The position numbers and the translations under genes are program-made. This document shows, piece after piece, positions 1 through 60,138 of a stretch of 60,138 nucleotides of DNA. The number at the start of each line of letters is the position of its first letter. Position 1 is the first letter of the stretch. The notes beneath the pieces are model-generated. The model was not told where the DNA came from, ran no database searches, and saw nothing but the letters and a program-made list of their open reading frames with translations. Source of the DNA: Methanobacteriota archaeon (GTDB lineage Archaea; Thermoplasmatota; DTKX01; VGTL01); contig VGTL01000008.1 of assembly GCA_016874675.1 (NCBI GenBank), positions 1-60,138 on the forward strand. Reading direction: 5' to 3'.

Positions 1-113
1 GTTACGAACAAAAAATCGAGGGGGATTTCGTCAAACTGGCATGGATTTACGAGGGTAATGCCTTGGACCCACATGTGAATCGTCGTCGACTACGGGAGGT
101 ATATAGTGCTTAA
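1..113 (+). CDS. C-terminal end of a gene cut by the window start
   Basis: Reading from base 3, an open frame of 36 codons runs to TAA at 111-113 and ends with the residues VNRRRLREVYSA. The peptide has normal composition (charged, with Trp and Tyr), and the other two forward frames stop earlier or give poor sequence. It is more A-rich than the gene that follows. I do not recognise the family, and so short a tail could be chance. About 140 bases without a gene separate it from the next start. Confidence 0.35.
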   Translation, partial: YEQKIEGDFVKLAWIYEGNALDPHVNRRRLREVYSA

Positions 114-207
114 CCGAAGACCCATGGGTTATTGTCCCAAGGCCGGTCCCGGCTTTGCATGTAAGGTCGGGTCGCCCGGTAGATGGGTCGGGGCAGTCAA
201 CCACAAT

Positions 208-215
208 CCTTAAAT
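208..215 (+). promoter_or_regulatory. Probable TATA box for the 252 gene
   Basis: CCTTAAAT lies about 37 bases before the ATG at 252, the usual archaeal distance for a TATA element followed by a short leader. A purine-rich GAGGCGG at 241-247 sits just before the start and can act as ribosome binding site. Confidence 0.4.
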
Positions 216-251
216 CCAGCCAGCCCGCTGATACCGTATAGAGGCGGAAAT

Positions 252-971
252 ATGCCGGAAGCGGCGGAGGCGGCGGACGGACCGGCGGCCCCGGAACAGA
301 CCTACTCCGAGTACCCGGCGCCGGAATACCCGGAGCAGGACTACCAGGCACCCGAGGCCCCGCCGGGCTTCCTGCGAAGGTTCATGGCCAACAAGGTGAT
401 GCTCCTCGGCACGGTCATAGTCATCGTCGTGATGATAGTCGCCGCGGCGATGATGGCCGGCGGCGGCGGTGGATTCCTCGGCGGGGGCCAGGCGCCGCCG
501 GCGGCGGCGAAGCTTATGCCGATGGACGGGACCATCCCGAAAGCGGACGCCCCCCAGGTCAAGACCGGCCAGACCTACGAGGTGCCCCTCTCCTTCGGAG
601 ACGGGAACGACACCTCCGTGTCGAACATCTACGAGGTGTCCGTGGCCTGCTCCTGGACCGACGACTACGCCGGCTCGGACCCGGACACGATGAAGTTCGA
701 GCTCCTCTCTCCCGACGGCCAGAACGTCAGCCAGACCTCCGAGGGGACGAGCGGCAGCGCCCAGCTGACGATAAAGACCAACGTGACCGACAAGAAGCTC
801 GAGGACAACACCCAGGGCTGGGTGCTCAAGGCCACCTGCGTGAAGGCCGGCGGCAAGCCCGTGGGCCCCTTCGGCTTCCTCATATACGTCGACGCCGGCA
901 ACAACTTCTCGGCGACCGTCACTTACAAGTACTACGGCCACGAGGGCGCGAAGACGAACTCGACGAAGTGA
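252..971 (+). CDS. Single-pass membrane protein with extracellular beta-sandwich-like domain
   Basis: Product of 239 residues. I chose the ATG at 252 over the upstream in-frame ATG at 183 because a purine-rich site (GAGGCGG) precedes it and a TATA-like box sits at about 208. Residues 1-40 are acidic and rich in Pro, Tyr and Glu (cytoplasmic tail). One strong hydrophobic helix follows (about 45-70, with VIVIVVMIVAAAMM), then a Gly-rich linker and a roughly 150-residue domain with Thr/Ser-rich beta strands ending near DAGNNFSATVTYKYY. No catalytic motif is visible. The protein at 9399-9983 has the same architecture and similar strand patterns, so they are probably paralogues. Function unknown; an envelope or secretion accessory role is only a guess. 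It converges on the radical SAM gene, with a large hairpin between the two stops. Confidence 0.75.
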   Translation: MPEAAEAADGPAAPEQTYSEYPAPEYPEQDYQAPEAPPGFLRRFMANKVMLLGTVIVIVVMIVAAAMMAGGGGGFLGGGQAPPAAAKLMPMDGTIPKADAPQVKTGQTYEVPLSFGDGNDTSVSNIYEVSVACSWTDDYAGSDPDTMKFELLSPDGQNVSQTSEGTSGSAQLTIKTNVTDKKLEDNTQGWVLKATCVKAGGKPVGPFGFLIYVDAGNNFSATVTYKYYGHEGAKTNSTK

Positions 972-972
972 T

Positions 973-1066
973 GGGCGGGAAGGCAGGAAGGCAGAAAGGG
1001 AAGGCAGGAAGGGACGACGCCGTCCCCTTCCTGCCTTCCTGCCTTCCCTTTCTGCCTTCCTGCCCC
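973..1066. repeat. Long inverted repeat of purine-rich octamers between convergent genes
   Basis: The left arm (about 973-1014) consists of GGCAGGAA-like words, the right arm (about 1022-1066) of their complement; about 30 base pairs match almost perfectly around a short CGACGCC loop. It fills the gap between two convergent stop codons, so it probably serves as a bidirectional terminator or RNA end-stabilising hairpin. Confidence 0.7.
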
Positions 1067-1078
1067 TTGTTGATCAGG

Positions 1079-2740
1079 CTATTGATCGGGTTCGGCCGGC
1101 GGCGAGAGCAGGTCCGGCTTGAGCAGCGTCCGGTGGCGCTCCCGGGAGGGCAGGCAGTAGTCCCGGTCGCACTCCTTGCCCACCTTCTTGTTCGTGTAGT
1201 GGTAGGGGAAGCCCATGAGGTACTTCATCGGGACGCCGATCTTGCCGCCGTGCTTCCAGAAGAGGTAGGAGAAGAAGTAGAGCGACGCCGCCACGCCCAC
1301 GGCGCCCCGGATCTGGGGCATCCAGAAGTCCATGTTGTTCCTCCAGCACTTCATTATGAACTCCCACTGGAGGCCCGTGAAGTTCTTGAGGTCGGAGCGC
1401 CTGGCCTTCGACAGGATGGCCTCCTCGAGGGGGATGAATATCACCGGGGTGTAGAACATCCTGGCGCCGCTCGCCCGCAGGTCGTCGACGAGCTCCAGCG
1501 TGGCGATGACGTCGGCTTCGGTCTCGTCGGGCATCCCCGTCATGATGGTGCAGAGCGGCCACCAGTCGCTGTCGTTCATTACCCCCACGCCCTGCACCAC
1601 GAGCTCGGGCCAGTTGTCCACGCTGAAGGGCAGCGCCTTGCCCCGCATGTACTTCTGCATGAGCCGCACCGAGCCGGTCTCTATGCCCACCTCGACCGTT
1701 ATGAAGTCCTGCCTGTAGCCCTGGGAGCGGTTCCAGGGGGTCTTTGCCAGGAGCAGGGGCGCAAGCTCCGCAGGTATCTTCGGGTCGTACACCACCGGCG
1801 CGAGCGAGGCATGCGACAGCAGTATGTAGTCCAGCCCGGGCTGCCGGGAGATGGCCGTGTAGAGCTCAACTATCTTCTCGCGGTTGGGCACGAACCGCGG
1901 GCCGCACTCGTAGAGGAATATGTCCTCGGAGGTGGTGAACACCGCCCTGGAGCCGCATTTTACGGTCGTCCCGACCTCCCTCATCACCTGCTCCACCGGG
2001 ACCGAGCGCCGCTTGCGCATCGTCGGGGTGCAGAAGGCGCAGCCCCGTCCGCAGCCGCGCATTATCTCGACCGTGCCGTAGGTCGCCGCCCCGGTTATCT
2101 GCGGGACGTCCTCCCACTTGGGCTTCCCGGCGACGAAGTAGGGTGGCAGCTTCTCGCCGGCCAGAAGCTTCCTGACCAGCCCCACGAGGTCGCGCTCGGA
2201 CTCCCCCTGGAACAGGAGGTCTATCCCGAACTGGGACTGGGAGTTCGTGTCGCGTATCTGCCACACGCCCGAGCCACCGACCAGCATGCGCGGGCGGTGC
2301 CTCCGGAGCGCCGGGTGGTTCATCAGCCGGCGGAACTCCACCGCGTTGAGGGACTCCCCGCCCACTCCGATAAGGGAGTTGTAGGTCGTGGACACGTAGG
2401 CCAGTCCCATCGGGTCCATGCTCGTGGCGGCGAAGACCCTCGTGGCGGGGCCCACGAAACGGTCGAGGTCCGAGTAGTGCGACACCACGACGTTTTCGGC
2501 GCCGAACTCGGCGGCGAGGAGCGCCTCCACCTTGCGCAGCCCGTAGGGCGCGAAGCGGGCCCGCCCGTCTGGCAGGTCGTCGGGCGCGAAGTACTTCTGG
2601 AGCACGAGCTTCGTGAAGGCCTGGGGGAAGGTGCAGGTGAAGGCGATGAAGGGGTTGTACCCGAAGTGGCTCATCTCCGCCCGCGAGGCGGAAAGCACGA
2701 TGGGCACTCCCTTGGTTGCGGCGGGGGCCTGGGCGGCCAT
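1079..2740 (-). CDS. Radical SAM protein of the B12-binding-like type
   Basis: Product of 553 residues from ATG 2740, placed just behind a TATA-like AATAAATA at 2764-2771, so translation is probably leaderless. An ATG 51 bases upstream lies outside this promoter spacing. The iron-sulfur motif is C230-x3-C234-x2-C237 (CGRGCAFC), a radical SAM signature binding a 4Fe-4S cluster and S-adenosylmethionine. The N-terminal 200 residues (VVVSHYSDLDRF, MLVGGSGVWQ) look like the Rossmann-type domain seen in B12-binding radical SAM proteins. The C-terminal part (KCWRNNMDFWMPQ, YHYTNKKVGKECDRDYCLP) holds extra Trp and Cys residues that may bind another cofactor. Substrate unknown. It is divergently transcribed from a small winged-helix protein that may regulate it. 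Confidence 0.85.
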   Translation of the reverse strand: MAAQAPAATKGVPIVLSASRAEMSHFGYNPFIAFTCTFPQAFTKLVLQKYFAPDDLPDGRARFAPYGLRKVEALLAAEFGAENVVVSHYSDLDRFVGPATRVFAATSMDPMGLAYVSTTYNSLIGVGGESLNAVEFRRLMNHPALRRHRPRMLVGGSGVWQIRDTNSQSQFGIDLLFQGESERDLVGLVRKLLAGEKLPPYFVAGKPKWEDVPQITGAATYGTVEIMRGCGRGCAFCTPTMRKRRSVPVEQVMREVGTTVKCGSRAVFTTSEDIFLYECGPRFVPNREKIVELYTAISRQPGLDYILLSHASLAPVVYDPKIPAELAPLLLAKTPWNRSQGYRQDFITVEVGIETGSVRLMQKYMRGKALPFSVDNWPELVVQGVGVMNDSDWWPLCTIMTGMPDETEADVIATLELVDDLRASGARMFYTPVIFIPLEEAILSKARRSDLKNFTGLQWEFIMKCWRNNMDFWMPQIRGAVGVAASLYFFSYLFWKHGGKIGVPMKYLMGFPYHYTNKKVGKECDRDYCLPSRERHRTLLKPDLLSPPAEPDQ

Positions 2741-2763
2741 CCGGGTTGATAACAGGATATCCG

Positions 2764-2808
2764 TATTTATTGGTTGTGCCAACCTAGGCAACCGAAAACA
2801 AATAAATA
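2764..2808. promoter_or_regulatory. Back-to-back TATA boxes of a divergent leaderless gene pair
   Basis: AATAAATA on the minus strand (2764-2771) lies about 24 bases before ATG 2740, and AATAAATA on the plus strand (2801-2808) about 26 bases before ATG 2834. Both spacings put transcription starts at or within a few bases of the start codons. The two boxes are 29 bases apart, so one bound regulator could control both genes. Confidence 0.6.
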
Positions 2809-2833
2809 TCCGTTCCGCGTTGGGCTACCCGCC

Positions 2834-3208
2834 ATGAGAGGCTCCGTGGGCCAGCACATCCGCCGCTTCGCCCGGGAGGTCACGCGCGGGCTGGGCATGC
2901 CCCGCTCGTGCGCCCCGGTCATCGAGGTGCTGGCCAGGCACCGCCGGCGCCTGAGCTTCAACGAGCTCTCCAGGCTCCTGCGCATGTCCGAGCGCAGCCT
3001 GCGCACCCACCTGCGGGTGCTCGTGACCCGGGGGATACTTCTCCGCAGCGTCTCTGTGACCCGGACCCGCCGGCTGGCCTACGAGTACTACATCGCCCCT
3101 CTGGGGGACATCCTCGGCATCGTCCGCCGGGACCTCGCATCCAGAATCAGGCGGCTGCACCGGCTGTCCTCCGAGGTCCGCCTCGCCCGGGCGCCGGCCC
3201 CCGCCTGA
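2834..3208 (+). CDS. Small winged helix-turn-helix DNA-binding protein
   Basis: Product of 124 residues, strongly basic. The segment RRRLSFNELSRLLRMSERSL, followed by RTHLRVLVTRGILLRSV, is a winged helix-turn-helix with recognition helix (SERSLRTHLRVL) and wing (RTRRLAYEYYIAP). This resembles MarR/ArsR-like archaeal regulators that sort one strand against another by repression. The ATG at 2834 fits a leaderless start behind the TATA at 2801; an upstream in-frame ATG at 2774 precedes that box and is unlikely. Its position head-to-head with the radical SAM gene suggests local control. A nucleotide-synthesis or repair link cannot be read from the sequence. The C-terminal tail is Arg/Ala-rich. 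Confidence 0.7.
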   Translation: MRGSVGQHIRRFAREVTRGLGMPRSCAPVIEVLARHRRRLSFNELSRLLRMSERSLRTHLRVLVTRGILLRSVSVTRTRRLAYEYYIAPLGDILGIVRRDLASRIRRLHRLSSEVRLARAPAPA

Positions 3209-3230
3209 CCGCCCGCCCGTCGCGCCGCCC

Positions 3231-6200
3231 TCACGAGCCCCTCAGCAATTCTTCCAGGGGGTCCTTTGCCTCCCCGGTCTGCCCCGTTCCTGCCCGTTCC
3301 CCGGTCGTCCCCGCCCCGGTGGCGGCCTTCCCGGCCTCGACTTCGACCAGTAGCGCCTGCCCCGGCCGTGACGCCCTGCGCCGGAGCTCCTCCCCGGCGG
3401 CCTTCTCGGCGCGGTCCGCCTCCACGGCCTCGCCGGGCAGGGCTATTCTCTCCTCGGCCCGCCGGCGCTCCAGCGCGGCGCGCTCGGCGCGAGTGAGCGG
3501 CCGGGATTCCGGGGGAGAGAAACGGTCGGGGCGCCCGCCCTCGGAGCCGCCCCGCAGCCGGGCGCCGCCCAGCCGGGCCATCACCACCCCCTCGAAGACC
3601 TCCTCCTCGGTGAACTCGCCCCCGGGGCCCATCACGGGGCCGGTCTCGCGCAGGTACTTGCGCCGGAACCACTCGACCGCCAGGGCGCCGGCGGCCGCCA
3701 GCACCACGATGACCACCCAGGTGGCGCAGGGCTCCACGGAGGAGGTGGAGGTCTTGTCCTTGATCCTTATGTTCACCTGCCGGGAGTCGCTCCCGCCGAA
3801 GCCGTCCTCGACGGTTATGTTGAGCAGCAGCCTCTCCGGCCGCCCGGCCTGGTACTCCACGTAGGCCGTGTTCCCGCGGGCGTCGAGGGGGACCACCGGG
3901 AAGCGGGGGTCCCCCGAGAGGAAGTACAGCGTGTCGTTGTCCGGGTCCGACGCCCTCACGGTGAAATAGAGCCGCTCGCCGACGTGGACCATCTGGTCGG
4001 GGACGGGCTCGAGCACCGGCGGGTGGTTGACGTGGTCGACCGTTATCCGGAAGGTGTTGCTTGCGGCCCAGAGCCCGCCGCCGTCGTAGGCCCGGACGCG
4101 GAAGGTCCCGTTGCCGTGCCAGTACCGGGCGACCGCCTCGAAGCCCAGGTGGCGGCCCTCGGGCAGGGCCCTGATCCGTGAGGGGTTGCTCTCGAAGACC
4201 AGCTCGAACCGCAGGTGGCCGTCGTCCCAGTCGTCCCAGAAGTACCGCTCGAGGTCTATGAGCCGCGGGGCCGAGGTGTCCTCGGCGAAGCGGGCGTCCG
4301 GGATGGCCTCGATGAGCACCGGGGGAAGGTTGATGATGTAGGTCAGGTTGAGGCGGTCGAGCCTCATCGCCCCGGTGGAGTTGGCCCAGAGGCGCAGCGG
4401 TATCGTGACGTCGGGTGGGGCGCGGCCGCTGGAGTCCGCCTGCGCCATCAGCTCGTTGAGGGTGCCGCTGATGTTGTCGAGGCGCACGGTCAGCGTGTAG
4501 GAGACCGTGAGGTTGCGCACCTGCACCTCCGACGGGTAGATGGACCGGATGGCCACGGGCAGGTCGCACATCTCGTTGCCAAAGCGGTCGCGGGTGCGGG
4601 GCAATGCCGCCAGCGCCCCCTCCAGCGCGTCGGCGTAGAGCGGCACGACGACGTTGGTCGAGCCGAGCTCGGAGGGCCCCCAGTCCGCCGGGGGCCGGTC
4701 GCCGGCGTCGAGCTCGAGCTCCACCGGCCGGAAATCGATGTTGCGCACCACGATGTCCCAGGTCTCGATGCCGCCCGGCGAGGCCGGTTCGTAGGGGTAG
4801 GCCCAGCCGCAGTAGAGCTTGCCCTTGAAGACCGCCATCGCCGGGGAGTTGGCGTTGTCGTTCTCCTCGCCCGGGGTGAGCTCCATGAGGTCGCTCCAGC
4901 CGTAGCCGTCATAGGCGCGGATGACCACGTCGCCGAATGTGTTGTAGATGACGATGGTGGAGTTCTTCTCCTCGGTGGTGTTGGTGCCGGTCACCCAGAC
5001 GGCGTAGAGCCGGCCGTCGTACTCGAGGAGCTCGGCGCCCATGTTGTCCTTCTGCTCGCCGGGGGTGGTGAGCTCGGTCACCGCCCCCCAGGAGATGCCG
5101 TCGTATCGGCGGACCATGATGTCCAGGTCGTGGAGGCCCGGGCTCCCGCGTATCCAGCAGGCCCAGAGCTCGTCTTTGCCTGTCACAGGGTTTCGGTACA
5201 CGGCGGTCTTGGGGATCTCGTCGAGCTCGGCGTCGGGCTGGGGGATTATGTTGTAGGGGGCGCTCCAGCCGGAGCCGTCGAGGTAGCGGTAGAAGATGTC
5301 CACCGTGAAACCGTCGGTGAGGTCGGTGTCCATGTCCCAGAAGGCGAAGAGCTTGCCGTCGAACTGGACGAGGTTGAGGCTCCAGTCGATCTGGGAGTCC
5401 CAGTCGGGGGTGAGCTCATTGGTGCTGGACCAGGAGTCGCCGTCGAAGGTGCGGTACACCATGTCCATGTCGCCGGTGTAGGGGATTATCTGCGCCAGCC
5501 GCTCGTCCGTGGTCCGCCAGAAGACGAAGAGACGCCCCTGGAACACATCCATCTGGGGCCAGTCGTTCATCCGCGTGAGGTCGTTCGGCGTGAGCCTGAC
5601 GAGGTCCTCCCAGCGCGAGCCGTCCCAGGAGCGGATGAAGATGTTAGAGTTCGAGAACTGGCTCTCGTTCTGCGCGCCCGACCAGGCGACGTATACCTTC
5701 CCGCCGTAGGCGATGATGTCGGGCGAGTCGTCCTCGTAGAGGTCGCCCGGGGGCGAGATGTCCACCGGGGCCGACCAGGCGGTCCCGTCGTCGCTCCAGC
5801 TCACCACGATGTCCCAGTCGCTCCCGCCGACCAGCGCCGGGTCCTTGGAGGCCCAGGCCACCCAGAGACGGTCGCCATCGGCCAGGAAGGAGGGGCTGTT
5901 CTCGCCCGGCGACTGGCCGTTTCGGGTCACCTTGACCGGGTCGCGCCAGAAAGGCGTCGGCCAGCCCCCGAGAGTGACGGAGGCGGCGCCTATGGTGGCG
6001 TTGGCCGGCAGGCGCGTGGGGAGGAGCACCCGCTCCCCGCTGCCCATCGTCAGGTTGTACCCGGCGGCGGTCTCCCGGCCGTCGTGGAAGGAGGTCTGGT
6101 GCCCCATCGGGCCGTGGGCGAAGCCGCTGAACGCCCAGTCCACGGTCCCGTCGGCGCCGATGTCCAGCGTGGGGTCCAGGGGGTAATCGGTCCCGCCGGG

Positions 6201-6449
6201 GGTGTAGGGCAGGGCCGAAAGCTCCAGCGAGGCGTTGATCACCTGGGCGTTCGAGGGCAGCGTGATGGAGACGGAGTCGTCGGTGGTGCCCGGCTCGAGC
6301 CGGACGGTGCTCCCGGTGAGGTTGCCGTCGAAGGCCCTCACCTCGAAGATCGACTTTCCGCCGGGCTGGGTGGACCCGCCGACCGGCGCGAGGCCGGAAA
6401 GCAGCAGGAGCGCCGCAACGAGCGCGCCGGCCAGAAACGCCCGCCCCAT
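3231..6449 (-). CDS. Large surface protein: signal peptide, propeller-like repeats, cadherin-like domains, membrane anchor
   Basis: Product of 1072 residues from ATG 6449, preceded by GGGAGGA and a TATA-like ATATATA near 6479. The first 25 residues (FLAGALVAALLLLSG) are a signal peptide. The middle holds repeated blade-like units with the pattern YDG-x-x-WS or FDG-x-x-WS followed by LTP (for example RSWDGSRWEDLVRLTP, RAYDGYGWSDLMELTP), as in BNR/sialidase-like beta-propellers. Later come Ig/cadherin-like segments (HVNHPPVLEPVPDQMV, VRASDPDNDTLYF), one transmembrane helix (WVVIVVLAAAGALAVEW) and a charged Ala/Arg/Glu-rich cytoplasmic tail of about 140 residues. No enzyme residues recognised. 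Probably a cell-surface or S-layer-associated protein. It is divergent from endonuclease III. Confidence 0.75.
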   Translation of the reverse strand: MGRAFLAGALVAALLLLSGLAPVGGSTQPGGKSIFEVRAFDGNLTGSTVRLEPGTTDDSVSITLPSNAQVINASLELSALPYTPGGTDYPLDPTLDIGADGTVDWAFSGFAHGPMGHQTSFHDGRETAAGYNLTMGSGERVLLPTRLPANATIGAASVTLGGWPTPFWRDPVKVTRNGQSPGENSPSFLADGDRLWVAWASKDPALVGGSDWDIVVSWSDDGTAWSAPVDISPPGDLYEDDSPDIIAYGGKVYVAWSGAQNESQFSNSNIFIRSWDGSRWEDLVRLTPNDLTRMNDWPQMDVFQGRLFVFWRTTDERLAQIIPYTGDMDMVYRTFDGDSWSSTNELTPDWDSQIDWSLNLVQFDGKLFAFWDMDTDLTDGFTVDIFYRYLDGSGWSAPYNIIPQPDAELDEIPKTAVYRNPVTGKDELWACWIRGSPGLHDLDIMVRRYDGISWGAVTELTTPGEQKDNMGAELLEYDGRLYAVWVTGTNTTEEKNSTIVIYNTFGDVVIRAYDGYGWSDLMELTPGEENDNANSPAMAVFKGKLYCGWAYPYEPASPGGIETWDIVVRNIDFRPVELELDAGDRPPADWGPSELGSTNVVVPLYADALEGALAALPRTRDRFGNEMCDLPVAIRSIYPSEVQVRNLTVSYTLTVRLDNISGTLNELMAQADSSGRAPPDVTIPLRLWANSTGAMRLDRLNLTYIINLPPVLIEAIPDARFAEDTSAPRLIDLERYFWDDWDDGHLRFELVFESNPSRIRALPEGRHLGFEAVARYWHGNGTFRVRAYDGGGLWAASNTFRITVDHVNHPPVLEPVPDQMVHVGERLYFTVRASDPDNDTLYFLSGDPRFPVVPLDARGNTAYVEYQAGRPERLLLNITVEDGFGGSDSRQVNIRIKDKTSTSSVEPCATWVVIVVLAAAGALAVEWFRRKYLRETGPVMGPGGEFTEEEVFEGVVMARLGGARLRGGSEGGRPDRFSPPESRPLTRAERAALERRRAEERIALPGEAVEADRAEKAAGEELRRRASRPGQALLVEVEAGKAATGAGTTGERAGTGQTGEAKDPLEELLRGS

Positions 6450-6573
6450 GTTCCTCCCGTTCAAATTGGGGGCCGGCGTATATATTGTTTGTGATAATGT
6501 TGGCGAACAGCCTATCAACCTTCCGGCAGCAAGGATTATCACGGCGTCCGGCAATGCGCGCCCGGTGCCCGCC

Positions 6574-7224
6574 ATGCCCGGCAGATCGGCCCGGAAGACC
6601 GCCCCTTCGCCCCCCTCCCTCCTTGCGAAGCTCGAGAGGATGCACCCCGGCGCCCGGACAGAAATCGATTTCTCCGGGCCGCTGGAGCTTTTGGTCGCCA
6701 CTATTCTTTCGGCCCAGTCCACCGACCGCCAGGTCAACCTCGTGACGAAGGAGCTCTTCAAGAAGTACCGCACGGCCGCCGACTACGCAGCCGCCAAGAC
6801 GGAGGAATTGGAGCGCGACATCCATTCCACCGGGTTCTTCCGCGCCAAATCCCGGCTCATCCAAGGTGCGGCCCGCATGCTCCAGGACGATTTCGGCGGC
6901 GAGGTGCCGCGGACCATGGAGGAGCTGACGAGGCTGCCGGGCGTGGCGCGCAAGACCGCCAACATCGTGCTAACGGGCGCGTTCGGAATCGTCGAGGGCA
7001 TGGCCGTGGACACCCACGTCGGGCGGGTGAGCCGGCGCCTCGGGCTCTCCAAGTGCGAGGACCCGGCGAAGATCGAGCAGGACCTTTTACGGTTCTTCCC
7101 GAAGGAGAGCTGGGCCCGGGCGACCAGCCTGCTAGTGTTCCACGGACGGTACCTGTGCAAGGCGAAGAAGCCGGAGTGCGGGCGCTGCCTGCTTAAAAGG
7201 GAGTGCCCGTCGTCGTGTGTCTAG
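6574..7224 (+). CDS. nth: Endonuclease III (DNA glycosylase/AP lyase)
   Basis: Product of 216 residues, the usual family length. It removes oxidised pyrimidines and cuts at the abasic site in base excision repair. The helix-hairpin-helix carries LPGVARKTAN with catalytic Lys127, followed by the GPD-type loop VDTHVGRVSRR with catalytic Asp146. The C-terminal 4Fe-4S cluster ligands are C195-x6-C202-x2-C205-x5-C211. The ATG at 6574 gives a normal N-terminus; the longer open frame upstream runs antisense over the surface-protein promoter. The gene is followed 11 bases later by a LigD-type phosphoesterase, so the two form a DNA repair pair. Confidence 0.93.
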   Translation: MPGRSARKTAPSPPSLLAKLERMHPGARTEIDFSGPLELLVATILSAQSTDRQVNLVTKELFKKYRTAADYAAAKTEELERDIHSTGFFRAKSRLIQGAARMLQDDFGGEVPRTMEELTRLPGVARKTANIVLTGAFGIVEGMAVDTHVGRVSRRLGLSKCEDPAKIEQDLLRFFPKESWARATSLLVFHGRYLCKAKKPECGRCLLKRECPSSCV

Positions 7225-7235
7225 GAGGCCGGAGG

Positions 7236-7781
7236 ATGCCATCCAGAAGGAAGCCAACGACCGGAAAGGGCCGCCAGGCGACCCTGGACGCGCCCGGGGA
7301 GGGTCCGGAGAAGGAGGAGGCGAAGGCGGAGCGCGAATCCGAGCTCGGCTCCGAGTTTGCCCGTCGGTTCAGGGAGATGGAGGTCGACCGGGAGGCCTTC
7401 CGCAATTTCTACGTGATCCACGAGCACCTCTCGCGGCGGCTGCACTGGGATCTGCGGCTCGAAAAGGACGGCGTCCTGAAGAGCTGGGCCGTCCCCAAGG
7501 AGCCCCCCGCCTTGGAGAACGTGAAGCGCCTGGCCGTTTCCGTCGAGGACCACCCCCTCGGCTACGGCACCTTCGAGGGCGACATACCGGAGGGCAACTA
7601 CGGCGCCGGCACGGTGAGAATCTGGGACCGCGGCAAGTACGAGCCCCTGGACATCAGGGAGGGCAAGTGGGTGTTCAGGCTGGAGGGCAAACGGCTCTCG
7701 GGCAAGTACTGCCTGATACGGCTGCGGCAGCGCCCCGGGGAAAAATCGGAAAACTGGCTGTTTTTCAAAACGAAAGAATGA
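7236..7781 (+). CDS. LigD-type 3'-phosphoesterase domain protein
   Basis: Product of 181 residues. After a basic/acidic N-terminal 50 residues comes the phosphoesterase fold: FYVIHEHLSRRLHWDLRLEK holds the metal-binding His and Asp residues. DHPLGYGTFEGDIPEGNYGAG follows and binds the 3' end, then WLFFKTKE at the C-terminus. This domain is the N-terminal module of bacterial ligase D and occurs alone in archaea, where it trims 3'-phosphate or 3'-ribonucleotide ends before ligation in end joining. ATG 7236 is preferred to an ATG at 7203 inside nth because a strong CTAGGAGG precedes it at 7221-7228. No polymerase or ligase partner is in the window. It is co-transcribed with nth. Confidence 0.9.
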   Translation: MPSRRKPTTGKGRQATLDAPGEGPEKEEAKAERESELGSEFARRFREMEVDREAFRNFYVIHEHLSRRLHWDLRLEKDGVLKSWAVPKEPPALENVKRLAVSVEDHPLGYGTFEGDIPEGNYGAGTVRIWDRGKYEPLDIREGKWVFRLEGKRLSGKYCLIRLRQRPGEKSENWLFFKTKE

Positions 7782-7787
7782 TGGGAA

Positions 7788-7912
7788 GGCGCAGGGCGCA
7801 GGGCGCAGGGCGCAGGGGAAGGAGTAAGGCGCAAGGCGCAAGGGAAGGCGCGAGGCGCAAGGGACGTGGGACCGGGCGCGGGGTGCAGGGTGCGGGGTGC
7901 GGGGGCGGTTGG
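7788..7912. repeat. G-rich heptamer tandem repeats with quadruplex potential
   Basis: Directly after the phosphoesterase stop, GGCGCAG is repeated four times in tandem, followed by GGCGCAA and GGCGCGA variants, and then by G-runs separated by 3-4 bases (GGGCGCGGGGTGC, GCAGGGTGCGGGGTGC) at about 7877-7912. The last part fits the classical pattern for G-quadruplex formation on the plus strand. No gene is visible here. Confidence 0.65.
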
Positions 7913-7921
7913 AAGCTAGAT

Positions 7922-7988
7922 ACCCCGGACTTGAGTCCGGGGTTCGTCACAAAAGCAAAGCGTGGATGCCCCGCAATTCATTGCGGGG
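7922..7988. repeat. Pair of REP-like palindromes
   Basis: CCCCGGACTTGAGTCCGGGG (7923-7942) and CCCCGCAATTCATTGCGGGG (7969-7988) are two GC-clamped palindromes with short loops. Each is preceded by GATA or GATG and they lie 26 bases apart. Such pairs are typical of REP elements moved by REP-associated tyrosine transposases; none is in the window. The second palindrome contains the stop codon of the zinc-ribbon gene on the minus strand. Confidence 0.6.
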
Positions 7989-8652
7989 AGGCCGTTTCCT
8001 CGACCGTAAAGGTCCTCTGAAGTTTCCGTTTTCCGATGGTCGCCCGGGCCGTGGCGACGGCGGAGACCCGGGGCGCGTTCACGAGCGTTATCGCGGCGGT
8101 CTGGCCCGGCCCCTCGACCAGGCGCAGGTCCCGGTCGTGGCGCCATTTCAGCACGAGGCCCTCGGGCAGCGGGCACCACCGGCCGTTCTCGTCCAGGCCG
8201 CGGGCAAAGACCGTCACCGTCTCTCCCAGGGCCAGGCGGGCGTGGTCCCTGGGGACGCCCTGCATCTGGGTCCCGTCGGTTGTGAGGTTGAGCGCCTTGA
8301 TCGCCGGCCCGGAGGGCTCGCACTCCTCGCCTCCGGCTGGCGCCCCCGCCGCGAGCGATAGCTCCGGCGGGGCGCGCGCCCCCCTGAGAAGGATGACCGG
8401 CCGGAGCCCCTCCGGGAAGGGCTTCTCGGGGTAGCACTCGTCGAGCGGCGGCCCCACGACGGGGCGCGTCCCGCGGGCCCCGCACACCTCCCGCTCGCCC
8501 CGGCGCGGGCCGCACCTGGGACAGTGCGAGGCGGCCAGCGCCGCCGAAAGCAGCTCCCCGCAGTTGCGGCAGTTGGAGACGACGGGGTCGTGCTCGTCGG
8601 AAGCGCATCTTTGGCATCGGCGGGGCGCTCTGGGCGGCTCGGGCGTCTCCAT
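7978..8652 (-). CDS. Zinc-ribbon protein with C-terminal Ig-like domain
   Basis: Product of 224 residues. The first 55 residues carry three CxxC-type knuckles (CQRCASDE, CRNCGELL, CPRCGPRR), enough for one or two structural zinc sites. Residues 110-215 (FARGLDENGRWCPLPEGLV, RVSAVATARATIGKRKL) look like a small Ig-like beta domain of the Big type. No catalytic residues. The last codons and the TGA stop are inside the REP-like palindrome at 7969-7988, so the original C-terminus may have been replaced by the inserted repeat. It lies 27 bases behind the flavin reductase remnant on the same strand and may share its transcript. Function unknown. Confidence 0.65.
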   Translation of the reverse strand: METPEPPRAPRRCQRCASDEHDPVVSNCRNCGELLSAALAASHCPRCGPRRGEREVCGARGTRPVVGPPLDECYPEKPFPEGLRPVILLRGARAPPELSLAAGAPAGGEECEPSGPAIKALNLTTDGTQMQGVPRDHARLALGETVTVFARGLDENGRWCPLPEGLVLKWRHDRDLRLVEGPGQTAAITLVNAPRVSAVATARATIGKRKLQRTFTVEETASPQ

Positions 8653-8679
8653 GGTCGGTCCCGGCAGTGACCGCGACCC

Positions 8680-9152
8680 TTATCGACATCTGGTTATTTC
8701 AACTTCTTCCCGGCCGACCAGGCGTCGGCCGGGCGCCTGCCCATTGACCAGTGGCCCCGGTCGCCCGCAGATGTCGTGGCTCGGGAAGTCCACCGTGCGC
8801 TCCGGCCGGCACTCCATGTTCACCGGGCACTCCTCGATCATGGGGGCGGTCTTGAGCTTCCCGGAGAAGGTCTTGAAGGGGGCGCCCTTGTCCACCTTCC
8901 TCCCGGAAACGAGGCCGCGGTGGTCGGTCTTCATGACCAGCGGTTCGTCGGGCAGGTTGACGCTGAAGGTGCCGTTCTCCCTTATCCCGGCGTTGGTGTA
9001 ATGGGCCCTGTTCATGCCCAAAGACACAGACCCGGGGTCCATCATGCCCGGGGCGCTGTGGCGATGCAGTTGGGCTTCCCGCCCACGAGCGCGCCCACGA
9101 GCGCGGTGGGCATCGGGTACAGGCAGTTTCTCGGTCCGAGCTCCCTCTTCAC
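8680..9152 (-). pseudogene. Flavin reductase-like protein, frameshifted
   Basis: Two frames together give one protein. Frame A from GTG 9152 reads KRELGPRNCLYPMPTALVG, then GGKPNCIATAP, the usual start of flavin reductase / DIM6-NTAB proteins. Frame B continues with MMDPGSVSLGMNRAHYTN and GTFSVNLPDEPLV to the stop at 8680. The switch lies at about 9048-9056, where one base is missing in a C/G run (GCGCCCCGGGC). Either the gene is recently inactivated or the base is a sequencing error. The intact form would be about 157 residues, binding FMN and reducing it with NAD(P)H. Confidence 0.7.
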
Positions 9153-9398
9153 GGCGTCACCGGCCGGGGAATGCGGCCGGGGGATAATCAATCCTGCGCG
9201 GCCGGGGCTTTATGGAATCCATCAGTGGCATTTCCTCCGGTATTTTCCTGCGCGGTACATGTCCACTCGGCGGGGTACACTCCAGTATGAGCGGGATAAC
9301 GAGGAGGCCGCCGCCGGGATAGGCGGCGCCGGGCGGTCCGGAGGCCCCGCCGCAAAACATTTTTCTACCCCAATACCATACAGCGGGCCGGGTGGATT

Positions 9399-9983
9399 GT
9401 GGAGAGGACCGACAACCTGATGGTCTTGCTCGGAACGGTCATACTGATGATATCCCTTGTCGGCTCGGCCCTGGGAGGACAGCCCGAGGGCCCCAGACCC
9501 CCGCAGCCCGACGGGGTCGGCGGCTTCGAGCTCGTGACGATGCAACAGACCATCACCGGCTCCGGCCAGGAGAACTCCGAAACAGAGCACGGGGTCGAGG
9601 CCAACGTCACCAACCTGGCGACCTTCACGGTGACGCTGAGCTGGCAGGACGAGCCAGAGAACCGGCCCGGGCTGACCAACCAGCCCGACACGCTGGGCGT
9701 CACCGTGGCGAGCCCGGCCGGGGAGAGCCGAAACGAGATGAAGAGCGCCTCGGAGGGCTCGGTCAAGGTCGAGTTCACCTTCCCCGTGACGGAAAAGACG
9801 GCCGCGTCCAAGCCCTCGAAGGCCGGCATGGGCCGGTGGGTCGTGACCGCCGAGGTGGGCCCGTGCGGGGACCAGACGCCGGCAGTGCCGGACCCCCTGG
9901 GGCTCCGCACCGTCGCCGACAACGGCAACGCCTACACCCTTGAGATCACCTACACCCATTTCGCGAAGGCCAAGGGGGCCTAG
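9399..9983 (+). CDS. Small membrane-anchored beta-domain protein, paralogue of the 252 gene
   Basis: Product of 194 residues from GTG 9399 (ATG 9420 is an alternative). One hydrophobic helix at the N-terminus (MVLLGTVILMISLVGSALGG) is followed by a 150-residue domain rich in beta strands. Shared features with the 252-971 protein are the LLGTVI helix, a WxD strand, an SPAGES/SPDGQ turn, an SEGS segment, and a final D/N-N-x-Y/F-x-x-x-TYT/Y strand. No catalytic site. Its stop lies 2 bases before the OPT transporter start, so the two are probably co-transcribed, and it could be an accessory of the transporter. That role is an inference. Confidence 0.7.
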   Translation: MERTDNLMVLLGTVILMISLVGSALGGQPEGPRPPQPDGVGGFELVTMQQTITGSGQENSETEHGVEANVTNLATFTVTLSWQDEPENRPGLTNQPDTLGVTVASPAGESRNEMKSASEGSVKVEFTFPVTEKTAASKPSKAGMGRWVVTAEVGPCGDQTPAVPDPLGLRTVADNGNAYTLEITYTHFAKAKGA

Positions 9984-9985
9984 CG

Positions 9986-12085
9986 GTGCCCGGGGAGTTC
10001 GTCCCGTACATCCCCCCCGAGAAGGTTCTCCCAGAGCTCACGCTCAAGATGGTCGTCACGGGCATAATACTGACCATCGTGATGGCCGCGGCCAACGCCT
10101 ACCTCGGCCTGTACGCCGGCATGACCGTATCGGCGACCATCCCGGCGGTGGTCATGGCGCTGGTGTTCCTGCGCCCGCTCAAGGGCACCGTGCTCGAGAT
10201 AAACCTCGCCAAGGCCATGGCCGTCACGGGCGAGGCGCTCGCCGCCGGAGTGATATTCACCTTCCCCGCCCTGCTCGTGCTCTACCACAACAACTTCACG
10301 AAGGGCGCCGCCGGCTGGTCCAACCTCATGGACCCCCAGAACCTCGCCGTGATGATGGTGTGCTCGCTCATCGGCGGCCTCCTGGGCATCCTGCTCACCA
10401 TCCCGCTGCGCCGCGTCATGATCATCGACCTCAACCTGCCCTACCCCGAAGGGGTCGCCAGCGCCGAGGTGCTCAAGGCCACCGACAAGGGCGGCAAGGG
10501 GATGAGCTTCATATTCATAGGGCTGGGCATCGGCACGCTCTTCAAGCTGGCGGCCTCGAGCTACGGCCTGAGGCTCTGGAAGGAGAAGCTCGAGGTCGTC
10601 ATCGGCGGCGCCGGGGCCCGCCTCTACGGGGGGCTCAATTTGTCCCCGGCCCTGCTGGGCGTGGGCTACATCCTGGGCGCCCAGATAGCGTCATGGGTGG
10701 TGCTCGGGGGCATCATCGGCTGGATAATCCTCATCCCGCTCATCGGCGCCATCAACGGCTGGCCCACCTCGGGCTTCTACATCAACGACCCGGCGGGCCC
10801 GATGCTCGGGCCGATGCTGGGCGGCGTCTACGAGCTCTGGTTCACCCAGACGATGTACGTGGGCGTCGGCGCCATCGTGACGGGCGGGATGCTGACCCTC
10901 TGGAAGCTGCGCAGCGCCATCGGCAAGTCCCTCAAGGGGCTGGGCGGCTTCGGGAAGAAGGCCGACGGGCCGGCGCCGCTTAGGACCGAGCGCGACTTCC
11001 CGGTGAGCCTCCTCTACTTCGTCGCCATCGTCGGCGTCATGATCGCGGTGTACTACTTCGTCACGAACAACGCGGTGGTGGCGGTGGTGGCGGCGATAGT
11101 GCTTCTGGGCTTCACGTTCCTCTTCACGGCAGTCGCCGGCTACCTCGCCGGCGTGATAGGCAGCTCCAACAACCCGATATCGGGGGTGACGGTCGCCACG
11201 CTCCTGTTCACGGCGGCGCTGCTACTGGGCCTGTCGTACGCAGGGCTGCTCAACATCTACGTGGGCATGACGGCTACAATAATCGTTGGTGCCGTGGTAT
11301 GCTGCTCGGCTGCGATAGCCGGCGACAGCATGCAGGAGCTCAAGACCGGCCAGCTCCTGGGCGCGACCCCTTACAACATCCAGATATCGCGCTTCATCGG
11401 AGTGCTCGTCGCCGCCATACTCATTCCACCCATCGTGGCGGCGCTGGCGCAGGCCTACGGGATTGCGCTGCCCGACGCCAACCACCTCACGCCCCTGCCG
11501 GCGCCCCAGGCGGTGGTGATGGCAACCATCTCGAAGAGCGTCTTCGAGCTCGACATCAACCTGCCGATGATCGCGCTGGGGGCGGCGCTGGCGTTCGTCC
11601 TGCGCCAGGTGGGGCTGTCGCCCATGGCCGTGGCCATCGGCATCTACCTCCCCTTCACCCTGACGCTGCCCATCATGCTGGGCGGGCTCATCAAGCTCTT
11701 CACGGACAAGTTCGTGCGCACCAAGGTGGAGAAGGACCTGGCCCCGCTCGCCGAGGAGGAACGAAAGACCAAACTGAAGACCACGATGGACGAGAACGAG
11801 AACAAGGGCGTGCTATTCGCCTCCGGGTTGATAGCGGGCGAGGCCATCATGGGGGTCATCATCGCCGGCATAGTGCTGGCGAGCCTGCACCTCAACCTCA
11901 CCGGCGTGCCGGCCGAGTGGCCGGGCCTCCTGGTCTTCGTCTACGTCGGGATGTTCCTGGCCTATCTCCTGCTCCGGGACCACATACGCTCGATGGACCG
12001 CCACGCCTTCGTCGCCCAGTGGAGGCTGGTTTTGGGGGATTTCGGGGACTATGCCCTCAAGAAGCTCCGCCTCGGGAAAGGTTAG
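9986..12085 (+). CDS. OPT-family oligopeptide or metal-chelate transporter
   Basis: Product of 699 residues starting at GTG 9986. The N-terminal NAYLGLYAGMTVSATIPA and the central SSNNPISGVTVATLL are hallmark OPT segments. I see about 14-16 hydrophobic helices across the length, the normal number for prokaryotic OPT proteins that import oligopeptides or metal-siderophore compounds with proton symport. The substrate cannot be told from sequence. A charged cytoplasmic loop (KKADGPAPLRTERD) splits the protein in two halves. It is tightly linked to the small membrane protein before it and overlaps the PqqD-like gene after it by 35 bases. Confidence 0.92.
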   Translation: MPGEFVPYIPPEKVLPELTLKMVVTGIILTIVMAAANAYLGLYAGMTVSATIPAVVMALVFLRPLKGTVLEINLAKAMAVTGEALAAGVIFTFPALLVLYHNNFTKGAAGWSNLMDPQNLAVMMVCSLIGGLLGILLTIPLRRVMIIDLNLPYPEGVASAEVLKATDKGGKGMSFIFIGLGIGTLFKLAASSYGLRLWKEKLEVVIGGAGARLYGGLNLSPALLGVGYILGAQIASWVVLGGIIGWIILIPLIGAINGWPTSGFYINDPAGPMLGPMLGGVYELWFTQTMYVGVGAIVTGGMLTLWKLRSAIGKSLKGLGGFGKKADGPAPLRTERDFPVSLLYFVAIVGVMIAVYYFVTNNAVVAVVAAIVLLGFTFLFTAVAGYLAGVIGSSNNPISGVTVATLLFTAALLLGLSYAGLLNIYVGMTATIIVGAVVCCSAAIAGDSMQELKTGQLLGATPYNIQISRFIGVLVAAILIPPIVAALAQAYGIALPDANHLTPLPAPQAVVMATISKSVFELDINLPMIALGAALAFVLRQVGLSPMAVAIGIYLPFTLTLPIMLGGLIKLFTDKFVRTKVEKDLAPLAEEERKTKLKTTMDENENKGVLFASGLIAGEAIMGVIIAGIVLASLHLNLTGVPAEWPGLLVFVYVGMFLAYLLLRDHIRSMDRHAFVAQWRLVLGDFGDYALKKLRLGKG

Positions 12086-12545
12086 GAAGGGAGGCCCCAA
12101 CCTCCTGGACCTCGTCCCCGTCCGGTCGCCGGATTACAGGTTCAATATAAGGAAGCTTCCGTCCCGGCAGGCGAAGCACCACCAGCCGGGCGCCGCCGGG
12201 ACGGTCTCCATATCGGTGCCGCGCTTTTCGGGGAGGCTCGGCCGGGGGTTCTGCCGACTGGCGCGCATCCGTCCCGAGTTCGACCTCAACCTTGATTCCT
12301 ACGGCTCCTTCGTCTGGCTCCTCATCGACGGCAAGACGACGGTTCGCAAGCTGGGGGCGCTGCTTAGGGAGGAGTACGGCGAGACGGTCGAGCCCCTCTA
12401 CGGCCGGCTGGCGCACTTCCTCTCCCTGCTGGAAAGGAACCGGCTCATATCGTACCTCAACCTGGAGGCCGCCGGGAAGAGGGCCGGCGCCCGTCGGAAA
12501 AATACGGCGGGCCCTCCAGACAGGTCACCGGAACCGCGGCGCTAG
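12051..12545 (+). CDS. PqqD-like protein
   Basis: Product of 164 residues from an ATG inside the end of the transporter gene. The stretch FDLNLDSYGSFVWLLIDGKT, followed by VRKLGALLREEYGETVEPL, fits the PqqD fold: beta strands, then a winged-helix-like helix bundle that in PQQ and RiPP pathways binds a precursor peptide. The N-terminal 60 residues and C-terminal 20 residues are basic and not conserved-looking. No precursor peptide or radical SAM maturase is next to it; the only radical SAM gene here is 9 kb away. It may be a general regulatory or adaptor version, and the long overlap suggests co-translation with the transporter. Confidence 0.7.
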   Translation: MPSRSSASGKVRKGGPNLLDLVPVRSPDYRFNIRKLPSRQAKHHQPGAAGTVSISVPRFSGRLGRGFCRLARIRPEFDLNLDSYGSFVWLLIDGKTTVRKLGALLREEYGETVEPLYGRLAHFLSLLERNRLISYLNLEAAGKRAGARRKNTAGPPDRSPEPRR

Positions 12546-12672
12546 GTGACCTTTTCCGGTCGAAAGGATTATATCGTTCCCAGACGATTCAAGTGACGCG
12601 GGGCGAATGTACCGGGAGAGGCAGCGCTGACCGGGACAGGGCGCCGTCGGCCGCGACCCGGGTCGAGTGGGG

Positions 12673-12978
12673 ATGGACACGGTGAAGACGCAGAAGGAGT
12701 ACATGGTGGACGGGCGGATAGACGAGAGGATAATCTGGAACTTCGCCAAGGAGATCCTCTCCGACAGGGAGATACCCTGCGGCTGGTCCTGGGACCTGAC
12801 CTGCCAGCTCGAGTGCCCGCTCCGGGACCGGTCCGATATCAAGTGCCAGAGCTCGACCGAGGAGCGGCTCAAGTGCATGTTCGACGGCGCCCTCATGACG
12901 GAGCCGGAGCGCCTCTTCCTGGCGCGCACCTGGAGCGCGGTGCAGCTCATGGGCATGGAGCTCGAGGACGAGAAGTGA
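12673..12978 (+). CDS. Small hypothetical protein with scattered cysteines
   Basis: Product of 101 residues from ATG 12673 (GTG 12667 is also possible). A TATA-like TTATATCG lies at about 12568. The protein is acidic and mostly helical, with five cysteines (PCGWSW, TCQLECPL, KCQSS, KCMFDG) that might bind metal but follow no pattern I recognise. It ends 16 bases before the 3' end of tRNA-Asp, which faces it. Confidence 0.55.
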   Translation: MDTVKTQKEYMVDGRIDERIIWNFAKEILSDREIPCGWSWDLTCQLECPLRDRSDIKCQSSTEERLKCMFDGALMTEPERLFLARTWSAVQLMGMELEDEK

Positions 12979-12994
12979 ACCCCCTGTATCGGTG

Positions 12995-13067
12995 CGCCCC
13001 GGTTGGGATTTGAACCCAAGCCCAAGGCTCGACAGGCCTCGATACTAGACCACTATACTACCGGGGC
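12995..13067 (-). tRNA. tRNA-Asp (anticodon GTC)
   Basis: All arms fold: acceptor GCCCCGG with CCGGGGC and discriminator G, D-arm, anticodon stem GAGGC/GCCTT with loop CTGTCGA (anticodon GTC), and T-arm TTGGG-TTCAAAT-CCCAA. Length is 73 nt with no intron and no encoded CCA, as in archaea. A TATA-like TTAATA at 13093-13098 lies about 26 bases upstream. Confidence 0.95.
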
Positions 13068-13132
13068 ACCGACGGCCGATTGCCATTCGGGTATTAATTG
13101 CTTTTCATGCAATTCGTGAAAGGCATCGGGAC

Positions 13133-13217
13133 GGAAGGGGAGCGGGGTGCGGGCAGCGGGGAGCGGTGGACGGCGATTTCCGTTTCGTCACCGCTGCCCG
13201 CTCCCCGCTCCCCTTCC
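13133..13217. repeat. Long inverted repeat downstream of the 13220 gene
   Basis: The left arm contains GGAAGGGGAGCGGGGTGC followed by GGGCAGCGGGGAGCGGTG; the right arm has CACCGCTGCCCGCTCCCCGC followed by TCCCCTTCC. Nearly 30 bases pair, with one 7-base insertion in the left arm. It directly follows the stop of the minus-strand gene and separates it from the tRNA-Asp promoter, consistent with a terminator. Confidence 0.65.
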
Positions 13218-13219
13218 CT

Positions 13220-14443
13220 CTACTTCGCTTCCTTCTTCAGCCGCTTGGCGAGCTCGTCGTCCACGCCGTTCTTTCCATCGTCCGGCTTGGCCGGCTCCTT
13301 GGGGCCTTTGCGGAAAATGCCGTAGAGCCCGCCGGTCCTCCTCTGGCCGGGAGCGATTGGCGCTTCCTTGGAAGGGGCCTTTGCCACCGGCTCTGCGGGT
13401 TTCTCCAGGGCGGGCCCTGCCGGCGCCTTTTCGGGTTCGTCCGGCGGTGCCTTCGGGGCCGGGGGTTCCTGGGGCACCCCGGGCAGCGCACCTGGAGCGG
13501 GTGCCTGCGGCTTCTCCGGTTGGGCTGCGGGCCGTTCCGGCGCAGGCTCGGTCGGTCTTTCGGTTTCCGCGATGGCTCCGGGCGCGGCCTGTCCCTCATC
13601 CTCGGCGGGCGCCCTCGGCGCCGGCTTCTCGGGCGCCGGCGGCGGCGGCGGGAGAGGGGGCGCGCCCTTCCTCGGCGCGCCCTCTGGCGGTATGATCTTG
13701 AGAAGCGGCTGGGAGTAGATGGGGGCAATCACCTTGTCCGTGATGGGGGTGGCCGCGGGCTCGGTTTCCGCGGCCTTCGGCTCGGCGGGCTCCGGGGGCT
13801 CGGCCAGCCCGGCCTTGGCGAGCTCCTCCTCTATCTCGCGCTCGAGCCTCTCCTCCTCCTCCCTTGAAAGGGCCTTGTCCTCGAAGGCCTTGGGAGGGGG
13901 AGCGACGGCCTTGGGCTCCCCTGCCTTCGGCTTCGGCGGGACCGCCTTCTCCGGCACGGGCTCCGGCGGCGCCTTCTCGGGTTTGGGCCTGACCTTCTCG
14001 GGCTCGGGGGCCTTCACGGGGGCGGAGGGCGGGGCCTCCTCGATGACCTCGACCACCTCGGCCTCGTAGACCTCGACCTCGACCGGCTTTTCGGCCCTGG
14101 GGGTGGCGACCGGCCGGGGCGCGGCCTTTATCCTGGCGGTGGCCGCCGGGCGGGAGAACTCGAACATCGGCGCGCCCGGGATGGTCTCCTCCTCCTCCTC
14201 CTCGAACTCGATCTCTATCGAGAAGGTGTCGGCGCGCTTTTTGGGCTCGAGCTCGATGAACGTCTGGCCGCGCTCGCGCTCGTGGCGCAGGGGGAAGAAC
14301 CTGCATGTCCGGGCGACCGTGCCGTTTATCGAGCCGCAGACGCTGCAGAAGCTCGGCGGGGGCGGCACGAGGCACGGGTGCGCCGGCGGGCGGTCCAGGA
14401 ACTGGGTCAGCTCGCCGTTCCAGTCGTCGTTCGCCACGGCCAT
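13220..14443 (-). CDS. Proline/glutamate/alanine-rich low-complexity protein with one zinc-knuckle-like start
   Basis: Product of 407 residues. ATG 14443 sits about 35 bases after a TATA-like CTTTAAAG (14476-14484), so I prefer it to an upstream ATG at 14503. Residues 1-70 look folded (NDDWNGELTQFLD, FCSVCGSINGTVARTCRFF) with a CxxC and a third Cys. The rest is disordered: Pro-Glu-Lys-Ala repeats (for example EKAPPEPVPEKAVPPKP), one charged helix (EEEERLEREIEEELAKAG) and a basic C-terminus. No signal peptide. It is probably an intracellular scaffold or spacer protein. Function unknown. Confidence 0.65.
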   Translation of the reverse strand: MAVANDDWNGELTQFLDRPPAHPCLVPPPPSFCSVCGSINGTVARTCRFFPLRHERERGQTFIELEPKKRADTFSIEIEFEEEEEETIPGAPMFEFSRPAATARIKAAPRPVATPRAEKPVEVEVYEAEVVEVIEEAPPSAPVKAPEPEKVRPKPEKAPPEPVPEKAVPPKPKAGEPKAVAPPPKAFEDKALSREEEERLEREIEEELAKAGLAEPPEPAEPKAAETEPAATPITDKVIAPIYSQPLLKIIPPEGAPRKGAPPLPPPPPAPEKPAPRAPAEDEGQAAPGAIAETERPTEPAPERPAAQPEKPQAPAPGALPGVPQEPPAPKAPPDEPEKAPAGPALEKPAEPVAKAPSKEAPIAPGQRRTGGLYGIFRKGPKEPAKPDDGKNGVDDELAKRLKKEAK

Positions 14444-14514
14444 CTTGCGCCCTCGGGACGACAAAAACGGTTGCGGCTTTAAAGAACTTTCGGTGGTCGC
14501 CATCCTGACCGAAA

Positions 14515-15762
14515 CTATGGTGTGAGGACCTGTTCGGGGTGGAGTCGCCTCAGCCGGATGGCCTCCAGCCTGGAAGCGAGCTCCATGGTCCCTATCTTCT
14601 GGTCCATGTAGGCCTTGACGACCTCGACCGCTTCAGCCGGAAGCGCCTCGACTATTGTTATTTCCGGTGTCACGAGCCGTCCCAGCGGGCCTTCGGGTAG
14701 CTTCCCGGCTTGCTCATCCAATATCTCAGCCATCTGTGGCCGGTCGTACCAATCCCGCATGGCCCCTCCAGCGGCGCTGTCATGGCCCATGAGAAGGGCA
14801 CTGGCCTGCTTGCTCAGGTCGGCCTTCCGGCATTGCGTCGCCACCCAGTGGCGCATGTCTTTAGGCCGGAGCTTGGGAAGCCTCCATTTGGCCCGGGTTT
14901 GCTCCCATAGCGTATTGGTCTGGGTGTGTTGCATTTCCCGGCCCGGTTCCATCTTTCCCCATTTCGACCGGAACGGGAGTATGTATGCTTCCGGAATGGT
15001 CGAAGGGCTCTCTTTCTTCCAGTCCCTTAGGGCCTCCGCCACATCGGGCGCAAGCCTGGCCGCCACCGGTGCCGAGGTCTTGAAGTTCTCAGCAACCCCA
15101 TCGGCAACGATGGCAATCGGCTTCCCCTTGCCGTCATACCGCACGTTCCGCCATTTTATCCGCGTCACATGGGAGGACCGCCATCCGTGCTGGGCGATCA
15201 GCAGCCACAGGAGTCTCGCGTATGTGTCCGGCTCGTGCCGGAGGGCTTCGGCCCATGCTTTCACCGGCTCGTCCGGAGGGCTTTCCCCGGCCCGCACCTT
15301 CGGAAGCTTTCCCAGCTCCGATTTGATGTCGATTGGCCAGGGAAGCCCCAACCCGTTGAGCCATACCGTCCGCAATACCGCCAGGATGGTCCGCCAGGAT
15401 GGTCTGGGGTATCGGTCCAGATAGGCCAGCAGAAGCCGCTTCCCGGTGGGTCCGGCCAGTTGCCTCCGGGTATAATTCTTCAATCCGACGAGATCGGCAA
15501 ATGTCCGGAGCCTCTGGGCGTAGTCCCTGCGTGTCCGGTCCTTCAGCCTCATCTTGGTCGCTTGCTCGAAGCGCTCGACGATGGCGGCCACGTCTACCGT
15601 GGTATCGACCCCGGTAGCCGCACCGCCGCCGCCCGTGCCTGGATTGTCCTCGCCGTGCCCCGGACTGGTGTTTCCTTGCTCCGGGTCTTCATGTCTCCCA
15701 TCCATCCCGGGGTGGTTGTCCCCGCGTTGGGGCGCAGTTGTCCCTGCCTGCGCCGGACTCAA
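14515..15762 (-). CDS. Tyrosine recombinase / integrase
   Basis: Product of 415 residues if TTG 15762 is used; AGGAGGA lies 7 bases before it. ATG 15705 and ATG 15846 are alternatives, the latter lying upstream of the TATATA at about 15777. Catalytic region: Arg in GWRSSHVTRIKWRNV (about 192), Lys in ENFKTSAPV, the box KDMRHWVATQ (about 300) where the usual first His is Lys, His in LLMGHDS (about 324) and the nucleophile Tyr in DWYDRP (about 340). The N-terminal helices (FEQATKMRLKDRTRRDYAQR) form the core-binding domain. It starts the accessory island. tRNA-Asp lies 1.4 kb away and I found no second copy of its end, so the attachment site is unknown. Confidence 0.8.
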   Translation of the reverse strand: MSPAQAGTTAPQRGDNHPGMDGRHEDPEQGNTSPGHGEDNPGTGGGGAATGVDTTVDVAAIVERFEQATKMRLKDRTRRDYAQRLRTFADLVGLKNYTRRQLAGPTGKRLLLAYLDRYPRPSWRTILAVLRTVWLNGLGLPWPIDIKSELGKLPKVRAGESPPDEPVKAWAEALRHEPDTYARLLWLLIAQHGWRSSHVTRIKWRNVRYDGKGKPIAIVADGVAENFKTSAPVAARLAPDVAEALRDWKKESPSTIPEAYILPFRSKWGKMEPGREMQHTQTNTLWEQTRAKWRLPKLRPKDMRHWVATQCRKADLSKQASALLMGHDSAAGGAMRDWYDRPQMAEILDEQAGKLPEGPLGRLVTPEITIVEALPAEAVEVVKAYMDQKIGTMELASRLEAIRLRRLHPEQVLTP

Positions 15763-15830
15763 TATCGGTATCCTCCTATATATCCAATCGGCAAAGGTAT
15801 TAAATATCAATGTAAAGGAATCATCCAGGC

Positions 15831-16403
15831 ATGCCTCCCCCGCCAAGCCGAAGGGGCAAGATCAACTGCGTCCACTGCGGAGCGCTGTTCCATCCCTACG
15901 AGCAGGGGGACATCCGGTTATGCAAGGTATGCATCAGGTCCGTGAGGCTGCACTTCTGGAAGGGAACGGTGTTCCACGGCATGCCACACCCGAACATCGA
16001 CCCGCTGTCCGAGAAGGAAACAGCCGTGCTCCGGAAATGCGCCAAGCTGTCCACCGGAAGAAGCCTGAATCTCGAGAAACTCTGGGAGAACATCGATAGA
16101 AGTCTGAAAGAGAGCTTCTCTGACCGGGATCTCAAGCGGAACATAGAGCGGGAAGGAAGAGCGTTCCTCAAAACTCACAACAAATCGCTTCGGACCGTCA
16201 TGAAGAAGGACCTCGCCAGGGCAATGGGCTGGAGCAGGCCGACACTCGACGCAAACATCAAGCCCATGTTCGAGTACAAGGTATTGCTGAGAACAAGCAG
16301 GACCGGCATCGTCCCGAACATCCCATTGGTGATCGAGCGAATCACAGGGAAACCGTATGAGAAGGCGGATGAATTCTATACGGCCATCAAGAAACTAAAA
16401 TAG
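15831..16403 (+). CDS. Hypothetical zinc-ribbon protein with helix-turn-helix-like region
   Basis: Product of 190 residues. ATG 15831 follows a TATA-like TTAAATAT at about 15799. The N-terminus carries CVHCGALFHPYEQGDIRLCK and then VCIRSV, a CxxC...CxxC zinc ribbon. The middle is charged and helical. Residues 125-175 (KKDLARAMGWSRPTLDANIK) read like a helix-turn-helix. It is divergent from the integrase, a frequent place for excision or transcription regulators of integrated elements, but I do not recognise the family. Confidence 0.6.
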   Translation: MPPPPSRRGKINCVHCGALFHPYEQGDIRLCKVCIRSVRLHFWKGTVFHGMPHPNIDPLSEKETAVLRKCAKLSTGRSLNLEKLWENIDRSLKESFSDRDLKRNIEREGRAFLKTHNKSLRTVMKKDLARAMGWSRPTLDANIKPMFEYKVLLRTSRTGIVPNIPLVIERITGKPYEKADEFYTAIKKLK

Positions 16404-16582
16404 GGGCCCATAATAATGTCTGCAGATCGGAGAGTTTCAGAGGGTAATCGGTTTCCGAAACTTATAACTAAGGATTGATACATCTTGCTGAGAAATTGCC
16501 GGTCTTTTTACACCTGGAACTGGGCTTGTATATACCGGATTTCAATCCGTCTTTCGATTTCCAATTTGATGTTCAACATCCC
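16404..16582. other. Intergenic region between convergent genes
   Basis: No gene seen. It includes GTTTCCGAAAC, a short palindrome near 16450, and AT-rich sequence before the stop of the minus-strand ribbon-helix-helix gene. Confidence 0.5.
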
Positions 16583-17053
16583 TCAATCCTTTTTTCCAAG
16601 GCGTTTTGCTGCTTCTGCAATCATCTGGCGTTGGATCATTCTTGGTGTGATGCCATATTTGGCCAGTACATCATTCAGCTCTTCGTCAGTCAATATGTTT
16701 GTTTTATGAATATAGTGAATCCCGCATTTTTCGTGGATTACGTAGTTGAACGCCTTGGCGGCCCTTTCTCTCACTTCCCGTGACTTGTTGGGATATAATA
16801 TCACCGGATCGTGGCATGCGGCACATGGTACTGAAAAGAACTCGACCTTCTTCTTATCCGCTATTTTAGTTGCCAGTTCATCGATGTTCGTCACGATCCA
16901 ATCATACAGGAATTCACGATATGAGCGAGCGCCTTTCATTTTATCCAATAAGGCCCTCATCTCGGTTGTCAGGACGATGGAGATTGTTGGATGCTCCCCT
17001 TTGTATTTCAAGTAGGATGGAGGATAGTGACGGCCTTTTTCCTTCTTTGCCAT
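16583..17053 (-). CDS. Ribbon-helix-helix DNA-binding protein with C-terminal CxxC domain
   Basis: Product of 156 residues. ATG 17053 is about 33 bases after a TATATATC box; an ATG at 17068 would be too close. Residues 20-60 (HPTISIVLTTEMRALLDKMK, then YREFLYDWI) fit a ribbon-helix-helix: one beta strand for DNA reading, then two helices for dimerisation. The C-terminal half contains VPCAACHDPVILYPNKS and an HEKCGIHYIHK segment that may bind zinc, plus a helix-rich end. Four 12-base repeats directly behind its promoter are a likely autoregulatory operator. Confidence 0.7.
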   Translation of the reverse strand: MAKKEKGRHYPPSYLKYKGEHPTISIVLTTEMRALLDKMKGARSYREFLYDWIVTNIDELATKIADKKKVEFFSVPCAACHDPVILYPNKSREVRERAAKAFNYVIHEKCGIHYIHKTNILTDEELNDVLAKYGITPRMIQRQMIAEAAKRLGKKD

Positions 17054-17085
17054 TGCCACACCCGGCATTCACAATTCATTGACAG

Positions 17086-17144
17086 ATATATATGGTTTAT
17101 CATATCCCATACCATATCTTTTATCATATGGATTATCATATGGG
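17086..17144 (-). promoter_or_regulatory. TATA box and four 12-nt iterons upstream of the ribbon-helix-helix gene
   Basis: On the minus strand a TATATATC box at 17086-17093 is preceded by repeats of TTATCATAT (plus-strand reading) at 17097, 17109 (degenerate, ATACCATAT), 17121 and 17133: exact 12-base spacing. Cooperative ribbon-helix-helix dimers commonly bind such arrays and would here cover the upstream edge of the promoter. Confidence 0.65.
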
Positions 17145-17177
17145 ATGGAATGCCAAAATGATCGAATTGGACCCGTT

Positions 17178-18587
17178 TTATTGCAATTCCTTTGACGGTG
17201 GAATCTTGGGATTTGATTTCCGTACGCCTGGAAGAAGAGATGTTTTTGATATACGTTTGAACAGCCGGTTGGCAAAAAGAGCGGTCACAACAAGGTCCTC
17301 GACGAACACGATGAAGAACTGAGCCATCACATTTTCAAAGGTCGCGGCAATGTACCCTGCTCTGACCAACAATACAAACGGCACGATTATCCCGACATTC
17401 GCTACCAACGAGATGTAGAGTATATACCTCGTTTCCCCCGTGCCGAAGAACAGGCTCTTTATGCATGAACCTATGGCAAAGAGGACATATGGGATCATCA
17501 ACCACTCAAAGGCCGCGATGGAGAACCCCGTCAGATCCGGATTGGGGTTGAAGAACCTGGATATCGGTGCCCAGGCGACAATACCGATGAGCCCTATTCC
17601 TACCATTATAAGCGTCGAAAACAATATCGACGTCAATATGACCTTTTTCATCCCGTCATACTTCTTCTCGCCATACAGGTTCCCGACGGCCACGCTGGTC
17701 CCCTCGGCCAGCGCCAGGACCGGTATCAACAATGTCCACATGACCCACATGACCAGACCGTAGCCTCCGAATTCGTTCGTGCCTATCAAGTTCAGGACCA
17801 TCAATGTCCCGATATAGCCCAGGTTCCTGGTAAGCGAGTCGGCCCCGGTCCACCCGCCGATCCTGAATATCGGCCTTACCATCCCCTTGAAGTCAATCCT
17901 GCCAATAAACGACCGCCAATCGATTCCGAGGATCTTTCCCAGATATGCCAGTGAGACGGCGGTCAAGGCCACCTTCGATATGACATACCCGATCGCCACA
18001 CCCCTGATTCCCAGATGGAGGGAGAAACCCCTGTCCGATATCAGGAAGAGGTCCAACATCATGTTCAGGATGACAGAAAAGATCACGATATGGAGGGCCT
18101 CCTTTCCCTTCCTCATCGATTTGATCCCCATCAGCAGGAGATAGGACAACGCCTCGAACGGCAGCGCCAGTCCCTTGAGGCCCAGATAAACACGCGTCGT
18201 CTCCACTATTTCCGGCGGGGTCCCGATGGTATTGACGAATTGAGCAAGGAAACCCAGGACCAGCAGCATGAACGCCATCGAGAATGCCAGCTGCAGGACC
18301 AGGCCGGACTTCAGAATCCTCAAAATCGTGTCCCGGTCGCGCCAGTTCCGGGCCACCAGGGCCAGGATGCCGAAGGGAATCATCTCGTTGATGACCTCTA
18401 TCGATACGCCGAGGAACTCGTATTGCTCGGTTATGGCCAGTGCCTCGAAGCCTATCTTGCCGATCCAGTAGACATTGGCCAGGTCGTAGAACTTCGGGAC
18501 CAGAAAGACTAGGACCATGAACCCCATGAACGACCATGGGTAGGGTTTGGTCAGTGCCTTCCAGTTCATTAGCGTCATGGACATCAT
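17178..18587 (-). CDS. MATE-family multidrug/sodium antiporter
   Basis: Product of 469 residues with 12 hydrophobic helices in two similar halves. Conserved-looking MATE segments include PKFYDLANVYWIGKIGFEAL near the start, EALSYLLLMGIKSMRKGKEA, and in the second half ALAEGTSVAVGNLYGEKKYD with GSCIKSLFFGTGETRY. It exports organic cations or other small compounds using a sodium or proton gradient. A TATA-like CTATATAAAG lies at 18686-18695, giving a leader of about 70 bases. It lies between the recombinase end of the island and the defence operon, back-to-back with the latter. Confidence 0.85.
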   Translation of the reverse strand: MMSMTLMNWKALTKPYPWSFMGFMVLVFLVPKFYDLANVYWIGKIGFEALAITEQYEFLGVSIEVINEMIPFGILALVARNWRDRDTILRILKSGLVLQLAFSMAFMLLVLGFLAQFVNTIGTPPEIVETTRVYLGLKGLALPFEALSYLLLMGIKSMRKGKEALHIVIFSVILNMMLDLFLISDRGFSLHLGIRGVAIGYVISKVALTAVSLAYLGKILGIDWRSFIGRIDFKGMVRPIFRIGGWTGADSLTRNLGYIGTLMVLNLIGTNEFGGYGLVMWVMWTLLIPVLALAEGTSVAVGNLYGEKKYDGMKKVILTSILFSTLIMVGIGLIGIVAWAPISRFFNPNPDLTGFSIAAFEWLMIPYVLFAIGSCIKSLFFGTGETRYILYISLVANVGIIVPFVLLVRAGYIAATFENVMAQFFIVFVEDLVVTALFANRLFKRISKTSLLPGVRKSNPKIPPSKELQ

Positions 18588-18840
18588 CGCGGATGTTGAC
18601 CTTCATCTCTGGAGGAGTGACGCGTTTCCTTCCGGCATCCCAGGCCGGGATGTGGTCAACTATTGAAACCATACCTCGCTCCGGACTTTATATAGATTCC
18701 GATTCCAGGGTCCAGACAACCCGTATTACTTTTCCCCCCTATTTCTTTAGTGAATGGTGGTCATTTCCATGACCGGACATACCCAAATGCTTTATTTACT
18801 CAAGCCCATACAACTCCCAGTAATTCCGGTGTGGTTTTCC

Positions 18841-20634
18841 ATGACCATACAAAGGTATTCGGTAACCCCGCATCCGATAGATACCCTGCTGACATGGGTC
18901 AAATCAGGCGAAGTCGCCATCCCAGAAATCCAGCGACCTTTCGTCTGGAACTCCACTCAGGTCCGCAATCTTCTGGACTCTCTATATCATGGGTACCCGG
19001 TCGGTTATCTCATCGCCTGGCGTAATCCTGATGTCCGTCTCAAAGATGGGACATCCTCTTCTGGCAAACGCATCCTGATCGATGGCCAGCAACGCGTGAC
19101 CGCGCTCATGGCATCGTTATTGGGAAATGAAGTCCTCACCAAGGATTATGACAAAGTCCGCATTAGCATAGCATTCAATCCCATGGAAGAGAAATTCGAG
19201 GTGCTCAATCCGGCAATACAGAAGGACATCACTTGGATACCGGACATAAGCAGGGTCTTTTCTCCGGATACCAGCCTGTACGACCTCGTTAATGAATACT
19301 GCGCCCAGAACTCCGGGGCAGATCCCAAGAATGTCTCGAAAATAATAGAAAAACTAACCAAAATAACGAACAACCACGTTGGTGTAATAGAACTCAATTC
19401 GGATCTTTCAATCGAGACTGTAACCGAGATCTTCATCAGGGTCAATTCAGCCGGCAAGACCCTAAGTCAAGCCGATTTTGCCATGTCAAAGATAGCCAGC
19501 GACGAGATGCACGATGGAACCACCCTCAGAAAGGCCATTGACTATTTCTGCCATCTGTCCGTTGCGCCCGAGTTCTACGATCGGATACGCACAAACGATA
19601 AGGATTTTTCGAAAAACGAGTTCTTCCAGCAAATGGCGTGGCTTAAAAACGAGACTGACAATCTCTACGACCCGTCCTATACTGACATGTTGCGCGTTGC
19701 CTTCACTTCGAAATTCAAGCGAGGCAAGCTGGAGGACCTTGTCGCCTTGCTCTCCGGCCGCAATTTCGAGACGCGTCAATTCGAGGAAAGGATAGCGGAA
19801 GAATCCTTTTCCAAGCTCAAGGGAGGAGTGAGGGATTTCATAAACGAGACTAATTTCAAGCGTTTCGTGATGATGATTCGCTCCGGTGGCTTTGTAGACC
19901 CTTCGCTCATCGGCTCGCAGAACGCGGTGGATTTCGCTTATATAGTGTATCTGGCCCTTCGGGATAGTAAGATGCCTCCGGCGGATATCGGCCGTGCGGT
20001 CCCACGCTGGTTTGTTTTTTCCATGCTGACCGGCAGGTACTCGTACAGCCCGGAATCCACCTTCAACTCGGACATCCAGTCAATCTCTGAACGGGGCTTT
20101 GAGGACTTTTCAAAGACAATCATCGACAGCCAGTTCTCGGACGCCTACTGGGAAAACCTCGTTCCCCAGGACATGGAGACTTCCTCGATAGCGACACCGA
20201 CATTCAGAGTATTCCAGGCCTCCCAGGTCAAGATGAACGACAAGGGTTTTCTCTCAAGGGACATTTCCGTCAACGACCTTATAATGCAAAAAAGCGATCT
20301 CCATCACGTCTATCCCAAAGCCCTCCTCAAGAAGGCCGGGCTGACAAAAGGCCATTACAACCAGATAGCCAATTACGTGATTGCCCAAAGCGAGATAAAC
20401 ATCGCCATCGGAGAGAAAGACCCGGCAGTCTATTTCAAGGAGCTCGTCCAGCAATGTCAGGGAGGACCGAAAAAGTACGGAGGAATCACAGATATTGAGG
20501 AGTTGAAATCAAACCTGAGAGCTCATTGCATCCCCATCCAAATGCTCGAAGGGGCCATGGAATACAACCACTTTCTCGAGGAACGACGCAAGCTGATGGC
20601 GAAAAAATTGAAGGAATATTTTCTTCTACTATGA
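18841..20634 (+). CDS. DUF262 protein with C-terminal HNH-like motif (GmrSD type)
   Basis: Product of 597 residues. I chose ATG 18841 because the conserved domain begins within 10 residues; an open frame extends upstream to 18754 across a TATA-like TTTATTTA at 18791. DUF262 signatures: [10 protein letters not shown] (27-36), [10 protein letters not shown] (80-89), [12 protein letters not shown] (about 195). DUF262 is a ParB-like nucleotide-hydrolysing domain of type IV restriction and phosphorothioation-sensing enzymes. The C-terminal part has [15 protein letters not shown], then NQIANYVI and SEINIAIG, an HNH-type nuclease pattern. It would cut foreign or modified DNA. First gene of the defence operon; its stop overlaps the next start as ATGA. 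Confidence 0.85.
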
Positions 20635-20720
20635 TACACAGAATAACATTATTTAACATGAGCGATATGCCGCTAGATGAGATATATGCCCTGCTGAATT
20701 CAAGGAGGGTTCTAGCTTGA
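20631..20720 (+). CDS. 29-residue peptide coupled into the defence operon
   Basis: ATG 20631 overlaps the stop of the DUF262 gene (ATGA), and its own TGA at 20718-20720 overlaps the TTG start of the helicase gene (TTGA). The peptide contains [20 protein letters not shown]. The same 4-base overlaps occur at every other junction of this operon, which is the main evidence that it is translated. It could be a small subunit, or only a ribosome-relay ORF that keeps the AAGGAGGG site for the helicase (about 20701) accessible. Not recognised. Confidence 0.5.
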
Positions 20721-23700
20721 ATGTCTTTGAGCTAAGAAATCGGATCATCGATGACTATTCCAAATATGTCCGAAGCTTCATCCATATCAAGGACGACAGG
20801 ATTCGTTCACTTATCGAACGAGAACTGGACGACGGTCTCATCTGGCCAGAACCCCTGATTCAACTGAATCCCGCATATAGTCCCGGTGCAACCATTGATG
20901 CACTAGTAAATGAGGGCATTCTCCATCCGGAATGTAGCAAGATCTTTCGAAGAAACAAGACAGAAAAAGGCGATTGCAGGGATGGGGAACCGCTGAGATT
21001 ATACAAACACCAGGAGGAGGCCATTCGAAAATCGCTCAATGGACACAATTACGTCCTGACTTCCGGGACCGGTTCAGGAAAAAGCCTTGCATATATCGTC
21101 CCCATCGTAAACCACATTCTGAAGAACGGGCCGGGAAAAGGTATTCAGGCCATTATTGTCTATCCTATGAATGCGCTCGCCAACAGCCAGATAGGAGAAC
21201 TCGACAAATTCCTCAAGACCGGATATCCGGCTGACCACGGACCGGTCACATATGCCCGATACACCGGCCAGGAAAAGGACGAGGAGCGTCAGGCCATCAT
21301 TGCCAACCCTCCAGATATCATCCTGACCAACTATGTGATGCTCGAGCTGATTCTCACAAGAACGAGGGAACGATCGTTGATTCAGGCCGCCAAGGGTCTT
21401 CGCTTTTTAGTGCTCGATGAACTGCATACCTATCGCGGCCGCCAAGGCGCGGATGTCGCAATGCTCATCCGAAGGGCCCGGGAATATCTTGCCACTGAAA
21501 AAATCCAATGCATCGGCACTTCGGCGACCCTTGCCGGCAAAGGACACGGTGAAGACCCACGGACCGAGGTAGCCGAATTGACAACCCGATTGTTCGGGGG
21601 TAAGGTAGATACCGATGACGTCGTCATGGAGACATTGATCCGCGTCACACCCGAGCTTGACATTAAGGATAAAAAGACAATTCTGAAGCTTAAGGAGCGG
21701 GTTAAAAAAGGCGATGAAGCAATCCCCAAGACTGTCGAAGGGTTTGTGACAGATCCTTTATCCAGCTGGCTGGAATCAATCGTGGGTATAGAATATGACA
21801 AGGAGCTGGAACGGCTGGTGAGGGCACTTCCTAGTAGCATCAAAGAAGAAGGTGGTCTTGCCGATACTTTATCCAAACTGGTTGAAGAACCGCTCGAATC
21901 CTGCCAGGATGCCATAGAAAAACATCTCCTGGCAAGCTACGAATGTCAGAAGGAAACCAAACCGGACAATCCATTATTTGCGTTCAGGCTTCATCAGTTC
22001 ATCAGTCGGGGTGGAACACCCTTTGCCAGCATGGGATACGAGGAAGATCGCTATATCACCGTTCAACCCCAGCGGTTTGTGCCTGGCCAAAGGGAAGCAA
22101 TCCTCTACCCGTTGGTTTTCTGTAGGGAGTGTGGCCAGGAATATTACTGCATCAAGATTCACCATAAAAAAGAGGAAAATGGCCGCAAGGTCAACCCCCG
22201 TATTTTTTCAGACCACTTCAAAGATGAAGAGGGCGTCGGAGCTTATGCGTATGCGAGCAAATCGAATCCATGGCCGCACAATCCGAATGAGATCATCAAA
22301 CGGCTCCCGGATGATTGGATTGAGGAAAAGGACGGTCGCCAGAGGATAAAATCCAACCGGCGGGAATACCTTCCAGTACACTACTGGGTTAACCCGGATG
22401 GTGAAGAAGGCAAAACTGGAACCGAATGCGTTGTAATCCCCTATCCATTCCGGTTCTGCCTCAACTGCGGTGTTTCCTACAACTTCAGGCAAAAAATCGA
22501 TTTCATGAAACTTCTGTCCATGGAGGCGGAAGGCAGGAGCACAGCGACCACAATCCTGACCCTTGGGGCCATAAGATACCTGCAAAAGGATTCCAACTTG
22601 AGCCAACGGGCCAGAAAATTGCTAAGTTTCACCGACAACCGGCAGGATGCCTCCCTCCAGGCAGGACATTTCAACGACTTTGTCGAAATAGGCGTTCTGA
22701 GATCCGGCGTATTCAAAGCGGTCCAGAACTCAGGTCCGGAGGGCCTCAAGCACGAGGAAATCGTTCAAAGGACATTCGATGCCCTGGATCTGCCCCTCGA
22801 TCTTTATGCCGTGGACCCTGGTGTAAAATACCAGGCCCTGGACGAAACAAAAAGAGCATTGAAAGAAGTATTGGGATACCGGCTCTACCGGGATCTGAAG
22901 CGCGGTTGGCGGATCACCACACCCAACCTAGAGCAGTGCGGGTTGTTGAAGATAAAGTACATGTCTCTGGATGAGGTCTGCAGGGACGATGAAATCTGGA
23001 AAGACAAACACGAGACGCTGGGGAGAGCCGCACCTGAGACAAGATACGAAATATCCCACACCCTGCTTGACTATATGCGTCGAGAGCTTGCCATAAAAAT
23101 CGAATATCTCACATACGATAGGCAGGAACGGATAAGACTCAATAGCTTCCAGAGATTGAAAGCACCCTGGGCCGTCGATGAAAACGAGACCATGGAGACC
23201 TCGGCCGTACTCTATCCCCGCCCTTTGCAGGATGGGGATTATGGTGGAAATGTCCATCTGTCACCCAGAAGCCAGTTTGGCAACTATTTGCGCAGGATGC
23301 TTTCGAAGCCAAAGGAAAAAATCCCACTCAAGGAGACCTCCAAAATCATCATCGATCTGTTGGAAGCGTTGCGGGTTGCGGGGCTTGTGGAAATCATTCG
23401 ACGGGCAAAGGAAGATCCCGGTTACCAATTGCCAGCCTCGGCAATGGTCTGGGTGGCTGGAAACGGCACGGAACCGTTGCACGATCCCATCCGGGTGCCA
23501 TTCAAACCCGATACGGGTTTCAGGACGAACCCGTTTTTCATAGAGTTTTACACCATGATGGCCTCCGATGCCAAGGGCATCGAAGCGCATGAGCACACCG
23601 CCCAGGTCAACGCAGAGGTGAGGATAGAAAGGGAAAGGGATTTCAGGGAAGGCCGGTTGCCTATTCTCTTCTGTTCCCCGACAATGGAGCTCGGCGTCGA

Positions 23701-25891
23701 TATCGCGGAATTGAATGTCGTTAATCTCCGCAACGTTCCTCCGACGCCGGCCAACTACGCACAACGGTCCGGCCGGGCCGGAAGAGGTGGCCAACCGGCC
23801 CTGGTCTTCACTTACTGTTCCCAATACAGCCCGCATGACCAGTATTTCTTCAAAAGACCGTACATGGTGGTCTCCGGCGCGGTCGTTCCACCCCGAATCG
23901 AACTCGCCAATGAGGAATTGATTCGAGCCCATGTCAATGCAATCTGGCTCACTGAAACCGGATTGAACCTCGGAGAATCCCTGATAGATCTCCTGGATTT
24001 GAGCGGTTCCGAACCCACCCTGAAATTCCTTCCTTCGGTTGAAGATTCAATACGGTCGGATTATTCCATTAAAAGGGCATTGGATAAAGCCCGGCAGATA
24101 ATGAATAACCTTACAGCTGAACTTGAGGAAACCGAATGGTACGATGAAAAATGGCTGGAGGAGACGCTTAACCAGACAGCCATCCGGTTTGACCAGGCCT
24201 GCGAACGCTGGCGCGGGCTCTACATGGGAGCATTCCGTCAGCAAGCCCGGCAAAATAAAATCGCATTGGACGCCTCGAGGCCTCAACCAGAAAAGGAGAA
24301 GGCGAAACGGCTTCGGGGCGAGGCTGAAGCCCAGCTCGGGATACTAACGAAGAAAGAGCATGTTTGGGAGGCCGATTTCTATTCCTACCGCTATTTCGCC
24401 AGCGAAGGATTCCTGCCGGGCTACAACTTCCCCCGATTGCCGCTTTCCGCCTATATTCCTGGCAGACGCGAGAAGGGCGACAGGTCCGAGTTCTTGTCAC
24501 GGCCCCGATTCATTGCGATAAGCGAGTTCGGCCCCAGGGCGATCGTGTACCATGAGGGATCCAGATACCGGATTAAGAAGGTCATAATGCCGGTCCCTGA
24601 AGAAGGGGCTACCGATGTCTTGACAAATACAATCAAGCTTTGCCAGGCTTGCGGATATCTGCACATCATGGAAGGCGACACAGGAGCCGACATCTGCGAG
24701 GTATGCAAATCTCCTCTGACAGAAATGATGACGAATCTGTTCCGTCTCCAAAATGTATCAACCGAAAGGGCTGACAAGATCAGCTCCGACGAAGAGGAAC
24801 GGCGGCGTATCGGTTACGAGATCAAGACTGCAGTCAAATTCAGCAAAAAACAAGGAAGAACGGCTCTAATGACCGCCCAAATAATGGTGGACAGCAAGGA
24901 ATGGGGCAAATTGTACTACGGACCTGCGGCCGACATCTGGCGCATAAATCTTGGGTGGTCGCGAAGGGCGAACAAGAACCAGTTCGGATTCAGTCTCGAT
25001 GTCGAGAAGGGCTATTGGGTCCGAAACGAGCAGGATGACGAGGATTCCGATGACCCCTATAGTGCGAGAACGCAACGGGTAATACCGTATGTCGAAGATC
25101 ATAGGAATATCCTGATACTCCAGCCGGCCAACACGCTTTCAAAGGGCGAGATGGCCTCCCTTCAGGCAGCCCTCAAAACAGCCATCCAGATCGAATACCA
25201 GCTCGAGGAAATGGAAATCGCGGCCGAGCCTCTGCCAAGATCCGATGACAGAAAGAGCATCCTCTTCTATGAAGCGGCGGAAGGGGGTGCCGGCGTTCTT
25301 CGAAACCTGGTCAAGGACGCCCATGCCCTATCAAGGGTTGTCTCCGGAGCTATCTTTCTTTGCCATTACGATCAGCTTGGTCATGACCGAAAGCGGAACA
25401 TCAATATGACCGAGGACTGCGAGGCGGCGTGTTATGACTGCCTTCTGAGCTATTCCAACCAGAGGGATCATCATCTTCTGGACCGACAATTGGCAATACC
25501 CCTCCTCCAACAATTGTTGACCGCGAAGGTAGTGATTTCACCAGGCGGAAAGACCCGGGCGGAGCAACTGGCCGAACTGATGCGTCTGTCCCAGTCTTCA
25601 TTGGAAAGGGAATGGCTTGATTTTCTGGAAAAGGGGGCTCATAACCTCCCGGACATGGCCCAGACCTTGATACGGGACTGCGGGACACGTCCCGACTTTT
25701 TATATAAGGAACACTGCATCGCAATATATATCGACGGCCCGCCCCACGATTTCAAGGACCGCCAGGACCGGGACAAGACGAACGAGGAATGCCTCCACGA
25801 TCTTGGCTACACCGTGATCCGTTTCCACCATCAACAGGACTGGATGACCATTATCAAGAAATATCCCAATATCTTTGGGGTAGCGAAATGA
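20717..25891 (+). CDS. Giant DEAD/DEAH helicase with DUF1998 (MZB) region and C-terminal Vsr-like nuclease domain
   Basis: Product of 1724 residues, start TTG with AAGGAGGG before it. Helicase motifs: LYKHQEEAI (Q-like region, 95), GTGSGKS (117-123), DELH (235-238), GTSATLAG (about 263), and NYAQRSGRAGRGGQP (about 1013) for motif VI. Zinc-binding pairs occur at CRECGQEYYC (about 469), CLNCG (about 580), CQACGY and CEVCK (about 1309-1330). The DUF1998/MZB signature CEAACYDCLLSYSNQ is at about 1567. The last 70 residues (RPDFLYKEHCIAIYIDGPPH, then LGYTVIRFHHQQDW) match a DUF559/Vsr-like PD-(D/E)xK fold. In DISARM the helicase (DrmA) and DUF1998 protein (DrmB) are separate; here they appear fused, with a nuclease-like tail added. 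It likely moves along incoming DNA. Confidence 0.88.
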   Translation: MNVFELRNRIIDDYSKYVRSFIHIKDDRIRSLIERELDDGLIWPEPLIQLNPAYSPGATIDALVNEGILHPECSKIFRRNKTEKGDCRDGEPLRLYKHQEEAIRKSLNGHNYVLTSGTGSGKSLAYIVPIVNHILKNGPGKGIQAIIVYPMNALANSQIGELDKFLKTGYPADHGPVTYARYTGQEKDEERQAIIANPPDIILTNYVMLELILTRTRERSLIQAAKGLRFLVLDELHTYRGRQGADVAMLIRRAREYLATEKIQCIGTSATLAGKGHGEDPRTEVAELTTRLFGGKVDTDDVVMETLIRVTPELDIKDKKTILKLKERVKKGDEAIPKTVEGFVTDPLSSWLESIVGIEYDKELERLVRALPSSIKEEGGLADTLSKLVEEPLESCQDAIEKHLLASYECQKETKPDNPLFAFRLHQFISRGGTPFASMGYEEDRYITVQPQRFVPGQREAILYPLVFCRECGQEYYCIKIHHKKEENGRKVNPRIFSDHFKDEEGVGAYAYASKSNPWPHNPNEIIKRLPDDWIEEKDGRQRIKSNRREYLPVHYWVNPDGEEGKTGTECVVIPYPFRFCLNCGVSYNFRQKIDFMKLLSMEAEGRSTATTILTLGAIRYLQKDSNLSQRARKLLSFTDNRQDASLQAGHFNDFVEIGVLRSGVFKAVQNSGPEGLKHEEIVQRTFDALDLPLDLYAVDPGVKYQALDETKRALKEVLGYRLYRDLKRGWRITTPNLEQCGLLKIKYMSLDEVCRDDEIWKDKHETLGRAAPETRYEISHTLLDYMRRELAIKIEYLTYDRQERIRLNSFQRLKAPWAVDENETMETSAVLYPRPLQDGDYGGNVHLSPRSQFGNYLRRMLSKPKEKIPLKETSKIIIDLLEALRVAGLVEIIRRAKEDPGYQLPASAMVWVAGNGTEPLHDPIRVPFKPDTGFRTNPFFIEFYTMMASDAKGIEAHEHTAQVNAEVRIERERDFREGRLPILFCSPTMELGVDIAELNVVNLRNVPPTPANYAQRSGRAGRGGQPALVFTYCSQYSPHDQYFFKRPYMVVSGAVVPPRIELANEELIRAHVNAIWLTETGLNLGESLIDLLDLSGSEPTLKFLPSVEDSIRSDYSIKRALDKARQIMNNLTAELEETEWYDEKWLEETLNQTAIRFDQACERWRGLYMGAFRQQARQNKIALDASRPQPEKEKAKRLRGEAEAQLGILTKKEHVWEADFYSYRYFASEGFLPGYNFPRLPLSAYIPGRREKGDRSEFLSRPRFIAISEFGPRAIVYHEGSRYRIKKVIMPVPEEGATDVLTNTIKLCQACGYLHIMEGDTGADICEVCKSPLTEMMTNLFRLQNVSTERADKISSDEEERRRIGYEIKTAVKFSKKQGRTALMTAQIMVDSKEWGKLYYGPAADIWRINLGWSRRANKNQFGFSLDVEKGYWVRNEQDDEDSDDPYSARTQRVIPYVEDHRNILILQPANTLSKGEMASLQAALKTAIQIEYQLEEMEIAAEPLPRSDDRKSILFYEAAEGGAGVLRNLVKDAHALSRVVSGAIFLCHYDQLGHDRKRNINMTEDCEAACYDCLLSYSNQRDHHLLDRQLAIPLLQQLLTAKVVISPGGKTRAEQLAELMRLSQSSLEREWLDFLEKGAHNLPDMAQTLIRDCGTRPDFLYKEHCIAIYIDGPPHDFKDRQDRDKTNEECLHDLGYTVIRFHHQQDWMTIIKKYPNIFGVAK

Positions 25892-28725
25892 AATATTCAA
25901 TTGGGAGCCTGGTGAAAGCACGCGACCGGGAATGGGTCGTCCTCCCCGGCTCCGACGATATGGTCATCCTCGTCCAGCCCATCGGCGGCCATCCGGACGA
26001 ATCAACCGGTATCTGCCTGGAAATTGAGAAGGTCGAGCCGGCCAAATTCGATCCTCCCACAGCCGACGAACTCGGCGATTATCTTTCAAGCAGGTTATTG
26101 CGGGATGCCGTCAGATTCGCATCCCGGAATACTTCCGGGCCATTCCGCTCATTCAGTCGAATCAGCATTACGCCACGGCCTTACCAACTAGTTCCCCTGC
26201 TGATAGCATTGCATCAGAACCCGGTGAGGCTACTGATTGCGGACGATGTCGGAATTGGCAAGACCATCGAAGCCAGCCTTATAGCAAGGGAATTGATGGA
26301 CCGGAACGAAATCCAGGGAATGGCGGTTCTTTGCCCGCCGCATCTGGCGGAACAATGGCAAGATGAACTTATCACTAAATTCCATATGGACGCCGAGCTG
26401 GTCCTCCCAAGCACCATAAAACGGCTGGAACGAAATTGTGCCCCGGGCGAATCCATTTTCACACGATTCCCCTTCGTCGTCATAAGCATGGATTATATAA
26501 AAACCGACAAGAACCGGCACGAGTTCATCAGGAATTGTCCCGAGTTTGTCATAGTCGACGAGGCCCACACTTGCGCCTGGGTCGAGGGCGAAGGCCGCGG
26601 CCGGCATCAGCGGCATGAACTAGTCAAGGCCATCTCGGAAAAAGAAGACCGGCATATAGTCCTGGTCACGGCAACCCCGCATAGCGGTCACGAGGACACA
26701 TTCCGTTCTTTGCTTGTTTTCCTGAACCCTGCCCTGAAGGATCTCCCTTCGAACCTTTCGGGAGACGAGAATATCACCAATCGCCGGAGTCTCGCCCGTC
26801 ATTTCATCCAACGGAGAAGAGCCGATATCCGGTCCTACCTTAAGACCGAGACCCCTTTTCCGGACCGTCAAGAATCCGACTTCTCCTATGAATTATCAAA
26901 ACCCTACAGGACCCTGCGAGACAAGATATTGACCTATGCCTTGGAAACCATCCAGAACGAGAAGGGCAAGAAAGAACAGCGAATCCGATGGTGGAGCCTT
27001 CTCGCGTTGTTAAGATGCTTCGCCTCGAGCCCGGCCGCACTTGCATCCACCCTGAGAAGCCGGGCCGGGGTCGCCGATGCCGAAACCCCCGAGGACGCAG
27101 ATCATATCGGCGAAAGCACCGTTTTGGACCAGGAGATCGTCGAGGAGGCCGAAGGAATCGATGTCGCGCCCGGCGGAGACCCGGACATCAATAAGGATGA
27201 GCGCCGCCAACTTCTGGAAATGGCCCGGGAAGCCGAATCCCTCGAAGGGGAGGGAGACAACAAATTACTAAAGATAGTCCCGGTCGTCAAGGACCTCATA
27301 AAGGATGGTCATCAACCGATAATCTTCTGCCGGTTCATCCCGACCGCTGATTATGTCGCCGGGGAGCTTAGCTCTCGTTTGCCGAAGGACGTGAATGTCA
27401 TGAGCGTCACCGGCGTCCTTCCACCAGCAGAAAGGGAAGCCAGAATCGATGACCTGGCCAAGGCTCCAAAACACGTCCTTGTCGCCACGGATTGTCTCAG
27501 TGAGGGCATCAATCTCCAAGACGTGTTCGATGCCGTAATCCACTACGACCTTTCCTGGAACCCGACCCGTCATGAACAACGGGACGGCAGAATAGACAGG
27601 TTCGGCCAGAAGAAAAAATTGACACGAAGCATAACCTATTATGGCAAGGATAACGGAATCGACGGAATCGTTCTCGATGTCCTGTTGCGGAAACACCAGG
27701 CCATCCGCAAGAGCCTTGGAATCAGCGTTCCGGTGCCTATGAACTCCAACGTGGTCCTGAAGGCCATCATGGAAAGCATTCTCATGAGGAAAGGAAGGCT
27801 CCCCGATCAGGCCACACTGGAGCAGTTCGGCCTTTCCGAGAGCGACAGAGCGCTTCGAAACGATCTGAACCTCCAATGGGAAAACGCCAAAGAACGCGAG
27901 AAACGCTCCCGGACGATGTTCGCCCAGGAATCCATACGACCCGAAGAAGTCCAATCCGAATTGGAGGAAGCCGTCGAGGGCGCCGGCAGCTCGGAGGAGC
28001 TGAAAAGCTTCGCCACCCTCGCATTGAAGCTGTACGGCGGCACGATCAAGGAAAAGGGCGAATCCTTCGAAATCGACATCCGGGGAACCCCGCAGGCATT
28101 GAAGGATTCCCTGCGTGAGTTCCTTGGAGGAAAAGACACCTTCAAAGCCAGGTTTGAATATCCTCCGGAGGAAGACGAGCTCTGGCTCACGCGAGCCCAT
28201 CCGATTTCAGAATCCATCTCCACCTTCGTCATGGACTCGGCCTTGGACCCGCAAGGCGATAAATCCAAAGCCCGCCGCGCCGGTGTCATACGAACCAAGG
28301 CCGTCCCAACGAGGACAACCCTCCTCGTTCTCAGGTACAGGTTCAACCTCGTTTCCAAGGACGCATCTTCCGAGGCGAAGATGCTGGTCGAGGAAAGCCG
28401 GGTCCTGGCCTTCCGGGGAAGTCCGGAAAACGCCGAATGGCTTCCAGAAGAGGAGGCCCTCCGGCTATTGACCATTAATCCGGACCAAAATATCACTCCG
28501 GACATATCACGAGTGCAGATTCAGACGATCTTGGATAAATTTGATCAACTTTCAGCCCATCTGAATGATGAAGCCGCCAAACGGGCCGCCCATATCCTGA
28601 GATCGCATAACCGGGTCCGGAAGGCAACCAAGATCAAGAGAACCGTCCAGACGGTCGAACCGCACACCCCACCCGACATTCTCGGTGTCTATGTCTTCCT
28701 CCCAGTCCAGGAGGCAGGACAATGA
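25888..28725 (+). CDS. SNF2-family helicase, DrmD-like
   Basis: Product of 945 residues; ATG 25888 overlaps the previous stop as ATGA. The N-terminal about 80 residues (GSLVKARDREWVVLPG) form a small beta-rich domain common in RapA/DrmD-type proteins. ATPase motifs: DDVGIGKTIEASLIA (about 118), VDEAHTCAW (about 224), TATPHSGHED, and in the second lobe LSEGINLQDVFDAVIHYDLS with EQRDGRIDRFGQ (about 536-575). The C-terminal 350 residues are helical and charged with no clear enzyme. In class 1 DISARM an SNF2-like protein (DrmD) acts with the methylase. It probably couples DNA translocation to recognition of unmodified DNA. Confidence 0.85.
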   Translation: MKYSIGSLVKARDREWVVLPGSDDMVILVQPIGGHPDESTGICLEIEKVEPAKFDPPTADELGDYLSSRLLRDAVRFASRNTSGPFRSFSRISITPRPYQLVPLLIALHQNPVRLLIADDVGIGKTIEASLIARELMDRNEIQGMAVLCPPHLAEQWQDELITKFHMDAELVLPSTIKRLERNCAPGESIFTRFPFVVISMDYIKTDKNRHEFIRNCPEFVIVDEAHTCAWVEGEGRGRHQRHELVKAISEKEDRHIVLVTATPHSGHEDTFRSLLVFLNPALKDLPSNLSGDENITNRRSLARHFIQRRRADIRSYLKTETPFPDRQESDFSYELSKPYRTLRDKILTYALETIQNEKGKKEQRIRWWSLLALLRCFASSPAALASTLRSRAGVADAETPEDADHIGESTVLDQEIVEEAEGIDVAPGGDPDINKDERRQLLEMAREAESLEGEGDNKLLKIVPVVKDLIKDGHQPIIFCRFIPTADYVAGELSSRLPKDVNVMSVTGVLPPAEREARIDDLAKAPKHVLVATDCLSEGINLQDVFDAVIHYDLSWNPTRHEQRDGRIDRFGQKKKLTRSITYYGKDNGIDGIVLDVLLRKHQAIRKSLGISVPVPMNSNVVLKAIMESILMRKGRLPDQATLEQFGLSESDRALRNDLNLQWENAKEREKRSRTMFAQESIRPEEVQSELEEAVEGAGSSEELKSFATLALKLYGGTIKEKGESFEIDIRGTPQALKDSLREFLGGKDTFKARFEYPPEEDELWLTRAHPISESISTFVMDSALDPQGDKSKARRAGVIRTKAVPTRTTLLVLRYRFNLVSKDASSEAKMLVEESRVLAFRGSPENAEWLPEEEALRLLTINPDQNITPDISRVQIQTILDKFDQLSAHLNDEAAKRAAHILRSHNRVRKATKIKRTVQTVEPHTPPDILGVYVFLPVQEAGQ

Positions 28726-31700
28726 AAGGCAAAAGCCGGGACATCTTCACCACAATCCATACCGAAGGCGGGCTTTTACCATCGGGCCTGCTCCAACGCA
28801 TCCTCGAGCAGGACAGAGACCTCGGAGGTCTCACCTTCAAGGATTACCATCTCGACGAAGGCTTGAGGCTTCAGGACGCCACCACAAACTCCTGGAACCG
28901 CCTTGTCAAGGCCTGGTCCAACTTCCAAGAAAGCCTTGAAAAGCTCCCCGAAACCGACCTCGGCACCACCGTCACCCGTGAGAGATGGCTCTTGATCCTT
29001 TTCGATGAATTGGGCTACGGTCGCCTGCCACCTCATAAATCCGCCCTGCAAGTCCAAGGCAAGGACTACCCGATAAGCCACCATTGGGACCATTCCCCAA
29101 TCCACCTCGTCGGCGCCAGGGTCGACATGGACAAGCGAACCCCGGGGGTCGCAGGGGCCGCAAGAGCCAGCCCCCACGGGATGGTCCAGGACTACCTCAA
29201 CCGAAGCGAGGAGGACCTCTGGGGCTTCGTCAGCAACGGCCTGAAGCTCCGAATCCTGCGGGACAATGTCAGCTTGACCCGGGCGGCCTATGTAGAGTTC
29301 GACCTCGAAAGCCTGATGAAGAGCGAGGCCTACAGCGATTTCGTCATCCTATGGCTCGTCTGCCATCAATCCAGAGTGGAGGCCGATCCCCCGGAATCCT
29401 GCTGGCTCGAAAAATGGATGAACATAGCTCAGGAGCAAGGTACAAGAGCTCTTGATCAACTACGTTTGGGAGTTGAAAATGCCATTCAGATACTTGGTCA
29501 AGGTTTTCTCTCTCATCCAAACAATAAAATCCTAATAGAGAAACTAAGATCTGGTACCTTATCACCCCAGGAGTATTATCGCCAACTATTACGGCTTATC
29601 TATCGTTTAATCTTCCTATTTGTAACTGAGGATCGAAATCTACTTCTTAAACCAGATATACTTCGTGAAACCCGGTGGCGATACGATCAATATTATTCCA
29701 TGAAAAGATTGCGTGAACTTGTAAGAAGACATAGAGGTACTCGTCATGTTGATGCATATCATTCTTTGCGTATCGTAATGATGGGTCTTCGTAGCAATAC
29801 TGGATTACCAACTGTTGGATTGTCTCCATTAAATAGCTTTCTCTGGTCTGACGAGACGATACCTGACATTGAAAATTGTTTGATTAATAACCAATTCTTA
29901 TTCGAAGCCATTCGTAAATTGGTATTTATAACACAGAAAGATGTTCTTCTTCCGATCGATTTTAAAAATCTTGGTACTGAAGAATTAGGTAGCGTCTATG
30001 AATCGTTGCTTGAATTACATCCAATAATAGATATTGATACCGGAACCTTTGAGCTAAAAACCGCGGCAGGCCATGAACGGAAAACTACAGGTAGTTATTA
30101 TACCCCTGCATCACTCATTACATCTCTTTTAGATTCTGCTCTTGAACCAGTTCTAAAGGAAGCTATAAGTAAACCTGACTCTGAAAAAGCCATCCTAGCA
30201 CTCAAAGTATGTGATCCAGCTGCTGGAAGTGGACATTTCTTAATAGCTGCTGCTCATCGTATCGCAAAAAAGCTTGCATTAATACGAACAGGTGAAATAG
30301 AGCCGTCTCCTGAAGAATTTCGCAAAGCGCTTAGAGATGTCATTGGGCATTGTATTTATGCGGTTGATATTAATCCAATGGCTGCTGAATTATGCAAGGT
30401 GGCTCTTTGGTTAGAGGCAATGGAACCTGGAAAACCATTAACTTTTCTTGAACATCATATTCAAGTAGGTAATAGTCTTCTTGGTACAAATCCCGCATTG
30501 ATAAAAGAAGGTATTCCGGATACTGCGTTTAAGCCTATTGATTGCGACAATAATGAAATTGTAAAAGGTTTATTGAAGCTAAATAGAATGGCCCATAAAG
30601 GGCAAACGAGCATAGAGCAATGGAATATGGAGAATTCCCAAAATAATCTAGTTGAAATTTCTTCTTTAATCATAAGATTAGATAAAATGGCGGATAATTC
30701 TGTTAAGGATATTCATAATAAAACCATTGCATATCAAAGATTATTAGAGTCTGTCGAGTATAAAAGGGAACTATTATTGGCAGATTCATGGTGTGCAGCT
30801 TTTTTTTGGAAAAAGGATGGAAATTCAAAATATGCATTAACTGAAGATATATTTCGTTTAATTAAGCAGAGTCCAAATAAGGTACCTAATGAAATATATA
30901 AAGAAATAAAATCGATAAAAGACCAGTTTCAATTCTTTCATTGGTATCTAGCATTTCCAGATATTTTCATAAAGTCATCTCTAAGCGAGGAGACTGAAAA
31001 TAAAAACACTGGGTTAAGTGGTGGATTTGATGTAATTATCGGTAACCCTCCATGGGAAAGAATAAAACTTCAAGAAAAAGAATATCTCTCGTCAAGATCA
31101 TCTGAAACATCTGACACATATGATAGTATATCCAGAGAAAATGTAATAAAAAGTGATGCTGCTGTATATAAGGATTTTATACTGTTGAGGGGAAAAAAAT
31201 TACGTGAGAAACATTTTCTCTCAGAGTCTGGAGTATATCCATTATGTGGCTCGGGAGATTTAACGACATATGCGCTTTTTCCGGAATTATTTATTAATAT
31301 ATTAAACCAAAAAGGACAAGCTGGGTTTATTACTCAGACGCAATTGATAACTGAAAAATCATATTCCCGTTTAACTAAATATTTACTTGAATCGCAACAA
31401 ATAATATCTTGTTATGCATTTGAAAATGAACGGTTAATATTTCCTTCGGCACATCATTCAACAAGATTTATTCTATTAAGTATTGGAAAAAAGTGTTATA
31501 AATTTCCTTGTGCAATGGGATTATGGGATATTGAATGGCTAACTGATATAAGAAGAATTTATGAATTAACAAAAGAGGATATTATCAGATTCAATCCAAT
31601 TACTAATAGTATACCTCAATTTCGTACAAAGAATGATGCAAAAATTGCTATTTCAATTTATAATGAATTTTCTCCCTTAAAAAATAAAACTATATTTCGA

Positions 31701-32741
31701 AGTCCTATTTCTGTTAGCCGTGTTATGCATGATAAAGATGATCGTGAAGCTTTCATATGGGGAGTCGATTCAATACAACAAAAAGATACATTACCCATTC
31801 TTGAATCGAAAGTTATCGAACAATATAATCACAGATATGCTTCTTATAAGGATGTTAAAACGATTGATATTAAAAAAGGGTATCCAAGAATATTGATGGA
31901 TGAAGATTTAAAGAATCCAGAAATTTCCAGTATTCCTCGAAAGTGGGTCCGGTTACAAGATACACCGAAACGCTTTTTTAATTATCCTTATCGCTGGATC
32001 CTTCATGTTCGGAATATCACAAATAATATTGCTATACGCACAGTAATTGCAGCCATTACCCCAAAATATCCAAATACAGGTAGTTGTCAATGGATTCGGA
32101 ATGATAATTATTCAGTTGATGATTATCTGTATTTATTAGCGATGCTAAATTCTATTCCTTTCGATTACTTAGCGAGGCAAAAAGTGGGTGGGATTCATCT
32201 TAATTCATATCATTTATATCAAATACCACTACCCGATTTTCCATCAGAACAATATAATTCATTTCATACAATTTTATGTCGACACGCCTTCGAATTATCA
32301 TATACTTCAAATGATTTGATGGCGTTTGCTAATGATTGTGATTATTATAATGAGCATAAACAGGTATATCCACCTTTTGAATGGAATTCAAAAAGGCGAC
32401 ATTTGTTAAAATGTGAAATTAATGCAATCTCAGCCATATTATATAATCTTAATCAACAAAATTTTGAATGGGTTCTAGATCCAGAATATCCAGGCGAAAC
32501 CTTTCGCGTTTTAAAAGAAACAGAGAATAAAGATTTTAACCAATATCAAACAAAAACCGATTCATTAAGCTATTTTATTGAAATCCAGAAAGCAATATCT
32601 GAACAACATATTTACACGTCAAGAATTCCGAAAATAAGAGATGATGAAATATTATATAGAATATTTAATAAGAACAATATTGAAAAACGAAGGAAAGAAA
32701 AGAAAATTCATTCTATAGATGGCAATTGGGACTCATCATAG
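28722..32741 (+). CDS. N6-adenine DNA methyltransferase (Eco57I/PglX/DrmMI type), mosaic gene
   Basis: Product of 1339 residues; ATG 28722 overlaps the previous stop. The SAM-binding motif CDPAAGSGHFLIAAA (about 497) follows SYYTPASLI; AVDINPMAAELCKVALW is the acidic motif, and the catalytic NPPW lies in VIIGNPPWERI (about 775). This makes it a gamma-type adenine methylase with a long target-recognition C-terminus. In BREX and DISARM such enzymes mark self DNA. Residues 1 to about 234 are encoded in GC-rich DNA like the preceding genes, while the rest is strongly AT-rich with different codon use, switching within about 30 bases near 29430. That suggests the catalytic and recognition part was replaced by recombination. 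Confidence 0.88.
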   Translation: MKGKSRDIFTTIHTEGGLLPSGLLQRILEQDRDLGGLTFKDYHLDEGLRLQDATTNSWNRLVKAWSNFQESLEKLPETDLGTTVTRERWLLILFDELGYGRLPPHKSALQVQGKDYPISHHWDHSPIHLVGARVDMDKRTPGVAGAARASPHGMVQDYLNRSEEDLWGFVSNGLKLRILRDNVSLTRAAYVEFDLESLMKSEAYSDFVILWLVCHQSRVEADPPESCWLEKWMNIAQEQGTRALDQLRLGVENAIQILGQGFLSHPNNKILIEKLRSGTLSPQEYYRQLLRLIYRLIFLFVTEDRNLLLKPDILRETRWRYDQYYSMKRLRELVRRHRGTRHVDAYHSLRIVMMGLRSNTGLPTVGLSPLNSFLWSDETIPDIENCLINNQFLFEAIRKLVFITQKDVLLPIDFKNLGTEELGSVYESLLELHPIIDIDTGTFELKTAAGHERKTTGSYYTPASLITSLLDSALEPVLKEAISKPDSEKAILALKVCDPAAGSGHFLIAAAHRIAKKLALIRTGEIEPSPEEFRKALRDVIGHCIYAVDINPMAAELCKVALWLEAMEPGKPLTFLEHHIQVGNSLLGTNPALIKEGIPDTAFKPIDCDNNEIVKGLLKLNRMAHKGQTSIEQWNMENSQNNLVEISSLIIRLDKMADNSVKDIHNKTIAYQRLLESVEYKRELLLADSWCAAFFWKKDGNSKYALTEDIFRLIKQSPNKVPNEIYKEIKSIKDQFQFFHWYLAFPDIFIKSSLSEETENKNTGLSGGFDVIIGNPPWERIKLQEKEYLSSRSSETSDTYDSISRENVIKSDAAVYKDFILLRGKKLREKHFLSESGVYPLCGSGDLTTYALFPELFINILNQKGQAGFITQTQLITEKSYSRLTKYLLESQQIISCYAFENERLIFPSAHHSTRFILLSIGKKCYKFPCAMGLWDIEWLTDIRRIYELTKEDIIRFNPITNSIPQFRTKNDAKIAISIYNEFSPLKNKTIFRSPISVSRVMHDKDDREAFIWGVDSIQQKDTLPILESKVIEQYNHRYASYKDVKTIDIKKGYPRILMDEDLKNPEISSIPRKWVRLQDTPKRFFNYPYRWILHVRNITNNIAIRTVIAAITPKYPNTGSCQWIRNDNYSVDDYLYLLAMLNSIPFDYLARQKVGGIHLNSYHLYQIPLPDFPSEQYNSFHTILCRHAFELSYTSNDLMAFANDCDYYNEHKQVYPPFEWNSKRRHLLKCEINAISAILYNLNQQNFEWVLDPEYPGETFRVLKETENKDFNQYQTKTDSLSYFIEIQKAISEQHIYTSRIPKIRDDEILYRIFNKNNIEKRRKEKKIHSIDGNWDSS

Positions 32742-32987
32742 TGTTCGAGCTATTGAGTCTATCTTTACAATTTGGACTGCACCCAATTTCGTCAACTCCC
32801 AGACTAATTACTTTTAGGTAGGAGGTTAGGCATGGACGGAACCCCTGAAAATGGATAACAAGTCAAAATGGACAAACATGAGTAGTTCAGTTTAGGGATT
32901 TCTAATGCTACGCGAATGCATTCGGCATTGGATTACATATACCTTACTTAATTTGAAAAAAGGCGACAGTTTGATAAGGTCGCTAAT
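32742..32987. other. AT-rich intergenic region after the defence operon
   Basis: No gene seen. It contains TAGGAGGTTAGGC followed by an ATG (32833) that opens only eight codons, probably a relic of a gene start. Confidence 0.4.
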
Positions 32988-33158
32988 CTATAAATCTATG
33001 TGGAGGGGTTCACACCACACCAAAACCCTCCTCGTCTCCCCATCAACCATCCACTCCACCGTTGTCCTGACCGCAATCCCCAGCAACTCAGCGATCTCCT
33101 CTGGTATCGTCGACCTCACACTCCGTGGAACATCATTCTGCTAAAAAGCAGTCATCAT
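32988..33158 (-). pseudogene. Decayed copy of the AbrB-like gene
   Basis: On the minus strand the codons read QNDVPRSVRSTIPEEIAEL, then LLGI and TTVEWMVDGETRR, closely matching the intact AbrB-like protein at 34159-34344 (QNDVSRSVRSTIPEPIAVL). The Arg codon before QND (AGG in the intact copy) is TAG here, and the region upstream has a further TGA in frame. The tail also runs on into CEPLHIDL. So this is a dead duplicate, 1.1 kb from the intact gene. Confidence 0.75.
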
Positions 33159-33243
33159 GTAAACTGGTCAGGAGGACTCTGAGAAAATAGCTAGATATAC
33201 ATTTATGGAACCTGTTAAATAGTAGACAAGAGATTTCTTACAC

Positions 33244-34152
33244 ATGGAATGTCACCAAGCAAGAGGATATTTCCTAGAAGGAATAGTACAAACATGGTTG
33301 CAGGAATCTGGTTTTCTTGAGGTCAAACATGGTAAAGTTCGTGGCAGATCAACAGACCATGAAATTGATGCTTATGGTATCTCATCATTCAATCTACCCT
33401 TTATCTATCCTATTAAATTACTAACAGAAGCAAAATGGCACACATATTCCAATCAACACGACAGACATATAGGCCCTGATGTAGTAAGGAACTTTTTCGG
33501 AAAAATCATTGACATAGACCAAAACTATTTTCGAAGGAAAAGAAGCAGTATGAAAATGCGTTATCTGCATCATGGAGCGATTTTTTCTGTGACACCTTTT
33601 TCATCCGGTGCACAGGAGTTCGCATGGGGCCATGGAATTTACCTTATTCCGTTAGGTGGATATACAATTTTACGAAAATTCTTAGAACAGGCCCTATCGA
33701 CGTTCCAGAAGCATTTCATTTCATCCAAACATCAAGATGATCTTTATACCAAGGCAAAATGCAGAAAACTTGGAAGAAAAATAGCAAAAGAAAAAAATCA
33801 GGATCTCTATTTTTATTCTGGCATTCTAAATCAACACGATTATGTTTTTATTGTCGCTAATCAAGAATTTTATTTTCAACCTGATACAGATCTAATAACC
33901 GAAAACCCGATTGCATCAAAAGATTTTCGCTTACCTGGAGAAGAAAGACTAGAAACACTATTCCATTTTTCGATTCCTGGAAGTGAGTTTGAGATATGCT
34001 TACCAAGATATCAATCTGATAAAATAATTAAATCAATAAAGCGAACACGTCCGGGAAATCAATTTGCTTTTATAGATATTCCAATGAATATTCTAGCCAA
34101 TGGAAAAGCCGTCCGAAGATTATTTAGAATAAAGCTAGCATTGCCGGATTAG
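33244..34152 (+). CDS. Restriction endonuclease-like protein (PD-(D/E)xK, Mrr-like)
   Basis: Product of 302 residues, ATG 33244. The N-terminal region has GYFLEGIVQTWLQESGFLEV, then GRSTDHEIDAYG and LLTEAKWH: an E-(x)n-D-(x)n-ExK arrangement typical of Mrr-type nucleases, with Asp in EIDAYG and Glu/Lys in TEAKW. The second half (residues 150-302) has no clear domain and may recognise DNA. The gene is as AT-rich as the 3' part of the methylase before it, so both may have arrived together. It probably contributes the cutting activity that the DISARM-like operon lacks in the form of a separate nuclease, but this link is inferred. Confidence 0.7.
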   Translation: MECHQARGYFLEGIVQTWLQESGFLEVKHGKVRGRSTDHEIDAYGISSFNLPFIYPIKLLTEAKWHTYSNQHDRHIGPDVVRNFFGKIIDIDQNYFRRKRSSMKMRYLHHGAIFSVTPFSSGAQEFAWGHGIYLIPLGGYTILRKFLEQALSTFQKHFISSKHQDDLYTKAKCRKLGRKIAKEKNQDLYFYSGILNQHDYVFIVANQEFYFQPDTDLITENPIASKDFRLPGEERLETLFHFSIPGSEFEICLPRYQSDKIIKSIKRTRPGNQFAFIDIPMNILANGKAVRRLFRIKLALPD

Positions 34153-34158
34153 AAAATA

Positions 34159-34344
34159 TTATTTACGCTCTGCTCTCACCCAAACCCTCCGCGTCTCCCC
34201 ATCCACCCTCCACTCCACCGTCGTCCTATCTTCAATCCCCAGCAACACAGCGATCGGCTCAGGAATAGTGGACCTCACACTCCGTGAAACATCATTCTGC
34301 CTGAACGCGGTCGTCGTATACACCCTGTCCTCCTTCTTCGCCAT
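34159..34344 (-). CDS. AbrB/SpoVT-like DNA-binding protein
   Basis: Product of 61 residues from ATG 34344; ATG 34386 (adding 14 residues) would be leaderless behind the TATATATA at about 34415 and is also possible. The pattern RSVRSTIPEPIAVLLGIEDR, then TTVEWRVDGETRRVWV, is the swapped-hairpin AbrB fold: beta strand, IPxxI helix turn, LGI, and VEW strand. Such proteins are antitoxins or transition-state regulators. It faces away from the 34477 gene across a palindromic AT-rich promoter. A dead copy lies at 32988-33158. Confidence 0.75.
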   Translation of the reverse strand: MAKKEDRVYTTTAFRQNDVSRSVRSTIPEPIAVLLGIEDRTTVEWRVDGETRRVWVRAERK

Positions 34345-34409
34345 CGGGCTGCTATGTTCCTCCCCACGATAAAACCTTTCGGTCACCCACTTTCACCTAC
34401 CCGTTATGA

Positions 34410-34437
34410 CCCTATATATATATCCTATATTATAGGG
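34410..34437. promoter_or_regulatory. Palindromic promoter/operator between the AbrB-like gene and the 34477 gene
   Basis: CCCTATA at 34410-34416 and TATAGGG at 34431-34437 are inverted copies around AT-rich sequence that contains TATA boxes for both directions. A second TTATATTA at about 34437 precedes the plus-strand gene, followed by AAGGAGGT at about 34460. The symmetry fits binding of a dimeric or tetrameric AbrB-like repressor. Confidence 0.5.
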
Positions 34438-34476
34438 TTATATTATAGTCCAATCCATCAAGGAGGTTTAAATACC

Positions 34477-35052
34477 ATGTACGCAAGCAACATCCCAGGA
34501 ACCATCATCGAGCGCCCGACACTCGACCGCCCCCTCCGTTCAGCCCGTGTCCGCCAAGCCCTCCGACTCTGGCTTTCCATGTACCGGCTGAACAAAATCA
34601 TGGAAGCTCTTGCCGCCCAAAATCCAGCGATTGCCCGTAACCCTCAGCCTGCCCGCGTTCAACAATCATATCCCCCCAATCCATCCAATCAAGCCACCTT
34701 CCACGACTGGCTCCACCACGCCTCCTTGACCGTCTTCCAGTCCGAACGTCGGCCACACGGGCCTATCTTCCCAATCGACCCCCCAACCGTGAAGGGATTG
34801 ACTACCTATGGCGCTAGATGCGGGACCACGAAGTTCTACGCCGCCTGGGTGGAGTGGTCAGGAACATTCTTGGGTTGGATGCGTGTCCAACCACAGGTAA
34901 TTGGGGTGGAATCGGACTACGCGGTTGGGGAAGTCCTTGAACGGCCATTGTTCAGGGGGATAACTATAGATCTCAGCGGGCATGACGCTCTAGACCGGTT
35001 CTCCGCAGCGTTGAGGAGTGCGGCCTGGGATTTGGGGGTGGCTGGCGGATAA
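34477..35052 (+). CDS. Hypothetical protein whose 3' end is duplicated next to the XPD-like helicase
   Basis: Product of 191 residues. ATG 34477 has AAGGAGGT about 10 bases upstream. The N-terminus (TIIERPTLDRPLRSARVRQA) is basic and helical; the middle is rich in Asn, Pro and Gln; the C-terminal 40 residues (RPLFRGITIDLSGHDALD, then AAWDLGVAGG) are repeated as a gene fragment at 37550-37667. The two copies differ mainly at third codon positions, and the stop is kept as TAA in one and TGA in the other, so this end is under protein-level selection. No family recognised. It sits opposite an AbrB-like gene, so a toxin-antitoxin-like pair is possible but unproven. Confidence 0.65.
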   Translation: MYASNIPGTIIERPTLDRPLRSARVRQALRLWLSMYRLNKIMEALAAQNPAIARNPQPARVQQSYPPNPSNQATFHDWLHHASLTVFQSERRPHGPIFPIDPPTVKGLTTYGARCGTTKFYAAWVEWSGTFLGWMRVQPQVIGVESDYAVGEVLERPLFRGITIDLSGHDALDRFSAALRSAAWDLGVAGG

Positions 35053-35330
35053 ACGCGATAGCTGGCGCCAGAGCGCCGGCACCGGTTTGCTTCGAGCAGC
35101 CCGCAAAGCAGTTTCCCCGGCGGCGGACCGCCGGGAACGGTAGGCTTCGGGACCAACAACAGGCCCCAAGCAAGCTCCTTGTCGGCCGGGGATGGGAACA
35201 AACCGAAGCGCTGGGGGGTCGAAATCCTCCCACCAGACCCCTCTGTTTCGTATGTTGCCGTCGTCAATCTTTCATGTCGTGCGCGAGCCGAGGACAAGCG
35301 GTCAGCTTGTCCGAGGCGAGCGCCCCGCCT
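34932..35330 (+). repeat. Hairpin-array repeat, copy A (uninterrupted)
   Basis: This block starts in the 3' end of the 34477 gene and continues about 280 bases past its stop. Three stem-loops stand out: GCTGGCGC/GCGCCGGC (35061-35080), CCCGGCGG/CCGCCGGG (35116-35135) and GGACAAGC/GCTTGTCC (35292-35312). Copy B at 37550-37725 plus 39687-39905 has the same hairpins at the same places, the third with an almost wholly different but still complementary stem. No plausible protein is encoded after the stop. Confidence 0.75.
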
Positions 35331-35455
35331 GTATATTCGGTGGCGAGCCTTCCAGAGGGGTTGTTCGGACCTACCCGATCTCCACCTGCGGAGATTGTTT
35401 CCTGCACGGGCGGCCAATCGATTCGGAGGGGGCCCGATCATTTACCCCGCATCAT

Positions 35456-37465
35456 CTATCCTTTCCGGAAAAAGCCCCTTACCTTGCCGACAAGTTCCTC
35501 GACATCTCCGATCATCCCGGGCCGCATCTCGGGCGGCAGGAACGATGAATACCGCGGCCCCGCGAACCTTTCGTCCAGCAGGACGATGACGCCCCGGTCC
35601 TTTTCGGAACGGATGAGCCGCCCGGCGCTCTGGACGACCTTGTTCATCGCCGGGGCGATGTAGCCGTACAGGTTCCCGGCCCCCTCGCCGAACCGCGCCG
35701 AGAAATGGCCCATCAGGGCCCTCACCTCCAGGTTGGGCGGCGCAAGGGGCATTCCGGCCACGGCGATGATCGACAGTATGTTCCCCTCGTAATCGATGCC
35801 CTCGCTGAGGCCGCCACCCTGCACCGCGAGCAGAAGCTGGCCCCCTTTCGGGTCGTGCAGCCTTTCAACTATTCCGGCACGGTCCCGCTTGCCCATCGAC
35901 CGGGACTCGACGACGATGTCCCTGCCCCGTATCCCCGCTCCCATCCGGGAGGCGACCTCCTCCAGGAACCTGTAGGACGTGAAGAACGCCGCCACATTGC
36001 CCCTGACCGCCAGGGAAAGCGCCGTGATGGCGGCGGCATACCGGCCGTACATGGCCGCGTCCCGGCGGGTGTACTGCGTCGTGAGCCCGCCAAGGCCCAG
36101 GACGAGCCGGTTCTCCCTGGGAAAGGGCGATTCGTAGATTCTCTCGACCCTCCGTTCGGGGGGCACTCCCAGCATGTCGGCGTACATCCCGGGCGGGACC
36201 AGCGTCCCGGACATGAGCACCGCCGCCCCCACCTCGGCTAAGACCGGCCCGGCGGCGGTCTCGGCCTCGAGATATGCGATCCGGAGCGCCCAGGAGCCGT
36301 CCTCGTTTTTGGAAAATATCCGCGCCACGCCGGAGCCGCCCGACCTCCAGGCGTCCAAAAAATCCCCAAGCTCCATCGCGAACGACCGCTCGGCGCCCGA
36401 CTTCAGCACGCCCTCGCCCGTTTCCCGGAGCCAGGAGACATACCGGTCCATATCGTCCTTCTGGCCCAGGACCTCCGAAAAGGCGCTTTCAAGCACATCC
36501 TCGAGCGCATCCTTCCCGACGTATTCCTCGGCGCCCGGGAGAAGCTTCGAGGCGCGCCCGTCCAGCCAGCGCCTGAGCGCCTTCGTGTAGCGCGCCCCGC
36601 GGGCGCTCTTGCCGCCGATCTCCACCATCGCCTGCTCCAGCTCGTACGAGGTCCTCCTCAGGCTGAGATTCGACCGTATCCTGTCCGGCAGGTTGTGGGA
36701 TTCATCGACGACGAGCAGCACCCCGGAAAGGCCCTTGCCCGCTTCGGCGAGAATGGGCCCCGCTATGCCATCGAAGATGTAGTTGTAGTCGCACACCACG
36801 ACATTGGCGTCGCCCATCGCCTCCTGGGCCGCCTTGTGGGGGCAGAAGCCGGCGCGAACGCAAGCCCTCTGCAATTCGTGGACGTGCATTATCCGCTTGA
36901 ATATCAATCCCGCGGCCTCGCCGGCCGGACGCTGCTCGTAGGGGCACGATCGGCTCTTGGTCCGGGCCTTGCACATCTCGCGAAAGGCGTAGGCGGGCTG
37001 GGCCGAGGCGGTGTCGGGGCACATGGACTGCCTGGATATGATGTCGACGGCCCTGATGCGCCGTCCGGAGAATCGCTCGACCGTCCGGAGCGTGTCGATC
37101 ACTATGGTGTGCTGGCTCTGTTTCGAGGTCACGAAGAATACGACCCTGTCGCCGCCAAGGGCGTCCTCGAGCATGGCGGAGAGCGTCGCGACGGTCTTTC
37201 CTATCCCGGTCGGCGCCTGTGCCAGGAGCACCTTGCCGCTGGCGACGGCCTGCCGGATGTCCTCCATGAACTCGCGCTGGCCGCCACGTATCCTGTCGTA
37301 CGGGAAGAACGGGAAGTCCGGGTGGCGCGTCGACCCGGAGGCGCTGGCGGCCGACCGGGCGGTCCGGGCCTCGTAGCCGCACCGGCGGCAACGCAGGATC
37401 CTCTCGCCGCCTCGGGAGCTTCGCCCAAGCAGGGCGCTGCATTGGGGGCAGAAGGCTTCGGGCAT
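35456..37465 (-). CDS. XPD/Rad3-like iron-sulfur DNA helicase with N-terminal zinc ribbon
   Basis: Product of 669 residues, ATG 37465. Residues 1-30 hold a zinc ribbon (C6, C9, C26, C29: CPQCSALL and CRRCGYEA). Walker A is QAPTGIGKT (about 82-90); the Walker B box is VVDESHNL (about 252), as in superfamily 2 XPD/DinG helicases. Between them lie spaced cysteines (SMCPDT, EMCKAR, RSCPYE, GFCPHK) of the 4Fe-4S domain that splits duplex DNA. Late motifs include MSGTLVPPGMYADML and KVVQSAGRLIRSEKDRGV. It unwinds DNA 5' to 3' in repair, or in DinG-like roles at R-loops. It is enclosed by the two hairpin-array repeats in direct orientation. Confidence 0.9.
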   Translation of the reverse strand: MPEAFCPQCSALLGRSSRGGERILRCRRCGYEARTARSAASASGSTRHPDFPFFPYDRIRGGQREFMEDIRQAVASGKVLLAQAPTGIGKTVATLSAMLEDALGGDRVVFFVTSKQSQHTIVIDTLRTVERFSGRRIRAVDIISRQSMCPDTASAQPAYAFREMCKARTKSRSCPYEQRPAGEAAGLIFKRIMHVHELQRACVRAGFCPHKAAQEAMGDANVVVCDYNYIFDGIAGPILAEAGKGLSGVLLVVDESHNLPDRIRSNLSLRRTSYELEQAMVEIGGKSARGARYTKALRRWLDGRASKLLPGAEEYVGKDALEDVLESAFSEVLGQKDDMDRYVSWLRETGEGVLKSGAERSFAMELGDFLDAWRSGGSGVARIFSKNEDGSWALRIAYLEAETAAGPVLAEVGAAVLMSGTLVPPGMYADMLGVPPERRVERIYESPFPRENRLVLGLGGLTTQYTRRDAAMYGRYAAAITALSLAVRGNVAAFFTSYRFLEEVASRMGAGIRGRDIVVESRSMGKRDRAGIVERLHDPKGGQLLLAVQGGGLSEGIDYEGNILSIIAVAGMPLAPPNLEVRALMGHFSARFGEGAGNLYGYIAPAMNKVVQSAGRLIRSEKDRGVIVLLDERFAGPRYSSFLPPEMRPGMIGDVEELVGKVRGFFRKG

Positions 37466-37549
37466 GTTGCGGCCGCTGATACGCCGGCATGTTGAAATGA
37501 ATTTCGGCCGGGACCGTGGACCCGTATCGTGGACCTCCCTCGGGAATGT

Positions 37550-37725
37550 CATTGGACGGCCCTTGTTCATGGGGATAACTATAGATCTCAGCGGGCATGA
37601 CGCTCTTGACCGGTTCTCCGCAGCTTTGAGAAGTGCGGCCTGGGATTTGGGGGTGGCTGGCGGATGAACGCGCTAGCCGGCGCCGGGGCGCCGGCACCGG
37701 CTCGCTTCGAGCCGCCCGCAAAGCA
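37550..37725 (+). repeat. Hairpin-array repeat, copy B, left part (gene 3' end fragment and first hairpin)
   Basis: About 175 bases similar to 34932-35110. Bases 37550-37667 still encode RPLFMGITIDLSGHDALD and the rest of the conserved C-terminus up to TGA, but upstream the frame runs antisense into the helicase gene, so it is a 3' fragment. Hairpin GCCGGCGC/GCGCCGGC lies at 37676-37695. The similarity stops exactly at 37725, where the group II intron begins. Confidence 0.8.
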
Positions 37726-37799
37726 GTAGAGTAAAGGAATGGCCTTGCGGCCATTCCCTCCTCATCGAACCGTACGTACCCATTTCGAGTATACGGCTC
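37726..37799 (-). ncRNA. Group II intron domains V and VI
   Basis: Domain V pairs GAGCCGTATAC with GTACGTACGGTTC around a GAAA-containing loop. Domain VI pairs GAGGAGGGAATGGCC with GGCCATTCC-TTT-A-CTC, leaving a single bulged A at 37732 as branch point, then CTCTAC to the splice site. The reverse transcriptase reading frame overlaps domain V and stops at 37762, so domain V bases also code for the last residues (KWVRTVR). Confidence 0.9.
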
Positions 37800-39006
37800 T
37801 CGTCCGGCGTTCCCCATTGCAGGTGGCAGGTTTCTGGGTCCTGAGCGAAACGAGCGAAACGAGATATTCCTCCTCTGGGAGACAACGGGTGATGACACGC
37901 CTGCTCCGCCGTTGGGCCTTGTAGCTCCTTACGCGAGCCCGCGTCCAGCGGTCAAGCAATATAAATGGCTTGACTACGGTCATGTACCCAAAATATCGTC
38001 CCCAGCCACGGATGACAGGATTGATGCCTTCTATGACCATTCGTGCGTTCCTTGGTTGGCATCTCCGGGTCCCGCGTCGTATCGAGTTCTTGTATCTGTC
38101 GATGGCTTTCTTGCTCGGCGCCATTTCGCCCTTGGTGAAGAGGAAGCCAAGAAACTCCCCATAGCACCCATCAGCATTGAAAATCCGGGTCTTCCTCGGG
38201 CTCAATCCCAGCTTCAGTTCCTCGCCAAGGATTCTTTCCGCCGTGCTCAGCGCGTTTTCCGCTTCCTGCCTGCTCTTGCAGAATATCAGGAAATCGTCCG
38301 CGTATCTCAACAGAAGGTATCCTTCCTCGCCCATCCTCCGGTCGAAGTGATTGAGGTAGATGTTCGCCAGCAACGGGGAGATGACGCCGCCCTGCGGCGT
38401 TCCCTCCTCCGTCGCCTCGTAATCCCCATCGGCCATCACTCCGCACTTCAGAAAGGCTTCCAGCAGGTCGAGAACCCTTCCGTCGGCGACTTTCTCCCGT
38501 ACAAGGTCCATCATTATATCGTGGTCCACATGGTCGAAAAATCCCTGTATATCCGCATCGACGAGCCAGTGATAGCCTCTTCCCAGATAGCCCCGGACCT
38601 TTCGCATTGCCTGGTGCGCGTCTTTCCCGGCCCGATACCCGTGGCTCCCTTCGAGGAATATCTCCTCGAATATCGGCTCCAGGATGTCCTTCAGCACTTG
38701 CTGCACCACGCGGTCCTTGACCGTCGGAATCCCCAAGGGTCGCTGTCGCCCGTCCGGCTTGGGAATGTATACCCGTCTGACCGGTTTTGGCCCGTATCGC
38801 CGCTCTTTCAGCAGCCTGCGTATTTCCGCAAGTCCCAGTTCCTTTTGCGCCTCAAAGCCCTCGATGGTCTCCCCGTCGATTCCTCCGGTTCCGTGGTTCG
38901 CCCTGACCTTCTTCCACGCCGCCTCCAAGTTACGCAGGTCCATCAGTTGTCCGCTGAGGGAATGCCACTTGAACTTGTCGTGGTACTTCTCGTTCCATCT
39001 CTTCAT
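37762..39006 (-). CDS. ltrA: Group II intron reverse transcriptase/maturase
   Basis: Product of 414 residues. RT blocks: RRVYIPKPDGRQRPLGIPTV (78-97), LVDADIQGFFDHVDHD (148-163), GTPQGGVISPLLANIYL (202-218) and the catalytic YADD (235-238). The maturase X-domain region follows (FLGFLF, INPVIRGWGRYFGYMTVVK). I see no HNH endonuclease domain, so target priming would rely on existing nicks or replication forks, as in class C introns. The frame is intact from ATG 39006 to TGA 37762 and its end runs through domain V. It promotes splicing of its host RNA and retromobility. Confidence 0.92.
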   Translation of the reverse strand: MKRWNEKYHDKFKWHSLSGQLMDLRNLEAAWKKVRANHGTGGIDGETIEGFEAQKELGLAEIRRLLKERRYGPKPVRRVYIPKPDGRQRPLGIPTVKDRVVQQVLKDILEPIFEEIFLEGSHGYRAGKDAHQAMRKVRGYLGRGYHWLVDADIQGFFDHVDHDIMMDLVREKVADGRVLDLLEAFLKCGVMADGDYEATEEGTPQGGVISPLLANIYLNHFDRRMGEEGYLLLRYADDFLIFCKSRQEAENALSTAERILGEELKLGLSPRKTRIFNADGCYGEFLGFLFTKGEMAPSKKAIDRYKNSIRRGTRRCQPRNARMVIEGINPVIRGWGRYFGYMTVVKPFILLDRWTRARVRSYKAQRRSRRVITRCLPEEEYLVSLVSLRTQKPATCNGERRTRAVYSKWVRTVR

Positions 39007-39686
39007 TCGCTCTCTCCCGTTCCTGCCGGCGTCAGCCTTGGACGGTGTTCCGCTTCGCCGCTCTCCCCAGATGGCGTGTTTGTCCTCATGGCAACTACCC
39101 CGCTGGGTTCTCCTTTCCTTGCGTTATTCCGTTCTTCGGCTTCCGCTCGTTCCAGACCAGGACCCCTTCGCTGGACCGGCTTTTCCCCTCTTACAGTCGC
39201 CCCCTGCGGTCTTTTGGAGCCGCAGGTTCTGCATCTCATCGGCCCGGCCTTCATCGCTACTATGGGTCCATCCGACCCCTGTGGTGGCTTTGCTCCGGTT
39301 TTCCCTTACGGTTATGCCTCGGCTACCTTCGCCCGGGATGCCCCTACCAGGGCGCTTTATTATCTCCGGCCAAAGGACCACGACAGGTCTCCCCCGGTCG
39401 CATCGAAGGGCTTTCGCGACCATCCCGACCGTAATCACCCATCCAGGTTTTATCGCCACTCTAGCTTCCACCGGTAAACGGGGTGTCGCCAGCTGGACGG
39501 GCCACCTCTGGTTCGCTTTCGCTTCGGGCTGGTCACCGATACTCGGGAACTCCGCACCCCGCCTCACGACGGAGCACTTCCCTTTCTCTTCATACGAGAG
39601 TAGCATCGTATGGGGGGATTTGAACCCCGGGTATATTCGTATGTTGCTTATATCCGTTTCTTTCCCTCCCTTGCTTCGGGGCGCGC

Positions 39687-39905
39687 GTTTCCCCGGCGGC
39701 GCACCGCCGGGACTGGTAGGCTTCGAGCCCGGCAAAGCTCCCCAAACAGGCGCTGTGATGGGCAGAGACCGGGCTGCAAACCCCTGCACTGGCACCGTCG
39801 GCGCCTCAACCCGGACCCCGCAACATCGTTCAGTTTCGCCGTCAATCTTTCTTGCCGTGCGCGACCGCAAAGGAGCGCCGTCAGGCGCTCCTTTAGGCGA
39901 GGAAG
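39687..39905 (+). repeat. Hairpin-array repeat, copy B, right part
   Basis: Continues copy B behind the intron: CCCGGCGG/CCGCCGGG (39692-39711) and AAAGGAGCGCC/GGCGCTCCTTT with loop GTCA (39869-39894). Between them is the shared segment GTCAATCTTTC followed by TGCGCGA. A further hairpin (AAGAACCGGT/ACCGGTTCTT, about 39902-39925) lies just beyond and has no counterpart in copy A. Confidence 0.75.
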
Positions 39906-39929
39906 AACCGGTCGCAACCGGTTCTTCCG

Positions 39930-40158
39930 GGGCGAAGGCCGTGCGTTGAGCCCGGCCGGAGCGAGCGCCACGAGGGCTTGATCGGTGGCGCGTCCCGAGA
40001 CGGGGTAACGAAAAACATTCGTACCGATCCAACGCACATTGGACCCATTGAAGATGCCGTCCCTAAAACATCTTCCCCCGAAATGCGGTCTATCTGGACC
40101 AAGAACACCGCTACCTTTGCAATCTGGAGAGAGGCCTATTCTTTACGATACGGCACAA
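39930..40158. other. Intergenic region right of copy B
   Basis: No gene seen. GC content falls at about 40010, which marks the end of the repeat and the start of the AT-richer nuclease-like gene region. Confidence 0.4.
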
Positions 40159-40882
40159 TCATAGGCGACTACTAATATCCGCCTCGATAGCTTCGATAAT
40201 ACCATCGGCCTTTACCCAACATTTTGTTGTTCTGGAATAGATTTCACAATAATTCAAGTCAGCTAACAGCCCATTGGAAACAATAAGGAAGGTATTATCC
40301 GGCAAACCGTCCGTAAATTCCTTGAGATAATCGTCTTTATTAAATGGGGGCAATCGATTCTGATATTTGGTCCATATCATGATAAGGAACGGCAGCCCTG
40401 CTTGAGCACTTTCCGAATGTTGTCTTAGTGCTGTGTAGATGGAATTCCTCAAAGTATTTGGATTATCAGGATTCTCCTTTATCCTGCCATTTTCGAAGGC
40501 CTCGATCTGTTTGCATTCAACAACGATATCATACCGATTTTTCACAATATATTCATTTTTTGGCATTTGTCCTTTAATTCGTCTTACCTCTTTCGATTGT
40601 TGAGCGAGCAAATGCAGCACGGCCGCCTCATGATCCGTTTTCAGCGCAATACCCAGTTTCCGGCCCCGCCGGTAGCCTTCTTGGATGTATCTATCAGCAA
40701 GGGTCCCTTTTACCTTTGAGAGCGACATGTCCCCCGAAGCTTGGATATAAACGCTATCATCAACATCCACAAAATCACGGGGGTGCGGCAAGCAATAGTT
40801 TTCCACGGTGTCGATCGTATCATTCCCTTGCTTGATACTGACCATTGCCAAAGGTGCGCTACCGCAATAATAACAGCACCTA

Positions 40883-42050
40883 GTGCCGCTTCTAGAAAGG
40901 TAGTATATGAATTCTTGCCAAAAAAGCTAGATTATGGGGGCGCCATTCACCAATCATGGTAATCTCAGTACGTCCGATTACAAATGAGGAGGGCAATAAA
41001 CTTCGCAGGATTGTCCGCCACGGGCGTGAACCCGTTGAAGTACGGAGAGCTCAGGTGATTCTGGCATCTGCTCAAGGATTTACCCCACCCAATATCAGCC
41101 CAATTGTAGGGATGAGCGAGGGATACATTCGGGAACTTATCCATAGTTTCAACGAGAGTGGAATGGCGATGCTAAAACCCTCCTGGAAGCCCGGGGGTAA
41201 CTATAAATTCTCCGACAAACAGAAGGAGCGGCTGGTGGCATTGGCCACCAGCCGCCCACAGGACCTCGGATTGCCATTCTCCCAATGGAGCCTGTCCCGT
41301 CTGAGAGAGGCTGCCATGAAACAGGGCATAGTGGATTCAATCTGTATTGAATGGCTTCGCGTTATATTGGACGAGGCCGCCGTAAGCCATCAATCCATCA
41401 AGACTTGGAAGGATAGCAAGGACCCTCAGTTCGAAGAGAAGAGAAAACGGATTGAAGAGCTTACCAGGCAACAATCCAATCCACCGGTAGTTCTCAGCAT
41501 GGATGAAATCGGGCCAGTCAGCCTGACCCCGCATGGAGGCAAAGGATGGTTTTCCGAGAAGCAATCAGACCGAATCCCATCTTTATACAAACGCCTTGGT
41601 GGAACGCGATACGAATATATGTGTCTCAATGTCTTCCATAAACAACTGAGTTTCAGGCAACATAAGTATAAGGGCGGGAAACCCTGGTTGGACTTTCTTA
41701 AACAAGAACGATCCAAACATCCAATTGACCAGGATGTTTACATTATCCAAGATGGGTTAAGCGCTCACTGGACTCCGGAAATAAAGGCCTGGGCGGCTGT
41801 CAGCCGTACGATATTGGTCCCGACAGCCACCCAGGCCAGTTGGATGAATCCGATTGAATGCTACGCTGGTGATATCCAGCGAATGGCCCTTGATGGAACG
41901 AATTTCCATGACTGGATTGAAGTGAAACAGGCCTTTCAAAGGGCGATAACCTATCGGAATAGAGAGCGTCGGGCTTGTGACAACCCGATTTGGGGCTCAT
42001 TGCGTACCGATGGACGAAGTAAGTTTAGACGACCTGTCTGGAAGCGGCAC
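40883..42050 (+). mobile_element. IS630-family insertion sequence
   Basis: Length 1168 nt, flanked by TA at both sides (40881-40882 and 42051-42052), the typical IS630/Tc1 target duplication. Terminal inverted repeats: GTGCCGCTTCTAGA at the left and TCTGGAAGCGGCAC at the right, one mismatch in 14. It contains a single transposase gene and has disrupted a zinc-ribbon gene on the other strand. Confidence 0.9.
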
Positions 42051-42053
42051 TAG
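40956..42053 (+). CDS. IS630-family transposase
   Basis: Product of 365 residues. The N-terminal helix-turn-helix region (VRRAQVILASAQGFTPPNIS, GMSEGYIRELIHSFNESG) binds the ends. The DDE catalytic triad lies in LSMDEIGPVSL, YIIQDGLSAHWT and NPIECYAGDIQR. Length and order match IS630. The reading frame has no visible defect. Its stop codon TAG is not fully inside the element: TA comes from the target duplication and G from the flanking chromosome, so the C-terminus depends on the insertion site. Confidence 0.92.
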   Translation: MVISVRPITNEEGNKLRRIVRHGREPVEVRRAQVILASAQGFTPPNISPIVGMSEGYIRELIHSFNESGMAMLKPSWKPGGNYKFSDKQKERLVALATSRPQDLGLPFSQWSLSRLREAAMKQGIVDSICIEWLRVILDEAAVSHQSIKTWKDSKDPQFEEKRKRIEELTRQQSNPPVVLSMDEIGPVSLTPHGGKGWFSEKQSDRIPSLYKRLGGTRYEYMCLNVFHKQLSFRQHKYKGGKPWLDFLKQERSKHPIDQDVYIIQDGLSAHWTPEIKAWAAVSRTILVPTATQASWMNPIECYAGDIQRMALDGTNFHDWIEVKQAFQRAITYRNRERRACDNPIWGSLRTDGRSKFRRPVWKRH

Positions 42054-42590
42054 GGAGATTGGGAATAAAATTATAAAGAGGGACATGAGGTGTGCCGCAT
42101 TTTATACACGGCTTCGGATTGCTGAAAATCGAGGTGTCCAAAGGAGGGATATTGGGAGGCGTTTTGTCCGCACTGTCACGTGATATCAAAATCCATCTGA
42201 GAAGAATCACCATTTTCAGGCATTTTTTAAGGCAGGCAACCGTCTCGTTGTATCTCTCCAGACATTCGGGGTCTTTTAATGAACAGGAATAGACCTCATC
42301 CAATTTAGAAATCTGTTCCATCCACCACGAATACGGTCTGCCGTCTATCTGGTCATCTGGATTGGGAGGATGCTTGATATGAATATCGATCTTCTTGTTT
42401 CTATCGGGATTTGACATCGCTTCCATCACAGTTAACGAGTACTGGATAATCAAATTATTGTATGACGAAGGGCCAAAAATAAAACCAAATAAAAGAGGAA
42501 CCCTTCCATCGGCTTCCTTTGCATCCGGGTCGTTGTCCAGCTCACCACCTTCGCTGTCGTTGCGGCATGGGAAGATGCCGCTAAACGGAC

Positions 42591-42776
42591 ATGTCCACGC
42601 CCGGACTGGGCGGGAACACCATCCGCGCAGCGGCGGGCGGGGCATTGTCCATTTCTCCCTTCGGGTTCGCGGCGGAGCCTCCGCTTCTGTTCCGATACGG
42701 AGGTGAGCTGATGGACGAAACAGAATATGCGTCGGATACCGAACGGGACGAGGAACTCCACTCGGGTGAGGAATAA
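42591..42776 (+). CDS. Possible small ORF or gene remnant
   Basis: A 61-codon frame from ATG 42591 to TAA 42776. It ends with an acidic stretch (MDETEYASDTERDEELHSG). GGAGGTGAGCTG precedes an internal ATG at about 42711 that would give a 21-residue peptide. GC-rich unlike its surroundings. It may be the tail of a lost gene. No family recognised. Confidence 0.25.
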   Translation: MSTPGLGGNTIRAAAGGALSISPFGFAAEPPLLFRYGGELMDETEYASDTERDEELHSGEE

Positions 42777-42855
42777 AACGCTCTGGGCGAGGAATTCGAC
42801 CTCAATCACATTTCACGGCAATTCAAATCCGAAAGAATTTGAACAACACATTCTC

Positions 42856-44868
42856 TCAATATTCTGCAAGAAGCTCTCGAACAACCGACCCAAAACTCAG
42901 TTCCTTGACAATCTCCAGTTTGGTCATCCGCATCAGCCGCAAACCGGAGCCTTTTCCAATTCCCCGACGCACCTGCAAATCAGCTTGACGCGCGGCTTCC
43001 TCATCCCGGAAGAGCCCAACCATGATCCTTCGTCCGGAATCCGTCGCATCCAGAAACACCGGCACTGCCTCCAAATCCGTTTCCGGCTCCACCGGTCCCC
43101 GGCCTGAATCCTGTCCCTTTTCTACAACCCTCACGGAGAACCGTTCCATGGCCATTGCCAGGTTCCCCTTCGCGTGCTTCTTCCGCGGCCTGCCCCGCTT
43201 CCTTTTGGGAACTTGGGTCCCCCTCTGAGCCTTCCCGGCTGCCCCCCTCGCCGGCCTACCTTTCTCCACGGCAACCGCGACCGTCCCTGCCGGCCCGATC
43301 CGGTTCTTGGGCGGCCGCCCCCGCTTCCTCTTGACCGGAATAACGACCGCACATTTGGCATCCCCGGCCCGGGACCGCTCCATAAGCGAGGCCTGCGGCA
43401 CATCCCCGCAGGTTGGCGCCGCCCCCTTCTCACCTTCTTCCAGAACGCCCCGTCCAGCCCCTTGGCCGCCAGCGGCCCCGTTCCCCCCTTCGCCCGTACC
43501 CCCCGCAGGAACCCGCCCGTCATCAACCGGCTTTGTCGGCCCGGAACCGCCTGCCTGACCGGTCCGGGCCGGCGCCGGAGAAATATCGCCCGGTCCCCAC
43601 CGCTTGACCGGTATGACCCCGGCGTCCTGCAGAATCCGGTCCAGGTCGATGTCCCAGAGCCGCCGGTGCTCGAGCTCCTGCCTGGCGCGCTCCACCGCCT
43701 CCCTTGAAGGCCTGCCGATGAGCGTCCGGGCGATGTCCTTGGGCAGGGCCTCCATGCCCCGCTTGGCCCCGTACCGGCCCGATTCCCGGGATTCGGGGGC
43801 CTCGTGCCGGGGCTTGCCATGAGTTATCATCGGCGAATACTGCCAGGGCATCATCTCAACGACCGGTCTGGGCGCCTCCTCGGGCGGTCCGTCCCTGTTC
43901 CCGGTCGGGAGTTCCCCGGGAGGGCCCGCCCTGCCTTCCGAGGCTGCGCAGGTGTCCAATGGGACCGGCCGGACCGCCGCAGGCTCCCTCTCCTGTTCTC
44001 CGGAAGCACCTGGGTCCATGCGAAGCGGAGCCGCTTCCGTGTCGGCGGGGTCATCCTGGACCTCTGCTCCAACCGGTTCCTCCCGGCAAACGGCTCCGGC
44101 CATCCAGACGGCCAGCGTGTCCCGCCCTAGGAAGCGGATGTCGGGCACGACCACGGTCCGGTACAGCCGCTCGCGCTCGATTTCCTCGGTCCTGTCTTGG
44201 AACATCTTCACGGAGATCCCCAATCGGCGCGCCAGCGCGGTGGGGCCCTCGTCCGGGAAGTCCACCAGCGCCTGCAGGGCTTCCTTCTCGAACTCCAGGA
44301 GGGGCCGGAAGCTCCCGGCAGTCCCGATCGGCGGGCCTCCCGGTTCTGCAGCCGAAACCCCGGCAGGGTTCTCTAAAACTCGTGCAAAATCGAAGAAACT
44401 GCCCTTTTCAAGTGCCTCAATAGGAAGGACGACGGTCTCCTTTGCGTTCAGGCCGTCTGTCCTTTCCGACCGGGCGATACCCGCCATTACTTCCTCTCGG
44501 TTCTTGCAGATGCCTAAAACAAGGGTCTCGCTCCCGTCCGAAACGGCCCAGAAGACCCCGGGCAGTGCCTTTAGCGCTCGTTTTATTTCGTTGGATGACC
44601 CCTGACCCTTCCCATCGGAGCCCTTATCGAGGATACAGGCCCAGAACACCCCGGCGCCCAGCCGCCCGAAGGCCGGAATGCGCAGGTACCGGAAGATGCC
44701 GAGCTTTTGCATACGGATCCTCAGATAGGTCGTATTCTTCAAATCTAGGCCGGAGATCTCGCTCAGGCGCCGGTCGGTCTCCTCGGGATGGCGAACGAGG
44801 GCCGAGAGCAGCCGATTTTCCTCGACGGTGAGGCCGGTCAACGATGGATTGCGTTTCCGACGAGCCAT
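42856..44868 (-). CDS. Lrp/AsnC-like tandem winged-helix protein with two AT-hooks
   Basis: Product of 670 residues from ATG 44868; a GTG at 44889 is possible, but the TATA-like TATAAAG at about 44900 favours the ATG. Residues 8-60 (LTVEENRLLSALVRHPEETD, then LSEISGLDLKNTTYLRIRMQ) form an Lrp-type winged helix. Residues 65-150 resemble the effector-sensing domain, and a second HTH follows at about 205-245 (EALQALVDFPDEGPTALARR). A long Gly/Pro-rich linker contains two AT-hook cores, KRKRGRPPK (about 513) and KRKRGRPRKK (about 553), which insert into the minor groove of AT-rich DNA. AT-hooks are rare outside eukaryotes. The C-terminal 100 residues (ATDSGRRIMVGLFRDEEAAR) look folded. A role in silencing the AT-rich island genes around it is an attractive inference. 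Confidence 0.75.
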   Translation of the reverse strand: MARRKRNPSLTGLTVEENRLLSALVRHPEETDRRLSEISGLDLKNTTYLRIRMQKLGIFRYLRIPAFGRLGAGVFWACILDKGSDGKGQGSSNEIKRALKALPGVFWAVSDGSETLVLGICKNREEVMAGIARSERTDGLNAKETVVLPIEALEKGSFFDFARVLENPAGVSAAEPGGPPIGTAGSFRPLLEFEKEALQALVDFPDEGPTALARRLGISVKMFQDRTEEIERERLYRTVVVPDIRFLGRDTLAVWMAGAVCREEPVGAEVQDDPADTEAAPLRMDPGASGEQEREPAAVRPVPLDTCAASEGRAGPPGELPTGNRDGPPEEAPRPVVEMMPWQYSPMITHGKPRHEAPESRESGRYGAKRGMEALPKDIARTLIGRPSREAVERARQELEHRRLWDIDLDRILQDAGVIPVKRWGPGDISPAPARTGQAGGSGPTKPVDDGRVPAGGTGEGGNGAAGGQGAGRGVLEEGEKGAAPTCGDVPQASLMERSRAGDAKCAVVIPVKRKRGRPPKNRIGPAGTVAVAVEKGRPARGAAGKAQRGTQVPKRKRGRPRKKHAKGNLAMAMERFSVRVVEKGQDSGRGPVEPETDLEAVPVFLDATDSGRRIMVGLFRDEEAARQADLQVRRGIGKGSGLRLMRMTKLEIVKELSFGSVVRELLAEY

Positions 44869-44889
44869 GGCAGAGTCGCTATTTTTCAC

Positions 44890-45078
44890 AACTTGAACCC
44901 AATATAAAGATATTTTGGAGACATTTCATACAATAAAACAAATAGCTACTTTTTGTATTATGGGCATAAGTATTGGATTGATAAATTGATCTTTGTAAAT
45001 AAATTCTAAGAACCAATTATCATTGTAGGAATTTGATGGATTAATTCTGCTGCATTATTTACACAGGATTACATTATA
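44890..45078. other. AT-rich gene-free region
   Basis: No gene seen. It contains the promoter of the Lrp-like gene at its left side and the 3' flank of the PKD membrane protein at its right. Confidence 0.5.
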
Positions 45079-46323
45079 TTATTCACTATTTGTTTTTTTC
45101 TTTGTAAGCACGTAACTAAGGATAAATGCAATAATCACAACACTCAATGAATAATAAGGTTTTTCTTGGATTATTGTTGTCTTATCGTCGATTATATATA
45201 TTTTGAATTGTTGTTCACGCACCGCTCCATCATTGTCTTCTACAATCAATCTAATTAGATATATTCCGATTTTTAAAAATCGGTGTTCAATCTTTGATCC
45301 ATTCAGTACTTGACCATCTATATACCAATGTGTCTCTATTATTTTTCCATCAATGTCCCTAGACTCAGACGCATCAAATACAATATTAGTATTGACATTT
45401 ACAGTAGTTTGATATTTTACATTTATTGTCGGGGCTCTATTATTGATAACGATTCTTGCGACGCTAATATTATAATCGAAATTATTATCGATCACTGTTA
45501 ATCTGATATAATTATCCCCTTTTCTTGTAAAAGAATGTTCTACAACTCCCCCAGATAAGAAAATATTTTGATTTAATTCCCATTGTGTTGATATAATACT
45601 GCCATCCAGATCATAAGATAAACTTTTCATAACGAATTCAGTTTCAACATCTCCGGTTTGTGGAGTGATTTTCATAATTGCTATTGGAGGCTTGTTGTCA
45701 TTACGGCATATTCCTTCGTTTAACACCCAGAATTTCAGAGGGGGTGTTAATATGGTATTATTCTCCAAACAATTATCAATATTAATGTCCGTCCCATCAT
45801 GTTTTATGCAATTATTCAAACTCAAGGAATATCGCGTGCGCATATAATAATCATCAAATAACGAAACAGTTACATTCTTTGCTGCTGGTCGGAGATCCAT
45901 TGTCAAAGTTCCGTTGCAAATCGACATGTTAATATAATATGTTCTACAATCAAGATAGTTCAATGATATTAGGGATTCTGAAGAATCCCAAATGTGTCCG
46001 GGTCCAGACCATAGAGTTGAGTTTTTATGACTCAAAATAAAATTTAAAGCGTCCAGCCCCGGAGCAACTCTAGGCAAATACACGCTATATGTATTCATGT
46101 TCATTATCGAGATCTTTAATAATAATGGACTGTTCTTCGAAATAAATGTTTTGTTCAATTGTTGAATTAATTGAATTCCATTCACGGTCGATGATGTTGA
46201 ATACCCTGAATCATTAGGAGTATATTCTGTATCAGGCATCTCTCCAAAGAAATCATGAGATGTGATCATATATAGAATAAAAATAGAAAATATCGTTAAT
46301 TCTAGCAAGTAAATATTTCTCAA
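45079..46323 (-). CDS. PKD-domain membrane protein, partner of the giant surface protein (cassette 1)
   Basis: Product of 414 residues. The ATG overlaps the stop of the giant gene by 4 bases. An N-terminal hydrophobic helix (LLELTIFSIFILYMI) acts as signal or anchor. Then comes a beta-rich domain (GIQLIQQLNKTFISKNSPLL), two PKD-type domains (PPIAIMKITPQTGDVETEF with SYDLDGSIISTQWEL; INVKYQTTVNVNTNIVFDAS), and a C-terminal helix (LSVVIIAFILSYVL) with a KKK tail inside. The protein at 57567-58946 is its paralogue with the same order. PKD domains mediate adhesion. Strict coupling to the peptidase-bearing protein suggests they work together at the cell surface, for example as receptor, anchor or inhibitor. 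Confidence 0.8.
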   Translation of the reverse strand: MRNIYLLELTIFSIFILYMITSHDFFGEMPDTEYTPNDSGYSTSSTVNGIQLIQQLNKTFISKNSPLLLKISIMNMNTYSVYLPRVAPGLDALNFILSHKNSTLWSGPGHIWDSSESLISLNYLDCRTYYINMSICNGTLTMDLRPAAKNVTVSLFDDYYMRTRYSLSLNNCIKHDGTDINIDNCLENNTILTPPLKFWVLNEGICRNDNKPPIAIMKITPQTGDVETEFVMKSLSYDLDGSIISTQWELNQNIFLSGGVVEHSFTRKGDNYIRLTVIDNNFDYNISVARIVINNRAPTINVKYQTTVNVNTNIVFDASESRDIDGKIIETHWYIDGQVLNGSKIEHRFLKIGIYLIRLIVEDNDGAVREQQFKIYIIDDKTTIIQEKPYYSLSVVIIAFILSYVLTKKKTNSE

Positions 46324-49300
46324 GGTGTATATCTCCCTAGAAACATTTCATTAGCAACTATTCCGTCTGGGGAATTGGTATAGTATGATTGTTCTTTGAA
46401 ACAGGGTATTGCGTCTCCATTATCATCCAACCATGCTCTTTCGTTGGGATTTATATTGCTATACATAGATAATTCTCCAATCGAAATTCGACCATCTTTA
46501 TTTTGATCTGCATTAACCGGATGCCCTGTATGATATGTGTGGTGTTGTACTGCATCCTGATCCCATATTGATTCTTCTCCATTCAATATATTTAAAACGC
46601 GCCCAATCCAATCGCTATAACCATCTTGAGGATTTATATCTCCAGAGGACAGAGCGCACTCTTTTGTGGATGTCATAATGATCCTGTTTTCTCCACTGCA
46701 TTCTTCGATAAATCCCCCACTATAACTAGCTTGTAAAATGATAATCATTTTTGAGCATTTTATATTGGCAAGATCAAAAACAAACCAGTCATCCCAATAA
46801 TCCCTTTCCATCAACATAATTCCTTCATCCACACCACCATACACATTCTCTTCATATACCTGATCATCATCAAAGTCGTAGTGAATGTCTGTTTCACTGT
46901 GTTCATTTCCTTCATCATATGGCCAAGTATCAATCCTGCCTTCCTTATATTCATATGTTTCGTCTTCTTTTTTTAAGACACCACTCCCATACGCCGTAAA
47001 ATAGATTAGAACAATATCGTTCTCATCCGATTTTGAGGCCAACCAATCACTCAAAGCTGGCCTAACGTTTGTTACGGTGGCCTCATTTTGATCAGTATAT
47101 CCCGGATGGAGAGTCCTTATTTCATCGAACGAATAATGATCCTTTAATACATGATACCAATAATCCAAGGAATTTACAAAACGTGGGTATAGGTTTGTCC
47201 CAGATACCAACAACGCCCATTTCTGATTAAAAATTACAGGATCTGAGGAATAGTACGTTGTTTCCTCACCATCATAAAATCCATCATCATCAGTATCCCG
47301 CCCTGAATCGGGAATACTATCAGTTCTCGAATCAAAGCAATCTGGTATTATTCTTCCATAAGTAGCAATATCCTTTAACTTTGTTTCCGACAGGTCATAA
47401 TTCTTTGTCTTGAGCAGCAATACCTTGTCTATCACCACGTTCGGTGCCCGTTTGGCATATGTACAGAGTGCAATAGTCGTATCGGAAAAGACCCCGAACG
47501 ACTCGCTCCACATGTACCAATGGTACTCGTAGGATCCAATGTTGATATGACGATTCCTCGAATCGCCCTGCCCATTGACCCACACCGACAGCGGTTCATA
47601 ATCCGAACTTGGATTGACGAAATTCGATGATATTCTCGCCCGAACATACAGCCGGTACTCGCCCCTCTCCGATTTCGAGAAAAACCGGTTCCGAACTTCA
47701 AAACCGGCACCCGGAAGCACGGGTATCAGCTCCCGCCCCATGCTCGCATCGGAAGAGGGGAAAATCGTCGCATACTTGTTTCCATACAGGTCATCCGGCG
47801 TTGGGTAATCCTCCGCCTCGAACCAGTACGCCAGTGGCGCACCATCATCCATGTACACCTCTCCGCCGTCCAGCACGCCATCCATATCGGTATCTATCAT
47901 AGATATTATTGTCGTTTGCCTTGACTGCGATATCACATCATACCAGACCTTCTCCACCAACATCACTGCACACACTCTGATCCCGTCTGGCATGGGCGAC
48001 AAGCCCCAGTAGCCCGTCTGATAGGGATTCTCACCGTATATCGTCACCGTTCCACCCTCGGCAACCTTGAATATCCCGCTCGAAACCCACTTGAAGTGAG
48101 AATCCCTCCCAACAGCCAATGCACGCCAGTGGCCACGATTCACATCCGTCTCGTCATAATTGTCGTAATATAGATTAATACGGGGCGACTGCCCGGTGGA
48201 TCCCAGGCTTGTCACCAGATTCGAGGTGGCCCTTGCCAGCACATAGCATTGCCACTCGCCTGCGTCAAGATTCTCGATGTCGATTTCAAAAATCCTAGGT
48301 GTCGCGCCAGTCGCATGGGCCTCATATACCGTCTCACCGGAAATCGTTTCCAATGTCCGGTATGTCCATGTAACCCCTTCAGGTGGCACTATCCAATTCC
48401 CGCTCCCGTCCTTCCCCCCAACCACGAACGGATACTGGTGCCGGCTGCCCCGCTCCAGTTCCAGGCTGTCCGTCAGACCGTCCCCATCCATGTCGGTGAG
48501 CGTATAATCGCCGATCGTAACCGTCCCCACCGTGGTCGATTTCCCCCACACGTAGCAGTTATTCTTGTCCACATGCGTGAACTCCCCGCGAGCCGAATCC
48601 GCAAATATCCTTATCTCGTCCCCATCCTTCCAGTACAATGCCAGATTGTCTTCGGCAATCCCAATCGTGGCTTTATTGTATTTCATATGCACCGCTATCC
48701 AGGTGATCTTGTCGGCCAAGGAGGTCTCGCCATCCATAGCCTCTATCTCGTAGGTGTTCGTCGTCCCCAGCGGCTGCGTTATCGTGATCGTTCCCGAGTA
48801 GCCGGTATTGAAATCTATGCCCACGCTCAATTTGCCGTCCGACGACACGCCTGTTGCATCGGCGTCCATGGGCACATCGGGTTCAATATTGTATTTCCAT
48901 CCGCTGCCATCCTTTTCATATCTGTCCGGAATGAAATCGGAATCCGTGTCCGGCAGGATTGGGCTCGTCTCACCGGCCTCCGGCACGCCGCCGTGATAAC
49001 CGTCATTATCCAAGTCTTCTCCCCTGCCGGTGATTGGATTGTGGCCGTCCCACAGGCCATCCCCGTCCGAATCCTCGGAGCCACGCCCGACAGGTAGCGT
49101 GCCCCATTCACATTCATACTTGTTCCAGAGACCGTCCCCGTCCTTGTCGAGCGCCCCATCCGCCAGCAATGGATCGAATCCATACTGTACCTCATACCCG
49201 TCCCGCATGTCATCATTGTCGGTATCATAACCGCCGGCCTCGGTCGTCGGTTTGGTCCCACGGAGGAATTCGGCCAAGTTACACAGATCGTCGCCGTCAC

Positions 49301-52300
49301 TATCGCCCAGGTCCGTATATCCCCCGCCTGAATAATAGAGGTCAAGCCACTGCTGGAATTTGTCATAGGGGCTCCCCATCGGGAAATCCCCTATATTCAG
49401 CGGGTCCGTGGCAGGAATGGCCGTTACCTCTTCCCAGTCCGACCACCCATCATTATCCGTATCCGCTATGGTCGGGTTTGTTTCACCGGGCCCAATGCCG
49501 CCGTTCCATGGCCCTTCATCGACCATGCCATCCCCGTCCCTATCCTCCGTTCCGTCGGACAGGCCATCCCCATCGCTGTCCGCCACCACCGGATCCGTGA
49601 TGTGCGTGTATTCCAGTTCGTCGTTCAGTCCATCTCCGTCTGTGTCCGAGCTGACCGGTTCCGTGCCTATGCTCAATTCCCCGAAGAATGTATAGGTATC
49701 TTCTTGGGAATCATATGTCCAGAGAATAGGCCAATTATAAAACGTGGCCACCCTGAAATCATTCGATGGTAGCGTGATTGAATAGCCGTCAAGAAGACCG
49801 TCCGAATCCGTATCGATATTGTTGTTGGTGCACGTCTGCGTGCCCGGCGTGTGCGGGTCATAGTCCAGCTTCTCGGTCCCGGTGTTGAACCAGAGCCATA
49901 TGCCGTAGTTATTGTTGAACCCGTTGTACCCGGTCAGCCCGTCGTTGTCCTGATCCACCGGCAAGGGGTCATCCTCGTCACCTGTCGTATCGCCATCAGT
50001 GTCGCCATTATAGGCGTTCGTCCCGCCGGTGCGTCCATCGAACTCCCCCACCGTGCATTTTGATTCTATTCTGTCGCCCAGGCCATCACTGTCCGAATCC
50101 AGAGACCTCGCATTGCACCAGCCATCACTGTCGGCGTCGTGATTCCGGCTGTCCAGGTTGATCCCCATCACCATCTTGTACTTGAACTGGAAATTCGGGT
50201 GGTCTCCCACTCGTTCGAGAATCAGCTCCAAGCCATCATTGCGCGCATCATTGTCGCTGTCTATTACATGCGGGTCGCTGAAATACACTTCCTGATCCAT
50301 GTAGTCCGCAAGCGGCAGTGTCGTCGACGGCGCCAGCGCCTGTTCTCCGGGGTCCTTCACATGATACCTGTGCACGGTTCCTGTCCTGAGCCCCTCGAAG
50401 AATTCCTTCACCAGCGTCCCCGGTTCCCATACATATATCTCCGAGAAATCGGATTTTGCCAGAATCACCGTCGTGTCCTGAAGGTATGCCACGAAGTGCA
50501 TGTTCGTCGGCAACTCACCGCTGAACAAGTCCGCATCCGGCGCCAGGTTGTAATCGTACGGAGGGACGCCGATCTTCGTATCTATATCAACATCCTCGTG
50601 TTTCTCGGCATACCAGTACTCGACCCCCTTGACCCAGACCCATTCTGTTTCCTCGGCTTCATTGATCGTTCCATAGCCCGTCCATTGCCGGCTCCCGTTG
50701 GGAACATTCGTCCGGACCTCCACACAATTGAAACCCTCGCCCTTCCACACCGGCACCTCTCCGCCGTCCATCAGACCGTCCCGGTCGCTGTCCTGTTCCC
50801 TCGGATTGCTTCCGCTGATGTACTCATATTTGTTGGTGAGTGCATCATCGACGGGTATCAGCTTTTGGGCATCGTTCCTTTCCTTGTAGAACCACGGATT
50901 CGTGTAGATGTACGCCGATTGTAACTCGATGTCATACACGTCCACTTCACCGTTGTCGCCATCATCGCCCAACGCACTTGTCGGGTCCAGGCTGAACCAC
51001 CGCTCGTAGCCATCCGGCATCACATCGCCGTCGCTATTTGCTGACTTGGGGTTCGTTTCTCCTGCATCCACCTTCCCGTTGCCGCTCTGGTCCTCCCGTT
51101 CCCAAGGTTGTGCGATCCAGTCTTGCTCCTGCAAGATTATTCCGTACGGGCCCCATTCCTCATTGCCCTGCCAATACAGCCCGGTTTTCACTCCCCAGCC
51201 CTCTATCGAACCGTCCGGAAGACCGTCATCATCCGAATCCGGATCCTTTGGATCGGTTGCCGGCGCCTGCGTGTCCTGATCCTGATTCTTCACCTCGCTG
51301 GTGTCCCATGTAGTATATGGATCAGTATCCACAGCCCCAAGACCCAATTCCACACGGTCTCTGATACCATCCATATCCGTGTCGCGCAGCTCGGCGTTCA
51401 GGCCGTTCAACTGCTCGTTCTTATCGCTTATGCCGTCCTCGTCGCAGTCGGAATTCAAAGGAGGCAAGCCCGACACAAGTTCTTGCCCGTCCGCCAAGCT
51501 GTCCCCGTCCACATCGGAATCCAGTCCCGAATATGTGACGCGCTGAAGAATCAGGAAATCGCTGTTTATTTCGATTTTCTTGGGCACGATCTCATACTCG
51601 TTTGTGTCAACCGTAAATGTCCCTACTGAAGTAGTTAACAGAGAATCATCTATCCTTAATACCAACTCATGAACCCCCATTCCAAGGTCGTACTCCTGGT
51701 CGATGTGCCAGTACCTTGTTGCTATACTGCCGGTGATTGCACTCATCTGAATGGGTGGTTCCGCGGGATTTACCTTTGTCACCAGCGTCGATGACCTGAG
51801 CTCGCTCGTTCTGCCGGCAGGGTCTATTGCTGGTATCTCTGCGTTCGGATTGGGCGGGTTCAAAACAATTGGACGCTTGAGTTCGATGGTCACCGCCCTG
51901 CTTAGAACCGCGTTTTCCATTTCCCTCAGGTCGGCCATCGTGAGCGGGATTTCAACACCGCCCACCGGATCATATACTCCGTTGTTCAGAACACATGGCT
52001 GGAACTCGACGCTGCCAATCCCCTCGGCAAGTATGTGATATTTGCCGTTTTCCGGGATATTCTCGGTCATCTTGACATATGATGGCAAAATGACCTGGTT
52101 CCCACCGGCCCCCTTTGCCGTGCTGGTTAGATTGACATTGAATTGATGCCTTATTGCAGTTTTGATTCCGCCCTGGATATAGCATTCGGTATAGTCCTCG
52201 GTCTCTATTCTGTCCATTTTCCACGAGATACCCGTCTCGTCCCCGTCTTTGACCATATCACTGTCCGAATCGATCCCCAGTGGATTCGTCGGGATATACG

Positions 52301-55300
52301 GCGCCTGATACTGGGCGTGCCCGTTATTGCAACTGTCCATGCCTTCCTGGGGCCACAGATTGATGTTCCGGGTATAGATTCCTGCACCGTCAAGAGCGTA
52401 TACGACGCCACCCTTGCTCACCAATATTTCCAATATACCATCCGAATCGATATCCCCGCAGACCGGAGAACTCCGTATCATATTGTTGTTGTTCCCAGGA
52501 TTGGCGGTCCACACGACCGTGTTGTCGACTGAATAGACATTCTGGAGCAGTCCGGAATCCACGCCAACTATCACCTGGCCGTTCACAACTATCGGATACG
52601 ACCGGACTGGCTGGTAGTTGTCGACATTCCTGCTCCATGAGAATACACCGGTATCTTCCACCAGGGAATATAGAAGACCGTCGTCCGCACCGAAAATAAT
52701 CCTCGTGTTCGAACATATCGGCGTTCCCTGAATCGCCGAGCCCACATTGTAGGTCCATAGATTCGTGCCATCCAGCTCACTGACGGCATGGAGATAATTG
52801 TCAGATGCGCCGAATATCACCATTCCATCTGCGACCAGCGGCTGGGTCGTCAGTGCATAGTCGCTGTCCCATGTCCATAAAGGGTTGTGCATCGAATCCA
52901 AGCAAAAGAGCTTCGGGGGCGGTGGTGGCGGTGATGCAGAACTCACCCCGAAGAATATCTTGTCCCCGGACACTACTGGGGATGTTATGATTTGGTAACC
53001 GGCGTTGTAATCCCAATCCGAATCGCCGTCCTCTCGGTCCACCGCATGCATGTTATTGTCCGACCCGCCTATCAAGACCATATCGCCCAGTATTGCCGGT
53101 GTCCCTTTCAGGACATTGTCGTAGATTATTCCGGACCATATCGGATTGCCTGTTTTCTCATCCAAGGCGTACAGACCGCCACGATCCGGGCCCTGGGGCA
53201 GTGGAAAGATGTCCGCTGCGAAAAAGACTGTGCCATCGAACACCGCAGGAGCGTATTTGATGTCCTTGATATCTTGGTTCGTATAGCTCCATACGGTCTC
53301 CCCGGTGTCCTTGCTCAGGGCATAGACCTTGGGACCATCCGTGGGGTCGTTCGAACCTACTATGATATACTCGTTTCCGATGGCTGGTGATGTCTTGAAG
53401 TTCGTTGTCTCGCTCTGCCAGAGTTGATCTGTTCCCGTCTCCCGTTTTTGCACCAACACGGCACGGTCAGCGTATATTTGACCGGCACCGCTTATTGTCG
53501 CTGTCGCTTTTAGCTTTACCGATTGTTGATTCCCGTCCAAGGTGATTTCCGAGGATAAATACCAGTTATATGTGTCCGTTATCTGTGTTGTCAATGTCGA
53601 TTGCATGATGTCATTGACATATATGTCCAATTGGATGCTCGGCGGGGACGTTGTCGACTGGGACCTCGCATTCAATTCATATTGGTAGATCCCGGCCGGA
53701 ACCGCAACCGCCGGGTTTGGTATCGTGACGGTGTTTCCATTGCTCAATGAAACAGCTTTTCCGTTGCCCGCCGTAAAATCGTCCACAACCGTTAACTGCC
53801 CCGGTGAATCCTCGGTGTCGAACCAGTAGACATCACCCCTTGCTTCGGCTCCGTCCAGCAATCCATCCAGGTCCGTATCGGCCAATACTGGATCCGAAAC
53901 TTGCCCTAATATTCCGGTCGGTTCATTATATGAATCCTTCAATTGTACCAACATGATCCGGTCTACAAATATTCTTCCGGACGTCGTCGCGTCCACATCT
54001 CCTAGCGTGACCGTAACATCGGCGTCCGATGCGAGCGTGAAATCCGGTGCAACTGTCGAATACCAATCGTAATTCAGAGAAATCTTGTGGAGTTCGTCGT
54101 CGACCAAGTGATTGCTGTTGGAATAGATGTCGATGCTCATCCTCGATCCGGCCGGGTCCGCTCGCGCACGGACATAGCACTTGTAGGTTCCTGCGCGGAC
54201 GGTCGTTAGTCGTGAGTCGATAATCTCCGGAGCGTTCGTGCATTTAGCCAGTGCTTTACCGTTGAAGGCATTTTCATCATCGATGTCTTGGCCCGCTTCC
54301 ATTTGGAATGCTTCGGCCTCGAATGAATAGATTGTGGTACTTCCTTCTTCGGAATCGTCAAGACCGTCGTTATCGGTATCTCCCCCGGCGCATATCCCCA
54401 TTGTCATTTTTTGCGATATCGGCAAGATGAAGTCATTTGTTACTCCGTTATTTGTAACTTCGACGGTGAACGGAGATAGGTACTCGACGCTTGACGAATC
54501 CTGGGAGAGTTCCGTGAGCAGTATTTCTTCCGTCTGCCCCTCTTCATCCGTCTGTCCGCTGAACGCCGGGTCATCGTTCCAGTCCGTTATTACCACATTC
54601 GCATACTCGATTGGCTCATTATCCCCGTCTACGATAGTCGGAATGAAATGCCATTTTACATCCACCGTGCTGGTGTCTTGAATGGCCAGCGATCCTCGCG
54701 CAAAAGACGTATCTATGAGCGTCACATCTGAATCATTTTTCGCATAGATGGGTGCTGTTTGCGGGGCTGTAATGGTGCAGTCTGTTACCGTTGGCGACGA
54801 ACCATCACAGTAGATTGCATAGTCGCAACCATCGAAATCCGAACCCGCAATGCTGGAGGAGGAATCCTCCAGATAAATTCCTTTATCGCATTGCGAGATA
54901 GAGCTTTCGACCAGCTCTGGAGGCTCCAATACGCCGTCGGACACCGATACAATCCCATAATCGCATCCTGTCACTGTGTTTCCTTGGATAACCGGCTTCG
55001 ATTCGAGAATGTAGATTCCCACGCTCGAATCCGAGATTTCGCATTCCTGGACTGTGATGTCATCTGAAAGAATCTGTATGCCGCCCTGCAAGTTGCTGGG
55101 ATTCTTCCACATCCCCGAGAACGTTGATTGCTCCAGTACCGCTGCTCCATCTATCCTGAACTTGTAGACATGATTGTTCTCCAGGATGCCGAAGGTGCAG
55201 TGGTCTGCGTACAATATACCGTCTTCGTCAACGAACAGGCCATATTCGCCGTCGCTCAGACATTTGAATAAAAGTGTAACATAGGAAAGATAGAGCGTTC

Positions 55301-55553
55301 CTTCGATGGTGACATCGTTGGCCATCTTGATGGTCTCAGGATTGGTATTTGACCCGCGGTAGATAGTGTCAGTTGACTCAATGACCCATTCCGCAGTATT
55401 GAGCGTTCCATCGGAGAGCGGAGACCCGGTTTCGCTTCTTGATACATTGACGCCGACATTGAAGATACTGACGACCATCAAGAAAGAGAGAGTGTAGCAA
55501 TACAGTCTTTTCAATCGGAATTGTCGATGTCTACTATTTCGAGAGGGTATCAC
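46320..55553 (-). CDS. Giant secreted multidomain protein with degenerate caspase/legumain-like C-terminal domain
   Basis: Product of 3077 residues from GTG 55553, with GGAGGT before it and a TATA-like stretch at 55591-55600. Order: signal peptide (to about 40); right-handed beta-helix (about 50-290); CBM6-like jelly rolls (about 410-535 and 574-700); PQQ-type beta-propeller (about 704-1085; GLYALDEKTGNPIW); thrombospondin type-3 calcium repeats (DSDGDGLxD, about 1350-2200); two more jelly rolls (about 2400-2715); then a caspase/legumain-like domain (about 2775-3077). In that domain the usual His-Gly and Cys positions read AYGSG (Tyr2855) and ASYSGG (Ser2943), so the peptidase should be inactive. 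Base composition turns AT-rich from about 47380 to the end. It likely acts outside the cell as an adhesin or binding protein. Confidence 0.85.
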   Translation of the reverse strand: MIPSRNSRHRQFRLKRLYCYTLSFLMVVSIFNVGVNVSRSETGSPLSDGTLNTAEWVIESTDTIYRGSNTNPETIKMANDVTIEGTLYLSYVTLLFKCLSDGEYGLFVDEDGILYADHCTFGILENNHVYKFRIDGAAVLEQSTFSGMWKNPSNLQGGIQILSDDITVQECEISDSSVGIYILESKPVIQGNTVTGCDYGIVSVSDGVLEPPELVESSISQCDKGIYLEDSSSSIAGSDFDGCDYAIYCDGSSPTVTDCTITAPQTAPIYAKNDSDVTLIDTSFARGSLAIQDTSTVDVKWHFIPTIVDGDNEPIEYANVVITDWNDDPAFSGQTDEEGQTEEILLTELSQDSSSVEYLSPFTVEVTNNGVTNDFILPISQKMTMGICAGGDTDNDGLDDSEEGSTTIYSFEAEAFQMEAGQDIDDENAFNGKALAKCTNAPEIIDSRLTTVRAGTYKCYVRARADPAGSRMSIDIYSNSNHLVDDELHKISLNYDWYSTVAPDFTLASDADVTVTLGDVDATTSGRIFVDRIMLVQLKDSYNEPTGILGQVSDPVLADTDLDGLLDGAEARGDVYWFDTEDSPGQLTVVDDFTAGNGKAVSLSNGNTVTIPNPAVAVPAGIYQYELNARSQSTTSPPSIQLDIYVNDIMQSTLTTQITDTYNWYLSSEITLDGNQQSVKLKATATISGAGQIYADRAVLVQKRETGTDQLWQSETTNFKTSPAIGNEYIIVGSNDPTDGPKVYALSKDTGETVWSYTNQDIKDIKYAPAVFDGTVFFAADIFPLPQGPDRGGLYALDEKTGNPIWSGIIYDNVLKGTPAILGDMVLIGGSDNNMHAVDREDGDSDWDYNAGYQIITSPVVSGDKIFFGVSSASPPPPPPKLFCLDSMHNPLWTWDSDYALTTQPLVADGMVIFGASDNYLHAVSELDGTNLWTYNVGSAIQGTPICSNTRIIFGADDGLLYSLVEDTGVFSWSRNVDNYQPVRSYPIVVNGQVIVGVDSGLLQNVYSVDNTVVWTANPGNNNNMIRSSPVCGDIDSDGILEILVSKGGVVYALDGAGIYTRNINLWPQEGMDSCNNGHAQYQAPYIPTNPLGIDSDSDMVKDGDETGISWKMDRIETEDYTECYIQGGIKTAIRHQFNVNLTSTAKGAGGNQVILPSYVKMTENIPENGKYHILAEGIGSVEFQPCVLNNGVYDPVGGVEIPLTMADLREMENAVLSRAVTIELKRPIVLNPPNPNAEIPAIDPAGRTSELRSSTLVTKVNPAEPPIQMSAITGSIATRYWHIDQEYDLGMGVHELVLRIDDSLLTTSVGTFTVDTNEYEIVPKKIEINSDFLILQRVTYSGLDSDVDGDSLADGQELVSGLPPLNSDCDEDGISDKNEQLNGLNAELRDTDMDGIRDRVELGLGAVDTDPYTTWDTSEVKNQDQDTQAPATDPKDPDSDDDGLPDGSIEGWGVKTGLYWQGNEEWGPYGIILQEQDWIAQPWEREDQSGNGKVDAGETNPKSANSDGDVMPDGYERWFSLDPTSALGDDGDNGEVDVYDIELQSAYIYTNPWFYKERNDAQKLIPVDDALTNKYEYISGSNPREQDSDRDGLMDGGEVPVWKGEGFNCVEVRTNVPNGSRQWTGYGTINEAEETEWVWVKGVEYWYAEKHEDVDIDTKIGVPPYDYNLAPDADLFSGELPTNMHFVAYLQDTTVILAKSDFSEIYVWEPGTLVKEFFEGLRTGTVHRYHVKDPGEQALAPSTTLPLADYMDQEVYFSDPHVIDSDNDARNDGLELILERVGDHPNFQFKYKMVMGINLDSRNHDADSDGWCNARSLDSDSDGLGDRIESKCTVGEFDGRTGGTNAYNGDTDGDTTGDEDDPLPVDQDNDGLTGYNGFNNNYGIWLWFNTGTEKLDYDPHTPGTQTCTNNNIDTDSDGLLDGYSITLPSNDFRVATFYNWPILWTYDSQEDTYTFFGELSIGTEPVSSDTDGDGLNDELEYTHITDPVVADSDGDGLSDGTEDRDGDGMVDEGPWNGGIGPGETNPTIADTDNDGWSDWEEVTAIPATDPLNIGDFPMGSPYDKFQQWLDLYYSGGGYTDLGDSDGDDLCNLAEFLRGTKPTTEAGGYDTDNDDMRDGYEVQYGFDPLLADGALDKDGDGLWNKYECEWGTLPVGRGSEDSDGDGLWDGHNPITGRGEDLDNDGYHGGVPEAGETSPILPDTDSDFIPDRYEKDGSGWKYNIEPDVPMDADATGVSSDGKLSVGIDFNTGYSGTITITQPLGTTNTYEIEAMDGETSLADKITWIAVHMKYNKATIGIAEDNLALYWKDGDEIRIFADSARGEFTHVDKNNCYVWGKSTTVGTVTIGDYTLTDMDGDGLTDSLELERGSRHQYPFVVGGKDGSGNWIVPPEGVTWTYRTLETISGETVYEAHATGATPRIFEIDIENLDAGEWQCYVLARATSNLVTSLGSTGQSPRINLYYDNYDETDVNRGHWRALAVGRDSHFKWVSSGIFKVAEGGTVTIYGENPYQTGYWGLSPMPDGIRVCAVMLVEKVWYDVISQSRQTTIISMIDTDMDGVLDGGEVYMDDGAPLAYWFEAEDYPTPDDLYGNKYATIFPSSDASMGRELIPVLPGAGFEVRNRFFSKSERGEYRLYVRARISSNFVNPSSDYEPLSVWVNGQGDSRNRHINIGSYEYHWYMWSESFGVFSDTTIALCTYAKRAPNVVIDKVLLLKTKNYDLSETKLKDIATYGRIIPDCFDSRTDSIPDSGRDTDDDGFYDGEETTYYSSDPVIFNQKWALLVSGTNLYPRFVNSLDYWYHVLKDHYSFDEIRTLHPGYTDQNEATVTNVRPALSDWLASKSDENDIVLIYFTAYGSGVLKKEDETYEYKEGRIDTWPYDEGNEHSETDIHYDFDDDQVYEENVYGGVDEGIMLMERDYWDDWFVFDLANIKCSKMIIILQASYSGGFIEECSGENRIIMTSTKECALSSGDINPQDGYSDWIGRVLNILNGEESIWDQDAVQHHTYHTGHPVNADQNKDGRISIGELSMYSNINPNERAWLDDNGDAIPCFKEQSYYTNSPDGIVANEMFLGRYTP
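47380..47506 (-). repeat. 127-base identical block shared with the window's right end (copy 1)
   Basis: Bases 47380-47506 are identical to 60012-60138 with no mismatch, including synonymous sites, and identity may continue beyond the window. To the left of the block the two genes are similar only at protein level. The block codes for the end of a jelly roll and the linker (VVIDKVLLLKTKNYDLSET) before the peptidase domain. Confidence 0.95.
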
Positions 55554-56098
55554 TTGAATACCTCCAGTCCCTACCCCCGTATCATTTTGGATTTATTTAT
55601 TTCTTTCCCCTTTTCAAAATAATCTATGGTCAATCGCTTACATTAACAATATAAGTATATTTATCATACGTATTTTAATTCGTTTGTCTTCGCCAATTTA
55701 TTTCGATTTATTTGTCCGCTTCATGAAACTTTTCCATTATGTTTATAAATATTTCTAATATGTCGTTTGAATGCGATTGATATAACAGGAATGAAAAAAA
55801 CCAGATATTATTATGTTTTAAATAAATGCATTATCATTGATATTTTAAGCTCATGAATGGTGTACTGTTCGAAAATACATAGGAGTCAATCCGGCCTGCT
55901 ATTCACTAATCATTGCTATTCCATCTAGGCCCAATAAACCTTCCAGTCCGGTTTATTAATCAATTCCTCCCAACCCCGATGCGAGCCGGCGTCGCCCTCG
56001 CGGCCGCAACAAGCCTCGGCCGCTCGGTCGATGCAGAATGAAACAGAATGATTGCCTACTCGTATCACGCATGTAATTCCCCCATTCCAGCCAACGTC
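55554..56098. other. Gene-free AT-rich region upstream of the giant gene
   Basis: It holds the promoter of the giant gene (TATA-like ATAAATAAAT at 55591-55600, minus strand). The rest is AT-rich with no visible gene; 55920-56098 is more GC-rich and probably belongs to the end of the decayed insertion sequence. Confidence 0.5.
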
Positions 56099-57234
56099 TC
56101 AGATTGCATTGTGAATCACCTCTGTTGTCCGATAGTTTAGCGACATATGGAACCGGACCCTGTTGTATCAGTCCCGGAACGCGTCGAGGCTCTTTTAGAG
56201 TTCCAGGACCGACTAGGGATCCCTCCAGGTGAGCCACTCCTCTTTCAGGGTCCGTATATACCGCTCGACAAGCCCTACGCTTCATGTATGTGGGACGGCC
56301 CATGGCGCCACATCACGCTCCGCTCATCGAGATATGCAAAGGCGTTCCGGTGGTCGAACTCCTTCCCATTGTCTGTAGATACAGCCGTCGGGAATCTGTC
56401 CGAGAATGCCCTTGAATAGTAGTCAACCGTCGATTCTGCGGTCCTGTCCATGGCCTCCATCAGTGGCGGGCTGTATCTTGAAAAGGTGTCCACGCTTGCG
56501 TAGATCTGGACCTTCTGTCGTCAGATCCATCAAGTCGTCGTGTCGGTCACCAGAACCTGCCTCGGACCATCCACGACCAGTGGTTCGTACTTCTTTCTCG
56601 ATCTACCCTTGCCACGAACCACCATGTGACCTAGCTGCCGGACCATCCTCCTGACAGTCCCCTCGCCCGGGATTATCCCTTTCGGCCTGATCACCATTCT
56701 TATCCACAGGAGGCCGGCCATTGGTGACAGCTCGTTGATAGTCACCTTGATAGCATCCTCGTCCTTGATCTCGTACCTGCGCTTCCGGCCGCTGCCGGCC
56801 CTTCTCCGCAGTACCCTCCGTTCCTGTGCCGACGGAACTTTTTGTAGAATGTCGATGAATTGAGCTCCAGCGCCCGTCTTACCAATTCGTGTGCCAAGCC
56901 GTGCCTGTCGATCTCCTTGAACATGTTGGTCCAGAACGCTAACGGAAAATGAAACCTCACTTTCCCATCCCCTCGTTTTTTTTACATAGTTGAGTTCCGC
57001 GTATAGCTGGCCGATGATCACCTTCAGTTCCTCGTTCTCCTGCCTAAGCTCCTTCTCCAATGGTCTTCCGTCATGCCGCAAGGTGTCCAAGTCCCCGGCG
57101 ATGTATGTCCTCTTCCACATAGAATATGTTATTGGAGAAACTTTCCGTTCCCGGCATATCTCGGATGTCTTGTCGGGCGATCTAAGCACTAGGATGAAGA
57201 TGTCGGCTTTTTCCTCAAGGGTGAAACGGCTCAC
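56099..57234 (-). pseudogene. Decayed IS3-family transposase
   Basis: Fragments in several frames reconstruct an IS3-type OrfA/OrfB. OrfA starts with MSRFTLEEKADIFILVLRSP, then VSPITYSMWKRTY and a Glu/Leu-rich coiled coil. OrfB fragments are DRHGLAHELVRRALELNSST, VLVTDTTT (first Asp), VSTDNGKEF (second Asp) and LVERYIRTLKEEWLTWRD (Glu), ending at VIHNAI. At least three frameshifts and three stop codons interrupt it. I could not define the terminal repeats. It lies between the two surface-protein cassettes. Confidence 0.8.
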
Positions 57235-57566
57235 GCCCGTAATGAATCATCTCCTCATTGGAATAATAAAGGAAATTGGGATCGTCCTCCGGTATTTTTT
57301 TGCGCAGTACATTGATAAACTCGCTAAAATTTCTGGGATCAACCGGCCAGAATTTCCAGAATCTACAGATATACTACTAGTAAAACCCAGACTAGTTTAA
57401 ATGTTGATAGGGCCGAGGCCCCGATCCTAGCTTTATCTATTTGCCCAAACCGTACGGAAGATGGATTTTTTTTACATAATATGGGGTATGTTTTACATGA
57501 AATAGACAAAGGCAAATAAAAAATGCCGAGTGAATCTAATTATCGGACATTATAAAAAGCAACTGT
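57235..57566. other. Gene-free region right of the IS3 remnant
   Basis: No gene seen. ACTAGT occurs twice within about 20 bases (near 57376 and 57391) and could form a small stem; the rest is AT-rich 3' flank of the second PKD gene. Confidence 0.4.
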
Positions 57567-58946
57567 TTAATTCTTCCTTTTTGATATCAGAAATGTAAAT
57601 AGAATTGAAAAGAGGAAAATCGCGATAATAAATACATAGGTCCAGTCGAAATTGGAGTGCGTTTTATATTCGGCAGCATAAATGCGTATTTCCTTGTGGC
57701 TAATGCCATAATCATTGTCTTGAATCGTTATGTTTATTGAATGCCATCCTGATTTTTTGAAACTATGATTGATGATGTCGCCCGTCATATTGATATTGTC
57801 GATATTCCATTCTATTTTTTCTATTTTCCCATCTGGATCCGTTGATGACGAGGCATCCAAGATAAACTTTGTATTGATATGAATTTCATCAGGGATATCC
57901 ACATTAATTATTGGCAAGATATTTAAAACTTCGATTTGTTTGGTGGATATATTAAAGTTATAATCATTATCGATCACAGTCAATATTATTCTGAAGATCC
58001 CCTTTTTATCATATGAATGACTTACATTCTCCCCGGATAGAAAATTATTATCGCCCAAATCCCAGTCCCACGATATTATTCTCCCGTCAGAATCTGAAGC
58101 CATGCTATAAAACTCAAAACGTGTTGTCATATCCCCAATCGATGGGGTTATTTTCATATCGACCATGGGAGGGTGGTTTTTATTTGAGATACTACCATTG
58201 TCTGCAATCCAAAATCTAAGTGGTGGTGTAGTAATATTTCCCTCCCAAAAATAACCAACATCATCTATCCCATCGCTATCGGAGTCTAATATCGTAAATT
58301 TTTTTATACTGCTATAAAGTGATTGTATGTAATAGTAATGGTAATTTATATCGAAATAGATGTTTTTACCCGCGGGTTTAAGATCCATTCCTATTGTATT
58401 GTTATTCATCAACATTGTAGAACAAAATGTAATATTTTCACCAGGTTTCAACTGTAAAAGCATTGAATTACTGTCCCAATTAGGACCGGGACCATCCCAT
58501 ATAGAAATGTTAAATACTTGGATTTGAAAATTTAAACGATTCCATCCCGGCCTTAAATAACTCAGGTTAACCTCATAATCATTCGTATTCGTTATTGATA
58601 CCTCAAATGATATCGGGCTATCAGCTGAGATCCATGTTTTATTGAGCTTCTGTATTAGTATCAGTCCGTTTTCTTCCGCTTGTGTCATGTATGTCTCATT
58701 GTTAATTGAAAGACCGGTGTTTGTATCAGTCGCGGATGTCATTTTACTTTGAGTTATAAGCAACAATAGCATAAGAGAGAATAAGGTTAAACAGACTATT
58801 GTTTTTTTCTCTCTAACATCCTCATGGAGACATTGTCCGCATCGAAAATGCCATCCCTGCCCGGGCCAAATCATCATCCTTTTTTTAATGGTTCCTTTCG
58901 TCCGGAATTTTACGAGGATCCTTTGTTTGCTCTTATTTTGTTTCAT
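57567..58946 (-). CDS. PKD-domain membrane protein, partner of the second giant protein (cassette 2)
   Basis: Product of 459 residues; ATG 58946 overlaps the upstream gene's stop by 4 bases. A basic N-terminal segment with FRCGQCLHE precedes the membrane helix (CLTLFSLMLLLLITQ). Then follow the domain shared with the 45079 protein (NGLILIQKLNKTWISADSPI), two PKD-like domains (MASDSDGRIISWDWDLGDNN; LDASSSTDPDGKIEKIEWNI) and a C-terminal helix (YVFIIAIFLFSILFTFLI) ending in SKRKN. Here the canonical PKD WDLGD core is kept better than in the other copy. It forms a module with the peptidase-like tip encoded just upstream. Confidence 0.8.
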   Translation of the reverse strand: MKQNKSKQRILVKFRTKGTIKKRMMIWPGQGWHFRCGQCLHEDVREKKTIVCLTLFSLMLLLLITQSKMTSATDTNTGLSINNETYMTQAEENGLILIQKLNKTWISADSPISFEVSITNTNDYEVNLSYLRPGWNRLNFQIQVFNISIWDGPGPNWDSNSMLLQLKPGENITFCSTMLMNNNTIGMDLKPAGKNIYFDINYHYYYIQSLYSSIKKFTILDSDSDGIDDVGYFWEGNITTPPLRFWIADNGSISNKNHPPMVDMKITPSIGDMTTRFEFYSMASDSDGRIISWDWDLGDNNFLSGENVSHSYDKKGIFRIILTVIDNDYNFNISTKQIEVLNILPIINVDIPDEIHINTKFILDASSSTDPDGKIEKIEWNIDNINMTGDIINHSFKKSGWHSINITIQDNDYGISHKEIRIYAAEYKTHSNFDWTYVFIIAIFLFSILFTFLISKRKN

Positions 58947-60138
58947 GGATGGAACTTTCCTAGCGATATTTTATTGGCGATTAATATATCCGTGCTATCA
59001 TATTTATATTCCAAATCTACAAATGTGGGTAAACAATTGCCATTTGTATCAATCCATAGGTTTGGGTCGCAATATGTAATTGCTTCACCTACTGATACTC
59101 GCCCGTCTTGATCAGCATCTGCATCCACTGGTATCCATGTGTGTTGCATATGAAAATGCGATGCCAATGTGTCCCAATAGGTATCTTCTCCATGAAATGC
59201 ATCCATTATTTTTTCAATAGTATCACTGAATCCATCATCATTATAATCACCAATGGAGAGATCCTGTTCCTGTGAGGTGGTTATTATTATTCTATTCTCT
59301 CCTCCACAATCATCAATAAACCCCCCACTAAAACATGAAGATATTATAAGAATCAATTTCGAATATTTGGGGATATCATTGAGATCTTCATAAAGGTAAT
59401 CATCCCACAATTTACTTTCCCCTATTTGTATTCCTTCATCGACACCTCCCCATACATCACTTTCTAATCCATTAATGCCATTGAAATCATAATTGATATC
59501 TGTTTCTCGATATTCATTTTGTTCATGGCCATTATCTCCATCCCAAGTAAATCTGGGTCTGCCTCCACCGCCTTCAAGATTATAATTTTCCCCATCACTA
59601 TACATACCGGCTCCATGAGAACTAAACACTATCAATATTATGTCATTTTCATCGGATTTTGATGGCAACCAATTTTTTATAGCACTTCTGATATTATCAA
59701 CAGTTGCCTCGTTTTCATCAGTGAATCCCGGATGCAGTGTTTTAACCCCGTCAAATGAATAATGGTCAATCAATAAATGGTTCCAATAATCGATAGTATT
59801 TGAAAATCTTTCCGCTCCCAGCCCTATTGTCCCGGCAACTAAAACTGCCCATCTATCATTTTTTATTATGATATTTGAGGAGTAAACCGATGTTTCTTCA
59901 CCATCATAAAATCCATCATCATCCGAATCTCGCATTCCATCAACTATCCCGTCGGTTTTATAATCTAATGGATCTGGCATGTTCTTGCCCTTTGTCACCC
60001 AGTTCTTTACATTTGTTTCCGACAGGTCATAATTCTTTGTCTTGAGCAGCAATACCTTGTCTATCACCACGTTCGGTGCCCGTTTGGCATATGTACAGAG
60101 TGCAATAGTCGTATCGGAAAAGACCCCGAACGACTCGC
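58943..60138 (-). CDS. C-terminal part of a second giant protein with intact caspase/legumain-like peptidase domain
   Basis: Open to the right window edge; 398 residues are visible, N-terminus missing. It begins in the same jelly-roll/linker as the first giant protein, followed by a calcium repeat (DSDDDGFYDGEE) and the peptidase fold: WAVLVAGT strand, DYWNHLLIDHYSFDGVKTL, the His box IVFSSHGAGMY (His codon 59615-59617) and the Cys box ISSCFSGGF (Cys codon 59333-59335). These match the His-Gly and Cys of clan CD peptidases (legumain, gingipain, caspase). A calcium-binding-like loop (DADADQDGRVSVGE) comes near the end. Secreted or surface-exposed like its paralogue; likely an active cysteine peptidase. 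It overlaps the PKD partner by 4 bases. Confidence 0.85.
   Translation of the reverse strand, partial: ESFGVFSDTTIALCTYAKRAPNVVIDKVLLLKTKNYDLSETNVKNWVTKGKNMPDPLDYKTDGIVDGMRDSDDDGFYDGEETSVYSSNIIIKNDRWAVLVAGTIGLGAERFSNTIDYWNHLLIDHYSFDGVKTLHPGFTDENEATVDNIRSAIKNWLPSKSDENDIILIVFSSHGAGMYSDGENYNLEGGGGRPRFTWDGDNGHEQNEYRETDINYDFNGINGLESDVWGGVDEGIQIGESKLWDDYLYEDLNDIPKYSKLILIISSCFSGGFIDDCGGENRIIITTSQEQDLSIGDYNDDGFSDTIEKIMDAFHGEDTYWDTLASHFHMQHTWIPVDADADQDGRVSVGEAITYCDPNLWIDTNGNCLPTFVDLEYKYDSTDILIANKISLGKFHP
60012..60138 (-). repeat. 127-base identical block (copy 2), reaching the window end
   Basis: Identical to 47380-47506. It marks the point where the second giant gene joins the conserved scaffold. 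The true length of the identity cannot be seen because the window ends here. Confidence 0.95.

Follow-up and report, generated by a model that had tools for sequence, protein, structure and literature searches.

A dispersed repeat with a covarying core in an archaeal genome, read as a candidate structured RNA of gene 3' flanks

Two arrays of stem-loops stand in the same orientation on either side of a helicase gene in an archaeal genome, and the question arises whether they represent a structured RNA, a folded DNA site or the remains of a transposon. The analysed window of 60,138 nt is contig C8 of a genome of 3.36 Mb in 189 contigs (contig names below refer to this genome). Relatives of the helicase were found among Thermoplasmata and other archaeal MAGs, and contig C9 carries an archaeal RNA polymerase A' fragment, so that the genome falls near the Thermoplasmatota. 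The initial annotation had proposed two copies, here termed A and B, in which pairing rather than sequence is constrained, and had likened them to the guide-RNA regions that follow nuclease genes.

Alignment of A with B bore out the presence of two related copies with the same order of stem-loops. It extends from 34927 to about 35445 in A, and in B it covers 37542-37725 plus 39687 to about 40095, with three ungapped blocks of 186, 82 and 61 nt that are 91%, 74% and 70% identical, respectively (all features are compiled in Table 1). The reported change in the first hairpin was also confirmed, as a T-G pair in A (GCTGGCGC/GCGCCGGC) is replaced by C-G in B (GCCGGCGC/GCGCCGGC).

Table 1. Features of the two copies in the window, and the further copies, modules and upstream genes in the genome. 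Positions are those of the window unless a contig is named; "same" denotes the strand of the element, and distances to upstream genes are approximate.
Feature	Position	Strand	Evidence or remark
191-aa orphan ORF	34477..35052	+	directly upstream of copy A; stop codon abuts element
Element copy A, ~400 nt, non-coding	35051..35445 (right end uncertain)	+	alignment with B, C77, C79, C151 and C131 copies
Copy A hairpin 1, GCTGGCGC/GCGCCGGC	35061..35080	+	fold
Copy A hairpin 2, CCCGGCGG/CCGCCGGG	35116..35135	+	fold
Copy A RNA core (P1, P2, P3)	35237..35361	+	model R2, RNAalifold, fold z
Copy A third hairpin, GGACAAGC-ggtca-GCTTGTCC	35292..35312	+	
XPD/DinG-like helicase gene	35456-37570	-	between copies A and B
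Remnant of 191-aa gene 3' end in copy B	37542..37666	+	protein tail 84% identical
Copy B left part	37664..37725	+	hairpin 1 at 37676-37695; alignment with A
Group II intron, 1,961 bp	37726..39686	-	Rfam RF00029 at 37726-37801; exon junction
Group II intron reverse transcriptase/maturase, 414 aa	37762..39006	-	Pfam, TIGR04416
Copy B right part	39687..40095	+	hairpin 2 at 39691-39711; alignment with A
Copy B RNA core, inserted two-hairpin module included	39815..40006	+	model R2, 75.6 bits
REP-like two-hairpin module inserted in copy B	39865..39932	+	hairpins 39869-39894 and 39901-39928; fold z -5.28
Copy B true third hairpin, GGCCGTGC-gttga-GCCCGGCC	39937..39957	+	alignments, pair counts
Near-full or partial copies	C77, C79, C151 (four places), C131, C5		
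Divergent copies	C105, C9, C135, C122, C163		
AGGCCGAG-hairpin-CTACGG copies	C2, C4 (twice), C10 (twice), C48, C78, C81, C96, C151		
191-aa gene upstream	copy A	same	0 nt from stop codon to element
Zn-motif protein upstream	C131	same	45 nt
Zn-motif protein upstream	C122	same	329 nt, to core
RHH-PIN and DUF2281-PIN upstream (two PIN toxins)	C151	same	~70 nt and ~53 nt, respectively
HTH ORF upstream	C79	same	~49 nt
Unmatched ORF upstream	C163	same	~100 nt
DarTG upstream	C135	same	~240 nt
TPP enzyme upstream	C105	same	~290 nt
Frameshifted Y1 transposase fragment upstream	C5	same	few hundred nt

Copy B had been presented as a continuous array, but it is in fact split by a group II intron. The insert contains both a domain V and a reverse transcriptase/maturase gene (Pfam RVT_1 3.5e-36 and GIIM 1.2e-11; TIGR04416 390.8 bits at a cut-off of 300), and GCAAAGCA joined to GTTTCCCC at the exon junction gives exactly the intact sequence found in copy A. 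The combination of RVT_1 and GIIM domains and the insertion next to a stem-loop are shared with group IIC introns (PMC7923331), and the 5' exon has the stem of hairpin 2 and a few further bases at its end. Group IIC introns carry CGC in domain V; the domain V of this intron reads GAGCCGTATAC, begins with GAGCCGT and appears AGC-like.

The comparison of the third hairpins had to be corrected. The hairpins that had been compared, that of A around GGACAAGC and that of B around AAAGGAGCGCC, both exist, but the alignment places them at non-homologous positions, and the counterpart of the A hairpin in B is GGCCGTGC/GCCCGGCC. The AAAGGAGCGCC hairpin is not homologous to it and belongs to a separate inserted module of two hairpins. 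The argument from constrained pairing to a structured RNA thus does not follow from the two hairpins quoted, but it holds at the corrected, homologous positions, as shown below. Stem-loops that occupy corresponding positions may therefore be non-homologous if hairpin modules insert into hairpin arrays.

The inserted module has the layout CCGCAAA-hairpin-TTTAGGCGAG-hairpin-CGGGG, the first hairpin being AAAGGAGCGCC/GGCGCTCCTTT and the second GGAAGAACCGGT. Relatives with different, well-paired stems were found at C77:11773, C81:8579 and C9:29624, and ten copies of a related frame, AGGCCGAG-hairpin-CTACGG, form hairpins in the genome, while the matches in 40 relatives do not resemble paired modules. 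In C77, such a module is placed within the third hairpin's own loop. On the reverse strand, the inserted two-hairpin modules read CCGTAG followed by a palindrome, and a GTAG tag beside a palindrome is the hallmark of GTAG-type REPs (PMC3733652). Dispersed two-hairpin modules with a GTAG tag, on the contigs given for the AGGCCGAG-hairpin-CTACGG copies in Table 1, have interchangeable, well-paired stems, and short tandem repeats (aggcgca / gctgcctt) surround several of these insertions. At C9:29614-29745, a two-hairpin module lies beside a tRNA-Ser gene and is flanked by a 14-bp repeat of the tRNA 3' end (CGCCGAGGGGGAGA); possibly, this is an insertion with duplication.

The proposed search for more copies yielded further homologues in the genome. 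Using DNA searches, nhmmer on the contigs and a first covariance model (R1), about 13 recognisable copies of a non-coding repeat of about 400 nt were found, A and B being two of them; the identity among most copies is about 65–80%. The element was absent from the 389 other genomes of a phylum search of 390 genomes with a covariance model and from 40 relatives in a DNA search, and it was not found in plasmids, phages or IMG/VR viral contigs. One match of R1 in the phylum search (genome G057, E 2.4e-5) was treated as chance, as it lies inside an apparent helicase coding region and many pairs are broken. In Rfam, the element stays below every gathering score; the group II intron and a tRNA were the sole features to pass one. 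The left ends of the copies cluster at a small number of discrete positions (within the gene, at AACGCG and at CAGTTT) and are not random, and random 5' truncation as in retroposition was rejected. A coding origin was also rejected, because the copies differ by single-base length changes, which argue against a coding frame. At C77:11394-11510, the right-end fragment of one element abuts the left end of the next, that is, the copies are in tandem.

The core of the element comprises about 125 nt and is made up of three nested helices, P1 (ACCCCG/CGGGGT), P2 (TGCCGTCG/CGGTGGCG) and P3, which is the third hairpin. GA/GA internal loops interrupt the outer stem of P3 (GC-GA-GC opposite GC-GA-GC), and the loop of this hairpin is usually GTYSA. 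RNAalifold predicted the same three helices unprompted. In copy A, where P1 is ACCCC/GGGGT, P2 has the sequence just given and P3 has the G-A internal loops, the core has a fold z of -4.28 and scores 125.5 bits (E 6.6e-34) against the covariance model R2, which was built with this structure from six copies including A itself.

The covariation test suggested by the initial annotation was performed with the six well-aligned copies, in which 89% of the cells pair. Eight of the 28 pairs changed on both sides, compared with 3.2 in shuffled alignments and 0–4 with slid partners, and the covariation score was 0.240 versus 0.121 ± 0.021 after shuffling (0/500). Because all copies come from one genome, these covariation counts are not independent events. 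In a 17-row alignment, changes on both sides were seen in 20 of 28 pairs and the score was 0.318 versus 0.116, but this alignment was fitted to the model and is thus biased upward, and a few of its matches are weak and may be due to chance. Compensatory changes, which are seen in P2 and P3, hence exceed the shuffled expectation.

The helices were also scored one by one in twelve copies, for which the arms were listed by hand and the 3' arms were shuffled among copies. P3 formed 85 of 96 standard pairs (67.7 ± 3.2 after shuffling, 0/20,000). For P1, which varies little among copies, the values were 76 of 84 pairs and 69.1 ± 2.1 (89/20,000 shuffles). P2 formed 73 of 96 pairs (62.8 ± 3.6; 180/20,000) and, in eight clear copies, 62 of 64 (54.3 ± 2.4; 51/20,000), figures that are flattering, since the register was set by hand and the eight copies were selected once four others had been seen to fit poorly. 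P2 does not hold in C135 or C122, and its register is shifted in C9. R2 recovered copies that had not been used to build it, namely C151c (E 9e-12), C105 (1e-10), C5 (8e-10), C135 (9e-6), C9 (1e-5) and C122 (5e-5). Several of these were not new, as the earlier model R1, which partly overlaps with R2, had already detected them. One copy, C151b, folds no better than shuffled sequences (z +0.66), yet it fits the model best. Taken together, the fold of the core is well supported. The third hairpin by itself can form on either strand. P2 of the eight copies contains 22 G-T pairs and no A-C pair, and the retention of G-T pairs favours an RNA of the plus strand of the window.

Most copies lie 3' of a gene on the same strand, and many of these genes are toxin-antitoxin, defence or orphan genes (Table 1). 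Family matches and paralogues, rather than full gene calling, served to identify the neighbours, and the strands were tallied by hand. C77 is an exception with no same-strand gene before the copy, and for the copy on C9 the nearest same-strand gene, that of RNA polymerase A', is 1.7 kb away. A family of proteins with a Zn motif (CxxC...CPRC) occurs next to copies at C131:869-1597, C5 (52-900) and C122:193-846 and 764-1693; it has no confident Pfam match, and the mutual identity is 33–38% where compared.

With moderate confidence, we read the element as a lineage-specific dispersed repeat that has a structured plus-strand RNA as its core, resides in 3' flanks of accessory genes, has a predicted role at mRNA ends and has spread as a passenger. 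P1, P2 and the long P3 hairpin would stack into a single nested rod whose internal loops are rich in G and A. The putative transcript would be part of the 3' end of the mRNAs of the upstream genes, and the rigid fold may stabilise or process the message, although no archaeal promoter or terminator was established. Spread of such a non-autonomous passenger could have occurred by local duplication and recombination among copies, or by a mobile element acting in trans. Two events probably came later, the insertion of the REP-like two-hairpin module and, next to hairpin 2 in copy B, that of the group II intron.

It is unlikely that the element is instead a relic of a non-autonomous DNA transposon of the MITE or REP/BIME-like type, served by a Y1 transposase in trans, with hairpins that are transposase sites and not RNA. 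The dispersed copies do have unrelated flanks, the modules resemble GTAG-type REPs, and Y1_Tnp genes are present at C71 and C5, the latter near both an element and a GTAG module. However, for the 400-nt element no consistent terminal repeats were seen and no target-site duplication was visible by eye at its ends, which were inspected without an empty site for comparison, and the strand bias of P2 also argues against transposase sites. The Y1 gene at C71 has no flanking modules, and a dedicated Y1 mobiliser was rejected on this ground. For the small module alone, the transposase-site reading may well be right. The inserted modules share with REPs and BIMEs (PMC3733652, PMC2817692) the GTAG tag by a palindrome, the variable stems and the dimeric arrangement, whereas the main element has about ten times their length and a nested multi-helix core, and no dedicated RAYT linkage was shown.

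A folded single-stranded DNA recombination site that ends gene cassettes, similar to attC, is a quite improbable explanation, in which direct-oriented elements would separate toxin-antitoxin and defence cassettes. Three of the four same-orientation copies on C151 flank two PIN toxin-antitoxin cassettes in alternation, and A and B are direct repeats around the helicase gene. The intron lies opposite to the element and beside a stem-loop, as group IIC-attC introns enter attC hairpins in the direction opposite to the cassettes (PMC7923331), and toxin-antitoxin and restriction genes are typical cassettes of archaeal integrons (PMC9668308). The likeness to attC or CALIN arrays thus includes direct-oriented structured repeats behind such genes. 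In contrast to attC sites, the RYYYAAC...GTTRRRY box pair was absent on either strand in the eight copies inspected, and an integron attC site was rejected. In addition, about 400 nt is too long, the wobble pairs of P2 are RNA-like and the helicase gene is opposite to the elements. We regard as slightly more doubtful still a separate archaeal cassette system, unrelated to integron attC, in which mobile accessory genes (toxin-antitoxin, restriction, Zn-motif) would each carry a folded 3' element that is both an mRNA-end structure and an exchange site.

The structured core and the frequent toxin-antitoxin neighbours would also fit a family of independent small RNA genes that regulate these adjoining genes. 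This is very unlikely, as no promoter was shown, and the neighbours also include a TPP-enzyme gene, the 191-aa orphan and the Zn-motif proteins.

The comparison with guide RNAs behind nuclease genes depends on the 191-aa gene. In the genome, it matches only a paralogue at C122:5609 (54%), behind which no element or array was found, and the remnant in copy B. It has no family match in Pfam, NCBIfam, PHROGs, PADLOC or PDB, and no homologue in GTDB species contigs, viral contigs or the 390-genome phylum search. An omega-RNA of a nuclease-bearing transposon of the TnpB/IscB type is hardly credible and largely refuted by gene identity, because, although copy A directly follows the stop codon and copies B and C151a retain 3'-end remnants of that gene, the gene has no nuclease match, there is no array behind its paralogue, and unrelated genes precede most copies.

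Bacterial repeats of this structured, dispersed kind have been well catalogued, and the picture would be widened by an archaeal family in which covariation can be demonstrated. Stem-loop repeat families have been compiled (PMC2267715); bcr1 is from the Bacillus cereus group. The archaeal element would best be read as comparable in kind to bcr1-type repeats, since it is multi-copy, intergenic and lineage-restricted and has a shared predicted secondary structure. Unlike them, it is found in an archaeal host, is longer, has no sequence relation shown or target duplication seen, carries hairpin modules and a group II intron as insertions, and has the identity of about 65–80% among most copies given above. 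The structural model and the copies can serve to ask whether structured 3' flanks travel with toxin-antitoxin and defence genes.

The surroundings of the two copies in the window also contain other genes. Upstream of copy A, at 28722-34152, a type IIG-like methylase/restriction gene is followed by an Mrr-like ORF, forming a defence neighbourhood. About 0.9 kb past copy B, a transposase-like ORF at 40956-42053 matches HTH_32, HTH_29 and HTH_23 above the cut-off and DDE_3 below it.
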